Assembly (NCBI RefSeq): GCF_933509905.1
Contig: NZ_OW150024.1
Location: 2,158,001 to 2,222,000, forward strand
Length of the DNA stretch: 64,000 nt
Direction: 5' to 3'
Source of the DNA: Trichlorobacter ammonificans
GTDB lineage: Bacteria; Desulfobacterota; Desulfuromonadia; Geobacterales; Pseudopelobacteraceae
Part shown: piece after piece, positions 1 through 64,000 of the stretch
Numbering within the stretch: position 1 is the first letter of the stretch
How the letters are laid out: every line of letters starts with the position of its first letter
Notes under the pieces: generated by a model
The model's database searches: none
What the model saw: only the letters and a program-made list of their open reading frames with translations
Told to the model about the DNA's origin: nothing
Position numbers and translations under genes: made by a program

Positions 1-473
1 CGGGCGAAGCGGACATCCAGGTCGGCCCAGCGCATGGACTTTTTGAACGGAATGGTGGCGATCAGCCGGGGCAGCAGTTCGGCCAGCAGCTCATGGGTGG
101 GGCGGCCGCTCTCCTTTTTGGTGACGGCCAGGTACTCGCCTTTGTCGGTGTCGACCACCTGCAGTTCGGCAACCGTGACCCCCTGGCCCCGGGCAAACCC
201 TTCCGCAGCCTTGGTCGGTTTCCCCTCGGCGTCGAAGGCGGCCTTTTTCGAGGGGCCCATGGCGGTAATCTCGGCATCGGGCTGCAGGGCCGGCAGCCCC
301 TGTACCACCAGGGTCAGCCGGCGCGGGGTGCCCAGCGTCCTGATCCCGCTGAACTCCAGACGGGCCGCAGCCAGTTCTTTGCGGATCATCTCTTCCATGG
401 CCGAGAGCGCCTTGGGGACAAAACCGGCCGGAATCTCCTCCGCGCCGATCTCAAGCAGCAGTTCCCTGGACAT
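1..473 (-). CDS. glyS: Glycyl-tRNA synthetase beta subunit, N-terminal part (cut by window edge)
   Basis: Reading leftward from an ATG at 473, the frame stays open to the window edge, giving about 157 residues that begin MSRELLLEIGAEEIPAGF, the typical GlyS N-terminus. The full subunit is normally near 690 residues, so most of the gene lies outside. The beta subunit carries the tRNA-binding part of the alpha2beta2 glycine-tRNA ligase. It starts only 3 bases after the glyQ stop, so the two subunits are almost certainly translated from one message in the usual glyQ-glyS order. Confidence 0.93.
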   Translation of the reverse strand, partial: MSRELLLEIGAEEIPAGFVPKALSAMEEMIRKELAAARLEFSGIRTLGTPRRLTLVVQGLPALQPDAEITAMGPSKKAAFDAEGKPTKAAEGFARGQGVTVAELQVVDTDKGEYLAVTKKESGRPTHELLAELLPRLIATIPFKKSMRWADLDVRFA

Positions 474-476
474 GCC

Positions 477-1352
477 TTAGTTCCCCCCTTTCAGCAGCGG
501 ATAGCCCAGCCGTTCCCGTTGCTGAACGTAGGCTTCGGCACAGAGCTTCGCCACGTTGCGGACCCGGCCGATGTACGAGGCGCGCTCGGTCACCGAGATG
601 GCGCCGCGGGCATCCAGCAAGTTGAAGGTATGGGAACATTTCATGACAAAATCATAGGCCGGGAATACCAAGCCTTTTTCAGCCAGGCGGATACATTCCT
701 GTTCATAGTTGGTAAACGACTCCAGGAGCAGCGCCACATTGGCCTCTTCGAAGTTGTAGGTGGAAAACTCCACCTCGGTCTGGTGATGGATATCGCCGTA
801 CTTGACCCCCTTCACCCACTCCAGGTCGTAGACGTTGTCCACCCCCTGCAGGTACATGGCGATCCGCTCGCAGCCGTAGGTGATCTCCCCGGCAACCGGC
901 TTGAGGTCGATGCCGCCGGCCTGCTGAAAATAGGTGAACTGCGTGATCTCCATGCCGTCCAGCCAGACCTCCCAGCCCAGCCCCCAGGCCCCCAGGGTGG
1001 GGGATTCCCAGTCATCCTCCACGAAGCGGATATCATGCTGGCTCGGATTGATGCCAAAGGCCCGCAGGCTGTCCAGGTAGAGATCCAGGATATTGGTGGG
1101 GGACGGCTTCATGATCACCTGGAACTGATAGTAGTGCTGCAGCCGGTTGGGATTCTCACCGTAGCGGCCGTCCGTCGGACGCCGGGAGGGCTCCACGTAG
1201 GCGACGTTCCAGGGCTCGGGCCCGAGAACCCGCAAGAAGGTGGCGGGATTGAAGGTACCGGCGCCCTTTTCGGTATCGTAGGGCTGCTGGATCACGCAGC
1301 CCTGCTTGGCCCAGTACCCCTGCAGGGAAAGAATCAGATCCTGAAACGTCAC
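477..1352 (-). CDS. glyQ: Glycyl-tRNA synthetase alpha subunit
   Basis: This is a 291-residue protein, the usual length for GlyQ, beginning [19 protein letters not shown] and containing the family blocks [16 protein letters not shown] and [10 protein letters not shown]. It is the class II catalytic subunit that activates glycine and charges tRNA-Gly together with GlyS. The start codon is GTG at 1352, with a GGAGG sequence about 7 bases upstream. A candidate sigma-70 promoter lies at 1401-1430. glyS follows after 3 bases. Confidence 0.97.
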
Positions 1353-1400
1353 GGCACGACCTCCGGCAGGATGGAGTGAAAAAGAAGATCAAAGGGGCAT

Positions 1401-1430
1401 ACGATAGCAGGCCGCAGCCACAGGGGTCAA
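1401..1430 (-). promoter_or_regulatory. Candidate sigma-70 promoter for glyQS
   Basis: On the minus strand TTGACC and TATCGT are separated by 18 bases, ending about 50 bases before the glyQ start. The match is 5/6 and 4/6 to consensus. The rest of the 405-base gap between glyQ and rho (1353-1757) holds only this element, the candidate rho promoter and a long rho leader; I see no gene in it. Confidence 0.45.
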
Positions 1431-1493
1431 GGGGCAAGAGGACTGCCCCGGTTCTTTTTGAAGGCACGGGCTCCGATTGTTCGTACTTTTCCG

Positions 1494-1521
1494 TTGACAT
1501 TGATCCGCGGTTTGTGATTAT
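1494..1521 (+). promoter_or_regulatory. Candidate sigma-70 promoter for rho
   Basis: A perfect TTGACA is followed after 16 bases by GATTAT (4/6). It would leave a leader of roughly 230 bases before the rho start, which fits the known habit of rho genes of having long leaders used for autoregulation. No strong hairpin was found in the leader. Confidence 0.45.
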
Positions 1522-1757
1522 GCTGAAACGCTGCCTACGCAGCTATTGCCCTCGTTGGCCTTCATACCTGTGTCTGACTCCCATTAGAAAAAACTGCTTA
1601 ATCCAAATTTATAGGCTGTAGATGTGCTGTTTCACATATCCCGCGCAACCAGAGGTATCCTTTCCTGATATCAGTGCCGTCGCAGCCGTCCCCGTCCGCA
1701 CCGGACCGGCTTGAAACCATCCCCGCAACCTAATCCCACCAGCAGGAGAATGTCGTC

Positions 1758-3008
1758 GTGAATTTACAGGAATTGAAAGGCAAGAAGATCAGTGAACTGA
1801 ACACCATTGCTCGTGATCTGAACATCGAGGGTGCATCGGGTCTGCGCAAGCAGGATCTGATCTTTGCCATTCTCAATGCCCAGACGGAACAGAACGGCTC
1901 CATCTACGGCGAGGGTGTCCTGGAAATCCTGCAGGACGGCTTCGGCTTCCTGCGGGCCACCGACTACAACTACCTGCCCGGTCCCGACGACATCTACGTT
2001 TCTCCCAGCCAGATTCGCCGCTTCAACCTGCGCACCGGCGACACCGTGGCCGGCCAGATCCGTCCTCCCAAGGAGGGAGAACGCTACTTTGCCCTGCTGA
2101 AGGTGGAAAGCCTCAACTACGAACCCCCCGAGGCGGCCCGCGACAAGACCCTGTTCGACAACCTGACCCCGCTCTATCCCGAAGAAAAACTGAAGCTGGA
2201 AACAGCACCGGACAACTACGGCATGCGGGTCATGGAGCTGGTTTCCCCCATCGGCAAGGGACAACGGGGCCTGATCGTGGCCCCTCCCCGCACCGGCAAG
2301 ACCATGCTGATCCAGAGCATCGCCAACTCCATCGCCGAAAACCATCCGGAAGTCTACCTGATCGTACTGCTGATCGACGAGCGCCCGGAAGAGGTGACCG
2401 ACATGCAGCGCTCGGTCAAGGGCGAAGTAGTCTCCTCCACCTTTGACGAGCCAGCCACCCGTCACGTCCAAGTGGCGGAAATGGTTATCGAGAAGGCCAA
2501 GCGCCTGGTTGAGCATAAAAAGGATGTGGTCATCCTGCTGGATTCCATCACCCGCCTGGCCCGGGCCTACAACACCGTGCTCCCCCCCTCCGGCAAGATC
2601 CTCACCGGCGGGGTGGACGCCAACGCCCTGCAGAAACCGAAGCGGTTCTTCGGCGCCGCCCGCAACATCGAGGAAGGGGGGTCGCTGACCATCATCGCCA
2701 CTGCCCTGGTGGACACCGGCAGCAAGATGGACGAGGTGATCTTCGAAGAGTTCAAGGGAACCGGCAACATGGAAGTCCATCTTGACCGCCGCCTGGTGGA
2801 AAAGCGGACCTTCCCGGCCATCGACATCAACAAGTCCGGTACCCGCAAGGAAGAACTGCTGATCGAGCGCAGCGCCCTGAACCGGATCTGGATCCTGCGC
2901 AAGGTGTTGCACCCGATGAACGTGGTGGACAGCATGGAGTTCCTGCTGGACAAGCTCTCCGAGACCAAAACCAACCAGGAGTTCCTGGACGCCATGAGCA
3001 AGGGGTAA
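1758..3008 (+). CDS. rho: Transcription termination factor Rho
   Basis: A 416-residue protein of normal Rho length. The N-terminal helical domain ([20 protein letters not shown]) is followed by the cold-shock-like RNA-binding domain ([16 protein letters not shown]) and the RecA-like ATPase with Walker A ([10 protein letters not shown]) and the Q/R-loop region. Rho is the hexameric RNA helicase that ends transcription. The start is GTG at 1758, 9 bases after AGGAG; an ATG at 1750 in another frame stops after three codons and is not used. Confidence 0.98.
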
Positions 3009-3016
3009 AAAAGCGC

Positions 3017-3046
3017 TTGTCAGGCGACGGCGTAATCCGATACAGT
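3017..3046 (+). promoter_or_regulatory. Candidate promoter for rpmE
   Basis: TTGTCA (5/6) and TACAGT (4/6) are 18 bases apart, starting 9 bases after the rho stop and leaving a leader of about 55 bases before rpmE. It suggests rpmE need not depend on read-through from rho. Confidence 0.4.
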
Positions 3047-3106
3047 AACGGACTGAATACAACACGGCTTTATAAACGAGCTGTCTGAACGAGGAGGTAG
3101 TACCCG

Positions 3107-3307
3107 ATGAAAGAAGGAATCCACCCGGCTTACAATGAAATCACCGTCAAGTGCGCCTGTGGCAACAGCTTTGAAACCCGTTCCACCCGCAAGGAGATTT
3201 TCACCGAAATCTGCTCCGCCTGCCATCCCTTCTTCACCGGCAAGCAGAAACTGGTGGACACCGCCGGCCGCGTCGAGCGGTTCAAGAAGCGTTACGGCAA
3301 GGCTTAG
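3107..3307 (+). CDS. rpmE: 50S ribosomal protein L31, zinc-binding form
   Basis: A 66-residue protein starting [19 protein letters not shown]. Cysteines at 16, 18, 36 and 39 form the CxC...CxxC zinc site of the C+ type of L31, as opposed to the zinc-free paralogue made under zinc starvation. An AGGAGG lies about 10 bases upstream of the ATG. It sits between rho and thyX, an arrangement common in this clade. Confidence 0.97.
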
Positions 3308-3328
3308 CACGGTTGTACGGCATGTCCG

Positions 3329-3364
3329 GGGGGATGCATCCTTTGCAGGTGCAGCCCCCTTTTT
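3329..3364 (+). terminator. Intrinsic terminator after rpmE
   Basis: GGGGG-A-TGCA pairs with TGCA-G-CCCCC across an 11-base loop (one A/G mismatch) and is followed at once by five T. It ends 18 bases before the thyX start, so it either ends the rpmE message or acts as a partial terminator in front of thyX and its downstream genes. Confidence 0.75.
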
Positions 3365-3382
3365 GCATCCTGGGGGGTTCCG

Positions 3383-4075
3383 ATGAACATCGAACTGCTG
3401 CAATTCACCCCTGAGCCGGAGCGGACCGTTGCTCTGGCCGCACGGCTCTGCTATTCGCCGTCGGGGATGAACGAGCTGCTGGAGCGGGTCAGCTCCGACG
3501 ACATTACCGCTTTCATCAACAAGATCATGACGATGGGGCACCATTCCGTGCTGGAACATGCGGCCTTCACCTTCGGAATCGAAGGCATTTCGCGGGTCAC
3601 CAGCCACCAGCTGGTGCGTCACCGGCTCGCTTCCTACTCGCAGCAGTCGCAGCGTTACGTGTCTCACGCGGAACGGTTCGACACTGTCATGCCTCCCTCC
3701 ATTGCGGCCGACGGGGAGGCGAAACGAATCTTCGACTTCACCGTAGGAGTGGTGCACCAAGCCTATAAACAGCTCACCGAAATGGGGATCGCCGCGGAGG
3801 ATGCGCGGTATCTGCTGCCCAATGCGACGGAGACCAAGATCATTGTAACCATGAACGCCCGGGAACTGCTGCACTTCTTTGCCTTGCGCTGCTGTGAGCG
3901 GGCGCAATGGGAAATCCGCGCCATGGCGGTCGGCATGCTGAAGCTGGTCAAACAGGTGGCGCCGGTCATTTTCCGGGACGCCGGGCCGGGCTGCCTGGCC
4001 GGTCCCTGCCCCGAAGGTGATTTCTGCTGCGGCCGGACTTCGGACGTACGCAAACAGTTCAGGAGTCTCATTTAA
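3383..4075 (+). CDS. thyX: FAD-dependent thymidylate synthase
   Basis: A 230-residue protein with the ThyX signature RHRLASYSQQSQRY (RHRxxSxxxxSxR), which binds FAD and dUMP. It makes dTMP using methylenetetrahydrofolate and reduced flavin, replacing ThyA. The C-terminal Cys-rich tail (CLAGPCPEGDFCCG) is noticeable. The next gene starts directly after the stop codon with no gap, so the two are likely translationally coupled. Confidence 0.97.
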   Translation: MNIELLQFTPEPERTVALAARLCYSPSGMNELLERVSSDDITAFINKIMTMGHHSVLEHAAFTFGIEGISRVTSHQLVRHRLASYSQQSQRYVSHAERFDTVMPPSIAADGEAKRIFDFTVGVVHQAYKQLTEMGIAAEDARYLLPNATETKIIVTMNARELLHFFALRCCERAQWEIRAMAVGMLKLVKQVAPVIFRDAGPGCLAGPCPEGDFCCGRTSDVRKQFRSLI

Positions 4076-4993
4076 ATGGAAAAAATCAACATCGGCGGCC
4101 AGGCGGTCCTGGAAGGGGTCATGATGCGCGCTCCCCGGGCCATGGCCATTGCCGTCCGTCGCCCCAGCGGCGAGATCGTGATCAAGCGGGAAGCGATGCC
4201 CCCGCTGTCCGAGCGCTATCCGATCGTTAAACTGCCGATTTTGCGCGGCGCCGTGGCGTTGTTCACCTCCCTGGTGCTGGGAATCAAGGCCCTGAACTTC
4301 TCGGCCAACGAAGCGATCGTCGAGGAAGAGAACGGTGAAGAGAAGAAGGAAGAACTTTCTTCCTGGGCCTTGGCCGGCACCATGGCAACCGCCTTCGGGT
4401 TCGGCATCGGGCTCTTCTTCTTTCTTCCCCTCTACCTGACCAAACTGCTGGTACCGGTGATCGGGGACAACAACATCGTTTTCAATCTGGTGGACGGCGT
4501 CATCCGGGTGGTGGTTTTTCTACTCTACATCTGGTCAATCTCCCGGATGAAGGATATCCGGCGGGTGTTTCAGTACCACGGTGCCGAGCACAAGACCATC
4601 TTCGCCTTTGAAAACGGCGCCGACCTGACCCTGGAGAGCGTCAAACGCTTCAGCCGACTGCACCCCCGCTGTGGCACCAGCTTCCTGCTGATCGTCATGC
4701 TGGTCAGTATCGCGGTCTTTTCCCTGATTCCCAAGGCTTGGCCCTTTGTCGCCAAGGCGTTGTCGCGCATCGTGCTGCTGCCACTGATCGCCGGCATCTC
4801 CTACGAATTTCTCAAATGGAGCGCCAGAAACGATCGGCACCCCCTGGTACGGATGGTCATCGCGCCGGGGCTGGCCCTGCAGCGGATGACCACCCGGGAA
4901 CCGGACGACGACCAGATCGAGGTGGCGATCCGCTCCGTCAAGGAAGCCCTGGACGAGAACAATGGTTACAGCGACGACCGGATCGTGGTCTGA
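4076..4993 (+). CDS. DUF1385 (YqhQ-like) membrane protein
   Basis: A 305-residue protein beginning MEKINIGGQAVLEGVMMR, the conserved N-terminus of the DUF1385 family, with the later block HPRCGTSFLLIVMLVSI. Several hydrophobic segments (about residues 100-125, 135-155, 205-225 and 230-250) make it an inner-membrane protein. The biochemical role of the family is not established; genes of this family are often found beside rpmE and prfA, as here. It is 15 bases upstream of prfA. Confidence 0.85.
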   Translation: MEKINIGGQAVLEGVMMRAPRAMAIAVRRPSGEIVIKREAMPPLSERYPIVKLPILRGAVALFTSLVLGIKALNFSANEAIVEEENGEEKKEELSSWALAGTMATAFGFGIGLFFFLPLYLTKLLVPVIGDNNIVFNLVDGVIRVVVFLLYIWSISRMKDIRRVFQYHGAEHKTIFAFENGADLTLESVKRFSRLHPRCGTSFLLIVMLVSIAVFSLIPKAWPFVAKALSRIVLLPLIAGISYEFLKWSARNDRHPLVRMVIAPGLALQRMTTREPDDDQIEVAIRSVKEALDENNGYSDDRIVV

Positions 4994-5008
4994 GAAGGAT
5001 ATCTACCC

Positions 5009-6079
5009 ATGTTTGACAAGATCGAGGAGTTTGAAGTCAGGTTCCAGGAACTGGAATCGTTGCTGTCCGACCCGGCGGTGATCGCCAATCAGCCGGAGTT
5101 CCGCAAGCTCTCCCGGGAGCATGCCGACCTGGCCCCCCTGATCGAGGCCTACCGGCGTTACAAGAAGGTACTGGCGGAGCAGGAAGAAAACCGTGAGCTG
5201 CTGGCCGATCCGGACATGAGGGAGATGGCGGAGGAAGAGCTGGAGCGGCTCGCCGCCGAGCGGGACCAGCTTGAGGCCGACATCAAGCTGCTGCTTTTGC
5301 CCAGAGATCCCAACGACAGCAAAAACGTGGTGCTGGAGATCCGCGCCGGCACCGGCGGCGACGAGTCGGCCCTGTTTGCCGGCGACCTGTTCCGGATGTA
5401 CTCACGCTTTGCCGAGAAGAACCGCTGGAAGGTGGATATGCTCTCCTGTTCCGAGTCGGAGCGGGGCGGTTTCAAGGAGGTCATCGCCGCCATCGAGGGG
5501 CAGGATGTCTACGCCAAGCTGAAGTACGAATCCGGCACCCACCGGGTGCAGCGGGTCCCGGAAACCGAGGCCCAGGGACGGATTCACACCTCCGCCTGCA
5601 CCGTGGCCATCATGGCGGAAGCCGAAGATATCGACATCGAGATCAATCCGGCCGACCTGAAAATCGATGTCTACCGTTCTTCCGGCGCCGGCGGCCAGCA
5701 TGTCAACACCACCGACTCGGCGGTACGGATCACCCACCTCCCCACCGGCACCGTGGTGGCCTGCCAGGAAGAACGCAGCCAGATCAAGAACCGGGCCAAG
5801 GCGATGAAGGTGCTGAAAACCCGCATCCTTGACACCATTCTGCAGGAACAGAACAGCAAGATGGCAGCCGACCGCAAGCAGCAGGTGGGCAGCGGCGACC
5901 GCTCCGAGCGGATTCGCACCTACAACTTCCCCCAGGGACGCATGACCGACCACCGCATCGGCCTGACCCTCTACCGCCTTGATTCAATCATGGCCGGGGA
6001 TATCGAGGAGATCACCGATGCACTGCGCACCCACTACCAGATGGAAGCGCTGAAGGCCCAGGCAGAAGGCACGGTGTAG
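5009..6079 (+). CDS. prfA: Peptide chain release factor 1
   Basis: A 356-residue RF1. The GGQ catalytic loop is in [14 protein letters not shown], and the stop-codon recognition region reads [14 protein letters not shown], so the PxT tripeptide is PET. It ends translation at UAA and UAG. RF1 rather than RF2 is supported by the PxT motif in place of SPF. The N-terminal third is the usual coiled region. prmC, whose product methylates the GGQ glutamine, follows about 50 bases later. Confidence 0.97.
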
Positions 6080-6128
6080 CCCGGGGTGAAGTGACCGCCC
6101 AACCAACGACGTGGTACCCATCATCCCC

Positions 6129-6989
6129 ATGCCCGACACACCCGACATCTGGACCACCCTGAAGGTCCTCACCTGGACCACCGGCTACCTCACGGAAAAG
6201 GGTGTTGAAAATGCCCGGCGGGAGGCGGAGTGGCTGCTCTGCGCCGCCACCGGTCTGGACCGGGTGGGGCTCTACCTCAACTTCGACAAGCCGCTGAGCG
6301 GTGACGAACTGGCTACGGCCCGTGCCCTGGTTTCCCGCCGGGGACGGCGGGAGCCGCTTCAGCATATCCTGGGCACCCAGGAGTTCGACGGTCTCTCCTT
6401 TGCCGTCACCCCCGACGTCCTGATCCCCCGCCACGACACCGAAACCCTGGTTGAGCAGGTACTCCTTCGCGTCCCCGGCGCCCGGTCCATCCTGGATATC
6501 GGCACCGGCTCCGGCTGCATCGCCGTCTCCCTGGCCAAGCGGTTGCCGGAAGCTGCCGTAACGGCGGTGGACATCTCCCCGGACGCCCTGGCCGTGGCCC
6601 GGCATAACGCCGCACAGCACGGCACTGCCGTGGAGTTCCTGCAGGGCTCCCTTTTCCAGCCGGTTGCGGGCCGCAGCTTCGACCTGATCGTGAGTAACCC
6701 CCCCTACATCCCCAGCACCGACCTGGAAGGGCTTCAGCCCGAGGTACGGAATTTCGAGCCCCGCCTGGCCCTGGACGGCGGACCGGACGGCCTTGACGCC
6801 TACCGACAGATCGTCGCCGACGCGCCGCAGCACCTTACCCGCGGCGGCTGGCTACTGCTGGAGGTGGGGGCCGGTCAGGCGACGGATGTTACCGTGCTGC
6901 TGGCGGAATCCGGTTTTGCTGCTACTATTGTCGCAACGGACCCGGCAGGGATCGAGCGGGTCGTGGGAGGACGTCATGGATCGGACTGA
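6129..6989 (+). CDS. prmC: Release factor glutamine methyltransferase
   Basis: About 286 residues with the SAM-binding motif DIGTGSGCIAVSLAKRLP and the catalytic NPPY motif (SNPPYIPSTDLEGL). It methylates the GGQ glutamine of RF1 and RF2. I prefer the ATG at 6129 (MPDTPDIWTTLK), though an in-frame GTG at 6111 would add six residues; neither has a clear ribosome site. Its last 14 bases overlap the next gene. Confidence 0.93.
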   Translation: MPDTPDIWTTLKVLTWTTGYLTEKGVENARREAEWLLCAATGLDRVGLYLNFDKPLSGDELATARALVSRRGRREPLQHILGTQEFDGLSFAVTPDVLIPRHDTETLVEQVLLRVPGARSILDIGTGSGCIAVSLAKRLPEAAVTAVDISPDALAVARHNAAQHGTAVEFLQGSLFQPVAGRSFDLIVSNPPYIPSTDLEGLQPEVRNFEPRLALDGGPDGLDAYRQIVADAPQHLTRGGWLLLEVGAGQATDVTVLLAESGFAATIVATDPAGIERVVGGRHGSD

Positions 6990-7527
6990 GGCGTTGCGGG
7001 TCTTTGAAGAGGCCGACTGCCTGGCCGACCGGCAAGCGGTCGGGGAAGCCATCGGCCGGATGGCGGAAGGGATCACGGCACGGATCGGCAAGCTCAACCC
7101 GGTCATCTTCTGCGTCATGAACGGCGGTCTGATCGTAACCGGTCAACTGCTCCCCCTGCTCCCTTTTCCCCTGGAGACCGGCTACCTGCACGCCACCCGC
7201 TACGGCCGGGAGCTGACCGGCGGCGACTTGGAGTGGCTGGTGCCGCCCCGTCTCGACCTCGTTGGCCGGACCGTGCTGCTGGTTGACGATATCCTCGACG
7301 AAGGGGTAACCCTGAAAGCACTGACTGACGAATGTCTGAACCGCGGCGCCCGCGAGGTGCTGACCGCGGTGCTGGTCGAAAAGCAGCACGACCGCAAGAT
7401 CGTACCGGGCTACCGGGCTGATTTCGCCGGCCTGGCGATACCGGATCGCTTTGTCTTCGGTTACGGCCTGGATTACGATGGGATCTGGCGGAATGCGCCG
7501 GGTATCTACGCGGTCAAGGGGCTATAG
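6976..7527 (+). CDS. Hypoxanthine-guanine phosphoribosyltransferase-like protein
   Basis: 183 residues starting MDRTEALRVFEEADCLADR. The PRPP-binding motif VLLVDDILDEGVTL and the N-terminal MNGGLIVTGQLLP block place it in the purine phosphoribosyltransferase family that salvages hypoxanthine and guanine. The C-terminal FGYGLDYDGIWRN block is typical of the Hpt group. The start inside prmC (14-base overlap) is supported by GGGAGGACGTC just upstream. The 290 bases after it hold only one hairpin (7749-7780). Confidence 0.85.
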   Translation: MDRTEALRVFEEADCLADRQAVGEAIGRMAEGITARIGKLNPVIFCVMNGGLIVTGQLLPLLPFPLETGYLHATRYGRELTGGDLEWLVPPRLDLVGRTVLLVDDILDEGVTLKALTDECLNRGAREVLTAVLVEKQHDRKIVPGYRADFAGLAIPDRFVFGYGLDYDGIWRNAPGIYAVKGL

Positions 7528-7748
7528 GGCGTATTCCTGTCCGGCGGTGCCCCATGAACTGCTTTTCGAGCTGGAGCGTCACACCACCCGCTCTTGCCGG
7601 GAAGTCCTGGCCAGCCTGATCTGCCCCCTGACGGCCCCCATCGCCGTTAACATGTCCCCGACAAGTGGTACTGGCACTGTTCCCGCCCCTGTTCTTCGTA
7701 GTGTTTCCGCACGGCTGATACCCGCCCAGCGCCACATCCGGAAACACG

Positions 7749-7780
7749 GACGGGGTGACGGCATCAGCCGCAACCCCGTC
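7749..7780 (-). terminator. Hairpin downstream of the chemoreceptor gene, possible terminator
   Basis: GACGGGGT pairs with ACCCCGTC, with an inner GGC/GCC pairing around an ATCA loop. It lies 38 bases past the stop of the minus-strand chemoreceptor gene; on that strand it is followed by a weakly T-rich GTGTTTCC. The T tract is poor, so termination is only suggested. Confidence 0.4.
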
Positions 7781-7817
7781 TGCATGGACATAGAGTACTG
7801 TGTTCAGAATGGGTACG

Positions 7818-9803
7818 TTACAACTTGAACCTGCCCACCAGCGCCTCCAGATCCTTGGCAAGCCTGGCCAGGGAGGCGGCCGCTTCGGCGGTTTCATGGG
7901 CACCGTTGGCGGTTTCGTGGACAACGTCGGTGATCTGGTGAATGTTGGTGGAAATTTCGCCGGTGACCGCGGTCTGCTCCTCGGCGGCGGTGGCGATCTG
8001 GTGCACCTGCATGGTCACCTCGTTGATCCCTTCCAGAATCTGCTGCAGTGCTTCACCGGAACGGCGGGAGCTGTCCATCCCCTTTTCCACCTCCCGCACC
8101 CCCTGTTCCATGGAGGAAACAGCGCCGGCGGTCTCCTGCTGGATCGCCTTGATCATCTCGCCGATCTCCCGGGTAGCCCGCGTGGTCCGCTCCGCCAGGG
8201 CCCGCACTTCATCGGCCACCACCGCAAAGCCCCGTCCCTGCTCACCGGCCCGGGCCGCTTCAATGGCGGCGTTCAAAGCCAGCAGGTTGGTCTGGTCGGC
8301 AATCTCCTCGATGGTGCCGACAATGGCGCCAATCTGGTCGGAACGGGCACCCAGCGCCTCAACCGTATGGGCCGACTCCCGCACCCGGTCCGCAATCAGT
8401 TGCATACCGGCAATGGTTTCCTGTACCACGACGGCACCGTTATGGGCGTTGTGGGACGCTTGGTTGGCAACGTCGGAGGCCATGGAGCAGTTGCGGGAAA
8501 TGTCATTGGAGGTGGCGGACATCTCTTCGCTGGCGGTAGCCACCGTGGCTGACTGGGAGGCCACTTCCTCGGCGGCGGTGGCAATCTGGACGGCAGTACC
8601 CTGCAACTGGTTGGAGGCGGTGGCCACCTGGACCGTGGTGCTGGAGGCCCGGGAAATGATGGAGTGGATGTTGTCCACAAACCGGTTGAACCAGCGGCTC
8701 ACCTCGCCAAACTCATCGGTGCGGTCCGCCTCCAGACGACAGGTCAGGTCCCCTTCCCCCTGAGCAATATCCTGCAGCATCTCCACCAGGCGGTTCAGCG
8801 GCGTGGTGATGCTGCGCACGATCACAAACGTGAAGACCAGCGTCAGGGCACCCATTGCCAGGGAAAAGCACGCACTCAGAATCAGGGCGAGCCGGGCCTG
8901 GGCGGCAAGCTCTCCGGCCCGGGCCATGATCTCCCTGGCCAGGGCATCCTCAATCTCCTTCACTTGGTCAATCTTGGCGGTGATGGCGGTGAACCAGGTC
9001 TCGGGAGCCATGCCAAAGCCTCCGGCCATCCCCCGGCCGATGACGGCCGCGCTCAACTCCTCGACCTTCTTGAATTGCGGAGAGCCGGCCTTGGCATCGT
9101 AGGCTGTCACCGCAGCATCGGAACCGAACTTTTTGAACCCTTCCAGAAAACTCTTCTGCGCAGAAAGAATGGCGAAGGTGCGCTGGTAGGTTTCATCGCT
9201 GAAACGGTCCGCCGCAATCACGGCATTCAGTGTTGCCCGCTCCTTGCCCATCTCCTCCTTCACCTTGGACAGGGCAAAGTAAGAGATGGCGGCCCGCATC
9301 AGTTCGGGCTCCCTGCTGTTACGTCCCACCGCGGCAACCACATCCAGGTAGGAATAGTTAATGGCAGTGTAAAAGGCGAAGGAATCCTTGCCGTCAATAT
9401 TCAGTGCGTCCACCCTGCTGCGAATGTCGGCCAGCTTTTCCTGGTGCTTCGCGGCGGCATCAAGTGATGCCTTCACAACCCGGGCAGTATCGGGATGGGC
9501 CAGCAGAACCTCGGCCAGTTGCCGGAACTGGTCATCAGACAGCTTGCGCTGGCGTTGCAAATCCTCCCTGAACCGCGCTCCTTTCGCGTTGATGTAACCG
9601 GAGGAAAGGCCTCGCTCCTTCTGCAGTTCGTGGACCAGCGCCCCCACCTTCACGGAAAGGGCCACCAACCGCTCGGTCTGCCGCAGGTTCGTCAGGGTCC
9701 GGTACTTATCCAGCACCTCCCGGCCGGAAAAAAAGACCAGCCCCAGGATGGGCAGCAGGAGCAGCAGGAGCAGTTTGGTTCGGATCGTCAGATTTTTCAG
9801 CAT
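7818..9803 (-). CDS. Methyl-accepting chemotaxis protein with NIT (nitrate/nitrite sensing) domain
   Basis: 661 residues from the ATG at 9803, chosen because GGAGGT lies about 10 bases upstream; the frame is open further but without support. Order: TM1 (about residues 10-27), a periplasmic helical domain with [14 protein letters not shown], the hallmark of the NIT domain, TM2 (about 305-330), HAMP ([15 protein letters not shown]), and a methyl-accepting signalling domain with the hairpin tip around [22 protein letters not shown] domains are proposed nitrate/nitrite sensors, so this receptor probably steers the cell toward nitrate, in keeping with the nap/nitrite reductase genes 3 kb away. A candidate FNR-like site lies upstream. 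Confidence 0.92.
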
Positions 9804-9900
9804 GTGAACACGACCTCCGCAGGAAATGGGACTATTTATATCGTAATGCTGCGCTTTCGGAAAAACAGATTGCAGCAACCGGCATTAAAAATCTGTTTTT

Positions 9901-9914
9901 TTGATCAAAGTCAA
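9901..9914. promoter_or_regulatory. FNR/CRP-family-like binding site upstream of the NIT chemoreceptor
   Basis: TTGAT-CAAA-GTCAA matches 9 of 10 consensus positions of the FNR box TTGAT-N4-ATCAA. It lies about 100 bases upstream of the chemoreceptor start and, if the TATAAA at 9835-9840 (minus strand) is the -10, is centred near -80, within the range of class I activator sites. Which regulator binds is not shown by the sequence. Confidence 0.45.
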
Positions 9915-10011
9915 AAAACCATCCGTCTTCTTTCCCCCCACAAAACAGGGGACACATTCCATGACTTCATGTGTCCCCTGCGTCACCACCTCGCCCAAGC
10001 AATTTTTCCGC

Positions 10012-10464
10012 CTAGCCTTCGGTCATCACCTTCTCATTGTACAGTCCCTCGATCTTGCGACGATGTCCCAGCTCAACCTCGGCAAAGGTGAGCAGGGTCT
10101 TTTGCAGCACCGGATCCTCGGTCATGCCGGCGGCGGCCTTGTACAACTGGTAGGCCTCTTCCTCGGCTTTCAGCGCAAAGGTGAGGATTTCCTGGTAGTT
10201 CATCTGCGGATGAAACGGCACCTCCCGCAGGTAGCGGCCAATGGTCGCCTCCGGCAGGGCACAACTGTTGTGCTCGGCAATCTTGTCCGGATCGATGCGT
10301 GAAAACACCTCCTTATGGGTCGCCTCTTCGGTTGCCAGCTCCGCAAACAGCTTGCGGGCAGCGGGACTCTCGGTCAGCTCTGCGGCCCGTTTGTACAGCT
10401 GGTAGGCAATTTCCTCTCGCTCAACAGCAAAATCAACAACCTGCTTCAGTGTTATGAAGCTCAT
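10012..10464 (-). CDS. Ferritin-like / rubrerythrin-type two-repeat protein
   Basis: 150 residues from the ATG at 10464, with AGGAGGGG upstream. Two similar halves each carry a carboxylate-rich helix pair: EREEIAYQLYKRAAEL followed by EEATHKEVF, then KAEEEAYQLYKAAAGM followed by EVELGHRRKIEG. The E...ExxH spacing is that of a four-helix ferritin-like di-iron protein; there is no rubredoxin domain. A peroxide-handling or iron-related role is inferred. It overlaps the bcp stop by one base (TGATG), so the two are coupled. Confidence 0.8.
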   Translation of the reverse strand: MSFITLKQVVDFAVEREEIAYQLYKRAAELTESPAARKLFAELATEEATHKEVFSRIDPDKIAEHNSCALPEATIGRYLREVPFHPQMNYQEILTFALKAEEEAYQLYKAAAGMTEDPVLQKTLLTFAEVELGHRRKIEGLYNEKVMTEG

Positions 10465-10952
10465 CAACCCCTCCTATCACAATGATATTCTTTAATATAC
10501 TCAAGAACTTGAGCTGGATGCTGTTCGGCTTTTGAAACCGTGGTCCAGTGTTTCCTGACGATGCCGTCGGGGCAGATAAACACCGTCGAACGGATCACCC
10601 CGGACACGGTCTTACCGTACATGCTCTTTTCACCGAACGCACCATAGGCCTTCATGACCAGGGTATCCGGATCGGAGAGCAGCACCATGTTCAGATCATG
10701 GGCTTCGATGAATTTCCCATGGGAGGCCAGCGAATCCCTGCTGATTCCCAACAGCGTTATGTCGAGTCGATCGAACTCCGGCATCAGGTCACGAAAACTA
10801 CTGGCTTCCCTGGTACATCCCGGGGTGTTGTCCCGGGGATAGAAAAACACGATCAGCCGTTTGCCGGCATAGTCAGCCAGACGGTGGCGTCTGCCGTCGC
10901 TTCCCTCAAGATCGAAATCAGGAGCTGGTTGATCCGTCAGGTTTCTGATCAT
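10464..10952 (-). CDS. bcp: Peroxiredoxin, BCP type
   Basis: 162 residues from the ATG at 10952; a GTG at 10958 would add two residues. The AhpC/TSA fold has the peroxidatic cysteine in YPRDNTPGCTREASSF. In atypical two-Cys BCPs a resolving cysteine usually sits five residues later; here that position is serine, so the enzyme probably works as a one-Cys type with an outside thiol. It reduces hydroperoxides and would pair with the ferritin-like protein downstream for oxidative defence. Confidence 0.9.
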   Translation of the reverse strand: MIRNLTDQPAPDFDLEGSDGRRHRLADYAGKRLIVFFYPRDNTPGCTREASSFRDLMPEFDRLDITLLGISRDSLASHGKFIEAHDLNMVLLSDPDTLVMKAYGAFGEKSMYGKTVSGVIRSTVFICPDGIVRKHWTTVSKAEQHPAQVLEYIKEYHCDRRG

Positions 10953-11111
10953 CCGCACATTCCCCTTTTACCTGTATAGTGCTGCAGACCGTCTGTGCGC
11001 ACCCGCCGCACGAACTGTGCACCTTAATACGGTAAACACACTGAAAATGCAACGGTTTCATATTTTTTTCAACTGCAACTGTAAAAAGATTAGGCAAACC
11101 AAAGCAACCAT

Positions 11112-11127
11112 GTTACCTTTTGGTAAC
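11112..11127. promoter_or_regulatory. Palindromic operator in front of the sigma-54 activator gene
   Basis: GTTACC-TTTT-GGTAAC, a perfect 6+6 inverted repeat, ends 15 bases before the activator ATG. The same arms with a 4-base spacer recur at 12535-12550, in front of nap. The position close to the start codon suggests autoregulation, probably repression, by the activator's own product; that is inference. Confidence 0.65.
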
Positions 11128-11142
11128 GCACAAGGAGTAACC

Positions 11143-12513
11143 ATGTCTCAGTACACCATGTCAGACACCTATCGGTCCATTCTGGAAAGTATCGGCGAGG
11201 GGATCATTTTTGCCGACCAGGATGATCGCCTGACCTACATAAACCAGATGGCCGCCACCATTCGCGGCATCAAGGCGGAAAACTTCATCGGCCGCTCCAT
11301 CCTCGCCGTTCACTCTCCCAAATCGTCGGAGCGGATCAAGCAATTGCTGCTGGAGTTGCGGGCCGGCACCATCACCCAATCCCGCCGGGTCATCGAAGTC
11401 AGGGGGAAATATTTCGAAAACACCTATTACCCGGTGCGACGTCAGGATGGCAGCTATCGCGGCACCCTGTTGGTCAGCCGGGACGTGACAGAAAAGACCC
11501 AGCTCCTCGCGGAAAACCAGTCCCTCAAACAATCCACCGGCAGCCGTTGCTGCGGCCTGGAGGGGTTCGTCAGCATCAGCCCGGCCATGTTGCCGGTCTT
11601 CCAGCTGGTGGGAGCTGCCTCGCCCATCGACTCTACCGTGCTGATTACCGGCGAGTCCGGCACCGGCAAGGAACTGGTAGCCTCTGCCATCCACCGCAAC
11701 AGCAAGCGCTGCAGCCGACAGATGGTGGCGGTCAACTGCGCGGCCCTGCCCGACAATCTGGTGGAGTCGGAGCTGTTCGGCTATGCCCGCGGCGCCTTTA
11801 CCGGTGCCGTCTCCAGCCATCGCGGCAAATTCGAGCAGGCCGACGGCAGTACCATTTTTCTCGACGAAGTTGCCGATCTCCCCCTGCCCGCCCAGGCGAA
11901 ACTATTGCGAGTGCTGCAGGACAAGGCCGTCGTCCGGCTGGGCAGCGAAAAGCAGATCAAGGTGGATGTCCGGATCATTGCGGCTACCAACCGGGATTTG
12001 ACCGCCATGGTGGCGGCGGGCAGCTTCCGCGAAGACCTTTTCTACCGGCTGAACGTTATTTCAGTACGTATCCCCCCCCTGCGGGAACGGCGCGAGGATA
12101 TCCTCCCCCTGGCGGAGTATTTCGTCGGCTGGTTTACCCAGCATATGGAAAAATCAATCCAGGGGCTCTGCGAAGGGACCCGCTCCCTGCTGCTGGCCCA
12201 TGACTACCCCGGCAACGTCCGGGAACTGGAAAACGCCATGGAGCATGCCGTTGCCCTCTGTCAGGGGAACTGCATCGCGCCCCAGGATCTTCCCGACGCC
12301 TTCATTGCCGCCCGCAGCGATGGCCTGCATCAGGACTTCCCCCACCCCCTTGCCGAAGGGGGGACAACCTCTCTGTTTCGCACCCGGGAGCAGTACGAAC
12401 GCCAGGTTATCCTCGAGGCACTGGAGCGGACCGGCGGCCGCAAGGCGGAAGCCGCGAAGCTGCTCAACATCTCCCGCAAAACGCTTTGGGAAAAATTAAA
12501 ACAGTTGCAGTAA
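11143..12513 (+). CDS. PAS-domain sigma-54-dependent transcriptional activator
   Basis: 456 residues from the ATG at 11143 (AAGGAGT 5-11 bases upstream); the frame is open upstream but lacks support. An N-terminal PAS domain (about 5-120: ESIGEGIIFADQDDRLTYIN) is followed by a sigma-54 AAA+ domain with Walker A GESGTGKE, the sigma-54 contact loop GAFTGA, and a C-terminal Fis-type helix-turn-helix (KAEAAKLLNISRKTLWEKL). There is no receiver domain, so the signal is sensed by the PAS part itself. It lies directly upstream of a sigma-54 promoter and the nap genes in the same direction, making it the probable activator of nitrate reduction. Confidence 0.93.
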   Translation: MSQYTMSDTYRSILESIGEGIIFADQDDRLTYINQMAATIRGIKAENFIGRSILAVHSPKSSERIKQLLLELRAGTITQSRRVIEVRGKYFENTYYPVRRQDGSYRGTLLVSRDVTEKTQLLAENQSLKQSTGSRCCGLEGFVSISPAMLPVFQLVGAASPIDSTVLITGESGTGKELVASAIHRNSKRCSRQMVAVNCAALPDNLVESELFGYARGAFTGAVSSHRGKFEQADGSTIFLDEVADLPLPAQAKLLRVLQDKAVVRLGSEKQIKVDVRIIAATNRDLTAMVAAGSFREDLFYRLNVISVRIPPLRERREDILPLAEYFVGWFTQHMEKSIQGLCEGTRSLLLAHDYPGNVRELENAMEHAVALCQGNCIAPQDLPDAFIAARSDGLHQDFPHPLAEGGTTSLFRTREQYERQVILEALERTGGRKAEAAKLLNISRKTLWEKLKQLQ

Positions 12514-12534
12514 ACGTAACGTCCCGCCCATTAT

Positions 12535-12550
12535 GTTACCCTTTGGTAAC
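12535..12550. promoter_or_regulatory. Palindromic upstream activator site for nap
   Basis: GTTACC-CTTT-GGTAAC lies 22 bases after the activator gene stop and about 78 bases before the -24 element of the nap sigma-54 promoter, a typical distance for an enhancer bound by a sigma-54 activator. The arms equal those at 11112-11127. Confidence 0.65.
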
Positions 12551-12626
12551 AAGATTTCTGTGGTCCGATTTCTCCCTTCCCCAGCTTTCTCTTCTGTTTT
12601 CAACACATTAAAAAGCCGTTTCAGTA

Positions 12627-12643
12627 TTGGCACGTCTTCTGCT
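12627..12643 (+). promoter_or_regulatory. Sigma-54 promoter of the nap operon
   Basis: TTGGCACG-TCTT-CTGCT matches the sigma-54 consensus YTGGCACG-N4-TTGCW with one mismatch, and GG and GC are separated by the required 10 bases. Transcription would start near 12654, about 40 bases before napD. The element is directly behind an activator gene and its presumed enhancer site. Confidence 0.75.
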
Positions 12644-12696
12644 CTGTGTAACAGGATTTTATCTTTCTCTTATCTCCCTGTAGCGAGGTGATGCCC

Positions 12697-12969
12697 ATGC
12701 CGATTTCCGGCGTTGTCGTGAAGTGCACTCCCGGAACCGAAGCCTCGGTAGCCGAACACGCGCGGCACTGTGCCGGCGTCGAGGTCCATGCGGCCCTGCC
12801 CGACGGGCAGGTGGTAGCAGTCATCGAGGGTGATACCGTCAAGCAGGGGGCCGAGCGGGCCATGCGCCTCCAGGAGATCGAAGGCGTCATATCGGTCCAG
12901 GTGGCCTACCATAATTTTGAAGACGCAACCACAGAACAAGGAGGCGGGTATGGAATTGACGAGGCGTGA
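12697..12969 (+). CDS. napD: Periplasmic nitrate reductase assembly chaperone NapD
   Basis: About 90 residues, MPISGVVVKCTPGTEASV..., matching NapD in length and in the pattern of N-terminal strand, DGQVVAVIEGD and IEGVISVQVAYHNFE. NapD binds the Tat signal peptide of NapA and holds it back from export until the cofactor is in place. ATGs at 12691 and 12697 are both possible; the second has the better distance from GCGAGG. It overlaps napA by 20 bases and is the first gene of the sigma-54 operon. Confidence 0.88.
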   Translation: MPISGVVVKCTPGTEASVAEHARHCAGVEVHAALPDGQVVAVIEGDTVKQGAERAMRLQEIEGVISVQVAYHNFEDATTEQGGGYGIDEA

Positions 12970-15262
12970 TTTCCTGAAAGCAAGTGCGGCTGCCGCGGCG
13001 TTTGCCGCTGCCGGTGCACCGGGGCTGGCTCCCCGGCTGGCCGAAGCGGCCGATGACAAGGGTATCAAATGGGGCAAAGCCCCCTGTCGGTACTGCGGCG
13101 TCGGCTGCTGTGTCCTGGTGGGGGTGAAGGACGGCAAGATTGTGGCCACCAAAGGCGACCCGGCCGGTCCGGTCAACAAGGGCCTCAACTGTATCAAGGG
13201 CTACTTCCTCGCCAAGGCTCTCTATGGCAAAGATCGCCTGACCACGCCGCTCATCCGCAAAGGGAACAAGATGGTTCCTGCCACCTGGGACGAGGCCCTT
13301 GACCTGATCGCCTCCAAGTACAAGGAAGCCATCACCAACCACGGTCCCGATTCCGTTGCCATCTACGGCTCCGGCCAGTGGACCGTGTTCGAGGGGTACA
13401 CCGCGGTCAAACTGTTCAAGGGGGGCATCGGTACCAACAACGTGGAGCCCAACGCCCGACTCTGCATGGCCTCCGCCGTGGTGGCCTTCATGAACACCTT
13501 CGGGTCCGACGAGCCGATGGGCTGCTACGACGACCTGGATATTGGCGACACCTTCATTCTCTGGGGCGCCAACATGGCGGAAGCTCACCCGATCCTCTTC
13601 TCCCGCCTGATCGACAATAAACTGAAGAATCCCAAGGTGAAGATCATCGACATCGCCACCCGCAGGACCCGCACCACCCAGATGGCCGATGAGTACATCG
13701 CCATGCAGCCCCAGGGTGATCTGGCGGCCCTGAACGCCATTGCCCACGTCATTTTGCGGGACAAGCTCTACGACGAGGCGTTCGTCAACAAGCATGTTTC
13801 CTTCAAGCGGGGCACCGAAAACCAGCCGTACGGCCTGAAGGACAAGGAGGCTCCCAAGGAAGAGCCGAAGCCGCTGACCTTCGAGCAGTACAAGGAACTG
13901 ATGAAGCCCTTCACCCCGGAATGGGCGGAAAAGCTCTCCGGTATCCCGGCCAGAAAAATCGAGGAGCTGGCTCGGCTGTACAGCGACAAGAGCCGCAAGG
14001 TCAACTCCCTCTGGACCATGGGGGTCAACCAGCATGTTCGCGGCGTCTGGGTTAACAACCTGATCTACAACCTCCACCTGCTGACCGGCAAAATCGGCAA
14101 GAAGGGTGAGAACCCGCTCTCCCTCACCGGCCAGCCCTCCGCCTGCGGCACCGCCCGCGAGGTGGGTACCTTTGCCCACCGGCTGCCGGCCGACATGGTG
14201 GTGATGAACGAGGCGCACCGCAAGAAGACTGCTGAAATCTGGGGAATCGACCCCAAGAAGATATCTCCCAAGATGGGACTGCACACCATCGAGATGTATC
14301 GTGCCATTGACCGGGGCGAACTGAAGTGTCTCTGGATTCAGTGCACGAACCCGTTCCAGTCCATTCCCAACCTTTCGCGCTACCGCAAGGCCGCCGAGGC
14401 CCGCAAGGCGTTCATCGTGGTGTCGGACATCTATCCCACCAAGTCCACTGAAGTGGCCGACGTGATTCTTCCCTCCGCCTCCTGGGTGGAGAAGGAGGGA
14501 ATGTACGGCAACACCGAACGCCGCAACCAGCAGTGGTTCAAGCTGGTGGAGCCGCCGGGGCAGGCCAAGGAAGACACCTGGCAGTTGATCCAGCTTGCCA
14601 AACGGCTGGGAATGGGCCACCTCTTCCCCTACAGTGAAAAGGGCTTCTACAAGGAGATGTGGGAAGAGTACCGCAAGTTCACCATCGGCACCGGCAAGGA
14701 CCTGGCCCCCTACGAGGCCTATCAGAAGGTGCGCGGTCTGCGCTGGCCGGTCAAGGCCAACGGCCAGGAGACCCGCTGGCGCTACGTCGACTTCGACGAT
14801 CCCTATGTCAAGCCGGGCGAAGGGCTCAAGTTCTACAAGGCACCGGGCAACAAGGCCAGCATCTGGTTCCGCCCCTACGAGGCCCCGGCGGAGTCGCCGG
14901 ACAAGGACTACCCGTTCTGGTACTGCACCGGTCGTCTGCTGGAGCACTGGCACACCGCCACCATGACCGGCCGGGTGCCCGAGTTGAAGCGGGCCATGCC
15001 GGAGGCCACCCTTGAAATGCATCCGGACGATGCCAAAAAACTGGGGATCAGGAACCGTGACAAGGTCAAGGTCAGCTCCCGGCGCGGATCGGTCATTCTG
15101 CGGGCCGAGATCAACGGCCGCGGCAAGCCGGAAAAAGGGAACGTCTTCACCACCTTCTTCGACGAAACCAAGCTGATCAACGACCTCTGCATCGACGCCT
15201 TCGACCCGCTCTCCAAAGAGCCGGATTTCAAGAAGTGCGCGGTGAAGATCGAGAAGGCGTAA
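12950..15262 (+). CDS. napA: Periplasmic nitrate reductase catalytic subunit
   Basis: 770 residues from the ATG at 12950 (AAGGAGG upstream). A Tat signal (TRRDFLK, then an Ala-rich stretch) is followed by the [4Fe-4S] site C46-x2-C49-x3-C53-x27-C81 and the molybdenum-ligand Cys172 in NARLCMASA. It belongs to the monomeric Nap group of bis-MGD enzymes and reduces nitrate to nitrite in the periplasm. Electrons should come from NapGH via the small cytochrome downstream. It is shorter than the E. coli enzyme (828 residues), like other deltaproteobacterial NapA proteins. Confidence 0.95.
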   Translation: MELTRRDFLKASAAAAAFAAAGAPGLAPRLAEAADDKGIKWGKAPCRYCGVGCCVLVGVKDGKIVATKGDPAGPVNKGLNCIKGYFLAKALYGKDRLTTPLIRKGNKMVPATWDEALDLIASKYKEAITNHGPDSVAIYGSGQWTVFEGYTAVKLFKGGIGTNNVEPNARLCMASAVVAFMNTFGSDEPMGCYDDLDIGDTFILWGANMAEAHPILFSRLIDNKLKNPKVKIIDIATRRTRTTQMADEYIAMQPQGDLAALNAIAHVILRDKLYDEAFVNKHVSFKRGTENQPYGLKDKEAPKEEPKPLTFEQYKELMKPFTPEWAEKLSGIPARKIEELARLYSDKSRKVNSLWTMGVNQHVRGVWVNNLIYNLHLLTGKIGKKGENPLSLTGQPSACGTAREVGTFAHRLPADMVVMNEAHRKKTAEIWGIDPKKISPKMGLHTIEMYRAIDRGELKCLWIQCTNPFQSIPNLSRYRKAAEARKAFIVVSDIYPTKSTEVADVILPSASWVEKEGMYGNTERRNQQWFKLVEPPGQAKEDTWQLIQLAKRLGMGHLFPYSEKGFYKEMWEEYRKFTIGTGKDLAPYEAYQKVRGLRWPVKANGQETRWRYVDFDDPYVKPGEGLKFYKAPGNKASIWFRPYEAPAESPDKDYPFWYCTGRLLEHWHTATMTGRVPELKRAMPEATLEMHPDDAKKLGIRNRDKVKVSSRRGSVILRAEINGRGKPEKGNVFTTFFDETKLINDLCIDAFDPLSKEPDFKKCAVKIEKA

Positions 15263-15268
15263 CCCCGT

Positions 15269-15305
15269 GCCCCCTCACCTTCCTTCCCCGGGGAGGTGAG
15301 GGGGC
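15269..15305 (+). repeat. Perfect 12-bp inverted repeat between napA and napG
   Basis: GCCCCCTCACCT pairs exactly with AGGTGAGGGGGC around a 13-base loop that itself contains CCCCGGGG. There is no T tract, so it is unlikely to be a full terminator; an RNA-stabilising or processing hairpin that sets napA expression above the downstream genes is more plausible. Confidence 0.7.
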
Positions 15306-15319
15306 GACGCAAGGTATGT

Positions 15320-15985
15320 ATGAATCCTGAAACCGAACACCATACCGCCATCAGCCGACGTCTCTTTCTAAAGGGAAGCGTGCTTGCGCCACTGGCCCTT
15401 GCCCTGGGCGGGGGAGCCATATCGGCAGTCTATCTTCGGCCGGCCCAGGCGCGGGAGTTCTACCTGCGGCCGCCGGGCGCCCTGGCAGAGAAGCGCTTTC
15501 TGGCTGCCTGCGTCAAATGCGGCAAATGTGCCCAGGCCTGTCCCTACCAGTCAATCAGCATGGCCGGCGGTGAGGCGGGTATCGGTATCGGCACCCCCCA
15601 TATCGTACCGAGGGAGATGCCCTGTTACCTTTGTCCTGACATCCCCTGCGCCAAGGCATGTCCTTCCGGAGCACTGGATGCCAAGCTCAACGAGGTTGAA
15701 AAGATCCGCATGGGCACGGCGGTGATCGTTGACCGGTCGGCATGCCTCTCCATCCGCGGCCTGCGTTGTGAGGTCTGCTACCGCCAGTGCCCGCTGATCG
15801 ACAAGGCGATCACGCTGCAGAACCGGCACAACACCCGTACCGACGCGCACACCATCATGGAACCGGTGGTGCACAAGGATAAATGCGTCGGCTGCGGTAT
15901 CTGCGAGAAAGTCTGTGTTCTGGAGAAACCGGCCATCGTCATCCAGCGGACGCCGCCGGCGCAGAAAGATCATTATGAATTCTAA
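15320..15985 (+). CDS. napG: Ferredoxin-type quinol dehydrogenase subunit NapG
   Basis: 221 residues from the ATG at 15320. A Tat signal (ISRRLFLKGS, twin Arg at 13-14) precedes four [4Fe-4S] motifs: CVKCGKCAQACP, CYLCPDIPCAKACP, a Cys-rich block CEVCYRQCP, and CVGCGICEKVC. NapG works with membrane NapH to move electrons from menaquinol to the periplasm. It overlaps napH by 11 bases. No napC gene is present in the cluster, so NapGH is the likely quinol route. Confidence 0.92.
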   Translation: MNPETEHHTAISRRLFLKGSVLAPLALALGGGAISAVYLRPAQAREFYLRPPGALAEKRFLAACVKCGKCAQACPYQSISMAGGEAGIGIGTPHIVPREMPCYLCPDIPCAKACPSGALDAKLNEVEKIRMGTAVIVDRSACLSIRGLRCEVCYRQCPLIDKAITLQNRHNTRTDAHTIMEPVVHKDKCVGCGICEKVCVLEKPAIVIQRTPPAQKDHYEF

Positions 15986-16748
15986 ATGGAGCATGGCCCG
16001 CAGGGGCGTACAATTGCTGATGATTGCCCTGCTCGCCTCCCCCCTGGCGGGCCTGACCCTGTTCCGGGGCAACCTGGCGGCGGCGGAGCTCTTGGGTCTT
16101 CCCCTTTCCGATCCGCTGGCCTTTCTGCAGGCCCAGATCGGCGGACGGGTCTTTGTACTCTCGTATCTGGTCAGCACCCTGATCGTGGTCGGCACCTACT
16201 TCCTGCTGGGGGGGCGCAGCTTCTGCGGCTGGGTCTGCCCGGTCAACCTGCTGACGGAGCTGGCCGACCGTCTGCGCGGATCGGAAAAAATCGACCGTGC
16301 GACCCTGCCCCTGTCCGCGAACTACTGGACCCTGGCGCTGGTACTGGCCATGGTGGCACTCACCGGGGTCCCGCTGTTCGAGCTGCTGTCGCCCATCGGT
16401 ATCGTGAGCCGCGCCATTGTCTTCGGCTCACTGCTGCCCCTGCTGCTGGTGGGGGCCATTCTGCTGGTGGAGCTGCTGGTGGCCCGGCGGGTCTGGTGCC
16501 GCTCCCTGTGTCCCCTCGGCGGTTTTTACAGCCTGCTGGGACGATTGAGTCCGCTGCGGGTCGGCTTTGTCGCCGAGCGTTGCACCCACTGCAACGAATG
16601 CACGGCTGTCTGTCCCGTTGAGGAGGTGTTGGCACCATCCCTGGAACAGAACAGTCCCCAGGTGGTCGCCGGTGCCTGCACCCGCTGCATGGCCTGCCTG
16701 GATGCCTGTCCCACCAAGGCACTAACCGTTACACTTGGCTACAAATGA
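15975..16748 (+). CDS. napH: Membrane quinol dehydrogenase subunit NapH
   Basis: 257 residues from the ATG at 15975. About four membrane helices (residues 12-30, 60-78, 116-135 and 146-168), two CxxxCP motifs at the membrane (FCGWVCPV and WCRSLCPLG) and two C-terminal cytoplasmic [4Fe-4S] sites (CTHCNECTAVCP, CTRCMACLDACP) match NapH. It oxidises menaquinol and passes electrons to NapG. Confidence 0.93.
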   Translation: MNSKWSMARRGVQLLMIALLASPLAGLTLFRGNLAAAELLGLPLSDPLAFLQAQIGGRVFVLSYLVSTLIVVGTYFLLGGRSFCGWVCPVNLLTELADRLRGSEKIDRATLPLSANYWTLALVLAMVALTGVPLFELLSPIGIVSRAIVFGSLLPLLLVGAILLVELLVARRVWCRSLCPLGGFYSLLGRLSPLRVGFVAERCTHCNECTAVCPVEEVLAPSLEQNSPQVVAGACTRCMACLDACPTKALTVTLGYK

Positions 16749-16780
16749 TGGATTATCCCTACAAGGCAAGGAGATTCCTG

Positions 16781-17086
16781 ATGAAACGCATGGTACAGCT
16801 TGTCACCACCTTAGGCATGGTAGCCTCCCTGGCGCTTCTGGCGCCCGCATTCGCCAATGAACAGCCCGAATTGAACCTGGCAAAGGATGCGTCGGAGGCG
16901 CCGGGGACTCCCATGGCCGTTCCCCACGTAATGAAGCCGGGCGAAGACGGTGAGGCCTGCAACGCCTGTCACCGTAGCGGCGTTGGCAAGACACCGCCCA
17001 CCTCTCATCCCGAGCGGCTGAACTGTACCCAGTGCCACGTGCAGGGTGAAGTCAAGAAACCGGCCAAGGCCAAGAAAAAGAAGTGA
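16781..17086 (+). CDS. napB: Small diheme c-type cytochrome, NapB-like
   Basis: 101 residues from the ATG at 16781 (AAGGAG about 9 bases upstream). A Sec signal peptide ends near APAFA at 25; the mature part has two heme sites, CNACH and CTQCH, with VPHVMKPGEDGEAC before the first and TSHPERLNC before the second, like the heme regions of NapB. It is shorter than E. coli NapB and ends in a Lys-rich tail. Its place between napH and the napF-like gene supports a role as electron donor to NapA. The gene symbol is an inference from context. Confidence 0.7.
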   Translation: MKRMVQLVTTLGMVASLALLAPAFANEQPELNLAKDASEAPGTPMAVPHVMKPGEDGEACNACHRSGVGKTPPTSHPERLNCTQCHVQGEVKKPAKAKKKK

Positions 17087-17457
17087 CGCTCTCCCGCAAG
17101 GACTTCTTTCGGCAGGGGTTCTTCTCCCTGGGGGACACCCTGCTGAAAACTGCCGGCATCGCCTCGCCGGAAGCGCCTCCCGAGCAGGAGTTTCCGACCA
17201 CTGACGACGTCGGGAATACTGCCGAGCCGCGATGTGCGGAAGCCGACAACAGTCGCTGTCTGGCCCGCAGTTGCGGCTGTTTCAGCTGTATCGAACGCTG
17301 CGAAGTCCAGGCCATTACCCTGGCGGTCGGTACCGGCGTCCTGATCGATACTGCGCTGTGTACCGGTTGCGGTGCCTGCCGCGAGGTCTGCCCGGTGACG
17401 CCGAAGGCGATCCGGCTGGTACGACGGGCGGAGCACAATCAGCCGGCAGCAGCTTGA
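17083..17457 (+). CDS. napF: NapF-like ferredoxin
   Basis: 124 residues, starting at a GTG (17083) that overlaps the previous stop (GTGA). The N-terminus LSRKDFFRQGFF recalls NapF and other Nap-associated ferredoxins. One standard [4Fe-4S] motif (CTGCGACREVCP) pairs with an irregular Cys set (CLARSCGCFSCIERCE), so one or two clusters are possible. NapF is thought to help load iron-sulfur centres into NapA in the cytoplasm. The family is short and variable, hence moderate confidence in the name. Confidence 0.65.
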   Translation: MTLSRKDFFRQGFFSLGDTLLKTAGIASPEAPPEQEFPTTDDVGNTAEPRCAEADNSRCLARSCGCFSCIERCEVQAITLAVGTGVLIDTALCTGCGACREVCPVTPKAIRLVRRAEHNQPAAA

Positions 17458-17501
17458 CATGTTTATTTTTTGTGCAACAAGGACGTAGTACCCTTATTTT
17501 G

Positions 17502-17522
17502 ATTGCATGAATGCCATGCAAT
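17502..17522. repeat. Inverted repeat upstream of the octaheme nitrite reductase gene
   Basis: ATTGCATG-AATGC-CATGCAAT is a perfect 8+8 inverted repeat ending 33 bases before the nitrite reductase start. It could be an operator or a leader hairpin. A TTGACA lies at 17454-17459, but I see no convincing -10 at the right distance. Confidence 0.5.
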
Positions 17523-17555
17523 ACAATCACCACAGGAAGGAAAGGAGAACGAAGT

Positions 17556-19193
17556 ATGCTGAAGCAGAAACTGGCAACAGCGGTAACTATCGTCGGAATC
17601 GGCGCCTTGCTGGCGATTCCGTCGGTGGCAGCCAAGGCAAAACCGGCCGCCAAGCCGGCCAAGGACGGACGTGAGACCTGTTACGCCTGTCACACCGAGG
17701 TGAAGAGCCTCAAGGAGAACTCCAAGCACGCGGCCATCGCCTGTACGGTGTGCCACGACAAGACCAAGGAGCACCTGGAGAAGGGGCCGGATGTCAAGCC
17801 GGTCACCAAGATTGACCAAGCGGTCTGCGGCTCCTGCCACAAGAACCAGTATGAAAGCTTCTACGCCGTCCACCATGACCCCACCGGTGCCCGCAAGGAA
17901 AAGGGGATACCCGCCGGCCGTTCTCCGCTGCAGGACAAGCTGCTGGCAGGCCACGGTTTCACGTTTGAGCATGCCGAGCCCCGTGGCCACGCCTACATGG
18001 TAGTTGACCAGTTCGCCGTGGACCGCTTCCAGGGCGGCCGTTACCAGTTCAAGGGCGGCTGGAAGAACTATGACAAGGTGGGCAAAACTTGGGATATCCT
18101 GGAAGATCGCGGCCCCAACGCCAAGCTTCCCGAGACCGCCATGGCCGGCAACCCCACCTGCATCCAGTGCAAGTCCTCCGACCTGATCCTCCAGTGGAAA
18201 CACCTGGGTGAGAAGGGCGGCAAGTTCGACCGCACCTCCAACGTCAACGACGTGGTCAAGGCCATCAACAACCCGGTGGGCTGTATCCACTGTCACGACC
18301 CCCACGGCGCCCAGCCCCGGATCGTGCGTGACGGCCTGATCGCCGCCATCGAGAAGGATCCGGCCAAGAACATCTTCGCCAAGAACGGCAAGACCGACCT
18401 GAAGGTGATCGACTTCCGCGGCTTCCGTAAGATCGGCGTCATGGAGAAGACCGACTCCCGCATGATGTGCGCCCAGTGCCACGTCGAGTACAACTGCAAC
18501 CCCGGCACCCAGCGCACCGACGGCAAGCCGGTGACCTTTGCCGACGCCCGCACCAACCACTTCCCGCTCAAGAATTCCCTGCAACTGCTTGAGCACTATC
18601 GCAGCATCGACTTCTTCGACTTCAAGCACGCCGTCACCGGCGCCAAGCTGATCAAGTTCCAGCACCCCGAGGCCGAGACCTATGCCGGTTCCGCCCACGA
18701 CAAGGCCGGTGTCCAGTGCCACCAGTGCCACATGCCGCAGGTAAAGGGCAAGGACGGCAAGAAGTACTCCACCCACGGCGTGGTCAAGCCGATCCAGATG
18801 GTGCAGGAGTCCTGCATCAGCTGCCACAAGGACTACACGCCCAACAAGGCCAAGTTCATGATCGAGACCATCCGCAACTACACCAAGGGTAAGATGCGCA
18901 AGTCCGAGTACTGGCTGGCCCAGTTGATCGACACCTTCGCCGTTGCCCAGCGTGAGGGCGTTTCCCCCACCATCCTGGATCAGGCACGCCTCAAGCATGA
19001 AGAGGCCCATGCCCTCTGGGAGTACTGGACCGCTGAGAACTCCGACGGTTTCCATAACCCCGAGCAGGCACGTCAGAGCCTGACCGGCTCCATCTCTGCC
19101 TCCAAGGCCGGCGTCAAGCTGCTCAACGACGCCATCATGGCGGTAAAGCAGAGCAAGAAGGAAGAACCGAAGAAAGAAGAACCCAAGAAGTAA
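17556..19193 (+). CDS. Octaheme c-type cytochrome nitrite reductase (ammonia-forming)
   Basis: 545 residues from the ATG at 17556 (AAAGGAG about 9 bases upstream), with a Sec signal to about residue 25. Eight heme sites: CYACH 42, CTVCH 63, CGSCH 91, CIQCK 202, CIHCH 243, CAQCH 305, CHQCH 388 and CISCH 420. The fourth, CxxCK, is the lysine-ligated catalytic heme of NrfA-type enzymes. Eight motifs with the lysine heme fourth is the pattern of the TvNiR octaheme family. Tyr312 and Cys314 (VEYNC) match the Tyr-x-Cys pair that is covalently linked in that enzyme, and HPEAE holds the likely catalytic His370. It should reduce nitrite to ammonium. A repeated EEPKK tail ends the protein. Confidence 0.9.
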   Translation: MLKQKLATAVTIVGIGALLAIPSVAAKAKPAAKPAKDGRETCYACHTEVKSLKENSKHAAIACTVCHDKTKEHLEKGPDVKPVTKIDQAVCGSCHKNQYESFYAVHHDPTGARKEKGIPAGRSPLQDKLLAGHGFTFEHAEPRGHAYMVVDQFAVDRFQGGRYQFKGGWKNYDKVGKTWDILEDRGPNAKLPETAMAGNPTCIQCKSSDLILQWKHLGEKGGKFDRTSNVNDVVKAINNPVGCIHCHDPHGAQPRIVRDGLIAAIEKDPAKNIFAKNGKTDLKVIDFRGFRKIGVMEKTDSRMMCAQCHVEYNCNPGTQRTDGKPVTFADARTNHFPLKNSLQLLEHYRSIDFFDFKHAVTGAKLIKFQHPEAETYAGSAHDKAGVQCHQCHMPQVKGKDGKKYSTHGVVKPIQMVQESCISCHKDYTPNKAKFMIETIRNYTKGKMRKSEYWLAQLIDTFAVAQREGVSPTILDQARLKHEEAHALWEYWTAENSDGFHNPEQARQSLTGSISASKAGVKLLNDAIMAVKQSKKEEPKKEEPKK

Positions 19194-19214
19194 GCTTCGG
19201 TTGTACTGAAGAGC

Positions 19215-19250
19215 AATGGCCCCGGAACAACTGTTCCGGGGCCATTTTCG
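19215..19250 (+). terminator. Intrinsic terminator of the nap/nitrite reductase region
   Basis: AATGGCCCCGGAAC pairs perfectly (14 bp) with GTTCCGGGGCCATT across an AACT loop and is followed by TTCG after the TT of the stem. It ends the respiratory block 22 bases after the nitrite reductase stop. Confidence 0.85.
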
Positions 19251-19262
19251 TGTCAAGTTTCG

Positions 19263-19305
19263 TTGACAACGCACACAGTTCGTCTATAACAGACAGATTC
19301 TGTCT
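19263..19305 (+). promoter_or_regulatory. Sigma-70 promoter with adjoining inverted repeat for the GGDEF/EAL gene
   Basis: A perfect TTGACA is followed after 16 bases by TATAAC (5/6) at 19285-19290. Immediately downstream, AGACAG-ATT-CTGTCT (19291-19305) is a 6+6 inverted repeat covering the expected start of transcription, which could be an operator. Confidence 0.6.
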
Positions 19306-19325
19306 TGAGCTGAAAGGTTACAGGC

Positions 19326-21995
19326 ATGTCCGCACCACCCAACAACACGTTTCTCAAACAGTGGGGCGTCCTGGGGATAGCGTTCTTTCTCCTGGGGGGA
19401 GCGGTCGTGCACAACCTCTACAAAGGCTACCGGGATACGGAGGCCATTGAGCAGCAGCGTTTGAAAACCCAGGCGCGGGTGGTTGCCGAAAATATTTCCA
19501 ACTCCATCGGGGCAACAGACCGGGTGCTGCTCACGTTGCGCAGCGGTCTGCGCGGCGTGCCGCCGCAACGCTGGAGCGCTATTGCCACCACCAGCAGCCT
19601 GAAGCAGTTGGAGTCGCTGATTCCGGGCGTTCGCACCTTCCTGGGGGTGGACAGTGCCGGACGCATCAGATTTTCCAATCGTCCGGAACTGGTGGGAACG
19701 TCAGTGGTCTATCGCGACTACTTCAGAATTCCCCGGGAAGCCTCCGGCGACGATATCCTTTTCGTAGCCCCTCCCTTCCAGACCGTCCTGGGCAGCTGGG
19801 GCATGAACCTGGTACGGATCATCCCGGGGCAGGACGGCGCATTCGGCGGGATTGTGGCCGCCACCCTGGACCCGGATCACTTCACCGCCCTGCTCGGCTC
19901 GATCAACTACAGCGGGGATATGGTGTCCGCGATCATCCACGGCGACGGCCTGCTCTTTACCATGGCGCCGGAATGGAAAGAACTGGCCGGCAAGAACCTT
20001 GCCCTGCCCGGCACCCTGTTTTCACGACATCGCGCCAGCGGTGCCGTGGAAAACCTTTACCACGGCCTGTTCCGCGCCACCGGTGACGAGCGGATGGTTG
20101 CCCTGCGCACGGCCGTTGTGGACGAACCGAAAACCGACAAGCCGATCATCGTGGCCGCTTCCCGGAGCGATGCCAGCATATTCAGCGGCTGGCGGGCGCA
20201 CCTGCGTAACCAGACCCTGGTGCTGTTCAGTATCATCCTGGTATCGTCATACCTGCTGGCCCGCTACCAGCAGTCGAAACGGGTCCAGTTGCAGCAGACC
20301 GCGGCAGCCAACGCCAAGCTGCGCAAACTGACCCACGGCATCGAAAACAGTGCCAGTGCCGTGATGATTACCGACAAGAACGGCACCATCGAATACGTCA
20401 ACCGCAAGTTCTGTCAGTTGACCGGCTACGGCATCGACGAGGCCGTGGGCCAGAATCCCCGCATCCTCAAGTCCGAGGCTACCCCCCGCGAAGTGTTCGA
20501 CAACCTCTGGCGTACCATTCTGAGCGGTTCGGAGTGGCGCGGCGAGTTGCTCAACCGCCGCAAGAACGGCGAACTGTACTGGTCCATCGCCTCCATCAGC
20601 CCACTGCGGGACGACCAGGGGGAAATCACCCATTTCATCGCCAATGTCGAAGACATCAACGACCGCAAGAACGCTGAAGCCACCATCGAACACTTGGCCT
20701 ACTACGACCCCCTCACCGACCTGCCCAACCGTCGCATGCTGCAGGACCGCCTGGAGATCGCCCTCAAGCGCAGCCGCCGCCAGGGAAGCGGCATGGCGCT
20801 GCTGTACCTCGACCTGGACGGCTTCAAGCATGTCAACGACAACCTGGGGCATCCGGCCGGGGACCGGCTGCTCAAGGAAATGGCCACCCGCTATACCTCG
20901 CTGTTGCGTGACGACGACCTGGTCTGCCGCATGGGGGGCGACGAGTTCGCCGTGATCCTCCATGACGTCCACCATGACGAAGATGCGGTCGTAGTGGCCC
21001 ATCGCCTGCTGGAACAGACCGCCCAGCCGGTGCAGTTGGACGATTCCGAAGTGGTGGTCACCGCCAGCATCGGTATCGCCCTCTTCCCCAAAAACGGTGA
21101 CGACACCCGCACCCTCGAGAAAAACGCCGATATCGCCCTCTACCACGCCAAGGGGGAGGGAAAGAACACCTTCTCCTTCTTCGACGAGGAACTGAACAGC
21201 GCCAGCCGCAACCGGATCGCCCTTGAGCAGCGCCTGCGCCAGGTGCTTGAGAAGAACGAACTGCTGGTGCTGTACCAGCCCAAGATATCACTCGCCACCG
21301 GCAAAGTGACGGGGGTCGAGGCCCTGGTACGCTGGAACAGCCCGGAGTTCGGCATGGTCTCGCCACTGCGCTTCATTCCCTTGGCCGAGGAAACCCGCAT
21401 GATCATCCCGATCGGCGAATGGGTGTTGGAAACCGCTTGCCGCCAGCAGGTACTCTGGCAGGAGCAGGGGTTGTCGCTGACCATGGCGGTCAACCTTTCC
21501 TCGGTTCAGTTCAAGTCCCCCACCCTGATCGAGCGGATCACCGCCATTCTGGATAAAACCGGCATGTTGGCCGAGCAGCTGGAGCTGGAACTGACCGAAA
21601 GCGCCCTGGTGGAAAAGCCGAACGAAGCCACCTGGATTCTGGAGCAACTCCGTTCCCTGGGCTGCGGTATCGCCATCGACGACTTCGGCACCGGCTACTC
21701 CTCCCTGGCCTACCTCAAAAACTTCCCGGTAACGGTGCTGAAAATCGACCGCACCTTCGTGCGTGACCTCGCCCACGACTCCGGCGACCGGGCCATTGCC
21801 CAGTCAGTGGTGGCCCTGGCCAACAACCTGGACATGCAGACCGTGGCCGAAGGGGTGGAACAGCAGGAGCAACTGGCCATCCTGCGCGAGTTGGGCTGTG
21901 CTTTCGTGCAGGGGTTCATTTACTCCCGGCCGGTCCCTGCCGATGAGCTGCCCGCCATCGTGCATACCATCACTGCGGGGGACGAATCGCTTTAA
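19326..21995 (+). CDS. Membrane sensor with PAS, GGDEF and EAL domains
   Basis: 889 residues. TM1 (about 12-30) and TM2 (about 297-314) enclose a periplasmic region with a Cache-like pattern (VDSAGRIRFSN, YRDYFRIPREASGDD). A PAS domain (about 335-455) is followed by GGDEF with an intact motif (RMGGDEFAVI) and EAL with intact VEALVRW and DDFGTGYSS. Both cyclic di-GMP synthesis and breakdown look possible. It stands alone behind its own promoter, directly after the DNRA cluster, but nothing shows a functional link. Confidence 0.92.
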   Translation: MSAPPNNTFLKQWGVLGIAFFLLGGAVVHNLYKGYRDTEAIEQQRLKTQARVVAENISNSIGATDRVLLTLRSGLRGVPPQRWSAIATTSSLKQLESLIPGVRTFLGVDSAGRIRFSNRPELVGTSVVYRDYFRIPREASGDDILFVAPPFQTVLGSWGMNLVRIIPGQDGAFGGIVAATLDPDHFTALLGSINYSGDMVSAIIHGDGLLFTMAPEWKELAGKNLALPGTLFSRHRASGAVENLYHGLFRATGDERMVALRTAVVDEPKTDKPIIVAASRSDASIFSGWRAHLRNQTLVLFSIILVSSYLLARYQQSKRVQLQQTAAANAKLRKLTHGIENSASAVMITDKNGTIEYVNRKFCQLTGYGIDEAVGQNPRILKSEATPREVFDNLWRTILSGSEWRGELLNRRKNGELYWSIASISPLRDDQGEITHFIANVEDINDRKNAEATIEHLAYYDPLTDLPNRRMLQDRLEIALKRSRRQGSGMALLYLDLDGFKHVNDNLGHPAGDRLLKEMATRYTSLLRDDDLVCRMGGDEFAVILHDVHHDEDAVVVAHRLLEQTAQPVQLDDSEVVVTASIGIALFPKNGDDTRTLEKNADIALYHAKGEGKNTFSFFDEELNSASRNRIALEQRLRQVLEKNELLVLYQPKISLATGKVTGVEALVRWNSPEFGMVSPLRFIPLAEETRMIIPIGEWVLETACRQQVLWQEQGLSLTMAVNLSSVQFKSPTLIERITAILDKTGMLAEQLELELTESALVEKPNEATWILEQLRSLGCGIAIDDFGTGYSSLAYLKNFPVTVLKIDRTFVRDLAHDSGDRAIAQSVVALANNLDMQTVAEGVEQQEQLAILRELGCAFVQGFIYSRPVPADELPAIVHTITAGDESL

Positions 21996-22019
21996 TCCTC
22001 CAAATTACTGAGCTTAAAA

Positions 22020-22051
22020 CAAAAAAAACGGGCGCCGTTACCGGCGCCCGT
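22020..22051 (-). terminator. Intrinsic terminator of the dusB-ntrBC-like operon
   Basis: ACGGGCGCCG pairs with CGGCGCCCGT across a TTAC loop. On the minus strand the stem is followed by eight T (seen as an A run at 22020-22028), a strong intrinsic terminator 77 bases past the response regulator stop. It may also work for the plus-strand gene ending at 21995. Confidence 0.8.
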
Positions 22052-22127
22052 TGGCGTTTCATGCACGATGCGTCACTACGTCGAACGGTAATGCCCCCGC
22101 GAGAAAGACTCATTGATCTGAAAGCGG

Positions 22128-23570
22128 TCAGTCCTTTTTGATCTGTATCCCCAGTTCGGTGATCTTCTTGCGCAGGGTGTTGCGGTTGATCCCCAGGATA
22201 TCGGCGGTGCGCACCTGGTTGCCCCGGGTCTTTTCCAGGGTGTAGCGGATCAGCGGCCGCTCCACCTGCTCCAGCACGCGATCGTAGATATCCCCCTTTT
22301 CCAGCTTTTCGATGCCGAAGAAGGCGGTACGCAGCTTCGCCTCCACCAGCGCTTCCAGGGACTGCTCCTGGGGAGCGGCATGGATGGTGGCCTGTCGTTC
22401 GCTGAGCCCGTTGAAATCCTGGGGGGTGAGCAGCGGGTCGCCGGAGAGGATCACCGCCCGCTTGATGGTGTTTTCCAGCTCCCGGACGTTACCGGGCCAG
22501 GAGTGGCTGCACAGCAGCTCCAGTGCTTCCCCGCTGCACTGCTTTGCAGGCACTTCCATCTCAGCGCAGGCCCGCTCCAGAAAATACTCGACCAGGGCCG
22601 GAATATCCTCTCGCCGCTCCCGCAACGGCACCAGGTGCAGCGGCACCACATTGAGCCGGTAGAAGAGGTCTTCACGGAATTCACGGTTACGCACCTTTTC
22701 CAGCAGCTCCTGGTTGGTGGCCGCCACCACCCGTACGTCAACCGCAATGTTCTGGGAACCGCCGATACGGGTGATCTCCTGCTCCTGCAGCACCCGCAGG
22801 ATCTTGGCCTGCAGGTCCAGCGGCATGTCGCCGATCTCGTCCAGGAAGATGGTGCCGTGGTTGGCCTGCTCGAACTTGCCGGTCTTGCGCTCGGTGGAGC
22901 CGGTAAAGGCCCCCCGCTCGCTGCCGAACAGTTCGCTTTCCAGCAGGTCGCGCGGAATGGCGGCGCAGTTGATCGCCACGAACGGCTTGCCCAGCCGGGT
23001 GGAGTTGAAATGGATCGCCCGGGCGATCAGCTCCTTGCCGGTGCCGGACTCCCCCTGGATCAGCACGGTCACGTCGCTGGCGGCCACCTTGCCGATGGTC
23101 TTGTAGACCTCTTGCATGGCCGGGGAGTTGCCGATGATGTTCTTCTCCACCTGGTAGCGGTCTTTGAGCTCCTGCTTGAGCAGGGACACCTGGTTGCTGA
23201 CGTCCCGCGCCCGTCCCACCTTCTCGATGATGGCATCCACCACCTCCAGGTCGAACGGTTTGGTAATGTAATCGTAGGCCCCCCGCTTCATCGCCTCCAC
23301 GGCGTTCTTCATGCTGGCCTCGGCGGTCATCACCACCACCAGCAGGTCGGGGCGCAACTCCCGAGCCTTGTCGAGGAATTCAAGGCCGGTCATACCCGGC
23401 ATCTTGATATCGACGATCGCCAGATCGTAGGACTGCTCCCGGACCATGCGCAACGCCTGGTTGCCGTCGGCCGCCAGCTCGACGGTGTATCCCTTCTTGC
23501 GCAGCGCCTTGGACAGAACCCAGCGCATGCTCTCTTCGTCGTCCGCCACCAGTATCCGATGCAGTGCCAT
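22128..23570 (-). CDS. ntrC: NtrC-family sigma-54 response regulator
   Basis: About 480 residues. An N-terminal receiver (VADDEESMRW, phosphate-accepting Asp in AIVDIKMPG), a sigma-54 AAA+ domain with GESGTGKE, and a C-terminal Fis-type HTH (ADILGINRNTLRKKI). The contact loop reads GAFTGS instead of GAFTGA. I chose the ATG at 23570 because AAAGGA is well spaced; the ATG at 23579, overlapping the kinase stop, is also possible. The kinase-regulator arrangement and domain make-up match NtrBC of nitrogen control, but the true signal is not proven. Confidence 0.85.
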   Translation of the reverse strand: MALHRILVADDEESMRWVLSKALRKKGYTVELAADGNQALRMVREQSYDLAIVDIKMPGMTGLEFLDKARELRPDLLVVVMTAEASMKNAVEAMKRGAYDYITKPFDLEVVDAIIEKVGRARDVSNQVSLLKQELKDRYQVEKNIIGNSPAMQEVYKTIGKVAASDVTVLIQGESGTGKELIARAIHFNSTRLGKPFVAINCAAIPRDLLESELFGSERGAFTGSTERKTGKFEQANHGTIFLDEIGDMPLDLQAKILRVLQEQEITRIGGSQNIAVDVRVVAATNQELLEKVRNREFREDLFYRLNVVPLHLVPLRERREDIPALVEYFLERACAEMEVPAKQCSGEALELLCSHSWPGNVRELENTIKRAVILSGDPLLTPQDFNGLSERQATIHAAPQEQSLEALVEAKLRTAFFGIEKLEKGDIYDRVLEQVERPLIRYTLEKTRGNQVRTADILGINRNTLRKKITELGIQIKKD

Positions 23571-23575
23571 GGTTG

Positions 23576-24673
23576 TCATCCTTTCGCCGGCGGCTGGATC
23601 AAGGGAAGCAACACACTGACGCGGGTTCCCTCCCCCAGCCGGGAGTCGATCTTGAGCATTCCCCGGTGTTCCGCCACGATCTTCTGGCAGATGGCCAGTC
23701 CCAACCCGGTGCCGCCATCTTTGGTGCTGTAGAAGGGAGTCCCCACCTTGGCCAGGTTCTCCTCGGCAATGCCGGGGCCGGTATCGGAAATATCAACCGC
23801 CACCATGCGGGAACGTCCCAGGGGACTGGTCAGGCTGTACTCCCCCAGCACCCGACTGGTGACGGTCAGCCGTCCCCCCTCGGTCATGGACTCCAGGGCG
23901 TTGCGGATCAGATTCAGAAAGACCTGGATCAGCTGGGCCTCATCGGCCATCAAAGGCGGAATGCTGGGGTCGAAACCGGTGCAGATGGAGACATCACGGC
24001 TGTCCGCCGCTTCCCGCTGCAGCAGGATGATATCCCCCAGCACCCGGTGCAGGTTCACCGGCAAGTAGCGGGGCCCCCGGGGTGAGGCCAGCTCCAGCAG
24101 CTGGCGGATGATCCGGTCGATCCGCTCCGCCTCCCGGATCATCACCCGCGGATACTCCAGCAGGTCGCTCTCCGGGTCCAGCTCCCGCTCCAGCAGCTGG
24201 GCCGCCCCCTTGATACCGCCCAGGGGATTCTTCACTTCGTGGGCCAGTCCCGCCGCCAGGGTCCCCAGGGTGGAGAGCCGATCCGCCTGCCGCACCGCCG
24301 CCTCCAGTTCCCGGATGGAGGTCAGGTCCCGCAGGGTCAGAATCACGCCGATCGCTTCACCATCGGCCTTGAGCAGCGGAAAAGTGGTGGCGTTGGCCGG
24401 AATCAGGCGACCGGGAGCGCGCAGCACGATATTGTCCTGGTCGGAAAGGGAAACACCGCTGGCCGCCGTCCGCTCCACCATCTCCACCAGCAGCGGCTCG
24501 GCGCCGAATGCGCTGCTGAAGGGAGTACCCTGCACCTGACGGCGCGAGCGGCCGGTCATCTCCTCGGCAGCCGGGTTCATCAAGGTCACCGTTCCTTCCC
24601 GGCTCACCACGATCACCCCGTCCCCCACGCTGTCCAGCACCGTGGCGGCGTATTGGCTCAGATCCGTTTCCAC
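23576..24673 (-). CDS. ntrB: NtrB-like PAS sensor histidine kinase
   Basis: 365 residues from a GTG at 24673. A PAS domain (about 10-115: VLDSVGDGVIVVSREGTVTL) is followed by the H-box LAAGLAHEVKNPLGG and an ATPase domain with NLIRNALESM, DTGPGI and GGTGLGLAI. There is no membrane segment, as in soluble NtrB. It lies 7 bases downstream of dusB, in an order (dus, ntrB, ntrC) known from other bacteria, and is translationally coupled to the response regulator. Confidence 0.85.
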   Translation of the reverse strand: METDLSQYAATVLDSVGDGVIVVSREGTVTLMNPAAEEMTGRSRRQVQGTPFSSAFGAEPLLVEMVERTAASGVSLSDQDNIVLRAPGRLIPANATTFPLLKADGEAIGVILTLRDLTSIRELEAAVRQADRLSTLGTLAAGLAHEVKNPLGGIKGAAQLLERELDPESDLLEYPRVMIREAERIDRIIRQLLELASPRGPRYLPVNLHRVLGDIILLQREAADSRDVSICTGFDPSIPPLMADEAQLIQVFLNLIRNALESMTEGGRLTVTSRVLGEYSLTSPLGRSRMVAVDISDTGPGIAEENLAKVGTPFYSTKDGGTGLGLAICQKIVAEHRGMLKIDSRLGEGTRVSVLLPLIQPPAKG

Positions 24674-24680
24674 CGTTCCG

Positions 24681-25658
24681 TCATGCTCCCATCCCGCCGA
24701 TCCTGTCGAGCAGCTCCCGCAACTCCTCCAGACTACGGGCGCCGTGCGCCGCCCGACGCAGTGACGCGGCACCGCTGATACCGTGAATGTACCATCCCAG
24801 GTGTTTCTTCATCTCCCGCAATGCCACCGCGGCGCCTGCCTGTTCCACGAACAGCTCCAGATGACTGCGGGCCGTTGTCGCACGTTCCGCCGGACCGATC
24901 AGGCGTACCGGTCGCCCTTCCAGCAGTTCCCGGGCCTGGCGAAAAATCCAAGGGTTCCCCATGGCCCCCCGTGCCGCCATGATGCCGTCGCAGCCGGTCT
25001 CAGCCAGCATCCGGCGGCAATCCTCGGCGGTAAAGAGGTCACCGCTGCCGATCACCGGAATTCCCACCAACGCTTTCAGGGCCGCGATCCTGCTCCAGTC
25101 GGCGCTCCCCTCGAACATCTGGGAGCGGCTGCGGGGATGCAGGGTAATGGCATCGCACCCTTCCGCCTCGGCAATCCTGCCCGCTTCCCGCCAGGTTTCG
25201 TCCTGACGGTCCCAGCCGGTACGTATCTTGATGGTCAGCGGCAGCCGGGTAGCGCGACGGACAGCCTTGACGATTGCGGCAATGCGTGCCGTATCTTTCA
25301 GCAGGGCGCTGCCGGCGCCGGTACCCACCACCTTGCGCACCGGACACCCCATATTGATATCGATCAGATCGGCCCGATCCCCCACCAGCTCTGCCGCCCG
25401 GGCCAGCAGCTCCGGATCGTCACCGAACAACTGGACCCCCAGGGGACGGTCTTCATCGCTGCTCTGCAGGAGTTCCCAGGTCTTTTCCCCTTCACGAACC
25501 ATGCCGTTGACGCTGACCATCTCCGTAAAAGCCAGACAGGCCCCCTCCCGGCGGCAGATCAGCCGGAAAGCGTGATTGGTAATGCCCGCAAGGGGAGCAA
25601 GCAGCACGTTGTGGGGCAGCACAAGCTGCCCGATGACCAGGGGGCGTAACAATGACAC
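24681..25658 (-). CDS. dusB: tRNA-dihydrouridine synthase, DusB type
   Basis: 325 residues from a GTG at 25658 (AGGAG 6 bases upstream). The FMN TIM-barrel has the family blocks LAPLAGITNHAFR, DINMGCPVRKVVGTGAGSAL (FMN and catalytic Cys region), HPRSRSQMFEGSADW and IGSGDLFT. It reduces uridines in the tRNA D-loop. It heads the minus-strand operon with the NtrB/NtrC-like pair. Confidence 0.93.
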   Translation of the reverse strand: MSLLRPLVIGQLVLPHNVLLAPLAGITNHAFRLICRREGACLAFTEMVSVNGMVREGEKTWELLQSSDEDRPLGVQLFGDDPELLARAAELVGDRADLIDINMGCPVRKVVGTGAGSALLKDTARIAAIVKAVRRATRLPLTIKIRTGWDRQDETWREAGRIAEAEGCDAITLHPRSRSQMFEGSADWSRIAALKALVGIPVIGSGDLFTAEDCRRMLAETGCDGIMAARGAMGNPWIFRQARELLEGRPVRLIGPAERATTARSHLELFVEQAGAAVALREMKKHLGWYIHGISGAASLRRAAHGARSLEELRELLDRIGGMGA

Positions 25659-25670
25659 GAGGTACTCCTG

Positions 25671-25710
25671 TTAATTTTTTGTGCACTTGTGTATAATTTT
25701 TATGCATAGT
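25671..25710. promoter_or_regulatory. AT-rich promoter region between dusB and the Tat gene
   Basis: The segment contains a perfect TATAAT at 25692-25697 on the plus strand but no good -35 at 17 bases; the best is CTGTTA at 18. It may serve either divergent gene. Apart from this and the Tat gene ribosome site, the 190-base gap shows nothing else. Confidence 0.3.
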
Positions 25711-25848
25711 AGCACGAATGGCGGGCAGCGCAAACGGCAGGGGCCCCCTGCGGTGCGTCGCGGCATTTTTTTGTTGCCTATTCAGTCACGGCACGGTTTA
25801 ATACCCCCTGAAGCGCACCACCTCATCACGTTGGACAGGAGTTAGCGT

Positions 25849-26127
25849 ATGTTTGGAATCGGCATGCCGGAACTGATCGTCATACTGGTCATCGCGCTGA
25901 TCGTGATCGGCCCGCACAAGCTTCCCGACATGGCCAAATCACTGGGCAAGGGACTGGCGGAGTTCAAGAAGGCTTCGGAGGATTTCCAGCGCAACATCCA
26001 GGAAGAGGCCCGGAACATCGAAGCGCAGGACGAGCGGAAAGCCGAGCAACCCGCAGCGGCCCAACCGGCGCCCGCCGCCACTGCCGAAAAAAATACTGCA
26101 CCAGGCGAAAGCACGAAGTCTGCCTGA
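25849..26127 (+). CDS. tatB: Sec-independent translocase component, TatA/TatB family
   Basis: 92 residues: a short N-terminal membrane helix starting MFGIGMPELIVI, a Gly-Pro hinge (VIGPHKLPDMA), an amphipathic helix and a charged Ala/Pro-rich tail. Glu8 and the GP-x-KLP hinge favour TatB; TatA cannot be excluded. No tatC lies beside it. The window has at least two Tat substrates, NapA and NapG. AGGAG lies about 8 bases before the ATG. Confidence 0.8.
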   Translation: MFGIGMPELIVILVIALIVIGPHKLPDMAKSLGKGLAEFKKASEDFQRNIQEEARNIEAQDERKAEQPAAAQPAPAATAEKNTAPGESTKSA

Positions 26128-26150
26128 TTCTTCAGCAGCACCGGACAATC

Positions 26151-26190
26151 AACGGGCCGGAGGGGAACGCCTCCGGCCCGTTGTCGTTTC
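26151..26190 (+). terminator. Intrinsic terminator after the Tat gene
   Basis: AACGGGCCGGAGG pairs perfectly (13 bp) with CCTCCGGCCCGTT across a GGAACG loop, followed by GTCGTTTCC. It lies between the convergent Tat and asnS genes and may act on both. Confidence 0.7.
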
Positions 26191-26227
26191 CGCCCCCATC
26201 TAGCGCAACGACCTCCGCACGAAACCG

Positions 26228-27619
26228 TCAGAACTCAGCATGGCGGGGTGTTCGCGGAAACGGGATGACATCCCGGATATTCTCCATGCCGGACAGATAC
26301 ATGAGCAGACGCTCGAACCCCAGGCCGAAACCGGCATGGGGAGTACTGCCCCAGCGGCGGGAGTCCAGGTACCACCAGAGCGCCGCCTGGTCCATCTCCA
26401 GTTCGGCCATCCGCTCAGTGAGTCGATCCAGCCGTTCCTCCCGCTGACTGCCGCCGATGATTTCCCCCACCTTGGGCACCAGCAGGTCCATGGCCGCCAC
26501 GGTGCGGCCGTCGTCGTTCCGGCGCATGTAGAACGCTTTGATCTCCCGGGGATAGTTCAGCACGAAGAGCGGACCACCCACCACGGTTTCCGTCAGGTAG
26601 CGTTCGTGCTCGGTCTGCAGGTCCAACCCCCACTGTACGGGGAATTGGAACGACACCGGTGCCCGTTCCAGGTGACGGATCGCCTCGTCGTACTCCATCC
26701 GGGCAAAGTCGGCCTCGGCCACGGCCCGCACCCGTGCAAGCAGGCCCGGCTCGATCTGGCGATCGAAAAAGGTCATCTCCTCCGGGCACGAATCAAGCGC
26801 AAACCGGCACAGGAAACGGACGAACTCCTCGGCCAGGCTGGCCACATCGGCCAGGTCGGCAAAGGCCATCTCCGGCTCGATCATCCAGAATTCGGCGGCA
26901 TGGCGGGGGGTGTTGGAATTCTCCGCCCGAAAGGTGGGGCCAAAGGTATAGACGTTGCCGAATGCCTGGGCAAACAGCTCCGCCTCCAACTGACCGCTGA
27001 CCGTCAGGCCGGTCTTTCTGCCGAAAAAATCGCGACTGAAATCGATCTCCCCACCATCGTTGCGTGGTGCCCCGTTGGGTGGCAGGGTGGTGACCCGGAA
27101 CAGCTCTCCCGCCCCCTCGCAGTCGCTGGCGGTGATGATCGGCGCATGGAGCCAGAGAAAATCCCGCTCCTCGAAAAAACGGTGGATCGCCTGAGCCAGC
27201 CGGGAGCGCAACCGGAAAACGGCGCCGTAGGTAGTGGTACGGGGACGCAGGTGGGCGATGCCGCGCAGATATTCGAAGCTGTGCCGTTTCTTCTGCAGCG
27301 GGTAGTCGGCGGGCGCGTCCCCCACCTGTACCAGCTCCGTCACTCGCAACTCAAAGCGCTGTCCCGCCGCCGGCGAATCGACCAGCTCGCCCGTGGCACG
27401 CAGGGCCGCACCGGTGCCGATCCGGCACACCTCTTCAAAGAGCGGCAGCCGGGAACGGTCCAGCACCAGTTGCAACCCCGCCAGCGTACTGCCGTCATTC
27501 AGCACGATAAAGGCAACATCACCGGAAACCCGGAGGGAACGGACCCAGCCGGCAACCGTCCAACGGCCTCCGGCGGAGGGCATCTGCACCAAGCGGCCGA
27601 TACGGATGGGACGCGCCAT
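26228..27619 (-). CDS. asnS: Asparaginyl-tRNA synthetase
   Basis: 463 residues from the ATG at 27619, chosen for its strong AAGGAGGAGG. An N-terminal OB fold (WTVAGWVRSLRVSGDVAF) is followed by class II motifs 2 (TFRAENSNTPRHAAEFWMIE) and 3 (GLGFERLLMYLSG). KVGEIIGGSQREERL is typical of AsnRS and argues against AspRS. It charges tRNA-Asn directly. Confidence 0.95.
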   Translation of the reverse strand: MARPIRIGRLVQMPSAGGRWTVAGWVRSLRVSGDVAFIVLNDGSTLAGLQLVLDRSRLPLFEEVCRIGTGAALRATGELVDSPAAGQRFELRVTELVQVGDAPADYPLQKKRHSFEYLRGIAHLRPRTTTYGAVFRLRSRLAQAIHRFFEERDFLWLHAPIITASDCEGAGELFRVTTLPPNGAPRNDGGEIDFSRDFFGRKTGLTVSGQLEAELFAQAFGNVYTFGPTFRAENSNTPRHAAEFWMIEPEMAFADLADVASLAEEFVRFLCRFALDSCPEEMTFFDRQIEPGLLARVRAVAEADFARMEYDEAIRHLERAPVSFQFPVQWGLDLQTEHERYLTETVVGGPLFVLNYPREIKAFYMRRNDDGRTVAAMDLLVPKVGEIIGGSQREERLDRLTERMAELEMDQAALWWYLDSRRWGSTPHAGFGLGFERLLMYLSGMENIRDVIPFPRTPRHAEF

Positions 27620-27712
27620 GAACCTCCTCCTTTGCACACGAAACACTCATTTTCTTGTTTATGCCGCAGGACGCCCGGCCCTGTCAATGGCGCGTCCGTG
27701 CGGCGACGTCGG

Positions 27713-27741
27713 TTGACAGAGACGGCACGGCGGTCTACAGT
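27713..27741 (+). promoter_or_regulatory. Sigma-70 promoter for the secreted Gly/Lys-tailed protein
   Basis: TTGACA and TACAGT are separated by 17 bases, about 40 bases before the next ATG, which has GGAGGTGAAA in front. The divergent asnS starts about 95 bases away. Confidence 0.6.
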
Positions 27742-27782
27742 GAGGCCGCAGTAGCAACGCTCTGTACCACGGAGGTGAAACC

Positions 27783-28235
27783 ATGCGTACGATCATCACG
27801 GCAGCCGCCCTGTTTCTGCTGACCATCGGGGTGACGGTGCCGGCCCACGCCGACCTGGACAGCTTCCTCTCCAGCCTGAACGTCCAGGCTCGTGCCGACA
27901 TGAACGGCTTCAGCGCCAAACTGAGCGCCCAGTTCGGCATTCCGGAAGTTCGGGTACAAGCGCTCCTCAAAACAGTGGACAACTCCGCCGATGCCTTCAT
28001 GTGTCTGCAACTGGGCCAGATGTCCCGAAAAGAGCCGGAAACGGTGCTACGCACCTACCAGCGCTCCAAAAGCAAGGGATGGGGCGCCATCGCCAAGGAG
28101 CTGGGCATTAAACCCGGTTCCGCCGAGTTCCATGCCCTCAAGCGCGGTGACTTCAAACTAACCGGCGATCCGGAAGGGGGTGCCGGTGGCGGACATGGCA
28201 AGGGGAAGGGAAAAGGCAGGGGAAAGAACAACTAG
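27783..28235 (+). CDS. Secreted protein of unknown function with Gly/Lys-rich tail
   Basis: 150 residues. A Sec signal peptide ends around VPAHA at 23. The mature part is helical (DLDSFLSSLNVQARADMNGF; VRTYQRSKSKGWGAIAKELG) and ends in a tail of alternating Gly and Lys (GGHGKGKGKGRGKNN). I do not recognise a named domain. It has its own promoter and a terminator-like hairpin, so it is a single-gene unit. A periplasmic location is inferred; the basic tail could bind nucleic acid, anionic polymer or the envelope. Confidence 0.8.
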   Translation: MRTIITAAALFLLTIGVTVPAHADLDSFLSSLNVQARADMNGFSAKLSAQFGIPEVRVQALLKTVDNSADAFMCLQLGQMSRKEPETVLRTYQRSKSKGWGAIAKELGIKPGSAEFHALKRGDFKLTGDPEGGAGGGHGKGKGKGRGKNN

Positions 28236-28258
28236 ACGCGTGACGCACCGTATTCCTG

Positions 28259-28287
28259 ACGGGCCGATGTAAAATTCATCGGCCCGT
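28259..28287 (+). terminator. Terminator-like hairpin after the secreted protein gene
   Basis: ACGGGCCGATG pairs perfectly with CATCGGCCCGT across a TAAAATT loop. The following sequence (TCGCGTA) is not T-rich, so efficiency is uncertain. Confidence 0.55.
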
Positions 28288-28352
28288 TCGCGTATACAGG
28301 GGCTGTACGCACCGTGTAAAACATGGTATCGTGCGCAGAAAACTGCGTGTAC

Positions 28353-28366
28353 ATGACCTATGTCAT
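28353..28366. promoter_or_regulatory. Inverted repeat upstream of the aldehyde dehydrogenase gene
   Basis: ATGAC-CTAT-GTCAT lies about 30 bases before the dehydrogenase start. Just before it is a second small repeat, CGCAG-AAAA-CTGCG (28334-28347). Either may be a regulator site; no regulator gene is adjacent. Confidence 0.35.
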
Positions 28367-28394
28367 AGAATTCGTATTTTTCCGGAGGTCTCCC

Positions 28395-29849
28395 GTGCTC
28401 ACACTTTCCGATCCCGCGCTTCTGCGGCAGCAGTGCTACCTGAACGGCCAGTGGCTGCATGCCGACACGGATGGCACCATCGACGTCGTCAACCCGGCTG
28501 ATGGCCGGATTATCGGCACCGTCCCCCGCATGGGCACCTCTGAAACCCGTCGCGCCATCGAGGCCGCCCATGTCGCCTTTCCGGAGTGGCGGGCCCGCAC
28601 CGCCAAGGAACGTGCAGCCATCCTGCGCCGCTGGTTCGAGCTGATCATGGCCAACCAGGAAGACCTGGCCGTCATCATGACCGCCGAACAGGGGAAGCCC
28701 CTGGCCGAATCCCGCGGCGAGATCGCCTATGCCGCCTCCTTCATCGAATGGTTCGCCGAGGAGGGGAAGCGGGTGTACGGCGACACCATCCCCGGCTATG
28801 CCCGTGACAAGCGGATTGTAGTCACCAAGGAGCCGATCGGGGTCTGCGCCGCCATCACCCCGTGGAACTTCCCCGCCGCCATGATCACCCGCAAGGCCGG
28901 TCCGGCCCTGGCTGCCGGCTGCACCATGGTGGTCAAGCCGGCCACCGCCACACCGTTCTCCGCCCTTGCCCTGGCGGAGCTGGGGGAGCGGGCCGGCATC
29001 CCGGCCGGCGTCTTCAGCGTGATCACCGGTTCCTCCAAGCAGATCGGCGACGAGATGACCGGCAACCCCCTGGTGCGCAAGCTGACCTTCACCGGCTCCA
29101 CCGAGATCGGCAAGCAACTAACCGCCCAGTGCGCCGGCACCATGAAGAAGGTTTCCATGGAACTGGGGGGGAACGCCCCCTTCATCGTCTTTGACGACGC
29201 CGACCTGGACGCCGCCGTGGAGGGGGCCGTGGCCTCCAAGTACCGCAACACCGGCCAGACCTGCGTCTGCACCAACCGCCTGCTGGTGCAGGCTGGTGTC
29301 TACGACGCCTTTGTCGAAAAACTGGCCGCGGCCGTGGCCCGCATGCGGGTCGGCAACGGCCTGACCGACGAGGTCCAGCAGGGGCCGCTGATCGACGAAG
29401 CCTCGGTGCAGAAGGTTGAGGAGCATATCGCCGATGCCGTTGCCAAGGGTGCCACCATCCGGCTGGGGGGCAAGCGCCACCCCCTGGGGGGGACCTTCTT
29501 CGAGCCCACCATCCTCTGCAACGTCACCCCCGAAATGCTGGTGGCCCGGGAAGAAACCTTCGGCCCGCTGGCGCCGATCTTCCGCTTCACCAGCGAGGAG
29601 GAGGCGATGCGGATGGCCAACGACACCGAGTTCGGCCTGGCCTCCTACTTCTACACCCGTGACATCGGTCGGGTCTGGCGAGTGGCCGAGGCGCTTGAGT
29701 ACGGCATGGTGGGAATCAATACCGGTCTGCTCTCCACCGAGGTGGCCCCCTTCGGTGGGGTCAAGGAATCGGGTCTCGGTCGGGAAGGTTCCCACTACGG
29801 CATCGACGAGTTCGTGGAAGTCAAATATCTCTGCATGGGCGGCATCTGA
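28395..29849 (+). CDS. gabD: NAD(P)-dependent succinate-semialdehyde dehydrogenase-type aldehyde dehydrogenase
   Basis: 484 residues from a GTG at 28395 (GGAGG 6 bases upstream). Family blocks: GVCAAITPWNFPAAMI, KPATATPFSALALAEL, TFTGSTEIGK, the catalytic Glu in MELGGNAPFIVF and the catalytic Cys in NTGQTCVCTNR, where a second Cys two residues later is typical of the GabD group. It oxidises succinate semialdehyde to succinate; related aldehydes such as glutarate semialdehyde are possible substrates. No transaminase is nearby. The next gene begins 6 bases after the stop. Confidence 0.88.
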   Translation: MLTLSDPALLRQQCYLNGQWLHADTDGTIDVVNPADGRIIGTVPRMGTSETRRAIEAAHVAFPEWRARTAKERAAILRRWFELIMANQEDLAVIMTAEQGKPLAESRGEIAYAASFIEWFAEEGKRVYGDTIPGYARDKRIVVTKEPIGVCAAITPWNFPAAMITRKAGPALAAGCTMVVKPATATPFSALALAELGERAGIPAGVFSVITGSSKQIGDEMTGNPLVRKLTFTGSTEIGKQLTAQCAGTMKKVSMELGGNAPFIVFDDADLDAAVEGAVASKYRNTGQTCVCTNRLLVQAGVYDAFVEKLAAAVARMRVGNGLTDEVQQGPLIDEASVQKVEEHIADAVAKGATIRLGGKRHPLGGTFFEPTILCNVTPEMLVAREETFGPLAPIFRFTSEEEAMRMANDTEFGLASYFYTRDIGRVWRVAEALEYGMVGINTGLLSTEVAPFGGVKESGLGREGSHYGIDEFVEVKYLCMGGI

Positions 29850-29855
29850 CACCTC

Positions 29856-31991
29856 ATGAACCGCTTTCACTTCTCGCTGCGCGCACGGATTACCCTGGCA
29901 GTCACCGGCCTGGTCCTGCTGCTGATGCTGGGCACGGCCCTGCTCACTGTGGAGCAGGTCTTCCGGGAATACAGCCGCATTCTGAAAGACACCCCGGTTG
30001 CCGCCGAGAGCGTCACGCCGGAACACTTCACCGTCATCCTGCAGACCGCCCGCCATCGTTTCCTGGCCGCCACCGCCATCGGCACCGCCCTGGTGGCCCT
30101 GCTGGTCACCCTGCTGGTTCGCCTGCTCACCCGCCCCCTGACCGTACTGACCAGGCACATGCAGCAGCTGCCGCAGAAAAGCGGGGATGATCGCTACCTG
30201 CACCTGACGGAACGCGACGACATCGGCCAGTTGGCCGCCGCTTTCAACACCATGATCGAGGAGCTGGAGCGGCACTGCCGGGCCGTACAGGAAAACGAGC
30301 AACGGTACCGCATCGTTACCGAGTCGGCCGCCGACTTTACCTACTGGCAGCGTCCTGACGGCAGCTTCGAGTTCGCCTCCCCCGCCTGCAAGGACGTCAC
30401 CGGCTACAGTCGCGAGGAACTCGCCTCCCGCCCCGAATTGCTGCTGGAGATGATCCACCCCGCCGACCGCGGCATCACCGCACCGCTGCATATTACGGCG
30501 GATAGCGACGCCTGCTGTATCTCCGACGAAATTGAATACCGGATCATCACCAGGGACGGAACCGTCCGCTGGGTACGTCACGCCTTCCAGCCGATCTACG
30601 ATGAACAGGGCAACTGCCTGGGACGGCGGGGAAGCAGCACCGACATCACTGAACGGAAACAGTTGGCGGAACAGGTTTCCCACCTGGTGCTGCACGATCT
30701 GCTCACCGGCCTGCCCAACCGTTCACTGTTCACCGACCGCCTTTCCCTTGCGCTCACCACCCAGCAGAGCCGCAGCAATGCCTCCACCATCACCGCAGTC
30801 CTGTTTTTCGGTATCGACCGTTTCAAACTGATCAACGACACCCTGGGACACGACACCGGCGATCGCATCCTGATCATGACCGCCGAGCGGCTGCGCAAGA
30901 TGCTGCATACCGGCGACACTCTCTGCCGCTTCGGCGGCGACGTCTTCGCCATGATCCTGCCCGAGCGGGAGAGCCGGCACGAAGCGATCACCATGTCCTA
31001 CCGCATTCTGGCCTGCCTGACCGAACCGTTCCGCCTGTCCGGTCAGCAGGTCACCCTTACCGGCAGCATCGGCATCGCGGTCAGCCCGGAAGACGGCACC
31101 GACTCCGACACCCTGCTGAAGGGCGCCGAAACCGCCATGTACGAAGCCAAGCGCAGCGGCAAGAACTGCTTCCGGTTCTATGCGCGGGAGATGAACTTCC
31201 AGGCGGTGCAGTTGCTGAAACTGGACAACAGCATGCCGATCAGTCTTGACCGGGGTGACTTCTACCTGCACTACCAGCCGCAGCTCGATCTGAAGAGCGG
31301 CACGGTCATCGGCGTTGAGGCGCTCCTGCGCTGGCGGCACCCCGAGCTGGGCATGATCCCCCCGGACCGCTTTATCCCCCTGGCCGAGGAAAACGGCTTC
31401 ATTACCCGACTGGGGGCCTGGGTACTCAAGACCGCCTGCATGCAGGCCGCCTCGTGGCAGCGACACGGCCTGCCGCCGCTGCGGGTAGCGGTCAACATCT
31501 CCAGCCGCCAGTTCAGCGAACCTGATTTCGTTGACCTGGTATCCACCACCCTGACCGGCTGCGGTCTGAATGCCGATCTGCTGGAGCTGGAACTGACCGA
31601 AAGCCTGCTGGTCAGCAACGAACAGCAGGTTGCCCGCAAACTGCAGGGGCTGAAAGCCATGGGGATTCACCTGGCCATCGACGACTTCGGCACCGGCTAC
31701 TCCTCCCTCTCCTACCTGAAGCATTTCCCGCTTGACCGTCTGAAGATCGACAAATCCTTTGTCAACGACATCCTGAGCGATCCGGACGATGCCGCCATCA
31801 CCGAGGCGATCATCGGCATGGCCCACGCGCTGAAGCTGAAGGTGATCGCTGAAGGGGTTGAAACCAGGGAGCAGCTGTTGTTCCTGGAGGATCGGGGATG
31901 TGACGAGATGCAGGGGTACTACTTGAGCCGGCCCCTGTCGGAACACGACCTGATCGGCTTCATGAAGAGCCGCGAAACGGACGTCCCCTGA
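29856..31991 (+). CDS. HAMP-PAS-GGDEF-EAL membrane protein with degenerate GGDEF domain
   Basis: 711 residues. Two membrane helices (about 10-32 and 68-90) around a short periplasmic loop, then HAMP (about 90-145), PAS (about 150-265), GGDEF and EAL. The GGDEF motif is GGDVF, and the usual metal-binding LDxDRFK block reads FGIDRFK, so cyclase activity is probably lost. EAL is intact (VEALLRW, ELTES, DDFGTGYSS), so it is most likely a cyclic di-GMP phosphodiesterase, perhaps tuned by GTP binding to the dead cyclase domain. Confidence 0.9.
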   Translation: MNRFHFSLRARITLAVTGLVLLLMLGTALLTVEQVFREYSRILKDTPVAAESVTPEHFTVILQTARHRFLAATAIGTALVALLVTLLVRLLTRPLTVLTRHMQQLPQKSGDDRYLHLTERDDIGQLAAAFNTMIEELERHCRAVQENEQRYRIVTESAADFTYWQRPDGSFEFASPACKDVTGYSREELASRPELLLEMIHPADRGITAPLHITADSDACCISDEIEYRIITRDGTVRWVRHAFQPIYDEQGNCLGRRGSSTDITERKQLAEQVSHLVLHDLLTGLPNRSLFTDRLSLALTTQQSRSNASTITAVLFFGIDRFKLINDTLGHDTGDRILIMTAERLRKMLHTGDTLCRFGGDVFAMILPERESRHEAITMSYRILACLTEPFRLSGQQVTLTGSIGIAVSPEDGTDSDTLLKGAETAMYEAKRSGKNCFRFYAREMNFQAVQLLKLDNSMPISLDRGDFYLHYQPQLDLKSGTVIGVEALLRWRHPELGMIPPDRFIPLAEENGFITRLGAWVLKTACMQAASWQRHGLPPLRVAVNISSRQFSEPDFVDLVSTTLTGCGLNADLLELELTESLLVSNEQQVARKLQGLKAMGIHLAIDDFGTGYSSLSYLKHFPLDRLKIDKSFVNDILSDPDDAAITEAIIGMAHALKLKVIAEGVETREQLLFLEDRGCDEMQGYYLSRPLSEHDLIGFMKSRETDVP

Positions 31992-32066
31992 GGCCTGCGG
32001 AGAGCCGCCCCCGGGGGAGCCGGAGATGAGCCGCCGGTACGGTCCCGCCGGGCGTCGGAACCGGAA

Positions 32067-33608
32067 TTATTGCAGCTGGTCCCAGGTGGGTTTGGCATCG
32101 GGGTGTTCCAGCTTGAACACCAGATAGGCAACCGCCGTGCGCAGTTTTTCCTCAAGGGCGGCGGTCTCCTTCAAGGTCTGCAGGGCGGCAACCATCACAG
32201 CCCGCATCCCGTCGCTCACCGCCTCCTGCTCAACAATGGTGCGGAGCAGTTGCAGCAGCTGCCGCAACACCGCCTCATCCGACGGCACCTGCCGCGGTTC
32301 CAGCAGGAAAAGCAGCAGTCCGGCCAGTACCCGCTCCTGCTCGTCCACGGCGGCGGCGCAGCCGGTCAGGTCGGCACGCAGCTCGTCGACGGGAACATCC
32401 CGTAACGCCCCATCCAGACAGCGACGCAGGAACTGCAGTCCTGCCAGCCGCTCCCGTACACCGTCACAGCCTATCAGCAGCCGGGCGGCCCGCACCTTCA
32501 ACGTTTCCTCCTCGCCGGCCTTCAGGAAGCAGCGCAGCAGCCGCTGCATTTTATCCGCCGCCTCGGTTTCCGGCGGAAGCGTGGCAAGCTTTTCACCGAC
32601 GATCCGCAGCAGCCCCCCCTTGTCGGCATGACCGGCGTAGACCACCCCGATGATGGCGTCCCGTACCTCGTCGTCCCGCGTACTGTTCCACAGTTCCTCC
32701 ACCGCCTTGATGATCGTGCGGCGAAAGAAGCTGAGCCGTTCCGTGGTACCCACCACTTCCGCAGCCCAGGTGCCGGCCATGGTGTCGATGCAGGCGGCGG
32801 CACCGGCCCCATCGTGCAGCTGACCCAGCAGGTAGGCGAAGTAGGCCAGCACCTTGAGCTGGTACGGTCTGCATCCCTCCTGCAGGGGGCGCAGCAGATC
32901 TTCCAGGTATTCGGCAGTAAGCAGACAGGAACCGCTGCAGAGAAAGCTGTAGACACTCTCCGCCTTTTCGGTCTGACGCTCGATGTACTTGGCCTTGAGG
33001 TGTTCCCCCAGGCTGGTACTTTCCACCTTTCTGAAAAAGGCGGAGAGCAGATTGCTGGCGTGGTGCTTCACCGCCATGTCGATCTCGTCGGAAATGACGA
33101 TATCGAGGCAGGCGTTGAAGATCTTGACCTGTTCCTGCTCATCGTCCGATTCGACGATATACTGCTCGACGATTTCGATGATCTCGGCCAGGTGGGCGCG
33201 GTTGCTGCTGGAGAGCAGGCTGGTGAGGGTGATGCGCAGGGAGTCGACGTCCACGATGCCGAACAGGAACCGGACCGCTGCGTTGCGCCGGGCCGCTCCC
33301 TTGTGCTCGGCGGAGCGGATCACCTGCAGGATGCTGGAGGCCGGGTCGGCCACCCAGCCCGGCACCAGGTCCTCCAGCAGCAGTTCCGCCTTGCGCCGGA
33401 TATGGGCATCCAGGTCGTTGACGAAATAGCGGGCGATCTCGATCTTGAACTCCCGCGAGGCCCCCGAGTGGGCGATCAGGGCAAAGGCCCGGGCCTTGTC
33501 ACTGGAGGAAAGCTTGGCGATGTCGCTCTTGGCCCGGGCGCTGTCGTCGATCCGTATGTAGAACTCGATGATATCCTTGATGCCGACGTCGGCTTCGGTA
33601 TCCCGCAT
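32067..33608 (-). CDS. Large all-helical (HEAT-like) protein of unknown function
   Basis: 513 residues from the ATG at 33608 (GGAGGAG upstream). There is no signal peptide or membrane segment. The sequence is a series of Leu/Ala-rich helices of roughly HEAT-repeat size, for example AHIRRKAELLLEDLVPGWV and GAARRNAAVRFLFGIVDVDS, so a curved helical scaffold is likely. I do not recognise a catalytic motif. It lies 10 bases after rnhA and is probably cotranscribed with plsC and rnhA. A cytoplasmic binding role is inferred. Confidence 0.75.
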   Translation of the reverse strand: MRDTEADVGIKDIIEFYIRIDDSARAKSDIAKLSSSDKARAFALIAHSGASREFKIEIARYFVNDLDAHIRRKAELLLEDLVPGWVADPASSILQVIRSAEHKGAARRNAAVRFLFGIVDVDSLRITLTSLLSSSNRAHLAEIIEIVEQYIVESDDEQEQVKIFNACLDIVISDEIDMAVKHHASNLLSAFFRKVESTSLGEHLKAKYIERQTEKAESVYSFLCSGSCLLTAEYLEDLLRPLQEGCRPYQLKVLAYFAYLLGQLHDGAGAAACIDTMAGTWAAEVVGTTERLSFFRRTIIKAVEELWNSTRDDEVRDAIIGVVYAGHADKGGLLRIVGEKLATLPPETEAADKMQRLLRCFLKAGEEETLKVRAARLLIGCDGVRERLAGLQFLRRCLDGALRDVPVDELRADLTGCAAAVDEQERVLAGLLLFLLEPRQVPSDEAVLRQLLQLLRTIVEQEAVSDGMRAVMVAALQTLKETAALEEKLRTAVAYLVFKLEHPDAKPTWDQLQ

Positions 33609-33618
33609 CGCTCCTCCG

Positions 33619-34080
33619 TCAGGGCCGCAGCTGCGCGATTGCTTCCCGGGCCAGGGCGTCGCAGCGCTCGTTCTCGGCGTGGCCGGCATGCCCCCGCACC
33701 CACTGCCAGGTCACCTGATGCGGGGCGGCGGCCTGCACCAGCCGCTCCCAGAGATCCCGGTTCAGCACCGGCTCTTTCTTGCTGTTCTTCCAGTTATTGC
33801 GTTGCCACCCGGCCAACCACTCGGTCATCCCCTTCACCAGGTACTGGGAATCGGTCGTCACCGTCACCCGGCAAGGGCGGGTCAGGTGCAGCAGCCCCTC
33901 CAGGGCCGCGGTCAGCTCCATCCGGTTGTTGGTAGTCTCCGGCGCATTACCGGACAATTCCTTTTCCACGCCACGGCAGCGCAGGATGGTGCCGTAGCCG
34001 CCGGGACCGGGATTGCCGCTGCAGGCACCGTCGCAGAACAGCTCCACCTCGGTCAGGGCACTACTTCTCGACTCTGCCAA
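33619..34080 (-). CDS. rnhA: Ribonuclease HI
   Basis: 153 residues. Catalytic acidic residues are in [29 protein letters not shown] and VTTDSQYL, with the fourth in [14 protein letters not shown]. It removes RNA from RNA-DNA hybrids. I chose a TTG at 34080 because GGAGGGGG lies 6 bases before it; this gives a normal length and a 20-base overlap with the end of plsC. An in-frame GTG just before ELFCDG is the alternative. Confidence 0.9.
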
Positions 34081-34720
34081 CGTAGGCCCCCTCCCTGTGC
34101 AGCAAGGCCGCAATTCCCTCCATCACCCGCTCCGCGATCAACTGGTGGGTCTCCTTGCTGTCCTCACGGGCAAACAGGTCGTCAAAGACCAGGGGCTCAC
34201 CGAAGACGATGGCCCCCTTCGCCCCCAGGCTGGGGAATTTCCAGCGGTTCAACCCCACCAGCGCGGTGGGGATCACCACCGGACGGGTATCGTAGATCAC
34301 CTTGCCCACCCCCCGGTTCCCCTGACCCAGGCGGCCGTCCCGATGCCGGGTCCCTTCGGGAAAGAGCATTACCTTCTGGTCCATCAGCAGGTCGTTCAAC
34401 ACCCGCCCGGCCTTCACGTCCCTGCCCCGCTTCACCGGAAAGGCCCCCCAGGAGGAGTAAAGCAGCCGGGAGACCGGATTGCGGAACAACTCCTCCTTGG
34501 CCGGGGCCCAGACCATCTGCAGGGGATGGGAGCGGAGCACGGCCCAGGGAAGAAAGATGGTTTCATAGGCGGAAATATGGTTGGAGGCCAGCAGCACTCC
34601 GCCCGAGGAGGGAATATGCTCTCCTCCCTTGATGATCAGCCGGTTCAGGACTGAGGCATACATGCCGATCAGATGGGCGGAGAAGGTCACCCACAGCCTG
34701 CGCAGCAGTGAAACGTTCAC
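34061..34720 (-). CDS. plsC: 1-acyl-sn-glycerol-3-phosphate acyltransferase (PlsC family)
   Basis: 219 residues from a GTG at 34720 (AAAGGAG 6 bases upstream). An N-terminal hydrophobic stretch precedes the acyltransferase motifs: SNHISAYE in place of the usual NHxSxx[14 protein letters not shown], and [11 protein letters not shown]. The acidic residue of the HX4D motif is Glu here, which may still serve. It makes phosphatidic acid at the inner membrane. The much longer minus-strand frame reaching 36124 is not used. Confidence 0.88.
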
Positions 34721-34829
34721 TCTGTTCTCCTTTGCAGCGACGATGGTCCTGACTTCATCAGCAGCGTGAACCACTGCTATACCATGCCCTGCTCCGCTTC
34801 GGCAACTCCTCTGCCGGTAACGACTCTGT

Positions 34830-34858
34830 TTGCAGTCCTGCCGGATATGGCGTATAAG
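34830..34858 (+). promoter_or_regulatory. Candidate promoter for the EAL-HDOD gene
   Basis: TTGCAG and TATAAG (5/6) are 17 bases apart, about 45 bases before the preferred start at 34904. Confidence 0.35.
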
Positions 34859-34903
34859 ATTTCCATTGCTTGTTGTATCTCCCTGACAGTACGCTACCCA
34901 TCT

Positions 34904-36142
34904 ATGCACCCTTCCGACGAGAAATACCTGATCGGCCGCCAGCCGATTCTGAACCGCGACCAGCAGATCTGCGCCTTTGAACTGCTCTTCCGCTCCGCGG
35001 CTTCCCGGAACGAAGCCAACGTCAGCGACGCCACCCAGGCCAGTGCCAGCGTTATCCTCAACGCCCTTTCCGGATTCGGCATCCAGCAGATTCTGGGAGG
35101 GCACCAGGGGTTCCTCAACCTGGAACTGGACCTGCTGATGAGCGACTCCCTGGAGCTGCTGCCCAAAGAGCTGATGGTGCTGGAACTGCTGGAAACTCTG
35201 GCGGTGACCCCGGAGCTGGTGGAGCGCTGCCGGGAACTGAAGGAGGCCGGCTTCGTGCTGGCCCTGGACGATCACCAGTTCTCGCCGGTGTACGAAGAGC
35301 TGTACCACCTGGTGGACATCGTCAAGGTGGACCTGCTGGCCACGCCGGTGGAAACCCTGGAACCGGTGATCGAACAGTACCGTCCCTACCCCTTCAAGCT
35401 GCTGGCCGAAAAGGTGGAAACCCGGCAGGAGTTCCTGCAGTGTCTCGACCTGGGGTTCGACTACTTCCAGGGGTACTACTTCGCCAAGCCCTTGGTGATC
35501 GAAAAGAAGAAGATCGACGAGGGGGGCGCGGCCCTGCTGCGCCTGATGCGCCAACTGGCGGACGATGCCGAGATGGCGGACATCGAGAGGACCTTCCGCA
35601 GCAGTCCCGGCCTCACCTACAAACTGTTGCTGCTGGTCAACTCCGTCTCCTTTGCCGGCCTGCAGAAGATCCAGACCGTGCGCCACGCCATCAGCATGCT
35701 GGGGCGGGCCCAGATGAAGCGCTGGGTGCAGTTGACCCTGTTTGCCACCGGCGATGGTGAAGCCACCGAAAACCCACTGGTGGACATGGCTGCCGTGCGG
35801 GGCAACCTGATGGAGCAGATGGCCCTGGTCTGCCCCGGCCTGCAGGGACACAGTACCGCCGCCGACCAGGCTTTCATGATCGGTATCCTTTCGCTGCTGG
35901 AGTCGCTCTACGACATCTCCACAGAGCAGCTTTCCCGTGAACTGAACCTCTCCGACGAGGTGCTGCGCGGTCTGGTAGCACGGGAAGGAACCTACGGCCT
36001 GCTGCTCGACCTGGCCGAATCGGTGGAGCGGATGGAGTTTTCCCGTGCCACCGCCATTCTGGAGGAGCTGCGGGTTCCCTACTACCTGCTGATGGAAGCC
36101 CAGCTCAAGGCCTACAACTGGCACGGAGCACCGACCACATGA
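34904..36142 (+). CDS. EAL-HDOD (YuxH-type) signalling protein
   Basis: About 412 residues from the ATG at 34904 (MHPSDEKYLIGRQPIL), the usual start of the family; no clear ribosome site is seen, so the start is uncertain. The EAL domain is degenerate (AFELLFR in place of EALLR; ALDDHQF in place of DDFG), so it probably cannot cleave cyclic di-GMP. The C-terminal HDOD domain (about 205-400) includes VNSVSFAGLQKIQTVRHAIS. Such proteins act as signalling adaptors. It overlaps the next gene by 4 bases (ATGA). Confidence 0.85.
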   Translation: MHPSDEKYLIGRQPILNRDQQICAFELLFRSAASRNEANVSDATQASASVILNALSGFGIQQILGGHQGFLNLELDLLMSDSLELLPKELMVLELLETLAVTPELVERCRELKEAGFVLALDDHQFSPVYEELYHLVDIVKVDLLATPVETLEPVIEQYRPYPFKLLAEKVETRQEFLQCLDLGFDYFQGYYFAKPLVIEKKKIDEGGAALLRLMRQLADDAEMADIERTFRSSPGLTYKLLLLVNSVSFAGLQKIQTVRHAISMLGRAQMKRWVQLTLFATGDGEATENPLVDMAAVRGNLMEQMALVCPGLQGHSTAADQAFMIGILSLLESLYDISTEQLSRELNLSDEVLRGLVAREGTYGLLLDLAESVERMEFSRATAILEELRVPYYLLMEAQLKAYNWHGAPTT

Positions 36143-36516
36143 CCGCCACCTTCGCCGTCAGTGATGCGAAAAACCGCTGGCTGCAGGAGCGGATGCGTGA
36201 ACTGGCCGTCCGGGAGGAGGAACTGGAGGAACGTTTCATCCGCTCCTCCGGCCGGGGGGGCCAGCATGTCAACAAAACCTCCACCGCAGTGCAGGTACGG
36301 CACCTGCCCAGCGGCCTTGAAGCCCGCTGCGACCGGGAACGGAGCCAGTCGCTGAACCGCTTCCTGGCCCGCCGCGAACTGCTGGACAAGATCGCCCGCT
36401 CCCGCGGCCTGGCAACCAAGGGCGACGACCGTATCGCCAAACTCCGCAAACAGAAGGCCCGCCGCCAGCGGCGTTCGGCCTCCGCATCACCAGCCACGGA
36501 CCATACCACCTCATGA
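36139..36516 (+). CDS. Release-factor-like protein with GGQ domain
   Basis: 125 residues. The catalytic loop SSGRGGQHVNKTSTAVQV is followed by a basic Lys/Arg-rich tail (KLRKQKARRQRR). It lacks the stop-codon recognition domains of RF1/RF2, so it resembles the ArfB and related stalled-ribosome hydrolases, in which the basic tail enters the empty mRNA channel. It overlaps both neighbours by 4 bases, between the EAL-HDOD gene and mutS2. Confidence 0.85.
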   Translation: MTATFAVSDAKNRWLQERMRELAVREEELEERFIRSSGRGGQHVNKTSTAVQVRHLPSGLEARCDRERSQSLNRFLARRELLDKIARSRGLATKGDDRIAKLRKQKARRQRRSASASPATDHTTS

Positions 36517-38903
36517 TTCCGACCGACACGCTACTTCGTCTTGAATTCGACAAGGTCCTGCAGGCCGTGGCCCGCCACGCCCGCAGCCGGACCACCGCCG
36601 CTGCCGTGGCCGCCATGGCCCCCCTGCGGGACAGCACCGCCATCCGTACCCACTGGGGCCGGATCGAGGAAATCCGGGGGCTGGCCCGCCAGCGGATCAG
36701 CCTCTCCATCGGCCGCTTCGACGATATCCGGCCGCTTTTGGACGAGGTCCGTCCCGACGGCGCCATCCTGGCGCCGTTGTCGCTGCTGCAGTTCATCCCG
36801 GTGCTGGAATCCCTGGCCGCCCTGGCCCGGCAGCTGGCACCCCGCCAGGACATCCCCCTGCTGCGAAGCATCGACCCGCAGCCGGAAGCCATGGACGACA
36901 TCCTGGAACCGCTCAGCGCCACCCTGGACGATGAGGGGAACATCCTGGACAGCGCCTCCCGGGAGCTGGCCGAGATCCGCAGGGCCAAGCGGACCCTGGC
37001 GGCCCGGGTGCGGAGGAAGCTGGAGGAGATCGTGCGCAAGCACGAAACCGCCATCTTCCTGCAGGACGACTTCATCACCATCCGCTCCGGCCGCTGGGTG
37101 ATCCCGGTACGGATGGACTCCAAGGGGATGGTGCCCGGCGTGGTGCACGACGTTTCCTCTTCCGGCGAAACCGCCTTCATGGAGCCGCTGGAGATCATCC
37201 CCTTTGTCAACGAACTGGAAAACCTCACCGCCGAGGAAAAGGCCGAGGAGATCCGCATCCTGCGCCGCCTCTCCGCCTGGATACGGGAGGATGCGGACCG
37301 GATCGCCGCCTGCTTCGGCACCCTGGTGGAACTGGACCGCTTGGACTGCCTGGCGGCCTACGCCGAGCGGTTCGCCATGGCGGTGCCGGAACTGTCCGAT
37401 GACGGTCGCCTTCGCCTGCTTTCCGCCCGCCACCCCCTGCTGCTGTCCCTCAGGGCCGACCAACCCGACGCCCCGCCGGTGGTCCCGCTGGAGATCGAAC
37501 TGACCACCGGAACGGAGACACCGGAACGGGAAACGTCGCAGGTTATTGTGATCAGCGGCCCCAACGCCGGCGGCAAGACCATTGCCCTAAAGACCGTGGG
37601 GCTCATCACTCTCATGGCACTGTCCGGCATGGCGATCCCCGCCTCCCCCTCCTCCACGGTGCCGCTCCTGGACCATCTGCTGGTGGACATGGGGGACGAA
37701 CAGTCCATCGAACAGAGCCTCTCCACCTTCTCGGCCCATGCCGCCGCCATGGCCCGCATCCTGGGACAGGCCGACCAACGCAGCCTGGTGCTGCTGGACG
37801 AACTGGGCACCGGCACCGAGCCGCTGCAGGGGGCGGCCATCGGCTGCGCCGTGCTGAACGAACTGCGCAGGCGGGGCGCCCTGGTGATCGCCACCACCCA
37901 CTTGACCGAGATCGTCGGCTTTGTGCAGCGCACCCCGGCCATGCGCAACGCCGGCATGGAGTTCGACAGCAGCACCTGGACCCCCCGCTACCGCCTGGTG
38001 ATGGGGGAGCCGGGCCAGTCCCACGCCCTGGAGACCGCCCGTCGCTACGGCCTGCCGGAACCGGTGCTGGCCTTTGCCCGTGAACTGCTGGGGGATAGCG
38101 GTACCGCCTTTGCCGGGGTCATCGACGAACTGCGGGTCAAACGGGACCACCTGGCAACGGAACTGGCCGGGCTGCAGGCGGAACGCGCCCGGCTGGCAAC
38201 GCGGGAGCGGGAACTGGAGCAGCAGCGCGGAGAACTTGAGGAGCTGCGCCGCACCGTGATTGAACAGGGACGCGACGAGGCCCGCGCCGTGGTCACCGCC
38301 ACCCGGCGGGAACTGAACGCCCTGCTGGACGACCTGCGCAAGGAGCGGCGCAAGGAAACCGCCGACAAGCTGCGCAACCGCGCCGCCCAGCTGGAGGCGG
38401 CCTTTGCCCCCTCCGGACAGGCCCCGCCCTCCGGCGACAGCCTGAAACCCGGGGACCGGGTCCATGTCCGCTCCCTGGGGCGGGATGCCCAGGTGGTCAG
38501 CGTGGACAGCGGCCGGAACAAGGTGCGGGTGCGGGCCGGCAGCATTGAACTGGAGGTGCCGCTCCATGGCCTGATGCAGCCCGCCGCCCCGGCTCCGTCG
38601 GCACGGGAGCGGAAAGCGCCGCGCTTCAAAGCAGCAGCCTGGACCGCGGAAGAAACCCCGTCCGCTGCGGAACTGAACCTGATCGGCAAGCGGGTGGACG
38701 ACGCCCTGACTGAGCTGGAAGGGTTCATCGACCAGGCGGTGCTGGCGGGACAGCGGCAGGTGCGGATCGTCCACGGCATGGGGAGCGGCGCGCTGCAGCG
38801 GGCGGTGCGGGAGTTCTTGGGCCGGCATCCCCAGGTGGCCTCCTTCCGGGCCGGCGAACCCCATGAAGGCCGGGACGGCGCCACCGTGGCGGAACTGGAG
38901 TAG
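36513..38903 (+). CDS. mutS2: MutS2 family ATPase/nuclease
   Basis: 796 residues. It lacks the mismatch-recognition domain of MutS1 and has a core and clamp region, an ATPase with Walker A (ISGPNAGGKTIALKT) and Walker B (LVLLDELGTGTEP), a long coiled coil (about 510-610), a linker, and a C-terminal Smr domain (RQVRIVHGMGSGALQRAVRE). The usual LDLRG lead-in of Smr is altered to LNLIGKR. MutS2 limits homologous recombination and, in some bacteria, acts on collided ribosomes, which would fit its coupling to the release-factor-like gene. Confidence 0.95.
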   Translation: MIPTDTLLRLEFDKVLQAVARHARSRTTAAAVAAMAPLRDSTAIRTHWGRIEEIRGLARQRISLSIGRFDDIRPLLDEVRPDGAILAPLSLLQFIPVLESLAALARQLAPRQDIPLLRSIDPQPEAMDDILEPLSATLDDEGNILDSASRELAEIRRAKRTLAARVRRKLEEIVRKHETAIFLQDDFITIRSGRWVIPVRMDSKGMVPGVVHDVSSSGETAFMEPLEIIPFVNELENLTAEEKAEEIRILRRLSAWIREDADRIAACFGTLVELDRLDCLAAYAERFAMAVPELSDDGRLRLLSARHPLLLSLRADQPDAPPVVPLEIELTTGTETPERETSQVIVISGPNAGGKTIALKTVGLITLMALSGMAIPASPSSTVPLLDHLLVDMGDEQSIEQSLSTFSAHAAAMARILGQADQRSLVLLDELGTGTEPLQGAAIGCAVLNELRRRGALVIATTHLTEIVGFVQRTPAMRNAGMEFDSSTWTPRYRLVMGEPGQSHALETARRYGLPEPVLAFARELLGDSGTAFAGVIDELRVKRDHLATELAGLQAERARLATRERELEQQRGELEELRRTVIEQGRDEARAVVTATRRELNALLDDLRKERRKETADKLRNRAAQLEAAFAPSGQAPPSGDSLKPGDRVHVRSLGRDAQVVSVDSGRNKVRVRAGSIELEVPLHGLMQPAAPAPSARERKAPRFKAAAWTAEETPSAAELNLIGKRVDDALTELEGFIDQAVLAGQRQVRIVHGMGSGALQRAVREFLGRHPQVASFRAGEPHEGRDGATVAELE

Positions 38904-38906
38904 CCC

Positions 38907-39218
38907 ATGGACGGCTTCATCATCGAGGTGTCGGAAGCTGAGATCAAGCGGGAGCGGGAAAAGTCCCGGGAATTGCGTAAAAGCCGCTGGTGGCAGAACC
39001 GGCTGGCCCAGGGGCGCTGCCACTGGTGCAACGGCAGTTTCCCCCCGGAAGAGCTGACCATGGATCATATCGTGCCGGTCACCCGGGGGGGCAAGGCCAG
39101 CCGCAACAACGTGGTGCCCAGTTGCAAGGAGTGCAACAGCCGCAAGAAATACCTGCTGCCGATGGAATGGGACGACTACCTGGAACAGGCCCGGCAGGGG
39201 CAGAAGGACGAATCATGA
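38907..39218 (+). CDS. Small HNH endonuclease
   Basis: 103 residues. The zinc-finger-like HNH fold is visible as CHWC...DHIVPVTRGGKASRNNVVPSC...CNSRK, with two Cys pairs binding metal and His in DHIVP as the general base. It begins 3 bases after mutS2 and overlaps the HAD gene by 4 bases, so it is part of the operon and not an isolated mobile nuclease. Its substrate is unknown; a DNA repair role with MutS2 is only suggested. Confidence 0.87.
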   Translation: MDGFIIEVSEAEIKREREKSRELRKSRWWQNRLAQGRCHWCNGSFPPEELTMDHIVPVTRGGKASRNNVVPSCKECNSRKKYLLPMEWDDYLEQARQGQKDES

Positions 39219-39841
39219 CGGCACGCTACAAGGCGGTCATCTACGACTGCGACGGGGTCATCCTGGACTCCATCGAATCCAACTATCTCTTCTACAACCG
39301 GATCATGGAGCGGCTGGGCCGGCCGGAGATCGACCGTTCCTGCGCCGTTTCGGAACGGGTGCTGCACACCTACTCCTACCTGGATGTTATCGAGCACTTC
39401 TTCGGCAACGACCCGCAGAAGGAGGAAGCCCTGGCCATCGGCAAGACCATCCGCTACCGTGAACTGATGCCTCACATGAAGCGCGAGGAGGAGCTGGTGG
39501 AAACCCTGACGGCCCTCAAGGGACGCGTGGAACTGGCCATCTGCACCAACCGCGCCGCCTCCATGGAGATGATCATCGAGGACTTCGGCCTCACCGGCTT
39601 CTTCGGCTGCGTCATGACCGCCGGCCATGTGCAGAACCCCAAGCCCCATCCGGAGCCGCTGCTGAAGGTGCTGGAGCACTACGCCATTGCCCCCCGTGAA
39701 GCCCTTTTCGTGGGGGACAGCGACGTGGACCGCCGGGCCGCCGAGGCAGCCGGTATCCCGTTCATCGCCTACAAATCCGACCTGCCGGCCCTGGCCCGCA
39801 TCCAGCGCCACAGCCAGCTGTTGCCCCACGTTTTCGGCTGA
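39215..39841 (+). CDS. HAD-family phosphatase (phosphoglycolate phosphatase-like)
   Basis: 208 residues. Motif I YDCDGVILDS carries the nucleophile Asp, motif II is ICTNR, and motifs III and IV are KPHPEPLLK and FVGDSDVDRRAA. The small helical cap places it near phosphoglycolate phosphatase and related enzymes. If it is a phosphoglycolate phosphatase it would clear 2-phosphoglycolate from DNA repair, which would suit its repair-gene neighbours, but the substrate cannot be read from the sequence. Confidence 0.87.
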   Translation: MTARYKAVIYDCDGVILDSIESNYLFYNRIMERLGRPEIDRSCAVSERVLHTYSYLDVIEHFFGNDPQKEEALAIGKTIRYRELMPHMKREEELVETLTALKGRVELAICTNRAASMEMIIEDFGLTGFFGCVMTAGHVQNPKPHPEPLLKVLEHYAIAPREALFVGDSDVDRRAAEAAGIPFIAYKSDLPALARIQRHSQLLPHVFG

Positions 39842-39886
39842 CGCTCCAGCAGGAGCACCCATCAACGGGAAGAAAGGAGATTCACC

Positions 39887-40480
39887 ATGAAACGACTGAT
39901 CGCATCCCTCGCCACTGTCGCCGTCCTCTCGCTCCCCACCCTCTCCCAGGCCGCAACCTGGACCATTGATCAGGAACACTCCAGCATCGCCTTCAAAGTG
40001 CGCCACCTGATGGTAGCCAACGTCAAGGGACTTTTCGAGAAATTCAAAGGAACCGTGGTGATCGACGAAAACGACATCACCAGATCCAAGGTGGAGGTCA
40101 GCATCGACACTGCCTCCATCAACACCAACGTGGCCAAGCGGGACGAGCACCTGCGCAGCCCCGACTTCTTCGACGTAGCCAAATACCCGGCCATGACCTT
40201 TGTGTCCACAAAGGTGGTCAAGGCCGGCACCGGCAAGCTGAAAGTGACCGGCGACCTGACCCTGCACGGTGTCACCAGGGAAGTGGTGCTTGATGTGGAA
40301 GGACCGTCCAAGGAAAGCAAGGACCCCTGGGGCAACCTGCGCAGCGGCGCCACCGCCAGTGCCAAGGTCAACCGCAAGGACTTCGGCCTGAACTGGAACA
40401 AGGCCCTGGAGACCGGCGGGGTTGTGGTGGGGGATGAGGTGACCATCACCCTGGAGGTGGAGCTGATCAAGGCCAAGTAG
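39887..40480 (+). CDS. YceI-like periplasmic lipocalin-fold protein
   Basis: 197 residues. A Sec signal (to about SQA at 22) precedes the YceI pattern: WTIDQEHSSIAFKVRHLMV, VSIDTASINTNVAKRDEHL, SPDFFDVAKYPAMTF, and GDLTLHGVTREV. The fold binds isoprenoid-like lipids. AAAGGAG lies upstream. It has its own ribosome site and a strong terminator, so it is probably the last gene of this stretch. Confidence 0.9.
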   Translation: MKRLIASLATVAVLSLPTLSQAATWTIDQEHSSIAFKVRHLMVANVKGLFEKFKGTVVIDENDITRSKVEVSIDTASINTNVAKRDEHLRSPDFFDVAKYPAMTFVSTKVVKAGTGKLKVTGDLTLHGVTREVVLDVEGPSKESKDPWGNLRSGATASAKVNRKDFGLNWNKALETGGVVVGDEVTITLEVELIKAK

Positions 40481-40502
40481 TGTTGCTATTCATCCTGAAC
40501 GG

Positions 40503-40544
40503 AACACGGGGTCTGCCGAATACGGCAGGCCCCGTGTTGGTTTC
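40503..40544 (+). terminator. Intrinsic terminator after the YceI gene
   Basis: AACACGGGG-T-CTGCCG pairs with CGGCAG-G-CCCCGTGTT (16 bp with one wobble pair) across an AATA loop, followed by GGTTTC. Confidence 0.75.
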
Positions 40545-40561
40545 ACCCGTACACTTTTCAT

Positions 40562-40580
40562 TGTTACCAAATTGGTAACA
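40562..40580. promoter_or_regulatory. Palindromic operator of the HigBA-like pair
   Basis: TGTTACCAA-A-TTGGTAACA is a 9+9 inverted repeat ending 18 bases before the toxin start, the place where a toxin-antitoxin complex normally binds to repress its own promoter. The inner arms resemble the GTTACC...GGTAAC sites near nap, but the spacer is 5 and not 4 bases. Confidence 0.6.
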
Positions 40581-40598
40581 TGCTACAGTACCTGTCTG

Positions 40599-40892
40599 AT
40601 GCGTATCATTGCCCTGAAAACATTACGCGACTTCTGGGAGCATCATCCCTCTGCCCGCCAGCCATTGCAGGCATGGTATGAAGATGCCCGGAACGCCCGA
40701 TGGGACTCACCGGCGTCCATCAAAGCCGTCTATCGTAACGCGAGCATTGTCGGCAACAATCGAGTCGTGTTTAACATCAAGGGAAACGCGTACCGCCTCA
40801 TTGTAGCGATCAACTACCGCTTTGGCATCGTCTACATACGCTTTGTCGGCTCCCACGCCGACTATGATACCGTGGATGCCGCCACGGTGTGA
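40599..40892 (+). CDS. higB: HigB-type mRNA interferase toxin
   Basis: 97 residues from the ATG at 40599. MRIIALKTLRDFWEHHPSA, KAVYRNASIVGNNRVVFNI and the C-terminal YIRFVGSHADYDTVDA are the blocks of the HigB family close to the RelE fold. It would cleave ribosome-bound mRNA when freed from the antitoxin. It precedes the antitoxin, the usual HigBA order. Confidence 0.85.
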   Translation: MRIIALKTLRDFWEHHPSARQPLQAWYEDARNARWDSPASIKAVYRNASIVGNNRVVFNIKGNAYRLIVAINYRFGIVYIRFVGSHADYDTVDAATV

Positions 40893-40906
40893 CACGGAGA
40901 ACCACC

Positions 40907-41275
40907 ATGGACATTCGACCGATCAAGACCGATGAAGACTACCGTGCAGCACTGGCAGAGATTGAGCAGTTGTTTGATGCACAGCCGGACACTCCGGAAG
41001 GAGACCGGCTGGATGTACTTGCCACGCTGGTCGAAGCCTATGAGCAGCGCCTTTTCGCCATCCCGGCTCCTGATCCGGTGGAAGCCATCCGCTATCATAT
41101 GGAAAGCCGGGGGCTTTCCCGCCAGGATCTCGAAGCCGCCCTGGGCAGCCGGGCGCGGGTCTCGGAAATCCTGAATCATAAGCGTCCGCTTTCCCTCACC
41201 ATGATTCGCAATCTGCACAACCGCTTCGGTATTCCGGCAGAGTCGCTGATTCAACCCTGCAGGCTGGCCGCCTGA
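40907..41275 (+). CDS. higA: HigA-type antitoxin with XRE helix-turn-helix
   Basis: 122 residues from the ATG at 40907, 6 bases after GGAGA; a GTG at 40889 overlapping the toxin stop would add six residues. The N-terminal half (IRPIKTDEDYRAALAEIEQL) is the antitoxin signature seen with this HigB group, and the HTH lies in SRQDLEAALGSRARVSEIL. It should neutralise the toxin and bind the palindrome at 40562-40580. Confidence 0.87.
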   Translation: MDIRPIKTDEDYRAALAEIEQLFDAQPDTPEGDRLDVLATLVEAYEQRLFAIPAPDPVEAIRYHMESRGLSRQDLEAALGSRARVSEILNHKRPLSLTMIRNLHNRFGIPAESLIQPCRLAA

Positions 41276-41397
41276 TGCGCCGGTTTGCCGCCAGCATCAC
41301 AGATGACCGTGGAAAGTCATGGGAGCTTACCTTGAAAAGCTCGGGGATCTCGGCGCGAGGGTAATGGGGGCGAGATAGCCTTGATAGAGGAAAAGCC

Positions 41398-41508
41398 ATG
41401 AAATTCTTCTTCCGCAGCAAAGACGACACCCTATCCCGGCGGCAGCAGCGGGAGCACAACATCTCGCTGACCGGCCGGGACTACGACTGCCTGCTTGTAC
41501 AGAGATAG
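41398..41508 (+). pseudogene. 5' remnant of a gene cut by the IS element
   Basis: A frame with GAGG about 8 bases upstream encodes 36 residues (MKFFFRSKDDTLSRRQQREH...) and meets a TAG made at the first base of the IS end. The original protein is not recognisable. The 120 bases between higA and this start hold nothing clear. Confidence 0.4.
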
Positions 41509-41523
41509 TATTCACCTGACAGT
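41508..41523 (+). repeat. Left terminal inverted repeat of the IS
   Basis: GTATTCACCTGACAGT is the exact reverse complement of 42681-42696. The match stops at the next base. Confidence 0.88.
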
Positions 41524-41543
41524 GCCCTTGAATGGGTCGTGAT

Positions 41544-42593
41544 TTACGCTGCCAGTTTGTAGTCCTCAGTATCTGAATCGTCGTTCTTTGGCAAGCCGTC
41601 TATGAAAACCGTGTATGGCGTCCTGCCAAGCATGTTTCTGCCTTGGTGTGGGCGGTCGTAGTTGTAAGTCTTGAGATAGGTGTCCAGATCGGTCTGCATC
41701 TCGTCCAACGACTCGTACCACTTGGTGCGGCCCATTACCCGGAAGTGTTCGTCAAGCAAGGTTCTGTGCAGCCGTTCGACAAAGCCATTGCTCTGCGGAC
41801 GTCTGACCTTGGTGGTGCGGTGCTCGATCTCTTCAAGCTGTAGGAACAGCTCGTAGGGATGATTGTCCGGCCTGCCGCAGAACTCCCTGCCATTATCCGA
41901 GAGGATGGTGCTGATCCGGGCGTCATGTTCTTCAAAGAACGGCAGTACGTCTTCATTAAGCACATGCACAGCAGTGACCGGCAGCTTATTGGTGTAGAGC
42001 TTGCCCCAGGCGTAGCGTGAGTAGCAATCAATGACCGATTGCAGGTAGACTTTGCCGACGCCTTTCAGGGTGCCGACAAAGAAGGTGTCCACTGCTACGA
42101 GATCGCCGGTGTGGCTGGTTTCGATGTGACGCTCCCTGAACTCAGGGCTGAACCGTTCCAAGGCCCTGATCTGCTCATCTGACAGTTCGAATGCCTGTTC
42201 CCGGACGCTCTTTTCAAGTCGCAGCATCCGTTCCTGTTTGGTCAGCAGGTTGTGCCTGCTCCAGACTCCGCGAACGCCTCCTGAGCTAACCTGGGTACCT
42301 TTAAGAGCTAACTCGTTGGCAACACGTAGCGGGCCATGACCGGGATGAGCCAGGCAGTGTTCAAGAATCGCCTGCTCTACAGATTCATCGACTCGGTTAG
42401 GATGCGGGCCTCTGGCTCCGGGCATCCGATCAACCAGACCGGCTGAACCGTAGGTCTGATAGTTTCGACGGATTTCATAGAACTGCTGCCGCGAATAACC
42501 CATGAGCTTGCAGGCTTTGCTGACATTCGAAAGATCGGCGGCCAACTCTAGCAAACTGAGCTTTCTTCGTGATACTTTCTCGGCGGTGGTCAT
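41544..42593 (-). CDS. IS481-family transposase
   Basis: 349 residues from the ATG at 42593 (GGAGAAC upstream). N-terminal HTH (NVSKACKLMGYSRQQFYEIR), then an rve integrase core with the DDE residues in VAVDTFF, ILSDNGREF and NGFVERLHRTLLDEHF, giving the usual D-D-35-E spacing. It appears intact and so may be active. Confidence 0.93.
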   Translation of the reverse strand: MTTAEKVSRRKLSLLELAADLSNVSKACKLMGYSRQQFYEIRRNYQTYGSAGLVDRMPGARGPHPNRVDESVEQAILEHCLAHPGHGPLRVANELALKGTQVSSGGVRGVWSRHNLLTKQERMLRLEKSVREQAFELSDEQIRALERFSPEFRERHIETSHTGDLVAVDTFFVGTLKGVGKVYLQSVIDCYSRYAWGKLYTNKLPVTAVHVLNEDVLPFFEEHDARISTILSDNGREFCGRPDNHPYELFLQLEEIEHRTTKVRRPQSNGFVERLHRTLLDEHFRVMGRTKWYESLDEMQTDLDTYLKTYNYDRPHQGRNMLGRTPYTVFIDGLPKNDDSDTEDYKLAA

Positions 42594-42680
42594 ACTGTTC
42601 TCCTTGATGGAAAGATTTAGTCTGAGCAACTTCATCTTTTACCATTCAAGGGCAGTATGGCCACCAACTGAAAATGGCCA

Positions 42681-42696
42681 ACTGTCAGGTGAATAC
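42681..42696 (-). repeat. Right terminal inverted repeat of the IS
   Basis: ACTGTCAGGTGAATAC mirrors the left end exactly. The transposase start lies about 90 bases inside. Confidence 0.88.
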
Positions 42697-42698
42697 CA

Positions 42699-42884
42699 TC
42701 ACACTACAGTCATTATGCCAAGAATTTCGAGAGCATTGACGGACAATGCCTGCTCCGCGCCGTTGTGAGACACGAATTGATGAAGAATGACTTCCCAAGC
42801 CAGCTTCTTGATCGGCTATGGCACACGACATCTCCTGTTCGATATCAGATAATTTTAGAAGAGGGTTACATTCTGCCTATATGA
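42699..42884 (+). pseudogene. 3' remnant of a gene cut by the IS element
   Basis: A frame without a start runs from the IS border for 61 codons to a TGA at 42882 and reads like a true protein C-terminus (SHYAKNFESIDGQCLLRAVV ... ILEEGYILPI). Its base composition is lower in GC than its neighbours, as expected for acquired DNA. I do not recognise the family. Whether it and the remnant at 41398 come from one gene is unclear because their frames do not join simply. Confidence 0.45.
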
Positions 42885-42938
42885 GGGCAGTCGCATGAGG
42901 GGCTGCAAGGCAATTCCGTGCCCCGTCAGGAGGAGCGC

Positions 42939-44153
42939 ATGAACCAGGGCAGCGGTATGAAAGGCAGGCTCACCAGGATCAAGGGACATCTGACCAGTCT
43001 CGACAATCAACCCCTTGGCGCGGCAGCGCTGGTCATCATCATCTTCCTGGACCTTTTCATCCTGAACGCCATCTTCACCGGGCTGTCCGAGCACACCCGG
43101 CAACTTCCCTCCCCGGACGACTCCATCCCCCACGTCTGCCGCGAGATCGTCATCACCCGCCAGTGGAACGGTACCAACCGGATCGGCAACCTTTCCCAGA
43201 TCATCACCAGTTCCAGCCAGAGTAGCTACCGCCAGAAGGAGCGAAGCGTCACCACTCACCCGATCTGTGCCCCGTTCACCGCCGCTATCAGCCGCTTCAA
43301 GCAGGACACGCTGCTGACCCGCACCCTTGAGGAACACAGTACCTACCACCGCGAAGCAAGCGAGCTGCAGCAGGCCATCGACGGGTTGAAAGGGGCCTAC
43401 GACACTTCATTGCTGGAAAAGATCGCCAAACAGAAAGGTCAGGTAACCACCGAGGGGATCAGCAGCGAGCTGCGGGACAAGACGGCAAGGCTGAACAACC
43501 TGCAGCTCAGGCTCGCCGCCCTTGAGCAGGAGATCAACGCCGCTCCCGGTGTCGCGCAGTTCTGGGGACAGGTACAGGGGGTGGGTGAGCAGCAGCGGCA
43601 GGCGCTGCTGGAGGAGCTGCGTACCCTGAATTTCTGGTATCCGGTGAAGAAGTTCGGCATGCAGGTGCTGTTCCTGCTGCCGCTGCTGGCGGTTTTCTAC
43701 CTGTGGAACAGTGCCAGCATCAAAAAGAACAGGGGGCTGCAGACCCTGGTTTCCTCCCACCTGTTGGTGGTGGCTGCTGTGCCGGTTTTCTGCAAGGTTG
43801 TGGAGGCGGTCTACCAGATCATCCCGAAGCAGCTGCTTGCAACGCTGATTGAGCTGTTGACCTCCTTCAAGCTGATCGCGGTCTGGCACTATCTGCTGAT
43901 CGCCCTGGCGGTGGCCGGAGCACTGCTGCTGATCTACCTCTTCCAGAAGAAGTTGTTTTCCCGCGAGAAGCTGCGTGAGCGGCGCATCATCCGCAACGAA
44001 TGCCAACAGTGCGGCAAACGGCTGCCGGCCGATGCCGCGGCCTGTCCGTTCTGCGGGTTCAACCAGTTCGCCCCCTGCCGGAGCTGCGGCGCCCCGACGT
44101 ACGTGTACGGCGTTTACTGCCGGCAGTGCGGCCGGCCATGTGCGCCGCCGTGA
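42939..44153 (+). CDS. Membrane protein with C-terminal zinc ribbons, unknown function
   Basis: 404 residues from the ATG at 42939 (GGAGGAGC upstream). TM1 is at about residues 30-50, followed by a long extracytoplasmic region with a predicted coiled coil (about 135-210), then three membrane helices (about 245-262, 275-295 and 315-340). The cytoplasmic end carries two zinc-ribbon motif pairs: CQQCGKRL...CPFCGF and CRSCGAP...CRQCGRPC. I do not recognise a named family beyond the double zinc ribbon. The 279 bases that follow contain only a candidate wrbA promoter. Confidence 0.8.
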   Translation: MNQGSGMKGRLTRIKGHLTSLDNQPLGAAALVIIIFLDLFILNAIFTGLSEHTRQLPSPDDSIPHVCREIVITRQWNGTNRIGNLSQIITSSSQSSYRQKERSVTTHPICAPFTAAISRFKQDTLLTRTLEEHSTYHREASELQQAIDGLKGAYDTSLLEKIAKQKGQVTTEGISSELRDKTARLNNLQLRLAALEQEINAAPGVAQFWGQVQGVGEQQRQALLEELRTLNFWYPVKKFGMQVLFLLPLLAVFYLWNSASIKKNRGLQTLVSSHLLVVAAVPVFCKVVEAVYQIIPKQLLATLIELLTSFKLIAVWHYLLIALAVAGALLLIYLFQKKLFSREKLRERRIIRNECQQCGKRLPADAAACPFCGFNQFAPCRSCGAPTYVYGVYCRQCGRPCAPP

Positions 44154-44363
44154 CGGCGGAACTTCCGGCGCCTCCGACCGTTGAGCCGCCGGGACAGGGC
44201 GCCGTTATGGTCGAGGCACTCCTGCAGCAGGCCGTCCCGCAGCGGCGGCGGATGCACCTTGGCAGCCGTGCGGACGAAACTCCGGGCGCCCACGGTACTG
44301 GAACGGGTTGGCCGCGTCCAATCCCCATGACAGCCGGTGCCGGGCATTTTTCCTCCGGAAGGG

Positions 44364-44391
44364 TTGCGCCCCGCCCACCCTGCGCTACACT
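44364..44391 (+). promoter_or_regulatory. Candidate promoter for wrbA
   Basis: TTGCGC and TACACT are 16 bases apart, about 40 bases before the wrbA start. Both hexamers are weak matches. Confidence 0.35.
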
Positions 44392-44432
44392 GTGACCATG
44401 CGGTTCATCATGGCTACAGACTGGAGGCGACT

Positions 44433-45044
44433 ATGAACATTCTGATACTCTACTACTCGATGTACGGCCATATCCACCGGATGGCGGAGGCGGCGGCGGA
44501 AGGGGTCAGAGAGGTGGCCGGCGCCACGGCCACCCTGCGCCGGGCACCGGAGACCCTGCAGCCTGAGGTACTGGAAAAAATGGGGGCGCTGGAGCCCCAG
44601 AAGGCCTTTGCCCGGGTACCGGTCTGCACGGTGGAGGAACTTCCCTCCTACGACGGCATCCTCTTCGGCACCCCTACCCGTTTCGGCAACATGTGCGGCC
44701 AGATGCGCCAGTTTCTGGACGCCACCGGCGGTCTCTGGGCCAAGGGGGCGCTGATCGGCAAACCGGGCGGGGTCTTCACCAGTTCCGCCACCCAGCACGG
44801 CGGCCAGGAGTCCACCATCCTCACCTTCCAGACCTTCCTGCTGCACCAGGGGATGGTGGTGGTGGGTCTCCCCTACTCCTTTGCCGGCCAGATGCGGATC
44901 GACGAGATCACCGGCGGCTCCCCCTACGGCGCCTCCACCATTGCCGGCGGTCAGGGAGAACGGCTGCCCAGCGAGAACGAGCTGGCCGCGGCCCGCTTCC
45001 AGGGGCGCCACCTGGCAGGCATTGCCGCAAAGCTGGCACGGTAA
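44433..45044 (+). CDS. wrbA: NAD(P)H:quinone oxidoreductase, WrbA family
   Basis: 203 residues from the ATG at 44433 (GGAGG upstream). The flavodoxin-like FMN loop is [14 protein letters not shown]; further family blocks are [34 protein letters not shown] and [12 protein letters not shown]. It reduces quinones by two electrons, avoiding semiquinone radicals. The frame is open further upstream without support. Confidence 0.93.
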
Positions 45045-45232
45045 CCCAACCGGCACGAGTAACCGGCGGCTTCGAACGGAGCCGCCGGTATCGGTTTGCA
45101 AACTCCCCACCCGCCCCCTGCCAGTCCTCCCCCGAACAAACAACAGTCGCAGCCTCCCCCCGCGTTGCCATGAACGGCGTCCGTCATCCCCCGCGCAAAT
45201 TTTTTGCTTGACCGAAACCCGCCCCCCATGAG

Positions 45233-45252
45233 ATGAATGAACGGTCATTCAT
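45233..45252. promoter_or_regulatory. Operator of the TetR-type regulator
   Basis: ATGAATGA-ACGG-TCATTCAT is a perfect 8+8 inverted repeat 22 bases before the regulator start, downstream of a TTGACC at 45208-45213. Its core GAATGA-N4-TCATT recurs before the pump genes (45872-45887). Confidence 0.7.
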
Positions 45253-45274
45253 TTATTCCATCAAAGGAGCTGGC

Positions 45275-45856
45275 ATGGAAGAAAGCAAGCCCGACAAGCG
45301 GGAGGCGATCCTGCAGGCCACCATGGAACTGGTGGCGGAACACGGCTTCCACGACGCCCCCTGCTCGCTCATCGCCGAGCGGGCCGGTGTGGCCGCCGGC
45401 ACCATCTACCGCTATTTCGAGAACAAGGATGTACTGATCGTTACCCTCTACCGGGAACTGGAGACCAGGATCAACGCCGCGCTGGAGGAAGGGTACACCC
45501 AGGAGAAACCGTTCCGGGAGCGGTTCATGCATCTGGTGACCGGCCTGTTGAAGTTCTTCATAACGCACCCGCAGGAGTTCAAGTACGTTGAGCAGTTCCA
45601 CAATTCTCCCTATGGCGTGGCTTTTCGCCGGGACCGGATCATCAACCACTCGGAAGAGTGCGGCGTCTACGGCGAGCTGTTCAAGCAGGGGATGGCGCAA
45701 CAGGTGCTCAAGGACCTGCCGCTGGTCCTGCTCTTCGACCTGGCCTTCGGTCCCATCGTTTCGGTGGCCCGCAACCATATCCTGGGCTTCATCCAGCTGG
45801 ACGACGTTCTGATCGAGCGGATCGCCGCGGCCTGTTGGGATTCGCTGAAATGTTGA
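45275..45856 (+). CDS. TetR/AcrR-family transcriptional repressor
   Basis: 193 residues from the ATG at 45275 (AAAGGAG upstream). N-terminal HTH: KREAILQATMELVAEHGF, then AGVAAGTIYRYFENKD, the TetR signature. The C-terminal ligand domain is variable. It lies 65 bases before the RND pump operon, with matching operators on both sides, so it is the likely local repressor of the pump and of itself. Confidence 0.92.
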   Translation: MEESKPDKREAILQATMELVAEHGFHDAPCSLIAERAGVAAGTIYRYFENKDVLIVTLYRELETRINAALEEGYTQEKPFRERFMHLVTGLLKFFITHPQEFKYVEQFHNSPYGVAFRRDRIINHSEECGVYGELFKQGMAQQVLKDLPLVLLFDLAFGPIVSVARNHILGFIQLDDVLIERIAAACWDSLKC

Positions 45857-45887
45857 CCCTCTCTTTTTCCTGAATGATTGTTCATTT
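45853..45887 (+). promoter_or_regulatory. Promoter and operator of the RND pump operon
   Basis: TTGACC (45853-45858, overlapping the end of the regulator gene) and GATTGT are 17 bases apart. The half-conserved repeat GAATGA-TTGT-TCATTT (45872-45887) overlaps the -10, so repressor binding would block polymerase. Confidence 0.55.
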
Positions 45888-45921
45888 TGCCGGATAGACC
45901 ACACAACCACGAGGTACCACC

Positions 45922-47121
45922 ATGCACCACACCACCCGTACACGACTGATGGCCGCCACCCTGCTGCTGGTGGCGGGATTGACGGCAAGCGCCTGCTCCA
46001 AGAAACAAGCTCCCGCTCCCCAGGGAGGTCCTCCCGAAGTGGGCGTCGTCACCATCCAGCCCAAAAACGTGACGCTGACCACCGAGCTTTCCGGCCGTAC
46101 CGCCCCCTACCTGATCGCGGAAGTACGCCCCCAGGTGGGCGGCATCATCAAGAAACGTCTGTTTACGGAAGGCAGCGACGTCCAGGCCGGCCAGGTGCTC
46201 TACCAGATCGATCCCGCCACCTACGAGGCTGCGCTGGCCAGCGCCAGAGCCACCCAGGGCAGGGCCGAGGCTACCCTGACGTCGGCCCGTCTCAAGGCGG
46301 AACGGTATCAGGAACTGGTCAAGATCAAGGCGGTAAGCCAGCAGGACAACGACGACGCCCAAGCGGCCCTGAAACAGGCCGAAGCCGAGCTGGCCGCGGC
46401 CAAGGCCGCCGTGGAGACCGCCCGGATCAACTTGGCTTACACCAAGGTAACCGCACCGATCTCCGGCCGCATCGGCCGCTCCACCATGACGGAGGGGGCC
46501 CTGGTCACCGCCAGCCAGCAGACCGCCCTGGCCACCATTCAGCAACTCGGCACCATCTACGTTGACGTGACCCAGTCCAGTGCCGAACTGCTGGCGCTGA
46601 AGCGTAACCTGGCAAGCGGCCTGCTCAGGAAGGGCGGCGCCGACCAGACCAAGGTCAAGCTGATCCTGGAGGACGGCAGCACCTACGGGTTGCCCGGCAG
46701 CCTGAAATTCTCGGAAGTGACGGTTGACCAGAGCACCGGTTCCGTCACGCTGCGGGCGGTCTTCCCCAATCCCAAGCAGCAGTTGCTGCCCGGCATGTTC
46801 GTGCGTGCGGTGCTGGAGGAGGGAGTCAGCGAGCAGGCAATTCTGGTGCCGCAACGGGGCGTGACCCGCACTCCGAAGGGCGAGGCCCTGGTAATGGTGG
46901 TAGGCGCCGAGGAGAAGGTGGAACCCCGGCCGATCAAGGTTTTGCGCACCGTGGGCGATGCCTGGCTGGCGACGGAAGGGCTGAAGGCAGGCGACCGAGT
47001 CATTGTGGAGGGTATCCAGCGGACCCGTCCCGGCACGCCGGTGAAGGCGCTTCCGTTCGGCAGCAAGCCCGAAGGTCCGGCACCGGCACAGCAGCAACCG
47101 GCAGCACCGGCAAAAAAATAA
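45922..47121 (+). CDS. RND efflux periplasmic adaptor (AcrA/MexA type lipoprotein)
   Basis: 399 residues. The signal ends in the lipobox LTASAC, so the mature protein is a lipoprotein. Barrel-sandwich halves (VRPQVGGIIKKRLFTEGSDV and YTKVTAPISGRIGR) flank an alpha-helical hairpin (about 100-170); a beta-barrel and membrane-proximal domain follow. It joins the pump to the outer membrane channel. An Ala/Pro/Gln tail ends the protein. Confidence 0.93.
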   Translation: MHHTTRTRLMAATLLLVAGLTASACSKKQAPAPQGGPPEVGVVTIQPKNVTLTTELSGRTAPYLIAEVRPQVGGIIKKRLFTEGSDVQAGQVLYQIDPATYEAALASARATQGRAEATLTSARLKAERYQELVKIKAVSQQDNDDAQAALKQAEAELAAAKAAVETARINLAYTKVTAPISGRIGRSTMTEGALVTASQQTALATIQQLGTIYVDVTQSSAELLALKRNLASGLLRKGGADQTKVKLILEDGSTYGLPGSLKFSEVTVDQSTGSVTLRAVFPNPKQQLLPGMFVRAVLEEGVSEQAILVPQRGVTRTPKGEALVMVVGAEEKVEPRPIKVLRTVGDAWLATEGLKAGDRVIVEGIQRTRPGTPVKALPFGSKPEGPAPAQQQPAAPAKK

Positions 47122-47184
47122 TCCGACTTGTCTGACCGCTCCGACCAGTCTGACTGGCCGGACGTTATTCCAAGGAGCTTTTTC

Positions 47185-50100
47185 ATGGCCCGTTTTTTCA
47201 TCAACCGCCCGATCTTCGCCTGGGTCATCGCCATCCTGATCATGTTGGCCGGCCTGTTGGCGCTCAAGACGCTGCCGGTATCCCAGTACCCGCCGATTGC
47301 GCCCCCCCAGATCACCATCAACGCCATGTACCCCGGGGCCTCGGCCCAGACCGTGCAGGACACGGTCACCCAGGTGATCGAACAGAAGCTGAATGGTATC
47401 GACAACCTGATTTATATGTCATCCACCAGCGACTCCGCCGGTGCGGTGGCCATCAACCTGACCTTCAAGGCCGGCACCGACCCCAACATCGCCCAGGTGC
47501 AGGTACAGAACAAACTGCAACTGGCCACGCCGCTGTTGCCGCAGATCGTCCAGAAACAGGGTATCCAGGTGGTCAAGTCCACCAAGAACTTCCTGCTGAT
47601 CGTCGGGGTGGTTTCCGAGGACGGCTCCCTGGATCGCCCGGCCCTGACCGACTACATGGTAGCTAACATTCAGGACCCCATCAGCCGGACGGAAGGGGTC
47701 GGCGAAGTCACGGTCTTCGGCTCCCAGAACGCCATGCGCATCTGGGTCGATCCGGTCAAGCTGAACAGTTTCGGCCTCACCACCGCTGACGTGTCCGCCG
47801 CAATCCAGGCGCAGAACGCCCAGGTATCGGCCGGCCAGTTCGGCGGCAACCCGGCGGTTTCGGGCCAGCAACTCAACGCCACCATCACCGCCCGGACCCT
47901 GCTGCAGACGGTCGAGCAGTTTGAAAAGATCGTACTGAAAAGCACCCGCGACGGTTCCACGGTGCGTCTCAAGGACGTGGCCGACTGCAAAATCGGCACG
48001 GAAAACTACGACATCGAAGCACGCTACAAAGGCAAGCCGCTGGGCGGCATGGCTATCCGCCTGGCCGCCGGCGCCAACGCCCTGGAGACCGCCGACCGGA
48101 TCAAGGCCAAGATGGACGAACTGTCCCGGTACTTCCCGGCCGGTATGAAGGTGGTGTATCCCTACGACACCACGCCGTTCGTCAAAGTCTCCATCCAGGG
48201 GGTGGTTCATACCCTGATCGAAGCCGTCATCCTGGTCTTCATCATCATGTTCCTGTTCCTGCAGAACATCCGGGCCACCCTGATCCCCACCATTGCGGTT
48301 CCGGTGGTACTGCTGGGAACCTTCGGCGTGCTGGCGGCCTCCGGCTTCTCCATCAACACCCTGACCATGTTCGCCCTGGTCATCGTCATCGGCCTGCTGG
48401 TGGACGACGCCATCGTGGTGGTGGAAAACGTGGAGCGCATCATGTCCGAAGAGGGACTGTCGCCCCATGACGCCACCGTCAAATCCATGGGCCAGATCAC
48501 CAGCGCCCTGGTGGGCATCTCCACCGTGCTCTCGGCGGTCTTCCTGCCCATGGCCTTCTTCGGCGGCTCCACCGGCGTCATCTACCGACAGTTTTCCATT
48601 ACGATCATTTCCGCCATGATCCTGTCGGTGCTGGTGGCGCTGATTCTGACGCCGGCGCTCTGCGCCACCCTGCTCAAGCCGATTGAAAAAGGCCATCACT
48701 TCGGCGAAACCGGCTGGTTCAGCGGCTTTTTCCGACGCTTCAACAAAGCCTTCGATTTCTGCAAGCACAAGTACGAGGGAATTGTGGGCCGTTCCTTCGA
48801 CAAGCCGCTGCGCTACCTGGTGGTGTACGGCGGCATCGTCGCCGCCATGGTGGTCCTCTTCATGCGTCTGCCCACCGCCTTTCTGCCGGACGAGGACCAG
48901 GGGTTCATCATCTGCCAGCTCCAGCTGCCGGCCGGGGCCACCCAGGAACGGACTCTCAAAGTTATCGAACAGATGGAACACCATTTCCTGGAAAACGAGA
49001 AGGATTCCGTTGAAACCATCATTACCGTGGCCGGCTTCAGCTTCGCCGGACGGGGCCAGAACATGGGCCTGGCTTTTGTGCGGCTCAAGGACTGGGAACT
49101 GCGCAAGAATCCCAATCTGAGGGCGCCGGCCGTCGCCAAGCGGGCCATGGGAGCCTTCGCCCACATCAAGGACGGCCTGGCCTTTGCCTTTTCACCACCG
49201 GCGGTGGTAGAGCTGGGACAGGCCAACGGCTTCGACTTCATGCTGCAGGACCGTGCCGGCGTGGGTCACGAAAAACTGATGGAGGCCCGCAACCAGTTGC
49301 TGGGCATGGCCATGAAAAATCCCAAGCTGATGGCGGTGCGCCCCAACGGCCAGGATGACTCTCCCCAGTTCAAGCTGGACATCGACGACGTGCGGGCCGG
49401 CGCCCTGGGGGTTTCCCTGAACAGCATCAACGACGTTCTGGCCACCGCCTGGGGTAGTTCCTACGTCAACGACTTTATCGAAAACGGCCGGGTCAAAAAG
49501 GTCTACCTTCAGGGCGCCCCGAACTACCGCATGCTGCCGGAAGATATCAACAAATGGTATGTTCGCAACTCGCAGGGCGAGATGGTGCCGTTCTCGGCCT
49601 TTTCAACAGCCCACTGGCAGTACGGATCGCCGCGCCTGGAGCGCTACAACGGTGTTCCCGCCGTGGAGATCATGGGGCAGGCTGCACCGGGGGTCAGTAC
49701 CGGCGAGGTGATGGCGGAGATGGAAAAAATGGCGGCCCAACTGCCGCCGGGCATCGGTTACGAATGGACCGGCCTCTCCTACGAGGAACAAAAGGCAGGG
49801 GCCCAGGCGCCGGCCCTCTATGCCATCTCGCTCCTGGTGGTGTTCCTGGCGGTGGCGGCGCTGTACGAAAGCTGGACCATCCCCTTCGTCAACCTGCTGA
49901 TGCTGCCGCTGGGCCTGGTGGGGGCGGTCACCGCCGTTACCCTGCGGCTGCTGCCCAACGACGTCTACCTGCAGATCGGCCTGTTGACCACCGTGGGACT
50001 TTCCACCAAAAACGCCATTCTGATCATTCAGTTCATCAAGGAACAGATGCATCAGGGGCATGAACTGGTGGAGGCCACCCTGACGGCGGTGAAGATCCGG

Positions 50101-50343
50101 TTGCGGCCGGTCATCATGACCTCGCTGGCCTTTTTCTTCGGCACCCTCCCCCTGGCCCTGACCAAGGGGGCCGGGGCGGCGGCCCAGAACGCCATCGGCA
50201 CCGCCGTCACCGGCGGCCTGCTTTCGGCAACGTTCATCGACCTGCTCTTCATACCGTTCTTCTTCGTGCTGGTCTCGCGCTTCTTTGCCAGGAAGCAGCC
50301 GGTGGAACCGGCTGCCGTCGCAAGTGCCCCGGAGGTACACTGA
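47185..50343 (+). CDS. RND multidrug efflux pump, HAE1 family (AcrB type)
   Basis: 1052 residues from the ATG at 47185 (AAGGAG upstream), starting [17 protein letters not shown]. The proton-relay pair is in [18 protein letters not shown] (Asp-Asp), and the relay Lys is in [11 protein letters not shown]. Two large periplasmic loops lie between TM1-TM2 and TM7-TM8. It exports hydrophobic toxic compounds by proton antiport with the adaptor and the channel encoded next to it. Confidence 0.95.
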
Positions 50344-50344
50344 T

Positions 50345-51766
50345 ATGAAACCCGTCGTCTCACCCCGCTTTCTGGTTCCCGGACTGCTGCTGATTCTGTC
50401 CGGCTGCACCATGGCTCCCTCCTACACCCGCCCCGGTGCGCCGGTGCCGACGGACTGGCCGGCGACATCGTCCGCCACGACGCCGGCGGCACCGACCACT
50501 ACGAAATCCGCAGCCGACATCCCCTGGCGGGAGTTCTTCACGGCACCGCAGGTACGGCAGGTGATCGAACTGGCCCTGAACAACAACCGCGACCTGCGGG
50601 TGGCGGCCCTGAATATTGACAAGACCCGTGCCCAGTACCAGATCCAGCGGGCCGACCTGTTCCCGCAGATCGACGGCACTGCCGGCGCCAGCATCCAGCG
50701 GTTGCCCGCCGATCTCTCCGGTACCGGCCAGTCCCGTATCGCCCGACAGTACAGCGTCGGGCTGGGGATCAGCAGCTATGAACTGGATCTGTTCGGTCGG
50801 GTGCGCAGCCTGAAGGAGCAGGCCCTGGAGCAGTATCTAGCCACGGAGGAGGCCCGGCGCGCCGTCCAGATCAGCCTGATTGCCGAGGTGGCCAATGCCT
50901 GGCTCACCCTGGCCGCCGACCGGGAACGCCTGCAACTGGCTCAGGAGACCCTGGTCAGCCAGCAGGAGAGCTACCGGCTGATCCAGCGGCGCTACGAGGT
51001 CGGCGCCTCCTCGCAGCTGGACCTGAGCCAGGCCCGCACCCGCGTCGAGGCGGCACGGGGAGACAGTGCCCTCTACACCAGCCGGGTGGCTCAGTCCCGC
51101 AATGCCCTTACCCTGCTGGTGGGTGCAACGGTGCCGGAGGAGCTGCTGCCGACGGCACTGGGGGCGGTCACGGCAGTACAGGAACTGCCGGCCGGAGTTC
51201 CCTCCGATGTGTTGTTGCGCCGTCCGGACATCCTGCAGGCGGAGCATCGCCTGAAGAGCGCCAGCGCCAACATCGGTGCGGCACGGGCCGCTTTCTTTCC
51301 CCGCATCGGCTTAAGCGCCAGTTTCGGCACCGCCAGCGCCAAACTGACCGACCTGTTCCAGCCCGGCTCCGCTGCCTGGAGTTTCGTCCCCCAGATCAGC
51401 GTACCGCTCTTCGACACCGGTGCCAATCTGGCCGGCCTCGACGTTTCCAAAGCAGAGCGGGACATTGCCGTGGCCCAGTATGAAAAGGCGATCCAGACCG
51501 CCTTCCGGGAGGTGGCCGACACCCTGGCGAACAACGCAACTCTGGACGAGCAGCTGGCGGCCCAGCAGGCCCTGACCGACGCCGCTGCAGATAGCTACCG
51601 TCTCTCCGAAGCCCGCTACACCAGGGGCGTGGACAGTTACCTGACGGTGCTGGATTCGCAGCGTTCCACCTACAGCGCCCAGCAGAACCTGATCAGCGTC
51701 CGGCTGGCCCGGCTGGCCAACCAGGTGACCCTGTACAAGGTCCTGGGGGGCGGAGCCGCCCAATGA
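50345..51766 (+). CDS. Outer membrane efflux channel lipoprotein (OprM/NodT type)
   Basis: 473 residues from the ATG at 50345, one base after the pump stop. The lipobox is LILSGC. Two repeats of the TolC fold are seen ([20 protein letters not shown] and [19 protein letters not shown]), with the family block [20 protein letters not shown]. It completes the tripartite pump. Confidence 0.94.
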
Positions 51767-52716
51767 CGGCCACGCTGCGGGGCATCGTGCCGGTCCTGCT
51801 CGTTCAGCTTGCGCTGGCGGCAGGACCGGCTGGTGTCGCGGCCGCGACGGAACCGTTCGCTCCGGTCACTGCCGGCGAACTCCCGCCGCCGTCCCCTCCC
51901 CCGGATACAACGGCTAAACCGGCCCTGCAGCAACGTCTGCAGCAGGAACAGCGCGCACGAGATCTGCAATTTTCCATCCTGCCCCACAAGCCCAACTACC
52001 TGCTGCCATTCACCTACAACGCCTCACCCAACAACGCCGCCTATGCCGGTCTCCCCGGCAGTCCCGGACAGGAGCTGGACAACCTGGAGGTCAAGTTCCA
52101 GCTGAGCATCAAGACACCGCTCTGGGAGAACATGTTCGGCGACAACGGCACCCTGTACGTGGCCTACAGCCAGGTGGCCCTCTGGCAGGCCTATAACAGC
52201 AAAATCTCCGCCCCGTTCCGTGAAATCAACTTTGAGCCGGAGGTCTTTCTGGCATTCCGAACCGATTACCGGCTGGCCGGCCTTACCGGTACCCTGATGA
52301 CCCTCGGCTTCACCCATCAGTCCAACGGGCGCAGCGAACCGCTCTCCCGCAGCTGGAACCGCGTTGTCGCCAATTTCGTCTTCAACCGGGACGACACCTA
52401 CCTGACCCTCAGGCCCTGGTTCCGCATCCCGGAACGCAGCGCGGACGACGACAATCCCCTGATGGAAAAATATTACGGCTACGGAGAACTGCAGATCCTG
52501 CAGAAGCTGAAAGACCATACGGTGACCCTGATGCTGCGCAATAACCTGCGCACCTCCGGCAACAAGGGGGCCATCCAGCTCGACTGGAGCTTTCCGTTGC
52601 ACAAAAAGCTGAAGGGGTATATTCAGTATTTTAACGGTTACGGTGAAAGCCTGGTGGACTACACACATCCCAACAACCGGATCGGCATCGGCGTGATGCT
52701 GACCGACTGGCTGTAG
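51763..52716 (+). CDS. pldA: Outer membrane phospholipase A (OMPLA)
   Basis: 317 residues, overlapping the channel gene stop by 4 bases (ATGA). A signal peptide (to about AAA at 28) and a Pro-rich linker precede a 12-strand barrel. The catalytic His and Ser are in [19 protein letters not shown]. The dimeric calcium enzyme removes phospholipids from the outer leaflet of the outer membrane when that leaflet is disturbed. Its coupling to an efflux operon suggests a joint answer to membrane-active compounds. Confidence 0.9.
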
Positions 52717-52753
52717 CCCGCACGGCTTCACGGACAGACCCGCGAGGTGCAGC

Positions 52754-53311
52754 ATGGCACGCCTGTTGACACTCCTGGTTGTTGGCGCCACCGTGGTACT
52801 GCCGTTTTTCGGAGCAACGACCGCACCGGCCGCCGAAGACGGATGGCAGCAGGCGGGGCTCCGGGCGGGCACCCGCTTCGGCGAGGGCAAAAAGGCTTTC
52901 CAGATGTACGAAGCCTTTGCCGCCTACGCACTCCCCTGGGAGTGGCGAAACTCTTCGGGCTGGGGGCTGGCCCCCCGTCTCACGGTTGCGGCCGGCGCTC
53001 TGACCAGTAGCGATGTCAGCGGATTCATCGGCACGGCCGGAGCCGGGGTGCTCGTCGGCAAACCGAAAACCGGCCCCGGCCTTGAAGTAGCCGTCATGGC
53101 CGCTTTGCTGGACAAACGCACCTTCGGCACCTATGACCTCGGCAGCATGCTGCTCTTCGGCGGCTCCGTCGGTGTTTCATGGCGTTTTCCCTGCGGCCTG
53201 GGACTGGCCTACCATATCAAGCATCTCTCCACCGGGCACCTCTTCTACTCCGACCACACCCCGAACCCGGGGTTGGATATGCACATGATCGAAGCAAGCT
53301 GGCACTGGTAG
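52754..53311 (+). CDS. PagL-like lipid A 3-O-deacylase (acyloxyacyl hydrolase)
   Basis: 185 residues. A signal peptide ends near APAAE at 27, and the rest is a small outer-membrane barrel. The C-terminal block YHIKHLSTGHLFYSDHTPNPG matches the PagL active region, where His and Ser of HxSN form the catalytic pair; here the Asn is Thr. It would trim lipid A. It begins 37 bases after pldA and is probably in the pump operon. Confidence 0.75.
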   Translation: MARLLTLLVVGATVVLPFFGATTAPAAEDGWQQAGLRAGTRFGEGKKAFQMYEAFAAYALPWEWRNSSGWGLAPRLTVAAGALTSSDVSGFIGTAGAGVLVGKPKTGPGLEVAVMAALLDKRTFGTYDLGSMLLFGGSVGVSWRFPCGLGLAYHIKHLSTGHLFYSDHTPNPGLDMHMIEASWHW

Positions 53312-53643
53312 CCGGCTGCCCGTTCAAGCCCCCCTCCCGTCGAATCTTTTCCGCGCAGCCGGTAGAACAATTACCGTAGCATGATACTATTTATAGGAAG
53401 CAGCATGACGCTTCCGTGCACCGAGCGCCGCTTGCCCAGAGCCGGAGGAAGCTCATCTGATCACGCACCGATGCGGCGATCGATGCTGTGATGCGGACTC
53501 AGCACCGTCATATCCGGATCGTTGATGACACCATCGCCTCGTCCCGGGGCTGTTCACGATGCCGATGCAACCGCAGGGGCTCCAGTGATATGGGGATGAG
53601 GCCGGAACCTTGTGCGGACGGTCCGGGCGCTGAAAGGGAAACC
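53312..53643. other. 332-base region without a gene
   Basis: I see no supported gene. An AT-rich spot (ATGATACTATTTATAGG, 53381-53397) may hold the promoter for the next operon, but no clear -35/-10 pair stands out. Frames reading through from 53488 into the next gene lack ribosome sites. Confidence 0.4.
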
Positions 53644-54717
53644 ATGGACGGACAGCGCAACCGTTGGGTACTCATCGCTGCAGGCGCAGTGGCGCTTGTC
53701 GTTCTGGGCGTGGCCGGCTGGCGCTGGTTCAGCGGCGGCGACGTCAACGCCGGTCTGGTGAGCGGCAACGGTCGTATCGAGGCGGTGGAAATCGATATCG
53801 CAGCAAAGACCGCGGGACGGATCAAAGATATTCTGGTACGCGAAGGAGAGTTCGTCACTGCCGGACAGGTGGTGGCAACCATGGACACCGAAATCCTGGA
53901 AGCCCAGGCACGCGAGGCCGCAGCGTACCTGCAACAGGCTCACAACGCCGTAACCACGGCCCACAGCAACCTGGCGCAACGCGAAAGCGAAAAGATGGCG
54001 CTGCTGGCCGCGGTGAAGCAGCGCGAGGCGGAACTGGTCAAGGCCCGCCAGCATGCACGCCGCACGGCGGAGCTGATCACCACGGGGGCGGTGGCGCAAC
54101 AGGAAGCCGATGATAACCAGGCACAGTTCGCGAGTGCCGAAGCAGCGCTGCACGCGGCCCGTGCCCAGGCCGCCGCCGGCGACTCCACCATCGTGGCGGC
54201 ACGCAACCAGATTGCCAGTGCACAGTCGGCTGTCGAAGCGGCACGGGCCAATGTCGAACGGCTCAGGGCGGAGATTCGGGACAGCACCCTGAAATCTCCC
54301 CGGGACGGCCGGGTACAGTATCGGGTGGCCCAGCCCGGCGAAGTGGTCGGTGCGGGAGGGCGGATCGTGAGTCTGGTAGACCTGAGCGATGTCTACATGA
54401 CCTTCTTTCTGCCCACCTCGGCTGCCGGTAAGGTTGCCTTGGGAACGGAGGTGCGGCTGGTACTGGACGCTGCTCCGCAGTACGTCATTCCGGCAACCGC
54501 CTCCTTCATCGCCGATGTGGCCCAGTTCACCCCCAAAACCGTGGAAACCGCCAGTGAACGGGAAAAGCTGATGTTTCGCGTCAAGGCGCAGATTCCGGCG
54601 GAGCTGCTCAAAAAGCATATCACCCGGGTCAAGACCGGTCTGCCCGGTGTTGCCTACCTTCGGCTCGACCCGACCACCCCCTGGCCGGAGCACCTCCGGG
54701 TAAAGCTGCCGCAATGA
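53644..54717 (+). CDS. HlyD-family membrane fusion protein (YhiI/YbhG type)
   Basis: 357 residues from the ATG at 53644 (AAAGGGA upstream). A single N-terminal membrane anchor (about 8-25) is followed by lipoyl halves ([41 protein letters not shown]) around a long coiled-coil hairpin (about 85-215). It partners the RbbA-like ABC protein, whose gene overlaps its end by 4 bases. Confidence 0.9.
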
Positions 54718-57491
54718 GCGGCTCCACCGGCACAGCCGGCCATACCGCGACGCCGGCAGCAGCGGTGGCCCGACTGGCCGGTGTCAGCCTGCGCTACGGC
54801 CAAACCCTGGCCCTGGACGGTGTGTCGCTTGACCTGCCCGCCGGCTGCATGGTCGGCGTCATCGGTCCCGACGGCGTGGGCAAATCCAGCCTGTTCTCGT
54901 TGCTCGCCGGATCGCGGGCCGTCCGAAGCGGAAGCGTCGAGGTGCTGGGCGGCAGCATGGCCGATGCGGGGCACCGACGGACCGTCTGCCCCCGCATAGC
55001 CTACATGCCCCAGGGACTCGGCAAAAACCTCTACCCCACCCTCTCGGTATCAGAAAACGTTGATTTCTTCGCCCGGCTGTTCGGCCATGAACGGCAGGAG
55101 CGGGAACGCCGGATCGCCGAACTGCTGCATGCCACCGGGCTTTTCCCCTTTGCCCGTCGTCCCGCCGGCAAACTTTCCGGCGGCATGAAACAGAAACTGG
55201 GGCTCTGCTGCGCGCTGATTCACGATCCGGACCTGCTGATCCTGGACGAACCCACCACCGGGGTGGACCCGCTGTCGCGCCGCCAGTTCTGGGAACTCAT
55301 CGGCCGCATCCGTGCCAGACACCCCGGGATGAGCGTGCTGGTGGCCACCGCCTACATGGAGGAGGCGGCACGCTTCGACTGGCTGGTGGCCATGAACGCC
55401 GGCAGCGTGCTGGCCACCGGCAGTCCTCGGGAGCTGCTGCAGCAGACCGGCAGCGCCACCCTGGAAGCGTCATTCATCGCCCTGCTCCCGACCTCCCGGC
55501 GCGCCGGCCACCAGCCGGTCATCATCCCGCCGCGGGAACCCGATGACGATACGACCGCCATCGAGGCCCACGGCCTGACCATGCGCTTCGGCGACTTCAC
55601 CGCCGTGGACCGGGTAAGCTTCCGCATCGGGCGGGGGGAAATCTTCGGCTTCCTGGGCTCCAACGGCTGCGGCAAGACCACCACCATGAAGATGCTGACC
55701 GGCCTGCTGGCAGCAAGCCAGGGGGAAGCACGGCTCTTCGGCCAGCCGGTGGACCCCCGCGACCTTGAAACCAGGCGCCGCGTCGGTTACATGTCCCAGT
55801 CCTTTTCCCTGTACGGCGAGCTGACCGTGCGGCAGAACCTGGTACTGCATGCGCGGCTGTTCAGAATAGCGGAGGAACGCATTCCGGAGCGGGTACAGGC
55901 GATGGCCCGACGCTTCGGACTGCAGGAGGTCACGGACCGCCTGCCCGATGCCCTGCCTCTTGGCCAGCGGCAACGGCTGTCGCTGGCGGTGGCCATGATC
56001 CACGGTCCGGAACTGCTGATCCTCGACGAGCCCACCTCCGGAGTCGATCCGGTGGCCCGCGACGCATTCTGGCAGATCATGGTTGATCTGGCGCGCCGGG
56101 ACAAAGTGACCATTTTCATCTCAACCCACTTCATGAACGAAGCGGAGCGGTGCGACCGGATCTCGCTGATGCACGGGGGGCGGGTGCTGGTCAGCGACGA
56201 ACCGGCGGCGCTGATTGCACGGCGGGGAGTAGCGACCCTGGAAGAGGCGTTCATCAGCTACCTTGAAGAGGCTGACGTGATGCCGGCCGGCACGGCCCTG
56301 CCGGAGGAGCCGCACCCGGCAGCCGCCGCAATGCCCCGGAGACCGGCCGCACGGCAGCATGTCCTCTTCAGCCTGAGCCGCATGTTCAGCTACAACCGCC
56401 GCGAAGCCTTGGAGCTGTACCGGGACCCGGTCCGTCTGACCCTCGCCATGCTGGGAAGCGTGATCCTGATGCTCGTGCTGGGCTACGGCATCACCATGGA
56501 TGTGGAAGACCTCTCCTTCGCCGTCCTTGACCGGGACCAAACCACCATCAGCCGCAGCTACAGCCTCAACCTGGCCGGTTCGCGCTACTTCTCGGAGCGA
56601 CCGCCCCTCGGAGATTACGCCGAGCTGGACCGCCGGATGCGCGGCGGTGAGATCAGCCTGGCCATCGAGCTTCCCCCCGGGTTCGCCCGTGACCTGCAGC
56701 GGGGAAACGCCGTCAGCGTGGGGGCCTGGATCGACGGTTCCATGCCCCAGCGCGCTGAAACGGTACGGGGCTACGTGCAGGGGATGCATGCGCACTGGCT
56801 CTCCACCATGGCGCGACAGGGTGTCGTCGGTTTGGCAGGCACGGAAGCCGCCACCGTGGAGACCCGTTTCCGCTACAACCCGGACGTGAAGAGTCTGCCG
56901 GCCATGGTGCCCGCCGTGATCCCCCTGCTGCTGATGCTGATTCCGGCCATCCTGAGCGCGTTGTCGGTGGTACGGGAAAAGGAGCTGGGCTCCATCGTCA
57001 ATCTCTACGTCACCCCGGTCAGTCGCCTGGAGTTCCTGCTGGGCAAGCAGCTCCCCTATGTGGCCCTGGCGATGCTCAACTTCCTGATGCTGACACTCCT
57101 GGCGGTGACGCTGTTCGGCGTGCCGGTCACGGGGAGCTTTGCAACCCTCTCCTGTGCGGCGCTCCTGTACGTGATCGCGGCCACCTCCCTGGGGCTGGTC
57201 ATTTCCACCTTCATGCGCAGCCAGGTGGCCGCCCTCTTCGGCACCGCCGTACTGACCATTCTGCCGGCGGTCCAGTTCTCCGGCATGCTCGATCCCGTTT
57301 CCTCGCTGGAGGGGATTGGCGCCGCCTTTGGCCGGATCTATCCGACCACCCACTTTCTGACCATCGCTCGCGGCACCTTCTCCAAGGGACTCGGCTTTGC
57401 CGACCTCCGGGCATCCTTTCTGCCGCTGCTGCTGGCCCTGCCGATCCTGACCGTTCTGGGGGCGCTGCTGCTCCGCAAGCAGGAACGCTGA
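54714..57491 (+). CDS. rbbA: RbbA-like fused ABC ATPase-ATPase-permease
   Basis: 925 residues. The first ABC domain has Walker [12 protein letters not shown] and signature [10 protein letters not shown]; the second has [13 protein letters not shown] and [12 protein letters not shown]; then comes an ABC-2 membrane domain (one helix near 580-600 and five from about 735 on). The block [20 protein letters not shown] and the domain order match E. coli RbbA (YhiH). In the second domain the signature starts LPLGQ in place of LSGGQ. RbbA has been linked both to ribosomes and to export; next to an HlyD protein and a YhhJ-like permease, export is likelier. Confidence 0.9.
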
Positions 57492-57492
57492 C

Positions 57493-58614
57493 ATGCGGGG
57501 CGCGAACATCCTCCATCTGGGCATCAAGGAGCTGCGCAGCCTGCTGCGCGACCCGGTGATGCTCGTGCTGATCATCTACGCCTTCAGCCTTTCCATCTAC
57601 AGCGCCGCCACCGCCATGCCGGAGTCCCTGCACAAGGCTCCCATCGCCGTTGTGGACGAGGACCGCTCCCCGCTCTCCCTGCGGATTGTCGACGCCTTGT
57701 ATCCTCCCTACTTCAAAAAACCGGTACTGATCGACCAGAAGGAGATGGACGCCCGCATGGACGGCGGGCTCGACACCTTTGCCCTCACCATTCCTCCCGG
57801 CTTCCAGCGTGACGTGTTGGCCGGGCGTAGTCCCGCCATCCAGCTCAACATCGACGCCACCAGGATGAGTCAGGCCTTCACCGGCAGCAGCTACCTCCAG
57901 TCCATCATCATGGGCGAAGTCACCAGTTTTCTCCAGGGGTACCGCTCGAACAGCTCCCCCCCGGTGGACCTGGCCCTGCGGGTACGCTTCAACCCGCAGC
58001 TCAACAAGTCCTGGTTCGGGAGCATCAATGAGCTGATCAACAAAATCACCATGCTCTCGCTCATCCTCACCGGCGCGGCCCTGATCCGCGAACGCGAGCA
58101 CGGCACGCTGGAACACCTGCTGGTCATGCCGGTCACTCCGTTCGAGATCATGGCCAGCAAGGTGTGGGCCATGGCGCTGGTGACCCTGCTGGGCTCCGTC
58201 TGCTCTCTGATCCTGGTCGTGCAGGGGGTGCTGGCGGTCCCCATCGGCGGCTCCATCCCGCTGTTTGTCACCGGCACGCTTCTGCACCTGTTCGCCACAA
58301 CGTCGCTGGGGATCTTCATCGGCACCCTTGCCCGCTCCATGCCCCAGTTCGGTCTGCTGATGATGCTGGTGCTGCTGCCGTTGCAGATTCTCTCCGGCGG
58401 CACCACGCCCCGCGAAAGCATGCCGGAGTTCGTACAGTTCGTCATGCTGGCCTCCCCCAATACCCACTTCGTCTCGCTGGCCCAGGCGATCCTGTTTCGC
58501 GGCGCCGGCTTCGAGGTGGTCTGGCCCCAGTTCGTGTTTCTGGCCCTGATCGGGCTGCTGCTGTTTGTCCTGTCGCTGGCGCGCTTCCGGACGACCATCG
58601 GCACCATGACGTAA
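57493..58614 (+). CDS. ABC-2 type permease (YhhJ-like)
   Basis: 373 residues. One N-terminal helix (about 22-40) is followed by a large periplasmic domain and five helices from about 175 on. The block REREHGTLEHLLVMPVTPFEIM is the ABC-2 transport signature. It begins one base after the rbbA stop and completes the YhiI-RbbA-YhhJ set. Confidence 0.92.
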   Translation: MRGANILHLGIKELRSLLRDPVMLVLIIYAFSLSIYSAATAMPESLHKAPIAVVDEDRSPLSLRIVDALYPPYFKKPVLIDQKEMDARMDGGLDTFALTIPPGFQRDVLAGRSPAIQLNIDATRMSQAFTGSSYLQSIIMGEVTSFLQGYRSNSSPPVDLALRVRFNPQLNKSWFGSINELINKITMLSLILTGAALIREREHGTLEHLLVMPVTPFEIMASKVWAMALVTLLGSVCSLILVVQGVLAVPIGGSIPLFVTGTLLHLFATTSLGIFIGTLARSMPQFGLLMMLVLLPLQILSGGTTPRESMPEFVQFVMLASPNTHFVSLAQAILFRGAGFEVVWPQFVFLALIGLLLFVLSLARFRTTIGTMT

Positions 58615-58623
58615 CAACGCGAA

Positions 58624-58649
58624 CGGGCCGGGGAATTCACCCCGGCCCG
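58624..58649 (+). terminator. Hairpin between convergent operons
   Basis: CGGGCCGGGG pairs perfectly with CCCCGGCCCG across an AATTCA loop, between the ABC permease and the Hsp20 gene. Neither side has a good T run, so it may only slow polymerase in both directions. Confidence 0.55.
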
Positions 58650-58702
58650 CTGTGCCGCACTCGTTCCCTTCCGGAACGATGTCGCCGTTCACGACTCTGG
58701 AA

Positions 58703-59155
58703 TCACTTCACCTCGACCTGAATCTGCTTCGGCTTCACCTCTTCCTTCTTGGGCAGGGTGATGGTCAACACCCCTCGTTCGCAACTGGCGGAAACCCGTT
58801 CCTGGGCCACGGTAGCAGGCAGCTTGAAGCTGCGCTGGAAGGTGCCGAAGTAGCGTTCGATGCGGTGGTAATTCTCCTTCTTCACGTCGGTTTCGTGCTT
58901 GCGCTCCCCCTTGATGGTCAGCAGGTTGTCCTCGATCCGCACGTCGATATCCTTCTGGTCCAGGTCGGGCAGCTCAGCCTTGATCACGATGGAATCGGCG
59001 GTCTCGTAGATATCCACCGCCGGCTGCCAGACCCCTTCCTTGATATCCTCGCCGGTGAACTCGGCGGCATTGCCCCAGGACAGGTTGAGCAGCCGGTCCA
59101 TCTGGTCCTGCATGCTGCGCAGTTCGCGCAACGGATTGTATTTGACGATTGCCAT
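58703..59155 (-). CDS. Small heat shock protein, Hsp20 family
   Basis: 150 residues from the ATG at 59155 (GGGAGGT upstream). The alpha-crystallin domain (about 40-135) contains the signature ERYFGTFQRSFKLP and GVLTITLPK, and the C-terminal tail carries IQVEV. It holds unfolding proteins for later refolding. It has its own sigma-70-type promoter and no CIRCE or sigma-32 element that I could see. Confidence 0.94.
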   Translation of the reverse strand: MAIVKYNPLRELRSMQDQMDRLLNLSWGNAAEFTGEDIKEGVWQPAVDIYETADSIVIKAELPDLDQKDIDVRIEDNLLTIKGERKHETDVKKENYHRIERYFGTFQRSFKLPATVAQERVSASCERGVLTITLPKKEEVKPKQIQVEVK

Positions 59156-59215
59156 GACACGTACCTCCCTTGCCTGACGGCATCAGTATTTCCCGGTATG
59201 TCCGGTCTGAGAAAC

Positions 59216-59243
59216 AAGATAAGCAGCATTCCGGCGCTGTCAA
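59216..59243 (-). promoter_or_regulatory. Sigma-70-type promoter for hsp20
   Basis: On the minus strand a perfect TTGACA and TATCTT (4/6) are 16 bases apart, giving a leader of about 55 bases. The -35 lies only 4 bases after the hoxH stop, so hsp20 can be expressed separately, although hydrogenase transcripts could also read through because no terminator lies between. Confidence 0.55.
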
Positions 59244-59246
59244 GGG

Positions 59247-60686
59247 TCACCCCCGCCGTGCAACGCTGTCCAGCAGTTCACCCGAGGGGCCGTGCAGGGC
59301 AACCAGCAGCGGCATGCGCCCCATCGCATGGGTGGAGCAGGAAAGGCAGGGGTCGTAACAACGGATACCGTGTTCGATCCGGTTCAGCAGACCTTCCGAC
59401 AGGCGGCCGCCGGTCAGGTATTTCTTCGCGATCTGCAGTACGGTTCGGTTCATGGCCAAGTTGTTCTGGCCGGTGGCAATGATCAGGTTGACGTAGTTCA
59501 GCAGGCCGGTGTCGTCCACCCGGTATTCATGGAACAGCACGCCGCGCGGCGCCTCCACCACGCCGATGCCGCTGCGGTTGTTGGTGCGGGCATGACTGCG
59601 CACGTTGCGGTCCAGCAACTCCGGATCGGCCAGCAGCAGCTCCATGGTCTCCAGGCAGAAGAGAATCTCGATCAACCGGGCCTGGTGGTAGTAGAAGCTG
59701 CCCCGGACCGGACCACCGTTGTCGCCGAACTGCCGGAAAACCCGCAGTTCGGCATCGGCCAGGGGAGTGGCCGCATGGGCAGCCACATTAAGCCGCGCCA
59801 GGGGCCCCACCCGGTACATGCCGCCACCGGGCCCCGTCTGCTGCGGTGTATAGCACGGAAACTTGAGGTAGCTCCAGCTCTGCTCCTCCTCGTGGATGAT
59901 CTCGCCGTAGCGGTCGGGATCGAGACGGTCTTCCAGCAGCGTTCCCCCCGTATCCATCATGCGCAGGCTGCCGTCGTAATGTTCCAGCCCGCCGCTCTCG
60001 CTGACCAGCCCGAGGTACAGACTGGGAAAACTGCCGTAGCAGTCCGCTTCCTCCTGCAGGCGCTCCAGCGCCTCGCCACCCAGCCGCAGTGCCTTTTTCG
60101 CCGTTGCCAGCGCCTCCGGCAGGCCGGCAGCGATCCGGTCGCGGGTTTCACGCGCAAGCGGCTCCCGCACGCCGCCGGAAACCGCCCAGGCCGGGTGGAC
60201 GGAGCGATCTCCCAAAAGACGGATCACCTCCTGACCATACTGGCGCAGCCGGATCCCTTCCCGGGCTACCGCCGGCATCGCCTCGATCAGCCCCAGCAAG
60301 TTACGCTTTGCCGGGTCACTCTCCATCCCCAGCAGCAGGTCCGGACCGGAGAGCAGGTAGAAACTCAGGGCATGGCTCTGCACGATCTGGGCGCAGTGCA
60401 TCAGCCGCCGCAGCTTTTCCGCAGCCGGCGGTATCCGTACCCCCTTGAGGGCGTCGCCGGCCTTGGCCGAGGCCAGGGCATGGCTCACGGGGCAGATGCC
60501 GCAGATCCGTTCGGTGATGGAGGGCATCTCCCGGTAGCTGCGTCCCAGGCAGAATTTTTCGAACCCTCGGAATTCGGTGACGTGAAAACGGGCGTCAGCC
60601 ACCTCGCCGGCGTCGTTCAGGTGGATGGTGATCTTGGCGTGTCCCTCGATCCGGGTGACCGGAGCTATGGTGATGGTGGTTGGCAT
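59247..60686 (-). CDS. hoxH: NAD(P)-linked [NiFe] hydrogenase large subunit
   Basis: 479 residues. The nickel-binding motifs are [10 protein letters not shown] near residue 60 and [12 protein letters not shown] near 450, so the four Ni-Fe cysteines are present. About 25 residues follow the last His-containing motif, matching the C-terminal peptide removed by a maturation protease; no such protease gene is in the window. It is the last gene of the hoxEFUYH operon and starts 4 bases after the hoxY stop. The enzyme couples hydrogen and NAD(P)H. Confidence 0.94.
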
Positions 60687-60690
60687 GGCG

Positions 60691-61218
60691 TTATCCGAAT
60701 GTTCGTTGTTCCGCGCTGAGGTGCACCGGCTCCCCCTGCAGCAACGCCCGCACAGCCGTCCGGATGCGCTCCGGGTCCGGCGGACAGCCGGGGATGAAGG
60801 CGTCGATCGTTACCACCTGGTGCAACGGCAGCACCCGGGGCAACAGTTCCGGCAATTCCTCGCCGCCGGGCCGGCTGCCGGGGCCGGCCTGGTAGACGGC
60901 GGTCAGCAGGTCGTCGACGGAAAAGAAGTTCCGCAGGCTGGTGACGTTACCGGTGACGGCACAGTCGCCGAGGCTGACCACGATCCGGCTGTTCTCCCGT
61001 ATCTGCTGCAAAAGCTCCAGATTTTCCGTAGTGGCCAGCGCCCCTTCGATCAGAGCGACGTCCACCTGCCCGGGAAACTGTTTGGCATCCACCAGCGGAC
61101 CGTAGACCAGCTCCACGGCATCGGCCAGTTCCATCAGCTCCTCTCCCAGATCGAGAAAGCTCATATGACAACCGGAGCATCCCCCCAGCCAGGCGGTGGC
61201 CAGCCTGAGTTTCTTCAT
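60691..61218 (-). CDS. hoxY: [NiFe] hydrogenase small subunit
   Basis: 175 residues from the ATG at 61218. Cysteines for the proximal [4Fe-4S] cluster are in [22 protein letters not shown] and [10 protein letters not shown]. The short length with no signal peptide is typical of the cytoplasmic HoxY group. It overlaps hoxU by 4 bases (ATGA). Confidence 0.94.
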
Positions 61219-61937
61219 GGCAGCCTCCCCCGGGCAATACGGCGGCGGCGCTCCAGCAGCCGCAGCAGAAACGCCCGCTCCTTGACCATCTCGCCCACCG
61301 TGGCTCCCTTCCTGAACAGTGCGCCGGTGGGGCAGAGCTGGACGCATTTGCCGCAGTCGGTACAACTGACGCTTTCGCCCCAGGGACGATCCAGGTCTGC
61401 CACGATCCGGCTGGTGACCCCCCTGCCCCGCACATCCCAGGTGTGGGCTCCCTCCACCGCGTCGCAAACCCGCACGCACCGCAGACACAGTACGCACCGG
61501 TTGTGGTCCAGCGCAAAACGCTCCCGGCTGGCATCCATGGAAAGCTGCTGATGCAGGTAGTCGAAACGGACGTGGTCAACCCCCAGCGTCGCCGCCAGGC
61601 TCTGCAGCTCACAGCTGCCGTTCTGCACGCAGACCGCACAGGTATGATTGCGCTCCGCCAGCAACAACTCAACGATCATCCGGCGGTAATCGGTGATGGT
61701 GTCGCTGTGGGTGGTAACCGCCATCCCTTCCTGCACCCTGGTTATGCAAGCCGGTACCGGCCGGGAGCTTCCCGCGACCTCCACCATGCAAAGACGGCAG
61801 CCCCCCATCTCCTCCAGTCCCTCCAGATAGCACAGGGTCGGGATCGCAATACCGTGTTCGCGGGCCACCTCCAGGATGGTCTGGTCCTGGCGGGCCGTCA
61901 CCAGTTCTCCGTTCAGGGTGAGCGTTATGGCTGCCAT
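61215..61937 (-). CDS. hoxU: Hydrogenase diaphorase subunit HoxU
   Basis: 240 residues. An N-terminal [2Fe-2S] domain ([19 protein letters not shown]), a His/Cys-ligated cluster ([15 protein letters not shown]) and two [4Fe-4S] sites ([23 protein letters not shown]) match HoxU and the N-terminus of NuoG. It wires HoxF to HoxY. It overlaps hoxF by one base (TGATG). Confidence 0.94.
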
Positions 61938-63655
61938 CAGAACCCCTCCCCGGCCACCTGCGAGGCGTGGACCCGCTTGAGCAGTTCCTCAGCCATCAGG
62001 TGCAGCGGCAGTTCGTTCATGGTGCAAACTCCGGCCGGGCAGCGCCGCTCCCGCAGGTGGGCCTCATACTCCTCACGAAACCAGTGCAGGGTGGACAGCA
62101 CCGGGTTGGGAGCCGCCGCCCCCAGCCCACAGAGCGAGGTGTCCTTGACCATCCGGCAGAGTTTCTCAAGGTTTTCCAGATCAACCGTCGTGGCGCTGCC
62201 GTTGCAGATCCGGGAAAGCAGCCGGTAAATCTCGATGGTACCGGCACGGCAGGGAACGCATTTGCCGCAGCTCTCATCAAGACAGAACTCCATGAAGAAG
62301 CGGGCCACGTCCACCATGCAACTCCCTTCTCCCATCACGATCAGCCCGCCGGACCCCATGATGGAACCCAGCTCCTGCAGATGTTCGTAATCCACCGGCG
62401 TGTCCAGCCTGGATGCCGGAATGCAGCCGCCGCTGGGGCCGCCGGTCTGGGCAGCCTTGAAGGCCGCACCGCCGGAGAGACCGCCGCCGATATCGTAAAC
62501 GATTTCCCGCAGGCTGATCCCCATCGGCACTTCGATCAGGCCGGTGTTCACCACTTCGCCACAGAGCGCAAACACCTTCGTGCCGCGGCTCTTGCCGAGG
62601 CCCGCGGCGGCAAAGGCCTCGGGTCCCATGCCGAATATGGCGGGAATGTTGCCGAAGGTTTCAACGTTATTGATCAGGGTGGGACAACCCCAGAGGCCGG
62701 ACTGGGCCGGATAGGGAGGACGGATGCGCGGCTGCCCCCGACGCCCCATGATGGAAGCCAGCAGCGCCGTCTCTTCGCCGCAGACGAACGCTCCGGCACC
62801 GATCCGGATATCCACCCGGAAGCTGAAGCTGGAATCCAGTACCCGGCTGCCCAGCACCCCCAGCCGCTCCGCGTCGCGGATCGCCGTCTGCAAGCGCTTG
62901 GCTGCCAGCGGGTATTCGCCCCGGACATAGAGATACCCCTGCTCCGCCCCCACGGCGTAGCCGGCGATGGCCATTCCCTCCAAGATGCGGTGCGGGTCCG
63001 ACTCCATCAGTGAACGGTCCATGTAGGCGCCGGGGTCCCCCTCGTCGCCGTTCGCCACCACGAATGTGCGGGGACCGTTTTCCTTGCGTACCAGGTGCCA
63101 CTTCAGGCCCGTGGGATAGCCGCCGCCGCCGCGCCCCCGCAGCCCACTGACGGTAACCCCGTCGCAGACCTCCTCCGGGGTCATCTCGTGCAGCACCTGA
63201 GCCAAGGCTTCGTAGCCGCCATGGCCGATGTACTGGCGGATATCCTCGGGATCGATCCGGCCGCTGCCGGCCAGCACCACCCGCAGTTGACGACTGAAAA
63301 ACGGAAAATCGGGCGGCAGCAAGTTGTGTTCGGGCAGAGAGCTGGCACGAAGATGGCAGTCCAGAATCGTTACCGCCAACTCCGGGGTAACCCGCTCATA
63401 GAACAGCTCAGGATGCTCCGGACGCTGCACGGTCAGCAACGGTCCCCTGCTACAGGGCCCCAGGCAGCCGGTTCCTACCACCGCAAGCTCGGCCGGAGTG
63501 CCGGATTCCGCCAGCCGCTGCCGCAGCGCCGCCACCACGGCCTCGCTGCCGGCGGCCATGCAGGGAGTACCGCAGCAGACCAGCAACCGCAACTTCATCG
63601 TGTCGCGCCGCTGCCGCTCCAGCTCCGCCAGCTCAATCAGCTCAGCTCTGTTCAT
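61937..63655 (-). CDS. hoxF: Hydrogenase diaphorase subunit HoxF (NuoF-like)
   Basis: 572 residues from the ATG at 63655 (GGAGG upstream). An N-terminal thioredoxin-like [2Fe-2S] region ([10 protein letters not shown] and [12 protein letters not shown]) is followed by the FMN/NAD domain ([16 protein letters not shown]) and a [4Fe-4S] site ([13 protein letters not shown]). It is the site where NAD(P) is reduced or oxidised. It starts 14 bases inside hoxE. Confidence 0.95.
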
Positions 63656-64000
63656 CGCCCGCCTCCAGCACCCGTCGTATCCGTTCGCTGGCCCCCTGCG
63701 GCGTCTCCGGCCCGTGCACCCGATCGTCAAGCGTCATCATGGGTGCCAGGCTGCAGTTCCCCAGACAGCGGGCTGTTCCCAGGGACAATTTGCCGTCCGC
63801 CGTGGTCTGGCCGGCCCTGACGCCGTACGCACGTTCAAGGGACGTCACGATTTCACCCGCTCCCTTCACGTAGCAGGCGGTCCCGGTGCAGACGATACAG
63901 GTGTGGTCGCCTTTCGGACGCAGACTGAAGAAATGATAAAAGGTGGCCACACCAAACACCTGACTCTCCGGCAGTTTCAGACTGGCGGCAATATGGGCCA
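63642..64000 (-). CDS. hoxE: Hydrogenase subunit HoxE (NuoE-like), N-terminus cut by window edge
   Basis: About 119 residues are visible, from [20 protein letters not shown] to the stop at 63642; the true start lies beyond 64000. The thioredoxin-like [2Fe-2S] domain has Cys in [11 protein letters not shown] and [11 protein letters not shown]. HoxE completes the diaphorase part, and its presence marks the five-subunit HoxEFUYH type. The promoter of the operon lies outside the window. Confidence 0.92.

Follow-up and report, generated by a model that had tools for sequence, protein, structure and literature searches.

The window analysed here, a stretch of 64,000 nucleotides from Trichlorobacter ammonificans, carries at 17556-19193 an open frame for a multiheme cytochrome that stands behind genes for periplasmic nitrate reductase (Nap), and it raises the question of which enzyme this frame encodes, how electrons reach it and when its genes are on.

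The octaheme enzyme and its identity

An alternative in-frame start at 17511 would give a longer protein of 560 residues; since several relatives also begin with MLK..., we kept the start at 17556 given by the original prediction, an annotation made earlier from the sequence. The minus strand opposite is open over the same interval as well, and as its frame matched no Pfam family we took it for a by-product of the high G+C of the window (62.5%). Of the eight heme motifs in the protein, seven are CxxCH and the fourth is CxxCK (CYACH at residue 42, CTVCH at 63, CGSCH at 91, CIQCK at 202, CIHCH at 243, CAQCH at 305, CHQCH at 388 and CISCH at 420), with Tyr312-Asn-Cys314 three residues past the sixth motif (305-309). 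These eight heme sites, the place of the CxxCK and the Tyr-x-Cys pair had been predicted, and the residue numbers proved exact. In 20,000 shuffles of the same residues eight motifs never arose, the maximum reached being three.

Residues 1-37 resemble a signal peptide and are not in PDB chain 8rv0_Y, while residues 38-532 align with the full 495-residue chain of PDB 8rv0, 8rvm and 8rxu with zero differences. All three entries are named octaheme (cytochrome c) nitrite reductase, and the 8rv0 entry appears to belong to T. ammonificans. We are nearly certain that the frame encodes TaNiR, the periplasmic octaheme cytochrome c nitrite reductase (ONR) of T. ammonificans or of a strain with the same protein. 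The gene is already known, with a characterised enzyme, a solved structure and a described gene block. The available portion of PMC12142623 presents its in vivo ammonifying function as proven, the enzyme making ammonium from nitrite, and that of PMC13390470 likewise reports the ammonifying function; a covalent Tyr-Cys bond and a hexamer are described for NiR in the accessible text of PMC12285233. Besides the identity of residues 38-532 throughout, our locus shares with that of TaNiR the Nap genes directly upstream and a genome with no pentaheme NrfA, and we saw no differences between the two.

In the ONR of Thioalkalivibrio nitratireducens, TvNiR (PDB 2ot4, 2zo5 and others), catalytic roles belong to Lys188, Arg131, Tyr303 and His361. 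TvNiR has the same eight motifs, with CxxCK fourth, and the same Tyr303-x-Cys305 pair, although its identity to TaNiR is only 49% over 513 aligned columns. CIQCK at 202-206 aligns with CLNCK at 184-188 of TvNiR, His370 with His361 and, counted along the alignment, Arg157 with Arg131; the CxxCK, Tyr-x-Cys, Arg157 and His370 sites are invariant in 14 aligned ONRs, TaNiR counted in. By analogy with what is established for the family, nitrite would bind to the lysine-ligated heme 4 of TaNiR and undergo a six-electron reduction to ammonium, the other seven hemes would pass electrons inward, and Tyr312 (probably bonded to Cys314), Arg157 and His370 would help to supply protons. NapA makes nitrite in the same compartment, so that the block as a whole converts nitrate to ammonium.

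Given that PF02335 takes in both NrfA and ONR, it was reasonable to consider that the frame might encode a pentaheme-type NrfA, or a member of the family with another main job, such as detoxification of NO or hydroxylamine or the reduction of sulfite; some NrfA serve detoxification, as the accessible text of PMC12285233 has it. The NrfA of Geobacteraceae shares with TaNiR the Pfam family and a CxxCK at the active heme, but has five motifs in the 10 rows checked, not eight, and lies on the other side of our tree. In that tree of 31 rows, two of them identical, the 21 octaheme rows, TvNiR among them, and the 10 pentaheme NrfA rows separated at a support of 100/100, with TvNiR on a long branch whose position within the ONR side is unsure by the warning of the tree program. 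Because the frame has eight motifs and falls on the ONR side, we rejected its identity as NrfA; with the full-length match to a solved octaheme nitrite reductase and the position of the gene behind Nap genes, we consider either form of this alternative very improbable. The assignment to the TvNiR type rather than to pentaheme NrfA, which the original prediction had made and had proposed to check by phylogeny, was thus borne out by the identity to TvNiR, by the matched Lys, Tyr-x-Cys and His and by the tree; in that same tree, which holds ONR and NrfA rows and no row of hydroxylamine oxidoreductase (HAO), the frame did not group with non-reductase octaheme cytochromes, the outcome named as a refutation.

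HAO has CxxCH at heme 4 where TaNiR has CxxCK, and its Pfam family, which we take to be PF13447, is absent from the matches, so that we rejected this identity too. A non-reductase octaheme cytochrome of the HAO or tetrathionate reductase kind, or an epsilon-Hao, is the least probable reading of all, for while it would account for eight hemes, for a Cytochrome_C554 profile match right at threshold (20.9 against 20.8 bits) and for a place beside Nap such as epsilon-Hao has in Caldithrix abyssi (PMC5317091, available part), it is opposed by the CxxCK at heme 4, the 49% identity to TvNiR and the 225.6 bits for PF02335, with the tree holding no HAO row. By its description epsilon-Hao is a separate octaheme family, kin to HAO and set apart from TaNiR. 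As that part of PMC5317091 describes it, this octaheme nitrite reductase of C. abyssi and others immediately follows a Nap cluster that includes NapGH, and NrfA is lacking. The placing of an octaheme enzyme after Nap genes is therefore not new in itself.

The gene block and its distribution in relatives

Upstream of TaNiR, and in the same direction, lie napD, napA, napG, napH, the gene of a diheme cytochrome and that of a small ferredoxin (Table 1), which overlap or stand a few tens of bases apart; the gap between the ferredoxin and TaNiR genes is 98 bases. The diheme protein falls short of the NapB profile, a cut-off that no gene of the genome reached, and the ferredoxin falls short of NapF (20.2 against 102.2 bits). 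A sigma-70 scan near the ONR gene gave a single 9/12 site at 17499-17527, with 0.4 expected, and this weak sigma-70-like match may mark a promoter of the gene's own within the 98 bases.

Table 1. Positions of the TaNiR gene, its block and the proposed control sites in the window
Feature	Position	Strand	Evidence or remark
PAS - sigma-54 activator AAA - Fis-type HTH regulator	11143..12513	+	PF00158 235.5 bits, PF02954 55.5 bits, PAS domains
Palindrome GTTACCTTTTGGTAAC	11112..11127	+	Ends 15 bases upstream of the likely ATG (11143) of the regulator; proposed autoregulatory site
Palindrome GTTACCCTTTGGTAAC	12535..12550	+	Starts 93 bases before the start of the -24/-12-like site; proposed activator site
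Sigma-54 (-24/-12) like site TGGCACGTCTTCTGCT before napD	12628..12643	+	11/12 consensus bases; consensus match, not proof
NapD	12688..12969	+	PF03927 71.4 bits, cut-off 28
NapA, periplasmic nitrate reductase	12950..15262	+	TIGR01706 1028 bits, cut-off 930.55
NapG, ferredoxin-type, twin-arginine-like start	15296..15985	+	NF007012 270.8 bits, cut-off 269
NapH, membrane ferredoxin-type	15915..16748	+	TIGR02163 238.7 bits, cut-off 213.05; ATG at 15975 likelier start
Diheme cytochrome, NapB-like, 113 aa	16745..17086	+	Two CxxCH; NapB Pfam 11.7 bits, cut-off 25.1
Small ferredoxin, 124 aa, GTG start, SRKDFF N-terminus	17083..17457	+	Two 4Fe-4S motifs
Octaheme nitrite reductase (TaNiR)	17556..19193	+	545 aa; N-terminal signal-like stretch; PF02335 225.6 bits
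CIQCK, fourth heme motif, residues 202-206, lysine-ligand active-site heme	18159..18173	+	Matches CLNCK 184-188 of TvNiR
Tyr312-Asn313-Cys314, catalytic Tyr and Cys partner	18489..18497	+	Matches Tyr303-x-Cys305 of TvNiR chain 2zo5_A

Two neighbours of the block are recorded here in their own right. Divergently upstream, on the minus strand at 10012-10958, are a rubrerythrin-family gene and an AhpC/TSA peroxiredoxin gene, homologues of which lie near ONR in 18 and 23, respectively, of the 40 loci described below. Directly downstream of TaNiR, at 19326-21995, is a PAS-GGDEF-EAL gene with a weak Cache match; at five loci within the same genus, homologues of it likewise follow ONR.

The genome is a single contig of 3.06 Mb with a completeness of 99.99%, and in it the frame at 17556-19193 is the only PF02335 gene and the only ONR; a profile search of this contig returned no second PF02335 protein, and plasmids gave no ONR match. 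A separate nrfHA handling nitrite, which had been named as speaking against the predicted role, was accordingly not found, and the only match to PF03264, the NrfH/NapC family, is a 521-residue multiheme protein encoded elsewhere. According to the portion of PMC11972089 available, T. ammonificans has a gene for ONR, which it couples to Nap, and none for pentaheme NrfA, and it relies solely on ONR for the conversion of nitrite to ammonium. The original prediction had concluded from the pairing with Nap that TaNiR is the main nitrite-to-ammonium step. That conclusion stands on the lack of another PF02335 protein and on the published reliance on ONR, but the pairing alone does not imply it, because the ONR of relatives is often away from Nap and in some lies behind nar genes, and because the genome also encodes NarG (TIGR01580, 1527 bits, cut-off 1084; L042:1225-4800, which is C1 1781267-1784842). 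A siroheme-type protein of 427 residues lies above the Pfam NIR_SIR cut-off and below every NCBIfam cut-off, its gene having, by eye, a cysteine synthase and a transport permease as neighbours. NarG or this protein could also act on nitrate or nitrite.

Similar pairings are reported for other organisms in the available portions of PMC11972089 and PMC12142623. In Trichlorobacter lovleyi (NrfA-3) ONR adjoins Nap genes, as here, but is accompanied by two pentaheme NrfA (PMC11972089); in Desulfurivibrio ONR works with Nap, as here, and is 44% identical to TaNiR (PMC12142623).

Within the family, ONR occurs in 50 of 76 genomes and NrfA-type matches (315 bits or more, the five motifs checked in 10 only) in 27, with 13 genomes carrying both and 37 ONR only; many of these genomes are drafts, and absences are uncertain to that extent. 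With fragments counted, there are 56 ONR pieces, 39 of which have the small ferredoxin within 1 kb. NapA lies within 6 kb on the same contig for 18, all of which have the ferredoxin too; a further 21 pieces have only the ferredoxin, and 17 lack both.

Forty ONR loci were taken for a closer look. NapA is directly upstream of ONR in 12 and the ferredoxin in 27, to which L097, with an interrupted ONR, may be added; at L079 nap genes lie about 6 kb away on the opposite strand. The diheme gene is present at 13 loci, namely the 12 with NapA directly upstream and L097, whose contig starts inside napH; the 27 others lack it. Since the diheme gene is found only at Nap loci and the ferredoxin also beside ONR without Nap, the diheme protein tracks Nap, whereas the ferredoxin accompanies the ammonifying unit over a wider range of loci. 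Five loci (L084, L086, L104, L109 and L112) have ONR without NapA and with narI and a narK-like transporter, the latter recognised by eye, and L085 has NapA, narI and narK-like genes together; the sequence used to find narI is a genuine NarI (PF02665, 219 bits), and the one used for the narK-like genes is an MFS transporter. By eye, an hcp gene lies near ONR at L084 and at L091, the latter likewise without NapA.

Among the best 80 of 429 relatives, taken from named genomes, the ferredoxin is upstream of ONR in 32 loci, a count in which many organisms overlap the family set and some loci end too near ONR to show the ferredoxin. Three loci (L161, L162 and L173), in drafts titled Acidobacteria, Holophagaceae and Geothrix, encode ONRs 66-67% identical to TaNiR, by transfer or by binning error. 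At L097 (1069-14860) ONR is split by about 12 kb carrying a transposase and DNA-transposition genes (PHROG 310, 296), which could be an insertion like those of Mu-like phages or an artefact of assembly.

The small ferredoxin and the electron route

Eight cysteines, to bind two 4Fe-4S clusters, are conserved without exception in an alignment of eight rows of the small ferredoxin, as is an RKxFF close to the start of the protein. Its N-terminus bears only a loose likeness to a twin-arginine signal, and charged residues occupy the stretch that follows. If the protein stays inside the cell it would not be a direct donor, because TaNiR is periplasmic, and it would more likely serve as an assembly factor.

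As a gene belonging to ONR only, the ferredoxin was rejected, given that 13 of its 52 family matches are more than 1 kb from any ONR. Four of these 13 adjoin NrfA, two are near NapA only, in one case (L211) in the company of NapA and a diheme protein, and seven are near none of ONR, NrfA and NapA; around six of these seven we recognised no nitrate gene by eye, one of the six (L207) lying at a contig end.

NapGH reportedly feed both Nap and TaNiR. Intact napGH is missing between napA and the diheme gene at three of the 12 Nap-ONR loci: at L085 and L116 the interval leaves no room for it, and at L095 a stretch of 68 residues, 37% identical to NapH, stops soon after in frame, so that NapH looks decayed there. 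The locus of G026 (L154) is also without intact napGH. In these four genomes, two of them single-contig, no protein matched NapH above the cut-off, the best reaching 83-94 bits against 213, comparable to the 78 bits of the second-best NapH match in the T. ammonificans genome. Because intact napGH is missing at these three Nap-ONR loci, the NapGH model may hold in T. ammonificans but cannot be general, and the genomes of L085, L095 and L116 may use another quinol-oxidising route.

For T. ammonificans itself it was not unreasonable to consider that Nap and TaNiR both normally receive their electrons from NapGH and that the small ferredoxin is a mere assembly factor, a proposal that in our judgement could equally well prove right or wrong. 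It is favoured by the place of napGH inside the block, with both proteins above their cut-offs, by the start of the ferredoxin described above, and by NapF, a comparable FeS protein that is an aid to NapA maturation in the available part of PMC5317091. It is opposed by those relatives that have NapA, the diheme protein, the ferredoxin and ONR but no intact napGH, and by the retention of the ferredoxin beside ONR where Nap is absent.

A proposed sigma-54 switch and its meaning

The gene just upstream of napD encodes a regulator with the domains of a sigma-54 activator, whose start we placed from the position of a palindrome. With at most one mismatch the palindrome GTTACCNNNNGGTAAC occurs twice in the window, at 11112 and 12535, where 0.02 would be expected, and genome-wide the looser GTTACNNNNNNGTAAC occurs at these two positions alone, one on either side of the regulator. 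As the reversed control gave one per strand, two palindromes genome-wide are not striking in themselves, but their position is. Similarly, a -24/-12 scan with at most two mismatches found 27 sites across the window, fewer than the 36.4 expected by chance, so that what speaks for the site at 12628 is its position and its conservation.

Six of the 40 loci (L077, L078, L079, L085, L095 and L108) carry the regulator with an identity of at least 58%, in each case together with two of the looser palindromes. Five of them have a TGGCAC-type site 92-112 bases past the nap-proximal palindrome; at L108 TGGCGCAACATTTGCT stands 93 bases past it. The strict -24/-12 search gave no site at L078 and L079, where CTGT replaces CTGC; the pattern was relaxed after these sequences had been viewed, which leaves the relaxed counts not independent, and a randomly drawn 230-base segment of the window contains the relaxed pattern in about 1.1% of cases. 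The looser palindrome is also present once each at L058, L106 and L112, with the regulator not found at L106 and L112, and at L100 the regulator is more distant (43%) and the palindrome is missing. At L108 NapA was not found, and the regulator, the site and the ferredoxin-ONR pair are retained. A shortened NapD-like frame (MPVSGI...) was noticed by eye at about 8421-8591 of that locus, between the regulator and the ferredoxin-ONR pair, and looks like the scar of a lost nap cluster. Judged from these sequences, the regulator would bind at the palindromes and, as a sigma-54 activator, would control the nap-ONR block.

What we infer of the electron route, of the role of the small ferredoxin and of sigma-54 control can be put as one tentative proposal, which we hold with less than even confidence: that Geobacteraceae carry out nitrate ammonification with a movable unit, that the small two-cluster ferredoxin rather than NapGH would be the constant partner of ONR in it, as donor or assembly factor, with a minimal diheme protein to serve NapA, and that in Trichlorobacter and some relatives a sigma-54 activator dedicated to the unit, and regulating itself, would switch it through GTTACCNNNNGGTAAC.

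That T. ammonificans has ONR in place of NrfA is already published (PMC11972089, in the portion available), and the partner pattern and the switch suggest modest additions to a known enzyme. TaNiR accounts for the ability of a sludge bacterium that lacks the usual NrfA marker gene to conserve nitrogen in the form of ammonium, and surveys that count nrfA alone overlook such organisms, among them the 37 of 76 family genomes with ONR and no NrfA-type match. The regulator with its site, and the ferredoxin, offer handles on how electrons reach ONR and on when its genes are on.
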